Positions 1-15,271 of a stretch of DNA of 15,271 bases are shown here, piece by piece. Origin of the DNA: Parcubacteria group bacterium CG10_big_fil_rev_8_21_14_0_10_38_31 (GTDB lineage Bacteria; Patescibacteriota; Minisyncoccia; GCA-002772825); the NCBI GenBank assembly GCA_002772825.1, contig PFDM01000010.1, forward strand, positions 1,054 to 16,324, written 5' to 3'. Within the stretch, counting starts at the first letter, position 1. Each line of letters starts with the position of its first letter. The notes under the pieces were generated by a model. That model searched no databases. It was not told the origin of the DNA and saw only the letters and a list, made by a program, of their open reading frames with translations. A program made the position numbers and the translations under genes.

Positions 1-33
1 CCAGCTGGCGGACGGGTTGAGCCGTTTAAATAA
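1..33 (+). CDS. Possible 3' end of an upstream gene
   Basis: From base 1 one + frame reads PAGGRVEPFK and stops at TAA 31-33. The first 27 bases are clearly more GC-rich than the AT-rich sequence that follows, which fits the tail of a coding region. Ten residues are too few to name a protein, and another + frame stays open to about position 66. I did not find a convincing RNA gene here. This is a guess about a truncated gene end. Confidence 0.2.
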   Translation, partial: PAGGRVEPFK

Positions 34-40
34 TTACACT

Positions 41-68
41 TTTACACCTAAGCTTTTGGTGCTATAAT
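41..68 (+). promoter_or_regulatory. Sigma-70-type promoter, leaderless start
   Basis: There is a -35 TTTACA at 41-46, a 16-base spacer, and a perfect -10 TATAAT at 63-68. Only six bases separate the -10 box from the ATG at 75, so the expected transcription start is the A of the start codon. There is no Shine-Dalgarno sequence. Confidence 0.6.
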
Positions 69-74
69 GAGTAT

Positions 75-527
75 ATGAAAATTACTCAAAAATTACATCA
101 ATTTACAGGTGAAAAAGCCCTTATTATAATAACTGGCGCACAGGAAGCTGATTTTCATATCGCTTCAGATGGAGAGGTCAACAAGATTGACTCATTCAAA
201 CTTGAGAAAATTCACTTCTCAGACGATGAAGGATTCTTTGGCAGGGCGGGAAATGGCGGGAAGGTGGCTTCTTCAGGCTCAGTAAAAGAACCATTGAAAG
301 AAGAGTATCGGCAAGAATTCTTAAAAGATTTGACGACACATCTTGAGAGTATAGAAAGTAATCAAGAGATAACGGATGTATATCTTCTTACCCCTGATTA
401 TCTATATAAGATGGTGGAAGAAGCAATGTCAAAAAAATTACAAAATAAAATAAAATTAACAGTCAAAGGTAATTATTACCATGAACACCCTTTTGAATTG
501 ATAGAAAAAATTTACCCAACCAAATAA
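75..527 (+). CDS. Host-attachment / baeRF-like domain protein
   Basis: The 150-residue soluble protein has a hydrophobic first strand (KALIIITGAQEADFHIA, residues 14-30). A Gly-rich loop follows (about 54-63), then a K-E-P segment before a helix (71-90), and a DVYLLTPDYLYKMV stretch (101-114). This order matches the pattern I know from the 'host attachment protein' family (PF10116), which is related to bacterial archaeo-eukaryotic release-factor (baeRF) domains. Family members carry a core strand, a basic or Gly-rich loop, and a 'L-APP..LG.LR' segment. The function of the family is unsettled; ribosome-related roles have been proposed. No signal peptide or membrane helix is seen. The start at 75 is set by the promoter whose -10 box ends six bases upstream. 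It is followed by ybaB, which has its own promoter. The assignment rests on pattern similarity only. Confidence 0.5.
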   Translation: MKITQKLHQFTGEKALIIITGAQEADFHIASDGEVNKIDSFKLEKIHFSDDEGFFGRAGNGGKVASSGSVKEPLKEEYRQEFLKDLTTHLESIESNQEITDVYLLTPDYLYKMVEEAMSKKLQNKIKLTVKGNYYHEHPFELIEKIYPTK

Positions 528-538
528 AAAAATATAAT
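511..538 (+). promoter_or_regulatory. Promoter of the ybaB-like gene
   Basis: The -35 TTTACC (511-516), 16-base spacer and perfect -10 TATAAT (533-538) have the same layout as the promoter at 41-68. The -35 lies inside the end of the upstream gene. The predicted start is about 545, giving a leader of only about four bases before the ATG at 549. Confidence 0.5.
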
Positions 539-548
539 AAATAAATAT

Positions 549-794
549 ATGTTTGATAAATTAAAACAATTAAAACAGATGAAAGATATCTCAAGGGATA
601 TCCAAAATGAGAAGATAACAGCCGAAGAAGAGGGGACTCGTGTCGTGATCAATGGCGCTTTTATGGTGGAAGAACTCTCCCTAAACCCGGAGCTTAATAA
701 AGAAAGGCAAGAAGTAGTATTAAAAAACTGTTTTAACAAAGCAGCCAAGGATGCCCAAATGGCGGTCGCTAAGAAATTTCAAGGTCTAATGTAA
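549..794 (+). CDS. ybaB: YbaB/EbfC family nucleoid-associated protein
   Basis: The 81-residue protein matches the YbaB/EbfC family, small dimeric DNA-binding proteins that coat the nucleoid. An N-terminal helix rich in K and Q (residues 1-22) is followed by a strand pair with the family signature TRVVINGAFMVEELSLNPEL (30-49). A C-terminal helix carries CFNKAAKDAQMAVAKK (61-76), which fits the usual 'AFNDA' helix. It is shorter than the typical 100-110 residues, mostly because the flexible N-terminal Gly/Met region is trimmed. In many bacteria ybaB sits between dnaX and recR; neither is visible here. It has its own promoter, no Shine-Dalgarno, and a hairpin terminator downstream. The ORF on the opposite strand at 512-748 is a shadow. 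Confidence 0.85.
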   Translation: MFDKLKQLKQMKDISRDIQNEKITAEEEGTRVVINGAFMVEELSLNPELNKERQEVVLKNCFNKAAKDAQMAVAKKFQGLM

Positions 795-827
795 TTGTGT
801 TTAAACTAACATTTTTAAGCTATTGCC

Positions 828-854
828 AAATTACACTATTTTAGTGTAATTTTT
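828..854 (+). terminator. Rho-independent-type terminator after ybaB
   Basis: A perfect 11-bp AT-rich stem (828-838 with 842-852) with a TTT loop ends in a run of five T (850-854). It lies 34 bases after the YbaB stop and before the sigma-factor gene, so it separates the two transcription units. The stem is weak because of its low GC content. Confidence 0.55.
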
Positions 855-872
855 CACTATCAACTTCGTCTA
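845..872 (+). promoter_or_regulatory. Possible ECF-type autoregulatory promoter
   Basis: TGTAAT followed by TTTT (845-854) and CGTCTA (867-872) are 16 bases apart. This resembles the TGAAAC-N16-CGTC/CGTA promoters used by several ECF sigma factors. CGTCTA ends five bases before the ATG at 878, so the mRNA would again be nearly leaderless. No TATAAT is found here. The -35 matches only four of six bases and overlaps the terminator stem, so this is speculative. Confidence 0.25.
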
Positions 873-877
873 CATAT

Positions 878-1375
878 ATGAAAAAACGTTTCTTAACAGC
901 ATATAATGATTATGCCCCTAGCATATTGAGGCATATCTATTTTAGGGTAAGCAACCAGGAGCTTGCTGAAGACTTGACACAAGAGACTTTTTTCAAAACT
1001 TGGCGCTATATCACGGAAAAAGATAAGGAGGTAACAAACCTAAAGACCTTTCTATATAAAGTAGCAAATAATCTTATAATAGATCATTATAGGCAGAAAA
1101 ATAAAAGCACCTTAGCTATTGATGATATAAGTGAAGAATTTATAGCTGTTGAGGCCGAGCAAGAAAGAGAATCCGAAAAAACATTTGATAAAGTGTTTGT
1201 AGAAGAGGCCCTCCTTAAGATTAAAGACGACCAAAGGCAGATACTTATTTACCGATATATTGACGACCTTAGTATCCCCGAGATAAGTAAACTAACCGGT
1301 AAATCAAAAGAGAATATAAGAGTCATCATCCATAGAGGATTAAAATCATTAAGAGGAAAGATAAAATATGATTAA
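878..1375 (+). CDS. ECF-type RNA polymerase sigma factor
   Basis: The 165-residue protein has the two-domain layout of extracytoplasmic-function sigma factors and no region 1 or 3. Region 2 covers about residues 8-73: ELAEDLTQETFFKTW (28-42) is the core-binding part and NNLIIDHYRQ (64-73) is the -10-recognition helix. A charged linker (75-107) leads to region 4 (108-160), with LKIKDDQRQILIYRYIDDLS and the helix-turn-helix IPEISKLTGKSKENIRVIIHRG. Its stop codon overlaps the start of the DUF5667 gene by eight bases, the usual coupling of an ECF sigma factor to its regulator. It probably redirects RNA polymerase to envelope-stress genes, of which the SIMPL gene downstream is a candidate; that target is inference. 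Family assignment is secure, the ECF subgroup is unknown. Confidence 0.9.
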   Translation: MKKRFLTAYNDYAPSILRHIYFRVSNQELAEDLTQETFFKTWRYITEKDKEVTNLKTFLYKVANNLIIDHYRQKNKSTLAIDDISEEFIAVEAEQERESEKTFDKVFVEEALLKIKDDQRQILIYRYIDDLSIPEISKLTGKSKENIRVIIHRGLKSLRGKIKYD

Positions 1376-2348
1376 GAGGATACAAATAATTAGAGAATTA
1401 AAGCGATTAAGGAAGAATCCTGTTAATACTGTTTTCTTAAACTCATTAAAAATGAGGCTTGAAGTGTTAGTAGATAATTACCCACTCAATACTAAAGTCT
1501 CGGGGTATCCATATTTTAAATTAAAAAATCTCTTTGACTTGAGAGCTGTTCGGGTCTCTCTAGCCGGATTTGTGATCTTTATCTTATTAAGTGCCAGTGT
1601 TGCGACTGCGTCGCAAGGAAGTTTACCGGGGGAAAGATTGTATCCCGTAAAGATATTTACCGAAGAAGTACGCTCCGCGACCACTATCCAAAACACAGCA
1701 AAAGCAAAGCTGAGAACTGATTTTGCAAAAAGACGAGTTAATGAAATAAAAGAAATATTAGGAGATACGGAGATCAAATCTGAAAATTTAGAAATCGCTT
1801 TAACCCAATTTGAGAAAAATCTTACAAAGGCAACCGATATAATAGAAATAGAAAAAGGGAGGCCGGAAAAGAAAAAAGACGATGACAAGTTGGCATCTAT
1901 ATATCAAGATATAGATAAAAACAAAGAAAATTTAGAAAAGACACTAAGTGAGAGGAAAAACGAGACGGAAAATAAGCAAAAAGAGCTGGAAGAGAAGATA
2001 AAAAATAAGTCTTATGAGGAATCTGAGGAAAGAGAAACATTAATAGATGAACTTGTTGAAGTAAAAATCAATAGGGAAATTTTAGAAGAAAAAGAAGAAA
2101 ATATCCGCGACCTATTTAAACATAAGGAAAAAAGTGAAGAAATAAAAGAATATATCAACGATACTGATACAAAACAAAAGAAAATTAATGATAAGTTAGA
2201 ATCTAAAAAAAATGAACTAAAGAATAAGCGTGAGGTTATAAAAAGTAGAGAAGAATCTAAAAGAGAAGTAAGAGAGAAAATAATGGAAGAATTGGATAAC
2301 GATAAAGATAAAAAGGAGGACGAACGCGAAGACGACGATAATGATTAA
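1368..2348 (+). CDS. Membrane-anchored DUF5667 protein, probable anti-sigma partner
   Basis: The 326-residue protein has a short basic cytoplasmic part (1-60), one membrane helix (about 62-82), then the DUF5667 signature QGSLPGERLYPVKIFTEEVR (83-102) and a helical region with KLRTDFAKRRVNEIKEIL (114-131). From about 165 to the end it is an extremely K/E/D-rich predicted coiled coil finishing in an acidic tail. The start overlaps the sigma gene by eight bases, and an AGGA lies 11 bases before the ATG. DUF5667 proteins often follow sigma-70-like genes. From this overlap I infer that the cytoplasmic part holds the sigma factor at the membrane while the coiled coil senses or spans the envelope. 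No zinc-binding ZAS motif (HxxxCxxC) is seen, so it is not a classic anti-sigma. The opposite-strand ORF at 1478-1888 is a shadow. Confidence 0.75.
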   Translation: MIKRIQIIRELKRLRKNPVNTVFLNSLKMRLEVLVDNYPLNTKVSGYPYFKLKNLFDLRAVRVSLAGFVIFILLSASVATASQGSLPGERLYPVKIFTEEVRSATTIQNTAKAKLRTDFAKRRVNEIKEILGDTEIKSENLEIALTQFEKNLTKATDIIEIEKGRPEKKKDDDKLASIYQDIDKNKENLEKTLSERKNETENKQKELEEKIKNKSYEESEERETLIDELVEVKINREILEEKEENIRDLFKHKEKSEEIKEYINDTDTKQKKINDKLESKKNELKNKREVIKSREESKREVREKIMEELDNDKDKKEDEREDDDND

Positions 2349-2367
2349 AAGATGAAATATGGGGCTA

Positions 2368-2397
2368 TTGATATTTTAAAGAGATAAGAGTTATAAT
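2368..2397 (+). promoter_or_regulatory. Promoter upstream of the SIMPL gene
   Basis: TTGATA (2368-2373), an 18-base spacer and a perfect TATAAT (2392-2397) lie in the 104-base gap after the DUF5667 gene. The predicted start near 2404 gives a leader of about 49 bases, longer than for other genes here. A second, weaker TATAAA lies at 2437-2442, ten bases before the ATG. The SIMPL gene could therefore be expressed apart from the sigma operon. Confidence 0.45.
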
Positions 2398-2452
2398 GAA
2401 ATAAAGAATGGGGTAGTCAAAAATTATCAATCTAATTATAAAATAAAATAAT

Positions 2453-3262
2453 ATGAATCAAGACGATCGTATAAAAAAATATTTAAAGGTAACCGGTATT
2501 TTCGCGATGCTTGTCTTATCTTATGTTGCACTCTCGTTCGCATCTTCTTACTCTCGAGCCATTGACCCGACATCCCTGAGGAGCTTTTCTGTATCCGGGG
2601 AAGGTAAAGTAGTGGCCATCCCTGATGTCGCTCAATTTACCTTCAACGTTGTAACCGAAGGGGATGTTGATGTGACTAAGCTTCAAGCAGAGAATACCGT
2701 TAAGACAAATAAAGCAATCAACTTCATAAAAGAAAACGGTGTTGAGGATAAAGATATAAGGACGTTAAGCTATAATATAGAACCGAGATACCAGTATTAC
2801 AACTGTGGGGTAAGGCCTTTATATACATCTGAGACATATCCAATACAAGAGCCTTGCCCGCCTAGTGAGATAGTCGGCTATACCATAAGACAAACTATAT
2901 CTGTTAAAGTCAGAGACTTTAGTAAGACGGGAGACATCTTGAGTGGAATTGTTGAAAATGGCGCTAATACTGTCTCATCCTTAAACTTCACCATAGACGA
3001 CCAGAAGGGGATTGAGAAAGAGGCACGAGATATCGCGATAAAAGAAGCCAGAGAAAAAGCCAGAGAAATAGCCAAAACAGCAAAATTCAGGGTAGGGGAT
3101 ATTATCTCTATCAACGAAGGGTATTCCACTCCTTTTGTCCGCTATAGTCTTAGTGAGACATCAATGGCGGGAGCTAAAGATGCTTCAGTGCCGGCACCTT
3201 CCATAGAGCCGGGCTCTCAAGAGATAATTGTCAATGTAACAATCCAATACGAGATACGCTAA
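2453..3262 (+). CDS. SIMPL-domain (DUF541) envelope protein
   Basis: The 269-residue protein has an N-terminal membrane anchor or signal (about 11-31) followed by a SIMPL domain (about 44-267). Typical features are SVSGEGKVVAIPDVAQFTFNV (46-66), a helix with KTNKAINFIKENGVEDKDIRTL (84-105), the strand IEPRYQY (109-115), GYTIRQTISVKVRDF (142-156), and the Ala/Glu/Lys-rich helix ARDIAIKEAREKAREIAKTAKF (191-212). SIMPL proteins are periplasmic or surface proteins (BP26, YggE relatives) linked to oxidative stress and ring-like assemblies. Two cysteines in the inserted loop (118 and 135) could form a disulfide. It lies behind the ECF sigma and DUF5667 genes with its own candidate promoter, so it is a plausible target of that system. 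No Shine-Dalgarno sequence is present. Confidence 0.85.
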   Translation: MNQDDRIKKYLKVTGIFAMLVLSYVALSFASSYSRAIDPTSLRSFSVSGEGKVVAIPDVAQFTFNVVTEGDVDVTKLQAENTVKTNKAINFIKENGVEDKDIRTLSYNIEPRYQYYNCGVRPLYTSETYPIQEPCPPSEIVGYTIRQTISVKVRDFSKTGDILSGIVENGANTVSSLNFTIDDQKGIEKEARDIAIKEAREKAREIAKTAKFRVGDIISINEGYSTPFVRYSLSETSMAGAKDASVPAPSIEPGSQEIIVNVTIQYEIR

Positions 3263-3267
3263 ACTAA

Positions 3268-3300
3268 ACACCACTTGGATACTGAGTGTCCAAGTGGTGT
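3268..3300 (+). terminator. Strong 15-bp hairpin between SIMPL and zinc-ribbon genes
   Basis: The arms ACACCACTTGGATAC (3268-3282) and GTGTCCAAGTGGTGT (3286-3300) form a 15-bp stem with one G-T pair and a TGA loop. It begins five bases after the SIMPL stop. It is followed by seven A rather than a T run, and the ATG of the next gene comes eight bases later. On the + strand it therefore lacks the U tract of an intrinsic terminator. It may act as an mRNA 3'-end or processing hairpin or as an attenuator of the next gene. Confidence 0.5.
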
Positions 3301-3308
3301 AAAAAAAC

Positions 3309-4091
3309 ATGACACCAATCACCAATGAAAATTTACCCCCGACAGATAAAAAATGTCCTTTTTGCCACGACGGACTTGTTATAAAAAAGGATCTTTTATT
3401 TTGTCATAAATGCGCAATGTTTATAGGCGATCCGAAAACTTTTACCGAGTCATTTACAAATATTAATAAAATAAAGAATGATACAATAGAGAGAGCGGAG
3501 GAACGAATAGGCAAGAAAAAAGGTAGAGTAATATGGCAAATAATTATAGTTCTTCTTATCATCGTAACATCTTTTTCTATATACCAATTTAAATTATGGA
3601 CCTTTATTATCGGGATTGATTATTCTTCTGTAAAGGAAATACAAAAAACAGTCCCTTTCACCATATATTTACCTAAAAAAATTCCATTAGGTTATAGTCT
3701 TGATAAAGAAAATACTAATATCAATTATATTAAATCCGATAAAATCAATTCTATAGATTTTGTTTATAGAAACACAAGCGGAAGTATTATAAAAGTATCG
3801 CTGTTTCCTATAAGCGACGGTTTCACTCAAGAAAATAAAACCACTGGAGAACTTTTTTCCAGTCTTTCCGCCAGGAAAAATCTTAACAAAACCTCAATAG
3901 GAGAGCAAGATATCTACATCAGCGAGTCTGATATAGTCCTCACGGAAAAAACCACGAGTGTATATAACATAATAGCTATAACAACATACAGTGGAATGAT
4001 GATTAAGATAGAATACACCGGTTCAACATGGATCCCCGATGGCAATTTGATTTCTATGGCCACCTCTCTGCGCTCAATAGAAAATTTATAG
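3309..4091 (+). CDS. Zinc-ribbon membrane protein with DUF4367-like outer domain
   Basis: The 260-residue protein has three parts. The N-terminus is a four-cysteine zinc ribbon (C16-x2-C19, C32-x2-C35, with CPFCHDG and CHKC knuckles). A basic linker (69-73) precedes one membrane helix (about 74-92, possibly to 101). The rest, from about 108, is an outer domain containing PFTIYLPKKIPLGYSL (116-131) and ending in MIKIEYTGS plus a SMATSLRSI helix. The 'P..LP.GY' motif and the strand pattern resemble DUF4367-type domains found on sigma-linked membrane proteins. The ribbon would lie in the cytoplasm. No enzymatic motif is visible. I infer a sensing or scaffolding role in the same envelope block as the sigma genes. 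The ATG follows a hairpin by eight bases and has no Shine-Dalgarno; the next Met is residue 37, beyond the ribbon, so 3309 is the sensible start. Confidence 0.65.
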   Translation: MTPITNENLPPTDKKCPFCHDGLVIKKDLLFCHKCAMFIGDPKTFTESFTNINKIKNDTIERAEERIGKKKGRVIWQIIIVLLIIVTSFSIYQFKLWTFIIGIDYSSVKEIQKTVPFTIYLPKKIPLGYSLDKENTNINYIKSDKINSIDFVYRNTSGSIIKVSLFPISDGFTQENKTTGELFSSLSARKNLNKTSIGEQDIYISESDIVLTEKTTSVYNIIAITTYSGMMIKIEYTGSTWIPDGNLISMATSLRSIENL

Positions 4092-4103
4092 ACGCCTCAC
4101 TAC

Positions 4104-4122
4104 AAAAAGGCGACTACCGCCT
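4104..4122 (-). terminator. Short terminator after the RecB-like nuclease gene
   Basis: Read on the - strand, AGGCG-GTAGT-CGCCT (4122 down to 4108) forms a 5-bp stem followed by four further T (4107-4104). It lies 13 bases past the stop of the nuclease gene, in the 43-base gap between two convergent genes. The stem is short, so efficiency is doubtful. On the + strand there is no T run for the zinc-ribbon gene. Confidence 0.4.
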
Positions 4123-4134
4123 ATAAATATAAAA

Positions 4135-5310
4135 TTATTTTTTCGTCTGCTTTAAGACAATAAACTCTTTTTTCTTTCTAAAAGATAATATCTTATCTTG
4201 CAATTTAGCCGATAAGAAAGAGAGTAATTTATTCAATTTCTTCTCATCTGGACTTAAGATTTCTTCCCACTTATCCTCCGGCAGTAAAACCTCTTTTACT
4301 TTCTCCATGTCAAAGGAAAATCTTTCTTGCACATTCTTGGTAATAAAACCTCGCGTGCCGAAAACACGCGCCACCTTACTGGATTCCATAAACGCCAAGA
4401 TATCCTCGCGTAGTTCTTTCAATCTTTTTTTATTTTTTTCTTCATCCTCTTTTATTTCAAAAAATTCAGTTATATCTTCGGCGATTTGTTCTTCACTCTT
4501 TGTCTCCGGTTTGTCTTTCTTATATTCATGAGACCACATAGGGCAGATCTTCTTATACCCACAATAATCGCACAAAGCTGAAGGGGAAGGGGGAAAATTG
4601 CTTTTCTCTTCTTTTTCTTTTATCTCTTTTATAACGGCCAAAATAAAACTCTTAGTCTTCTCTATATCTTCTTTTGGATTTTCTTTTTCTGCGGTTATCT
4701 TCTCATTATGTTTTAAAAAATATAATGACAATTTTATCTTTGAAGCGGGGAGACTAGGCCACCTATCTTGAAGCGCCATATGGTAAAGAGAGAGTTGTAA
4801 ATTATCTTTAAGCATCTCGGCACTTGGCATCTTCTTACCGGTCTTATAGTCTATAATCTCATACTCATCTTTTTCCGGGTCTTTATCTATCCTATCTATG
4901 ATACCGACGATGGTATGATCTTCGTCTTCTTCATCGTCATGCAAGATTACACTAAAGCGACTTTCAAGTTCCACGGCGTTAAACTTCCATGGCTGATTTT
5001 TCTTATAAAAATTTTTTATAATTTTTACCCCTTCTTCAAAATAAAGCTTCTCAAACTCTTCTTTCTTGTCAGGATTTGGCCACTCTATTGACTCAGACTT
5101 CTTATTCCACTTGTCAGTGAAGAAATCTATTACTTCATCAAGGGTAGGGTATAGAGGGCCACGTTCAAACATAAATTTAAGCGCTGAATGGACCAAAGAA
5201 CCAAAAACAGCTTCTATGCGTTTAGGCGCGGAAATTTTATCAAGATTTTGATATTTATACTTAAGTGGACAAGTACGATAAGTATCTAAAGCTGAATAAG
5301 AAGTTCTCAT
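4135..5310 (-). CDS. RecB-like PD-(D/E)XK nuclease with Fe-S cluster motif
   Basis: The start at 5310 gives 391 residues beginning MRTSYSALDTYRTCPLKY, the usual start of this family. The longer frame to 5367 adds 19 hydrophobic residues encoded over the promoter region, so I reject it. Nuclease motifs in order: GSLVH (H41), GIIDRID (D139), EIIDYKTGKK (D154 and K156), QLSLYHMAL (172-180). C14 together with C247-x2-C250-x5-C256 forms the four-cysteine cluster seen in AddB, Cas4 and RecB-like exonucleases. The region after about 280 is a charged helical extension with FGTRGFITKNVQERFSF (318-333). The protein probably processes DNA ends in repair or recombination. No helicase partner or cas gene is in the window, so it is a stand-alone gene. 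A TATAAT lies seven bases before the ATG. Confidence 0.85.
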   Translation of the reverse strand: MRTSYSALDTYRTCPLKYKYQNLDKISAPKRIEAVFGSLVHSALKFMFERGPLYPTLDEVIDFFTDKWNKKSESIEWPNPDKKEEFEKLYFEEGVKIIKNFYKKNQPWKFNAVELESRFSVILHDDEEDEDHTIVGIIDRIDKDPEKDEYEIIDYKTGKKMPSAEMLKDNLQLSLYHMALQDRWPSLPASKIKLSLYFLKHNEKITAEKENPKEDIEKTKSFILAVIKEIKEKEEKSNFPPSPSALCDYCGYKKICPMWSHEYKKDKPETKSEEQIAEDITEFFEIKEDEEKNKKRLKELREDILAFMESSKVARVFGTRGFITKNVQERFSFDMEKVKEVLLPEDKWEEILSPDEKKLNKLLSFLSAKLQDKILSFRKKKEFIVLKQTKK

Positions 5311-5317
5311 AGAAAAG

Positions 5318-5323
5318 ATTATA
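5318..5323 (-). promoter_or_regulatory. -10 box of the RecB-like nuclease gene
   Basis: On the - strand a perfect TATAAT (5323 to 5318) is followed by seven bases and then the ATG at 5310. This predicts a leaderless or one-base-leader mRNA and supports 5310 as the start. The -35 region is AT-rich and only weakly matching (TTTTAT with a 16-base spacer). Confidence 0.4.
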
Positions 5324-5405
5324 TCATATATATAAATATATAAAATTAAAAACAAGGTCAGCACCAATAAAGCTTTGCTTTATGTTTTAGGGGAGTATAG
5401 GTAAG

Positions 5406-5432
5406 AAAAATATATTACGTCGCACAATATAT
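5406..5432 (-). terminator. Weak terminator after the gltX - M23 - membrane protein run
   Basis: Read on the - strand, ATATATT (5432-5426), a nine-base loop and AATATAT (5416-5410) form a 7-bp AT stem followed by four more T. It lies 22 bases past the stop of the small membrane-protein gene. The low GC content makes this tentative. Confidence 0.35.
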
Positions 5433-5454
5433 CTTTTACGCGATTGATGTGCCT

Positions 5455-5784
5455 TTATTGAGCGAAGTCCACCATAGGGGCGTTTTGCATAAGAGTTGTT
5501 GGTTCACCTGCCTTAATCCTCTCCATATTATCCACAAAAGAAGTCCATAGCAGGGCTATAAATATATTATTCCAAAAATAAGTCACTGGATCAGAAAGAT
5601 AATCAGACCAGACCATCTTTACCACATTCCAGATATAAGAGAAATTAGTCTGCACTTGTTCGCTCTCCACAATACCTCTTACGTCAATGTTTAAGATGCT
5701 TAATATAAGGACGACTATGATAAAGATAATTATTATTTTTATAAGCCCTCCTTGTTGTGACATTTTACTCTTCTTTAAAAACAT
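5455..5784 (-). CDS. Small two-helix membrane protein, function unknown
   Basis: With the start at 5784 this is a 109-residue protein MFLKKSKMSQQGG.... A lysine-rich N-terminus precedes a strongly hydrophobic helix (about 15-32). A middle part holds the aromatic stretch NFSYIWNVVKMVWSDYL (47-63), followed by a second, more amphipathic hydrophobic stretch (about 67-84) and a polar tail containing NMERIKAGEP. I know similar small proteins from Parcubacteria genomes but no function. The frame extends to 5835, which would overlap the peptidase gene by 31 bases. I prefer 5784 because a TATAAT ends exactly six bases upstream of that ATG and the gap to the peptidase stop becomes 20 bases. MSQQGG at 5763 is an alternative start. 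Downstream of an M23 cell-wall hydrolase, a role in the envelope is possible but unproven. Confidence 0.65.
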   Translation of the reverse strand: MFLKKSKMSQQGGLIKIIIIFIIVVLILSILNIDVRGIVESEQVQTNFSYIWNVVKMVWSDYLSDPVTYFWNNIFIALLWTSFVDNMERIKAGEPTTLMQNAPMVDFAQ

Positions 5785-5790
5785 ATATTT

Positions 5791-5819
5791 ATTATAAACA
5801 TCCTTTATAAATAAGACAA
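5791..5819 (-). promoter_or_regulatory. Promoter of the small membrane-protein gene
   Basis: On the - strand TTGTCT (5819-5814), a 17-base spacer and a perfect TATAAT (5796-5791) are followed by six bases and the ATG at 5784. The layout again predicts a leaderless mRNA and decides the start codon. The -35 box lies inside the end of the M23 gene. Confidence 0.5.
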
Positions 5820-7094
5820 CGGGTTTAGATACCATTCACGAGGCGCCAATGGCAAAGTCATCTTAGTACCACAAACCTTACTGGTGATTGTCCCCACCTC
5901 CACAGCTTGAGTGGCATACACAGTGAAATGAAGATGCGGACCGGTCGTGTATCCGGTATCACCAGAATATCCTATAACCTGACCTACTGAGACCTCTTGC
6001 CCTTTTGAGACCTTTATCAAGGAAAGGTGCGCGTAAAGAGTAGTCAGATTATTAGGGTGTTCTATCAATATCCATCTACCATAAGATACACCAACGCATC
6101 CTATATCTGTGTCACCCACGCCGACAACCACCCCTTTCTCGGCGCTCTTCAATGGTGTGCCTATACTTGCCCCAAAATCAACTCCATTATGACCGCCACC
6201 ATTATAAACTTGCGGATTTTTAGTCGCAAAAGGCGTGTTGCCAAAATACTGAGTTATTCTTACATTATCAATCGGCCATTTTAAGACACCAGGGCCAACA
6301 AGTGGCAATGATGTAGGGTCTATCTCTACTCTAAGTTTATCTTCAAAATCCTTTATCTCCTCTTCTAACGCTTCTTTCTGTTTCATCCTGTCTGAAAGTA
6401 ATTGTTTATAATTTGATTCTTTATTCTTTGTCTGATCAAGTAAAGTGGTTTTTTTAGTCTTATTTATCGACACTAAAGAATTTTGGTCCTTATACTTCGC
6501 TTGCATGCCCTCCAGTTTCGCTTTATTTTCCTCTTTATCGTCTTTCTGCACCTCCAGTTCAATTTTGAACTCACCGAGCTTTTCAAGATTGATGCTCATT
6601 GTCTCTTGAAAATTTTCCAATCTTTCCAAGTCGCTAAAAAAATCAGAAAAATTATTATTTATAAGAACCATCTCTATCATCGACATAGACTCATCTTCGT
6701 TTAAGTTCTTTACAATCTCGGCGATGGCCTCCTTCCTTCTTTCGATATCTTTTCTTTTTTGCTCTATTTCAATTATAAGCTCATCTATACTAAGACTGGT
6801 CTCATCTATCTGACCTTCCGTATAACGAATATCGGCTTGAAGCTTCTTTTCTGTGACATTTAACTTCTTTATCTCGTTATCTAAAGTCTTTTTTTCTTTA
6901 CCAAGGCTATTTATCTCCGCTTCATATTCATCAATCTCTTTTTGAATATCTTTTAATTTATTATTTCTATCTAAAATATTATTTTTAAGTTCGCCTACTG
7001 AAACAGCATCAGTTTGCGATACAAGAAAAATAGATGTTAAAAACAAAATTAATAATAATATAAAAAAATTTATTTTATATTTTTTCAATAGCAT
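5805..7094 (-). CDS. Coiled-coil M23 metallopeptidase (EnvC/NlpD-like murein hydrolase)
   Basis: The 429-residue protein has a basic start and a signal or anchor helix (about 8-27). A long coiled coil (about 32-255) follows, then a C-terminal M23/LytM domain (about 270-429). All catalytic elements are present: GHNGVDFG supplies zinc ligands H302 and D306, LYAHL supplies H356, and GPHLHF supplies H387 and the third ligand H389. M23 enzymes cut peptide cross-links of peptidoglycan. Unlike E. coli EnvC, which has degenerate zinc residues and only activates amidases, this one should be active itself. An extra cysteine pair (C333, C408) lies within the M23 domain. The start overlaps the end of gltX by 20 bases on the same strand, so translation may be coupled; no Shine-Dalgarno is obvious. 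It acts outside the cytoplasmic membrane, probably in cell separation or wall remodelling. Confidence 0.9.
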   Translation of the reverse strand: MLLKKYKINFFILLLILFLTSIFLVSQTDAVSVGELKNNILDRNNKLKDIQKEIDEYEAEINSLGKEKKTLDNEIKKLNVTEKKLQADIRYTEGQIDETSLSIDELIIEIEQKRKDIERRKEAIAEIVKNLNEDESMSMIEMVLINNNFSDFFSDLERLENFQETMSINLEKLGEFKIELEVQKDDKEENKAKLEGMQAKYKDQNSLVSINKTKKTTLLDQTKNKESNYKQLLSDRMKQKEALEEEIKDFEDKLRVEIDPTSLPLVGPGVLKWPIDNVRITQYFGNTPFATKNPQVYNGGGHNGVDFGASIGTPLKSAEKGVVVGVGDTDIGCVGVSYGRWILIEHPNNLTTLYAHLSLIKVSKGQEVSVGQVIGYSGDTGYTTGPHLHFTVYATQAVEVGTITSKVCGTKMTLPLAPREWYLNPLSYL

Positions 7095-8430
7095 TTTTAA
7101 TACGCTTAATAGATTCTTCTTTCCCTAATACTTCACTCATCATGAAGGGGTCCGGCGATTTCTGTTTGCCGGACAAGGCCACACGAAAAGGCCATAAGAC
7201 GTTACCTCTCCCCTCTTTCTCGGCATAATCCCACACAAGACCCTTGATAATCTCTCTATTGAAAGCAGACTCTTTTATGTCGCACAATATATTTAAGATA
7301 TATTCCAGATGAGACTTAGTCTTATCTATATCTTTCTCATCTTTCCAATTCAACATCTCTTTTTCATATTCTGGCACATGGAAAAAATAATCTATCGAAT
7401 CAGCAATATCACTAAATTTCTCAATTCTCTCAGCCTCGATAGACACCACCTTTTTCCAAAGGTCATATTTTTCATCGGCCTCTTTTTTTAAATCATCGGG
7501 GAGGAAATCGATTAGAACTTCTGCCAGATGATCGATAGGCGCGTTTCTGATATATTGCTTATTTATCCAATTCAATTTCTCAATATTAAATATAGCTCCT
7601 TTTTTCTGAACTTTGTTTATGTCAAATTTCTTAACCAATTCATCAAGATAAAAGATCTCTTCATCAGTCCCCTCTCTTCCCTGAGGAGACCACCCCAAGA
7701 GAGCTAGAAAATTAATTAAAGCCCCTGAGATATACCCTTCTTCCTTGTATTTATTCACAGACACCACTCCGTGACGCTTGGATAATTTTGATTTATCCGG
7801 AGCAAGAATAAGTGGAATATGCGCGTATATTGGTCTAGGAGCGCCGATAGCTTCTTGAATAAGTATCTGTCTGGGAGTATTAGAGATACCATCGTCCCCA
7901 CGGATTATATGTGTCACCCCCATATCAAAGTCGTCTACCGCTACCGCCAAGTGATAAAGCGGGCTCTCCATATCTCTTGCCACTACAAAATCCCCAAGCT
8001 CTGTAGTGTCAAACTCTATCTCACCTCTGATCAGATCATTAAACTTTATCTTTACATTAGGGTTTTTGAATCTTATAATCTCGCTCCTCTGACCTTCCTC
8101 CTTAGGCTCTTCTTTAGAGATGTAAGCGGTCCCCTCTTCTACCATCTTGCTGAGATATTTTTTATAGACATCCTTCCTCTCAGACTGACGATAAAATTCA
8201 TCAAATTTTATCCCAAGCCAATCTAATCCATCTATTATATCTTTTTCATATTCCGGCTTGGATCTCTCTGTATCCGTGTCTTCTATCCTAAGAATCATTT
8301 TCCCTCCGTTCTGTTTTGTAAAAAGATAATTAAAGAGAGCCGTCCTGGCGCTTCCCAAATGCACCGGCCCGGTAGGGCTCGGTGCAAAACGAGTCACAAT
8401 TTTTTGAGGCTGATTATTTTTTTTATCCAT
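7075..8430 (-). CDS. gltX: Glutamyl-tRNA synthetase (compact form)
   Basis: The 451-residue class I synthetase charges tRNA with glutamate. The N-terminal signature RFAPSPTGPVHLGSARTALF (14-33) contains the HIGH-type motif as HLGS (24-27). DKSKLSKRHG (212-221) is the KMSKS-type loop as KLSKR. HIIRGDDGISNTPRQIL (174-190) and the LALLGWSPQ segment follow family order, and the C-terminal half is the helical anticodon-binding region. In the connective domain, TAYISKEEPKEEGQRSEIIRFKNP (101-124) runs almost directly into the next strand. The cysteine-bearing insertion of E. coli GltX is missing, so no zinc site is expected. The lineage usually relies on a non-discriminating GluRS plus GatCAB; whether that holds here cannot be seen. 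Upstream, TATAAA lies eight bases before the ATG at 8430. It is divergent from the transposase unit. Confidence 0.95.
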   Translation of the reverse strand: MDKKNNQPQKIVTRFAPSPTGPVHLGSARTALFNYLFTKQNGGKMILRIEDTDTERSKPEYEKDIIDGLDWLGIKFDEFYRQSERKDVYKKYLSKMVEEGTAYISKEEPKEEGQRSEIIRFKNPNVKIKFNDLIRGEIEFDTTELGDFVVARDMESPLYHLAVAVDDFDMGVTHIIRGDDGISNTPRQILIQEAIGAPRPIYAHIPLILAPDKSKLSKRHGVVSVNKYKEEGYISGALINFLALLGWSPQGREGTDEEIFYLDELVKKFDINKVQKKGAIFNIEKLNWINKQYIRNAPIDHLAEVLIDFLPDDLKKEADEKYDLWKKVVSIEAERIEKFSDIADSIDYFFHVPEYEKEMLNWKDEKDIDKTKSHLEYILNILCDIKESAFNREIIKGLVWDYAEKEGRGNVLWPFRVALSGKQKSPDPFMMSEVLGKEESIKRIKNAIEKI

Positions 8431-8504
8431 GATAAATCTTTATATTACTTTACATTATTAAGTATTATTTACCTAATCTACCTAATATAACTCCATTTTA
8501 ACAT

Positions 8505-8538
8505 AAATTTTTATATATAAGAAAGAATATAAAAATTT
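8505..8538. repeat. 12-bp AT-rich inverted repeat abutting the REP-like palindrome
   Basis: AAATTTTTATAT (8505-8516) and its exact reverse complement (8527-8538) flank a ten-base spacer. The right arm ends at the base before the first palindrome copy (8539). It lies in the divergent gap between gltX and the transposase gene, and could be part of the mobile unit or a regulatory hairpin. AT-rich repeats can arise by chance, but the exact abutment is notable. Confidence 0.45.
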
Positions 8539-8565
8539 GCAAAGGTTAAACCTTTGCAGTATAAT
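8537..8565 (+). promoter_or_regulatory. Promoter of the transposase gene, spacer formed by a palindrome
   Basis: A -35 TTGCAA (8537-8542), 17-base spacer and perfect -10 TATAAT (8560-8565) are followed by eight bases and the ATG at 8574. The palindrome 8539-8557 overlaps the -35 box and fills most of the spacer. A transposase that binds this palindrome would compete with RNA polymerase at its own promoter. Confidence 0.5.
8539..8557. repeat. REP-like palindrome, copy A (promoter)
   Basis: Perfect 19-base palindrome GCAAAGGTT-A-AACCTTTGC, the first of three related copies within 705 bases. It lies 16 bases before the transposase start codon. It lacks the GTAG-type foot of classical enterobacterial REPs. 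Confidence 0.8.
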
Positions 8566-8573
8566 CAAATTAT

Positions 8574-9233
8574 ATGAAACCAAAGAATTTCTCTACAGGA
8601 AATTATTATCATATTTATACTAGAGGTACGGAAAAACGAAAAATTTTTATTGATAAGCAGGATTACCAAAGATTTTTAATTTTACTTCATTTATGTAACA
8701 ATTCCGAACCTGTTGATATAAGAGCTCTTTTCCGCAAAGGTTTAACCTTTGCGGAAATAATGAATATTAAAAAAGAAGCCCCGTTAGTAGATATCGGCGC
8801 TTATTGTTTGATGACAAACCACATTCATCTATTAATAAAATCTAAAGACGCAGACGGAATACCTCGTTTTATGCAAAAATTATGTACAGCTTATACAATG
8901 TATTTTAATAAAAAATATAAAAGAACGGGTCGACTTTTTGAATCAACATTTAAGTCAAATTTTATTGATAGTGATGAATATTTAAAGTATATGTTTGCTT
9001 ATATACATTTGAATCCTATCAAATTGATTGACCTGCATTGGAAAGAAAAAGGGGTAAAAAATTTAGAGGAAGCCAAAAAATTTCTGAATAATTATCTTTG
9101 GTCAAGTTATTCATCATATATAGACAACCAAAATAACTCTATATTAGATAAAAGAGAGTTTCCTCGCTATTTTAACACTAAAAAAGAGTTTGATGATTTC
9201 ATAGATGACTGGTTATTGTTTGCGAAGGTTTAA
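8574..9233 (+). CDS. REP-associated tyrosine transposase (RAYT, Y1/HUH family)
   Basis: The 219-residue protein is a Y1_Tnp (PF01797) HUH nuclease of the TnpA_REP type. YYHIYTRGTEKRKIF (11-25) is the family start; AYCLMTNHIHLLIK (76-89) holds the HxH metal motif (H83, H85). MQKLCTAYTMYFNKKYKRTGRLFESTFKSNFI (100-131) is the conserved core, and YMFAYIHLNPIK (139-150) carries the catalytic Tyr143. All key residues are present and the frame is intact, so it may be active. Such enzymes cut single-stranded DNA at hairpins and move or multiply REP sequences. Palindromes flank the gene: copy A in its promoter, copy C across its stop codon. A third, copy B, lies inside it and encodes RKGLTFAE in a variable loop (about 50-68). 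Codon use is AT-rich like its neighbours. Inserted between gltX and the cell-wall operon, divergent to one and convergent to the other. Confidence 0.9.
   Translation: MKPKNFSTGNYYHIYTRGTEKRKIFIDKQDYQRFLILLHLCNNSEPVDIRALFRKGLTFAEIMNIKKEAPLVDIGAYCLMTNHIHLLIKSKDADGIPRFMQKLCTAYTMYFNKKYKRTGRLFESTFKSNFIDSDEYLKYMFAYIHLNPIKLIDLHWKEKGVKNLEEAKKFLNNYLWSSYSSYIDNQNNSILDKREFPRYFNTKKEFDDFIDDWLLFAKV
8729..8757. repeat. REP-like palindrome, copy B (inside the transposase gene)
   Basis: A perfect palindrome with 14-base arms: TTTCCGCAAAGGTT, a central T, and the reverse complement. It extends the common core by five pairs and is read in frame as part of LFRKGLTFAEI, residues about 52-62, before the HUH motif. 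It is the longest of the three copies. Confidence 0.8.
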
Positions 9234-9243
9234 CCTTTGCGAA
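9219..9243. repeat. REP-like palindrome, copy C (over the stop codon)
   Basis: Arms TTTGCGAAGGTT and AACCTTTGCGAA around a central T, with two positions that pair only as G-U in RNA. The transposase stop TAA (9231-9233) is at its centre. Its last base is directly next to the murG stop codon (9244-9246, read on the other strand), so it is the whole junction between two convergent genes and may act as a bidirectional 3'-end hairpin. Confidence 0.75.
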
Positions 9244-10380
9244 TTAGGCGTGTTCTAAGGCGATATTTATTATTTCTCTGGCAATCTGATGTCCGGCGTT
9301 GGGCTTATAAAATTGATTGGCCTTAATACGGACTTCTTCTAGTTGCTCTTTTTGCGATAAAATCCTATCTATCTCTGAAAGAAGTATGTGCGGTGAAAGA
9401 TTTCTTTCTTCAATCACTTCTGAAGCGCCCGTCCTTGCAAAAGCATAAGCATTTTCTCTCTGATGGTCTTGTGCTGAGCCAGTAAGTGGTATAAGGATGC
9501 TCGGCTTACCCCAAGAGGCAATCTCAAATATGGCCGACGATCCAGCCCTTGAGATGATTATATCTGAGGCGGCGGCGGACATCTTCATGGCAGATTCGTT
9601 TAAAAATCCGAAAACACGATACCTGTTTTTAAATGGCGAATTCTCTAAGGCGACTGCCACTCTCCCTTCAGTTTCTTTAAAATTAATCTTTCCACACTGA
9701 TGGATAACCTGATATTTAGAAGACAGTTCACTTGCCATATCAACGACGATATTATTTATCTTTTGTGAACCCTGCGAACCACCCAAGATAAATACAACGG
9801 GCACGCTCTTATCAAGTTGAAGGAATTCACTAAATCCTTCTTTAGGTAGACGAATTAAACTCTCTCTAACCGGATTCCCAACAACAGCTATTTTATTTCT
9901 TGTTTTCTCCGGAAAGTGGTTTATTGATTCAGGAAATGATACGGCTATCCTTTTAGCAAATTTTGAAGCCCATTTGTTCACTCTCCCGGGGACAACATCG
10001 GACTCGTGAATAACAACAGGTATTCTGAAAAATCTCGCCGCAAAAATCACAGGAAAACTGGCATAACCTCCTTTACCAAACACTACATCGGGAAATTCAG
10101 TATAAATAACAAATAATGTCCTAATTGTGCCTAAAATGATTTTTATAGCATCTGTTATGTTCAGAAATGAAAAATAACGACGAATCTTTCCCGATGTTAT
10201 CTTTCTAAACTTAATCTCCTTCTCATCAAGCATTCTTTTATCATAAGGAGCATCAGACATATAAATAAGCTTAGTATTAATAAGCTTCTCCTCGTCTATT
10301 ATATTGTTTAATTCCTCGGCAACGGCAATGAGCGGATAAAAATGACCACCAGTCCCGCCACCAGTAAGAACAATCTTCAT
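9244..10380 (-). CDS. murG: MurG, lipid II-forming GlcNAc transferase
   Basis: The 378-residue protein adds GlcNAc to lipid I to make lipid II at the inner face of the membrane. Signatures: IVLTGGGTGGHFYPLIAVAEEL (3-24) with the GGTGGH loop (8-13), FGKGGYASFP (101-110), VVIHESDVVPGRVNK (122-136), VVGNPVRE (167-174), ILGGSQGSQKIN (198-209), and SRAGSSAIFEIASWGKPSILIPL (277-299) with the UDP-binding Glu. DHQRENA (305-311) follows. The usual HEQN in the acceptor loop is HESD. Length is normal. It is the last gene of the mraY - amidohydrolase - ftsW - murG run, 52 bases after ftsW. A TATTAT lies seven bases before the ATG and could be an extra start site. The murC gene that often follows is absent; the transposase unit sits immediately beyond the stop. 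Confidence 0.95.
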   Translation of the reverse strand: MKIVLTGGGTGGHFYPLIAVAEELNNIIDEEKLINTKLIYMSDAPYDKRMLDEKEIKFRKITSGKIRRYFSFLNITDAIKIILGTIRTLFVIYTEFPDVVFGKGGYASFPVIFAARFFRIPVVIHESDVVPGRVNKWASKFAKRIAVSFPESINHFPEKTRNKIAVVGNPVRESLIRLPKEGFSEFLQLDKSVPVVFILGGSQGSQKINNIVVDMASELSSKYQVIHQCGKINFKETEGRVAVALENSPFKNRYRVFGFLNESAMKMSAAASDIIISRAGSSAIFEIASWGKPSILIPLTGSAQDHQRENAYAFARTGASEVIEERNLSPHILLSEIDRILSQKEQLEEVRIKANQFYKPNAGHQIAREIINIALEHA

Positions 10381-10432
10381 ATCCTATATAATACCCTATT
10401 TTTAATATTTAAAAAAGTGACTCAACGAGAGA

Positions 10433-11530
10433 CTAGTGAGAAGAATGCTTTGAGATATTGAGTAAGATACCGACCTCTATCATCGCAAATATAAAAGCCG
10501 AAGAGCCTTGAGATATAAAGATGAGCGGTAGTCCGGTGAGAGGAAGGATGCCTATCATCGCCCCTATATTCACAAAAGACTGGCCGACTATAAGGATTAT
10601 AATTCCGACTGCCAATAACTTACCAAAGACATCCGGCGCTCGCGAAGCTATCAATAATCCTCTGTATAAGAAGAATAGAAATCCACCTATCAAGATAACT
10701 GATCCTAAAAATCCAAATTCCTCAGCCGTAACGGAAAAGATTGAATCACCAATAGGCTCGGGAAGATACTTAAACTTCTGAATACTCATTCCAAACCCTC
10801 TCCCGTAGAGCCCTCCGGAACCTATAGCGATAAGAGACTGTTTTAACTGATAGCCAATCCCTTGAATATCACTAGAAATCCCTAAATATACCAACATCCT
10901 ATTCATCAAATACGGTTTTGCAAAGACAAGCCCGGCAAAAGACGCAAGTCCAACAGAAAAAAAGAGAATAACCTGTTTTATCCCCGCCCCACCTATATAG
11001 AAAATGGCGACACTGGAGATGATAATAACAAGAAGTGTCCCTATATCTGGTTCAGATATTAAAAGAAGTCCTACAGCCACAACCATCAAGAGAAATGGCA
11101 ATAATCCTGATTTTATAGAAGTAATTTCCTTCTTGTGATTAGAAAGCCAAGATGAAAGATATATGATAAAGCCAAGTTTTAAAAATTCCGAAGGCTGAAA
11201 CGAAGTAAAGCCAAGATCAATCCATCTCTTTGCGCCACCATGCTTAAAACCAAGTTGAGGAACAAAAACCAGAAGCGATAGAAAAAACGAGAACACAAAG
11301 ATAAAAACAGCAAACCTTTTCCAGTTTCTATAATCTATCTTATAAGCCAGTAGAAGCGATCCTCCCCCGACTATAAAGCCGACAATAAATTGCTTAATAA
11401 GAATTTTATAAAAAGAGGCGCCGTCTCTTGAGATAAGCCCCATAGCCGACGAAGAAAAAATAAGAAATCCGCCTAAAACTAAGAATAAAAAAGAAGCCAA
11501 AAAAATTTTGTCATATTTTTTTCGTGTCAT
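10433..11530 (-). CDS. ftsW: FtsW-type peptidoglycan glycosyltransferase (SEDS)
   Basis: The 365-residue polytopic membrane protein belongs to the SEDS family (FtsW/RodA/SpoVE), which polymerises lipid II into glycan strands together with a class B penicillin-binding protein. Visible motifs: LGGFLIFSSSAM (19-30) in the first helix, AKRWIDLGFTSFQPSEFLKL (100-119), SEPDIGTLLVI (159-169), and GIGYQLKQSLIAIGSGGLYGRGFG (224-247). QKFKYLPEPIGDSIFSVTAEEFGF (251-274) follows, with the catalytic Asp at D262, then GAMIGILPLTGLPLIFISQGSS (323-344). The common 'PEAHTD' is PEPIGD, but the Asp is kept. The position beside murG favours FtsW over RodA. It starts 13 bases after the amidohydrolase stop, without a Shine-Dalgarno sequence. 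Confidence 0.93.
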   Translation of the reverse strand: MTRKKYDKIFLASFLFLVLGGFLIFSSSAMGLISRDGASFYKILIKQFIVGFIVGGGSLLLAYKIDYRNWKRFAVFIFVFSFFLSLLVFVPQLGFKHGGAKRWIDLGFTSFQPSEFLKLGFIIYLSSWLSNHKKEITSIKSGLLPFLLMVVAVGLLLISEPDIGTLLVIIISSVAIFYIGGAGIKQVILFFSVGLASFAGLVFAKPYLMNRMLVYLGISSDIQGIGYQLKQSLIAIGSGGLYGRGFGMSIQKFKYLPEPIGDSIFSVTAEEFGFLGSVILIGGFLFFLYRGLLIASRAPDVFGKLLAVGIIILIVGQSFVNIGAMIGILPLTGLPLIFISQGSSAFIFAMIEVGILLNISKHSSH

Positions 11531-11543
11531 AAAAAAGACGTAA

Positions 11544-13112
11544 TTATCTATACCTTAACACCCTTCCGGCCATTTCAAAAGCGGACTTGCCGTTTACAAA
11601 CACACGCTCTATGCCAAGTGGCAGGCGATAAGGCGCGTCGTAAGTAGATTGGTCTTCTATTGTATTCGGATCAAATATGACAACATCAGCGTAATTCCCT
11701 TTAGCGATAACTCCTCTGTCCTTTAGACCTAAGGTCTTAGCTGGCAGAGCCGTCATCTTATATATAGCTTGCTCCCAACTGATAATTCCCTTTTTGGCAA
11801 AATCGTTTAAGAATCGAGGGAAGGCGCCGAAAGATCGCGGATGAGCAAGGTCCTTCATTATCTCTGAAGTATTACTTGAAACATCATAACCAACTCCATC
11901 TGAAGCCACCATTGAATACTCTTCTTTTACCAAATCCTCTATGTTTTTTTCACTTATCACCTCGCTAAATATAGATACATTAAGATTATTAACTTCCAAC
12001 AAATTTAATACTATCTCTTCCCCGCTTAAACCGGATTCTTCAGATAATACCTCTATCGTCTTACCGACACTTGAAAAGTCGTGAAGAGTTGAGGCGATTG
12101 TTATCCTGTCATAATGCAAGGTAAGACTTTTCAAATAAGTAAGCAGATCTTTCCTTTCGTTTGAATCATGACTTCTCAACGTTTTTAAGATTTTCTCTCT
12201 CCCCTCTTTTTTAATCCATGCCGGCAAGAAATCAAACAAGCTTGACCCCGTGCGAGTATAAGGGAAAAAATCGCACATTATATCCACACCATCTTCTCTG
12301 GCGATTCTTATCATCTCAAGACTCTGTGGCCATACACTCCAGGCACTCCTGCCCAGCGCCTTAAAATGAGAAATTTGCGTCCTCGCTTCTGAGTTCCTCG
12401 CCAAATGAAGGACATTTGAAAGAGAAGGAAGGATATTTTTTCCCTCATCTTCCAAATGATGTTTTACTAAAGCACCTCGGTCCTTTACCTCTTTTAATAA
12501 ATCTATAAGATTATCGTCTCCCAGATTATTAATACTCTCCGCGCTTAATGATGTAGACAAGCCGAAGGCACCCTCTTTGATAGAATTTTTCAACAATAAT
12601 TTTAATTGCTTTAATATATCGTCGTTAATTTTTTCCAAATTTCCCGCTATAGATTTATATAAAGTATCAAAACCGACTAAAGTGCAAAAATTAACCCCCA
12701 GCCTGTGTTGGTCAAGCTCGCTTAACATCTCTTCTACTGTCCGCCAATTAATATTAATCTTTGATGTGTCTGTCCACTTGGCCAAGCTTTCTGTCGCCTC
12801 TTTAGATAAAAGAGGCGCGAGGGACGAACCGCAATTACCACCGACAATAGTTGTCACCCCTTGGCGGAAAAAACTTTCCTGCCTCGGCGAGGAAAAAAGA
12901 GTAAAATGAGTATCTGAATGAGCTGTCGTATCTATGAAGCCTGGACAGACATATTTACCCTCGGCGTTTATAATCTCATCAGCTGAAGCGCCGGCTAGGT
13001 TGCCTATCTTTTTTATTTCATCACCCGAAATACCGACATCCGCCTTAACCCCGGCCCCCCCCTTACCGTCAAAGACGGTGCCATTTTTTATCAAGATAGA
13101 ATAGTGAGCCAT
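11544..13112 (-). CDS. N-acyl-D-amino-acid deacylase-like amidohydrolase
   Basis: The 522-residue protein resembles D-aminoacylases of the amidohydrolase superfamily, which release D-amino acids from N-acyl derivatives. The N- and C-terminal strands form the small beta domain (YSILIKNGTVFDGKGG, 4-19; RGVIAKGNYADVVIFDPNTI, 466-485). The barrel holds GGNCGSSLAPL (C94, the bridging Cys), KHHLEDEG (H219), QISHFKALG (H249) and ASDGVG (D405). The HxH motif after strand 1 reads GFIDTTAHSD: the first His is Thr63, and only H65 remains. The alpha-metal site should therefore be weak, while the Cys-His-His beta site looks intact. It lies 22 bases after mraY and 13 before ftsW, where murD usually stands. 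I infer a role with D-amino-acid-containing wall fragments; related D-glutamate or N-acyl substrates are possible. A TATAAT lies seven bases before the ATG. Confidence 0.82.
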   Translation of the reverse strand: MAHYSILIKNGTVFDGKGGAGVKADVGISGDEIKKIGNLAGASADEIINAEGKYVCPGFIDTTAHSDTHFTLFSSPRQESFFRQGVTTIVGGNCGSSLAPLLSKEATESLAKWTDTSKININWRTVEEMLSELDQHRLGVNFCTLVGFDTLYKSIAGNLEKINDDILKQLKLLLKNSIKEGAFGLSTSLSAESINNLGDDNLIDLLKEVKDRGALVKHHLEDEGKNILPSLSNVLHLARNSEARTQISHFKALGRSAWSVWPQSLEMIRIAREDGVDIMCDFFPYTRTGSSLFDFLPAWIKKEGREKILKTLRSHDSNERKDLLTYLKSLTLHYDRITIASTLHDFSSVGKTIEVLSEESGLSGEEIVLNLLEVNNLNVSIFSEVISEKNIEDLVKEEYSMVASDGVGYDVSSNTSEIMKDLAHPRSFGAFPRFLNDFAKKGIISWEQAIYKMTALPAKTLGLKDRGVIAKGNYADVVIFDPNTIEDQSTYDAPYRLPLGIERVFVNGKSAFEMAGRVLRYR

Positions 13113-13119
13113 TTTTTTT

Positions 13120-13125
13120 ATTATA
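13120..13125 (-). promoter_or_regulatory. -10-like box before the amidohydrolase gene
   Basis: On the - strand TATAAT (13125-13120) is followed by seven A and then the ATG at 13112. It fits the -10-to-ATG spacing of the other genes here, but no -35 is recognisable because that position lies in the mraY coding end. It may be an internal promoter or chance in an AT-rich gap. Confidence 0.25.
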
Positions 13126-13134
13126 ACTATTAAT

Positions 13135-14193
13135 TTATTTTCCGGCTAGTGCTATTATCATTCCAATTATAGCAAATATAATACTTATAATCCAAAATCT
13201 CATTGTCACTTTATATGAGGGCCAGCCCAACGCCTCAAAATGATGATGAATAGGGGCGACTAAGAAGACCTTTTTGCCATTCCTGAGCTTTTTTGAAGTA
13301 ATCTGGATGATGACCGAACCGGAGGCCACAAAAAGGGGTAAAGCGATTATAGGTAAAACAACTACTGATTTAGTTAAGAAAGCGACTACGGTAAGAGTGG
13401 TCGTAAGCCCTAAGATACCCGTCTCCGTCATATAGAAACGCGCCGGCGGTATATTAAACCAGAGAAAGGCCAGTATACCGCCTGCCACCACGGCACAGAA
13501 AACCGCTAAGTCTATCTGGTTCTGGAAGAAGGCTATCCCCGCGTAAGCAGAGAAGATTGTCGCAAAAATTCCGCCTGAGAGACCGTCTATGCCGTCTATC
13601 ACTCCTCCGGAAAAAAGAGCAAGCATCGTAATCATAAAGAGTGGGATAAACAGAAGTCCTAGTGAGACCTCACCGTAAAAAGGGATGAGAATACTTGATA
13701 TGCCGAGCTTCACAAAGAACCACCAAGCGCCTATCGCACCTATCGCTAAGACCATTATTATCCTTTCGGATAATTTAAGACCGCCGGCGATATATTTCCC
13801 TTTCCCATAGATAACTAAAAGGTCATCTACCAACCCCACCATAGACCCGGCAAGAAGAGTAAAGAGAGGAAGCCATGTCTGAGACCGACTTAAGAAATCA
13901 AGCTTCTCGGCTAGTGGATTTGAGAATATGACCGACAATAATCGAAAAATGATTATGACAATAAGAGTGCTACTCCAGATCAAAATACCACCCATTCTAG
14001 GTGTGCCAACCTCCTTCTCCTTATGAAGATTGTTAAAAATGGGTGTTCCCCCTCCACCGAGACCATTGGTTCGCGCTTTTTTCTTCCACATCTTGTGTTT
14101 ATACAGATAATGGGTTAGAAGTGGAGTAAGGAAAATACCTATGAAAAAAGCCACTGTAGCTGGCACGAAAACTTTAAAGACGTCTATAATCAT
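13135..14193 (-). CDS. mraY: MraY, phospho-N-acetylmuramoyl-pentapeptide transferase
   Basis: The 352-residue polytopic membrane enzyme links UDP-MurNAc-pentapeptide to undecaprenyl phosphate to form lipid I. Motifs: VGTPRMGGILIW (62-73), GLVDDLLVIYGKGKYIAGG (120-138) with D123/D124, and LFSGGVIDGIDGLSGG (193-208). NIPPARFYMTETG (247-259) and APIHHHFEALGWPSYKV (313-329) follow. The first Asp pair and the His triad are intact. In the fourth motif the usual GD(T/V)GS is TETGI, so the third active-site acid is Glu257 rather than Asp. A Gly-rich insertion NGLGGGGTPIFNN (43-55) precedes TPRMGG, where the usual substrate-facing loop begins. It is the first gene of the cell-wall operon, with a good promoter whose -10 ends eight bases before the ATG. 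Confidence 0.95.
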   Translation of the reverse strand: MIIDVFKVFVPATVAFFIGIFLTPLLTHYLYKHKMWKKKARTNGLGGGGTPIFNNLHKEKEVGTPRMGGILIWSSTLIVIIIFRLLSVIFSNPLAEKLDFLSRSQTWLPLFTLLAGSMVGLVDDLLVIYGKGKYIAGGLKLSERIIMVLAIGAIGAWWFFVKLGISSILIPFYGEVSLGLLFIPLFMITMLALFSGGVIDGIDGLSGGIFATIFSAYAGIAFFQNQIDLAVFCAVVAGGILAFLWFNIPPARFYMTETGILGLTTTLTVVAFLTKSVVVLPIIALPLFVASGSVIIQITSKKLRNGKKVFLVAPIHHHFEALGWPSYKVTMRFWIISIIFAIIGMIIALAGK

Positions 14194-14201
14194 TAGATTA
14201 G

Positions 14202-14229
14202 ATTATACCACTTTTTCTAAAATATTCAA
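14202..14229 (-). promoter_or_regulatory. Promoter of the mraY operon
   Basis: On the - strand TTGAAT (14229-14224), a 16-base spacer and a perfect TATAAT (14207-14202) are followed by eight bases and the ATG at 14193. This is the best promoter in the right part and probably drives mraY, the amidohydrolase, ftsW and murG. The predicted leader is at most about two bases. Confidence 0.6.
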
Positions 14230-14244
14230 AAATGGGGATAAGAA

Positions 14245-14296
14245 AATAAAAAAAACCCTACCTGTTAGACATTCAATGTCTAACAGGTAGGGTTTT
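14245..14296 (-). terminator. Strong intrinsic terminator of the GC-rich gene
   Basis: Perfect 20-bp arms (14252-14271 and 14277-14296) around a TTCAA loop, which can pair one base further. On the - strand the stem is followed by a T-rich tract that begins with the T arm and continues to about 14245. It lies 25 bases past the stop of the gene at 14322 and upstream of the mraY promoter, so it insulates the two units. Confidence 0.85.
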
Positions 14297-14321
14297 AGGA
14301 GGGTGTTTCTTGAACTTTGAA

Positions 14322-15254
14322 CTATAGGGGTCTGAAGGATCCGGACCCTAATTTTTTAATCTCCGAAACGGTGACTAAGGAAAGGAAGTATTTCCCTTTC
14401 TCGTCTCTCTGGTCTTCGGAGGTCACGACTGACCCCCCGTTTAATCCAGCTTTTTGAGCCAGCTGGATTTCCCCTATCGTGTTGTAGACTAGGACTTGCT
14501 TTATACTGCCGTCCACGTCTACAATGACGACCCTTTTAGCCTTCACATTAGCAAGTGCCGGAGGACCATCCTTCACCTTGGAGATATTCTCCTTCTCTAT
14601 CCTACCGCCTTTACCTTTTTTAACGGCAAAGGCTTCCATTGCCGGCCCGCACTCTTTCGTCTCCTTGTTATAACTTTCGACAAGGATGACATACACTCCC
14701 GAGTGTAGGCACTGCCACTCTTCTCCCACCACCGGTCGTCCAAACCTGCCGGCACCGGTTTCGGTATAGGCAGAGATGGCGATGCGGGACATTATCTCGT
14801 CCCTTCTTTCTTCCTTAAGGCGACTCTTTTCGAGTCTTTCATTATTTTCTTTCTCTCTCTGCTTTGCAGAGAGATAAGCCGAGGCCTTCTCTTCGTTAGG
14901 AGAAAGTTTGGCCACCGCGCCTATCTCTTTTGCAACGCGACGTTTGAGAAGAATCGCCTTCCGTATATCCATCGCGGTGACCATCTCTCCTCCGATGGTC
15001 TTTAAGTCAAACAAGCAATCAAGAGGGACAACCCCCTCCAGCTGATTGCCGTAAGAAATAAAACAAAGGACGACTTCATCGCCGACCTCTGTGACAGTGC
15101 AGATACCATTGTATCCGGCCTTTTTGAAGTGCCAGATTTCCCGGTCATCTGCCCTTATGCTCCCGGCGAGGAACTTCCCTTCCTCCGCCTTGAGAGATCT
15201 TATCAGGTCAATGGCGTATTTTACCCCCTTGATCTCGACGAGACCAAGTGCCAC
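14322..15254 (-). CDS. GC-rich hypothetical protein, possibly cut by the window edge
   Basis: I do not recognise this protein. With a GTG start at 15254 it has 310 residues, but the frame stays open to the window edge (reading NASHEV before the GTG), so the real start may lie outside. The N-terminal part (1-100) looks globular, with ICTVTEVGDEVVLCFISYG (51-69). A highly charged helical stretch (about 105-150, KQREKENNERLEKSRLKEER) follows. The C-terminal part (about 155-310) is beta-rich with GVYVILVES, RVVIVDVDGSIKQVLVYNTIGEIQLAQKAGLNGG and KYFLSLVTVSEI. No membrane helix, signal or catalytic motif is seen. Third codon positions use C and G far more than in the neighbouring genes, and the gene has its own very strong terminator. 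This suggests either high expression or a different origin. Confidence 0.6.
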   Translation of the reverse strand: MALGLVEIKGVKYAIDLIRSLKAEEGKFLAGSIRADDREIWHFKKAGYNGICTVTEVGDEVVLCFISYGNQLEGVVPLDCLFDLKTIGGEMVTAMDIRKAILLKRRVAKEIGAVAKLSPNEEKASAYLSAKQREKENNERLEKSRLKEERRDEIMSRIAISAYTETGAGRFGRPVVGEEWQCLHSGVYVILVESYNKETKECGPAMEAFAVKKGKGGRIEKENISKVKDGPPALANVKAKRVVIVDVDGSIKQVLVYNTIGEIQLAQKAGLNGGSVVTSEDQRDEKGKYFLSLVTVSEIKKLGSGSFRPL

Positions 15255-15271
15255 CTCATGGGAAGCATTTT

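Follow-up and report, generated by a model that had tools for sequence, protein, structure and literature searches.

In-frame REPs inside RAYT genes are already known. In subclass 2.4 of the TnpAREP proteins (RAYT group 4), Quentin et al. (2018; PMC6006769) described REPs that lie in frame within tnpAREP genes, generally between the HuH and the Y motifs, and that carry a GT[AG]G foot. In that article, the subclass is described as mostly found or abundant in Cyanobacteria and Bacteroidetes, and the internal REPs are modelled as a peripheral extension of the protein and considered to be loop insertions of probably little impact; the terms 'Parcubacteria' and 'candidate phyla' do not occur in its main text. 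The article also names five residues of E. coli RayT in connection with the GTAG contact (W94, Q95, E100, H101 and R104). Intragenic REPs and Rickettsia palindromic elements are likewise palindromes inside protein genes, and PMC3733652 describes them as scattered over many host genes. In the literature searched, which reached neither preprints nor most subscription papers, no report was found of internal cognate REPs in Patescibacteria or of a concerted change of internal and flank copies.

The window, i.e. the whole stretch of 15,271 nucleotides of patescibacterial DNA that was analysed, contains an intact RAYT gene on the plus strand (8574-9233), as the original prediction had claimed. The uninterrupted open reading frame encodes 219 amino acids and matches the Pfam family Y1_Tnp (E 4.5e-9); with the NCBIfam model NF047646 (REP_Tyr_transpos) it reaches 47.5 bits, which is below the curated cut-off of 80 bits. 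The protein combines an HUH motif (H83, H85) and a single catalytic tyrosine (Y143) with a predicted Y1 fold, and these three columns are invariant in all 181 non-redundant relatives of the alignment. For the AlphaFold2 model (mean pLDDT 83), the top solved structure in Foldseek, and the sole match below 0.001, was 4er8, which shows the E. coli RAYT together with a REP hairpin (E 2.4e-4; TM 0.39 (by query length)/0.50). The gene is located between two minus-strand neighbours, a class I tRNA synthetase upstream (7075-8430) and a family 28 glycosyltransferase downstream (9244-10380), the latter being convergent with the RAYT gene.

Three copies of one palindrome with the consensus GCAAAGGTT-W-AACCTTTGC accompany this gene, at the upstream, in-frame internal and stop-codon positions that had been predicted. 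The 5' palindrome, GCAAAGGTT-A-AACCTTTGC (8539-8557), is an exact copy and centred 26 bp ahead of the start codon. The internal 19-nt core (8734-8752, residues 54-60) is also exact and is part of a perfect 29-nt palindrome around one central base, TTTCC-GCAAAGGTTTAACCTTTGC-GGAAA (8729-8757), which corresponds to nucleotides 156-184 of the coding sequence and is read in frame as residues 52-62. The 3' palindrome, GCGAAGGTTTAACCTTTGC (9222-9240), has one mismatch (GCGAAGG...), spans the final codons (AKV) as well as the stop codon, and ends 3 bp short of the end of the convergent gene. With up to three mismatches, 0.01 copies are expected by chance in the window, and none of 200 shuffles reached three copies. 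Folding as single-stranded DNA yielded -8.8 kcal/mol for the 5' copy (z -5.5), -14.5 kcal/mol for the internal copy (z -7.5) and -6.2 kcal/mol for the 3' copy (z -3.8). At the protein level, AlphaFold2 predicts the stretch written by the internal palindrome as two short helices (49-54 and 59-62) connected by a turn, in a loop between helix 28-40 and strand 72-79, ahead of H83 and H85. An unrelated perfect inverted repeat with 22-nt arms round one base is located between two minus-strand ORFs of the window (14252-14296) and bears no relation to the RAYT palindrome.

The locus resembles E. coli rayT (b0228; 4er8) in fold, catalytic motifs and the presence of palindromes on both sides. Unlike the window gene, however, E. 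coli rayT has no internal copy: the best matches of its flank palindromes within the coding sequence have 7-8 mismatches of 19, and the alignment shows a gap of 28 columns at the site of the internal copy (site A below). The E. coli residues W94, Q95, E100, H101 and R104 align with F122, E123, S128, N129 and D132 of the window protein; none of the 181 relatives has W at the first of these columns, and 98 of them have Q at the next. GT[AG]G feet are absent from all three copies of the window, and this foot is not enriched among the surveyed flank palindromes, cognate or not (19 of 384, against 17.5 in shuffles), while other foot tetramers show only mild enrichment.

The original prediction had proposed a genome-wide search for the 19-base core. 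In the assembly (585 kb, 63 contigs), the palindrome is present at eight places with 0-1 mismatches, and no copies with two or three mismatches occur anywhere in it. Because the ends of contigs C4 and C10 have 51 identical bases in common at the palindrome, they probably represent one copy, and the genome would probably contain seven distinct copies, three at the RAYT locus and four dispersed. Of the dispersed copies, three are outside all stop-to-stop frames of at least 60 amino acids, and the fourth lies only within a minus-strand frame of 76 amino acids without Met. The palindromes thus behave, as proposed, as repeats belonging to the window RAYT, and this arrangement, with own palindromes on both sides of the gene and additional ones at other genomic places, corresponds to the broad definition of RAYT/TnpAREP. 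A low copy number was also found in the single-contig genome G115, in which three of five copies (0-1 mismatches) are at the RAYT locus and one of the other two is inside a frame of 329 amino acids, possibly a gene. So few copies per genome make a random landing in the RAYT gene unlikely and leave either a strong local preference or selective upkeep.

One dispersed copy connects directly to the coding sequence. A 68-bp piece of the RAYT gene that ends just past the internal palindrome (8692-8759, plus strand) is repeated in contig C61 with 66 of 68 positions identical; it starts 42 bp ahead of the inner core, extends to the GGAAATA just after it, and in C61 is outside any frame of at least 60 amino acids. 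Since homologues share the residues that precede the palindrome, the direction is from the RAYT gene to C61, and on this sequence comparison the RAYT gene is the source of the piece. The internal site can act as a donor: a segment of the gene terminating at the 3' foot of its inner hairpin was copied to another genomic position. This is the only clear donor case; in genome G202, palindrome copies with coding-sequence flanks provided no clear case. The other dispersed copies have a similar GGAAAT foot, but share a left flank of another kind. A derivation of the left flanks of about 100 bp in C6, C29 and C10 from the RAYT coding sequence was considered and is merely suggestive, as 6, 3 and 31 per 1000 shuffles scored equally well. 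As a separate observation, a repeat of about 120 bp carries the first palindrome at its right end (L008:2717-2839, L009:2477-2608 and L010:2094-2211); L010 also contains an inverted partial copy (2293-2337), and the repeat may therefore be a MITE-like element.

The genome encodes a second RAYT (L012:1896-2552, contig C41, minus strand; Y1_Tnp 22.3 and 23.2 bits at a cut-off of 23), which follows the same 5'/internal/3' plan with a different palindrome, GGCGGCGGAGCCGCC. One copy, different in one letter, is located 33 bp upstream of the start codon, a second is in frame near residue 156 (LGGGAAKL), and the 3' copy is read in frame close to the N-terminus of the protein encoded downstream, which Pfam identifies as a sulfatase (L012:374-1873, minus strand). 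This second palindrome is also found inside unrelated ORFs (L010:2926-2954 in C29 and L094:1501-1515 in C31); it spells QLGGGAAKL in one frame and YYLAAEPPSS in another, and in this respect resembles the Rickettsia palindromic elements. A third RAYT-like gene is present at a contig end (C59:5-265, L105); its protein is 56% identical over residues 132-216 and its DNA contains an 81-bp match at 81%.

A spread of the palindrome into the coding sequence had been part of the original prediction, together with the suggestion to compare orthologues with and without the loop. In 40 aligned rows (the window protein and 39 homologues with 55-67% identity), the sequence of the loop is LF-x-KGLTF-x-EI or a variant thereof; G56 is invariant in all 40 rows and KGLTF is common among the nearest homologues. 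Conservation of the loop across the homologues indicates that the window gene did not receive its palindrome recently, and a recent insertion is ruled out because the loop residues are ancestral. Loop and C-terminal peptides of the homologues hinted at other palindromes, and their DNA was then compared: many relatives encode the same loop as a palindrome of their own with different letters, and others have none. A recent spread is thus not supported; judged from these alignments, the internal palindrome is old and rewritten. What the original prediction had named as a refutation, no further copies in the genome and orthologues that share the loop without a palindrome, was not observed, as copies exist and many relatives have a palindromic loop.

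The survey of related genes started from 239 loci with good matches to the window RAYT, consisting of 80 named loci, additional loci and loci from a genome search (113 of 383 genomes matched), including 100 extracted regions. These provided 215 RAYT frames, of which 189 were complete with enough flank, and 177 of the 189 have a flank palindrome; the named hosts are in the main patescibacterial. With the first 30 nt and the last 45 nt of the coding sequence left out of the search, 77 of the 177 genes contain their own flank core with 0-2 mismatches (49 exact, 15 with one and 13 with two), while the core of one gene was found in the coding sequence of another in only 3 of 879 comparisons. Decayed copies are scarce: the best internal match has 3-5 mismatches in 12 of 177 genes, and about 7 are predicted by the control rate (37/879). 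Removal of redundancy at 80% identity left 181 genes, 169 of them with a flank palindrome, and 74 of these 169 have an internal copy with 0-2 mismatches. As the set was drawn from good matches to the window RAYT, this 44% is not a class-wide rate; for the set itself it is a lower bound, because the palindrome finder breaks at a near-centre mismatch and missed the second RAYT of the genome, and because some genes scored as negative have a palindromic loop without a detected matching flank.

In window numbering, 60 of the 74 internal copies are at site A (residues 50-66, before HuH), eight are at site B (residues 90-93, just after HuH) and six at site C (residues 164-184, after Y). Relative to the codons, the palindrome occurs in three phases at site A (36, 20 and 4 genes), in one at site B and in two at site C. 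The surveyed RAYTs are therefore like subclass 2.4 in having an HUH/Y1 protein, REPs on both sides and in-frame copies inside the gene, but differ from what PMC6006769 reports for this subclass: the main site is before HuH instead of between HuH and Y, the genomes are patescibacterial, the GT[AG]G foot is not enriched and, as detailed below, the concerted change of the copies was measured.

No internal copy with up to three mismatches was found in 91 of the 169 genes. Among the 29 rows nearest to the window RAYT (profile score of at least 285), 14 have an internal copy, 14 do not and one was unscorable. Most of these 14 negative rows have no palindrome in the loop at all; exceptions are L141 and L122, in which a loop palindrome is present and no matching flank was detected. 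A clade of 14 rows in the tree, mostly named Nomurabacteria, has an internal copy in 0 of 13 scorable rows. The abundance of such relatives indicates that RAYTs in general can do without the internal copy, and that it is frequently gained or lost. Thirteen copy-less members of the clade have flank palindromes (L022-L026, L028-L030, L033, L035, L036, L038 and L040) and constitute natural controls.

Whether the letters of the internal copy follow the peptide or the flanks was examined by replacing the covering codons with synonymous ones. For the 74 genes, the mean mismatch to the flank is 0.55 and rises to 5.34 after synonymous resampling, while self-pairing declines from 0.90 to 0.51; the fraction of resamples that are as good as the natural sequence has a median of 0.0005 and is at most 0.05 in 73 of 74 genes and 0.063 in the remaining one. 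The 19-nt tests comprise 73 genes, after exclusion of one gene whose internal copy has 17 nt. When each gene was compared with its nearest relative of identical site and frame, its internal copy was closer to its own flank than to that relative's internal copy in 71 cases, with two ties and none farther (mean distances 0.56 and 6.66, respectively). For these two tests, as for the comparison with the cross-gene control, the genes had been preselected for matching. This does not apply to a flank-blind test, in which up to 17 central nt were compared and 51 of 54 site-A loops with a perfect inverted repeat (arms of at least 7 nt) matched their own flank with 0-2 mismatches. Among the three exceptions is a RAYT with a site-A loop palindrome of 46 nt that is unlike its detected flank palindrome (L048:5179-5224).

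The changes follow base pairing. In the three main groups, all internal 19-mers are distinct (35 of 35, 20 of 20 and 8 of 8), and their stem positions change in pairs. In the largest group of 35 genes, stem pairs 3, 5 and 6 are Watson-Crick pairs in all genes (14.8, 29.5 and 27.7 after shuffling), pair 2 in 32 (12.0), the outermost pair in 25 (11.2) and the innermost in 24 (13.4). Identity between internal and flank copies reaches background at about 13-16 nt from the centre, which implies a shared unit of about 23 bp, or about 11 nt on each side of the centre; no clear signal was obtained for own outer stems beyond the shared core. On a FastTree phylogeny of 159 columns that left out the site columns and contains many weak forks, the site-and-frame states require 38 changes, against 71.6 after shuffling, and values as low were reached in 0 of 200 shuffles. 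The site and frame groups have a median identity of 44-63%, and the letters of their palindromes change. Chance is excluded for the internal copies of this family, and the non-random nature claimed for the copy in the window holds.

These data are consistent with a self-contained RAYT unit, composed of the enzyme gene and three hairpin-forming copies of one palindrome. The palindrome would act as a single-stranded hairpin that is bound and nicked by the RAYT, and this hairpin is probably the DNA on which the window enzyme acts. The internal copy might represent a resident substrate or cis site whose sequence is adjusted together with the flanks when the enzyme acquires a different specificity; the peripheral loop in which it lies would tolerate any peptide that the palindrome happens to encode. 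We rank this reading, which is based on sequence comparisons, above all others, and judge its chances of being correct to be evenly balanced. The DNA substrate of the enzyme hence seems to write part of the RAYT protein itself, and the concerted change of the copies argues that more may be at work than the little impact suggested in PMC6006769.

The strongest alternative, which we consider a serious though somewhat less probable candidate, is recurrent neutral self-insertion: REPs would jump with a strong preference for the vicinity of their own RAYT, into those loops of the gene that tolerate short in-frame inserts, and because old copies are lost or overwritten, the visible ones would match the current flanks. 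It agrees with the interpretation of the subclass 2.4 cases as loop insertions in PMC6006769, and the use of three protein regions in several reading frames, the lack of an internal copy in half of the nearest relatives and the occurrence of the second palindrome inside unrelated ORFs all fit such a process. Unlike the Rickettsia palindromic elements of PMC3733652, with which the present case shares palindromes in protein genes and, for the second palindrome, in other ORFs, the host here is the repeat's own RAYT gene and the identity with the flanks is kept. Neutral self-insertion is less easily reconciled with the clustering of site and frame over deep divergence while the letters change, with the low number of decayed copies, with the rarity of loop palindromes that disagree with the detected flank, and with the few copies elsewhere in the genomes counted. 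Nevertheless, self-insertion at one permissive spot combined with the loss of old copies would yield much of the same picture.

Improbable in our view is an autoregulatory role, in which the 5' copy would be an operator within the promoter and the internal copy a roadblock or mRNA hairpin, such that the protein limits its own synthesis. The promoter-like sequence TTGCAA-17-TATAAT (8537-8565, plus strand) agrees with the consensus at 10 of 12 positions, and the 5' palindrome covers its first hexamer and the spacer, so that the overlap stated in the original prediction exists; its reading as a promoter is weak, since the window contains 8 such sites and shuffles 6.3. The TATAAT right after the 5' copy has a counterpart in a similar TATTAT at the second RAYT of the genome, and in genes with an internal copy the 5' copies vary little in position (71 copies, with centres at a median of -35.5 relative to the start codon and quartiles of -43.5 and -27.5), but a constant distance is also expected for the end of a mobile unit. 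Across the family, 48 of 142 cases show a -10 box adjacent to the 5' copy, against 34.3 in shuffles, an enrichment too slight to establish it as a general feature. The role of the 3' palindrome as a 3'-end signal, which had also been suggested, finds no support: on the plus strand, no terminator-like site for the 3' end of the RAYT gene was found in the window, and the sole site of this kind is formed by the minus strand of the 5' copy. Finally, that the loop peptide is kept for the protein's sake and merely appears palindromic is suggested by the common KGLTF of the nearest homologues, but the peptides at one site differ widely (RKGLTFA, REGGSFA, YQGRTLM, IQGLPLD, YEAKPRK, SEVELRS), several reading frames are in use and synonymous resampling destroys the flank match, which refutes this explanation for the family as a whole and makes it hardly credible.

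Returning to the internal copy as a resident substrate site, it is tempting to extend this reading to a large patescibacterial RAYT lineage, in which the intragenic hairpin would function in cis and co-evolve with enzyme specificity. A stretch of the protein would then be dictated by the structure of the DNA or RNA, and each change of the repeat would rewrite it in frame. We consider this extension tentative and rather unlikely in its full scope. Irrespective of it, the family offers many natural sets of an enzyme, its own palindrome and its loop, with joint change of repeat and enzyme, in which those parts of the RAYT that read the hairpin can be sought by covariation. It also provides a case of a protein segment whose sequence tracks a DNA hairpin rather than the function of the protein, and makes testable whether RAYTs copy, excise or regulate via sites inside their own gene.
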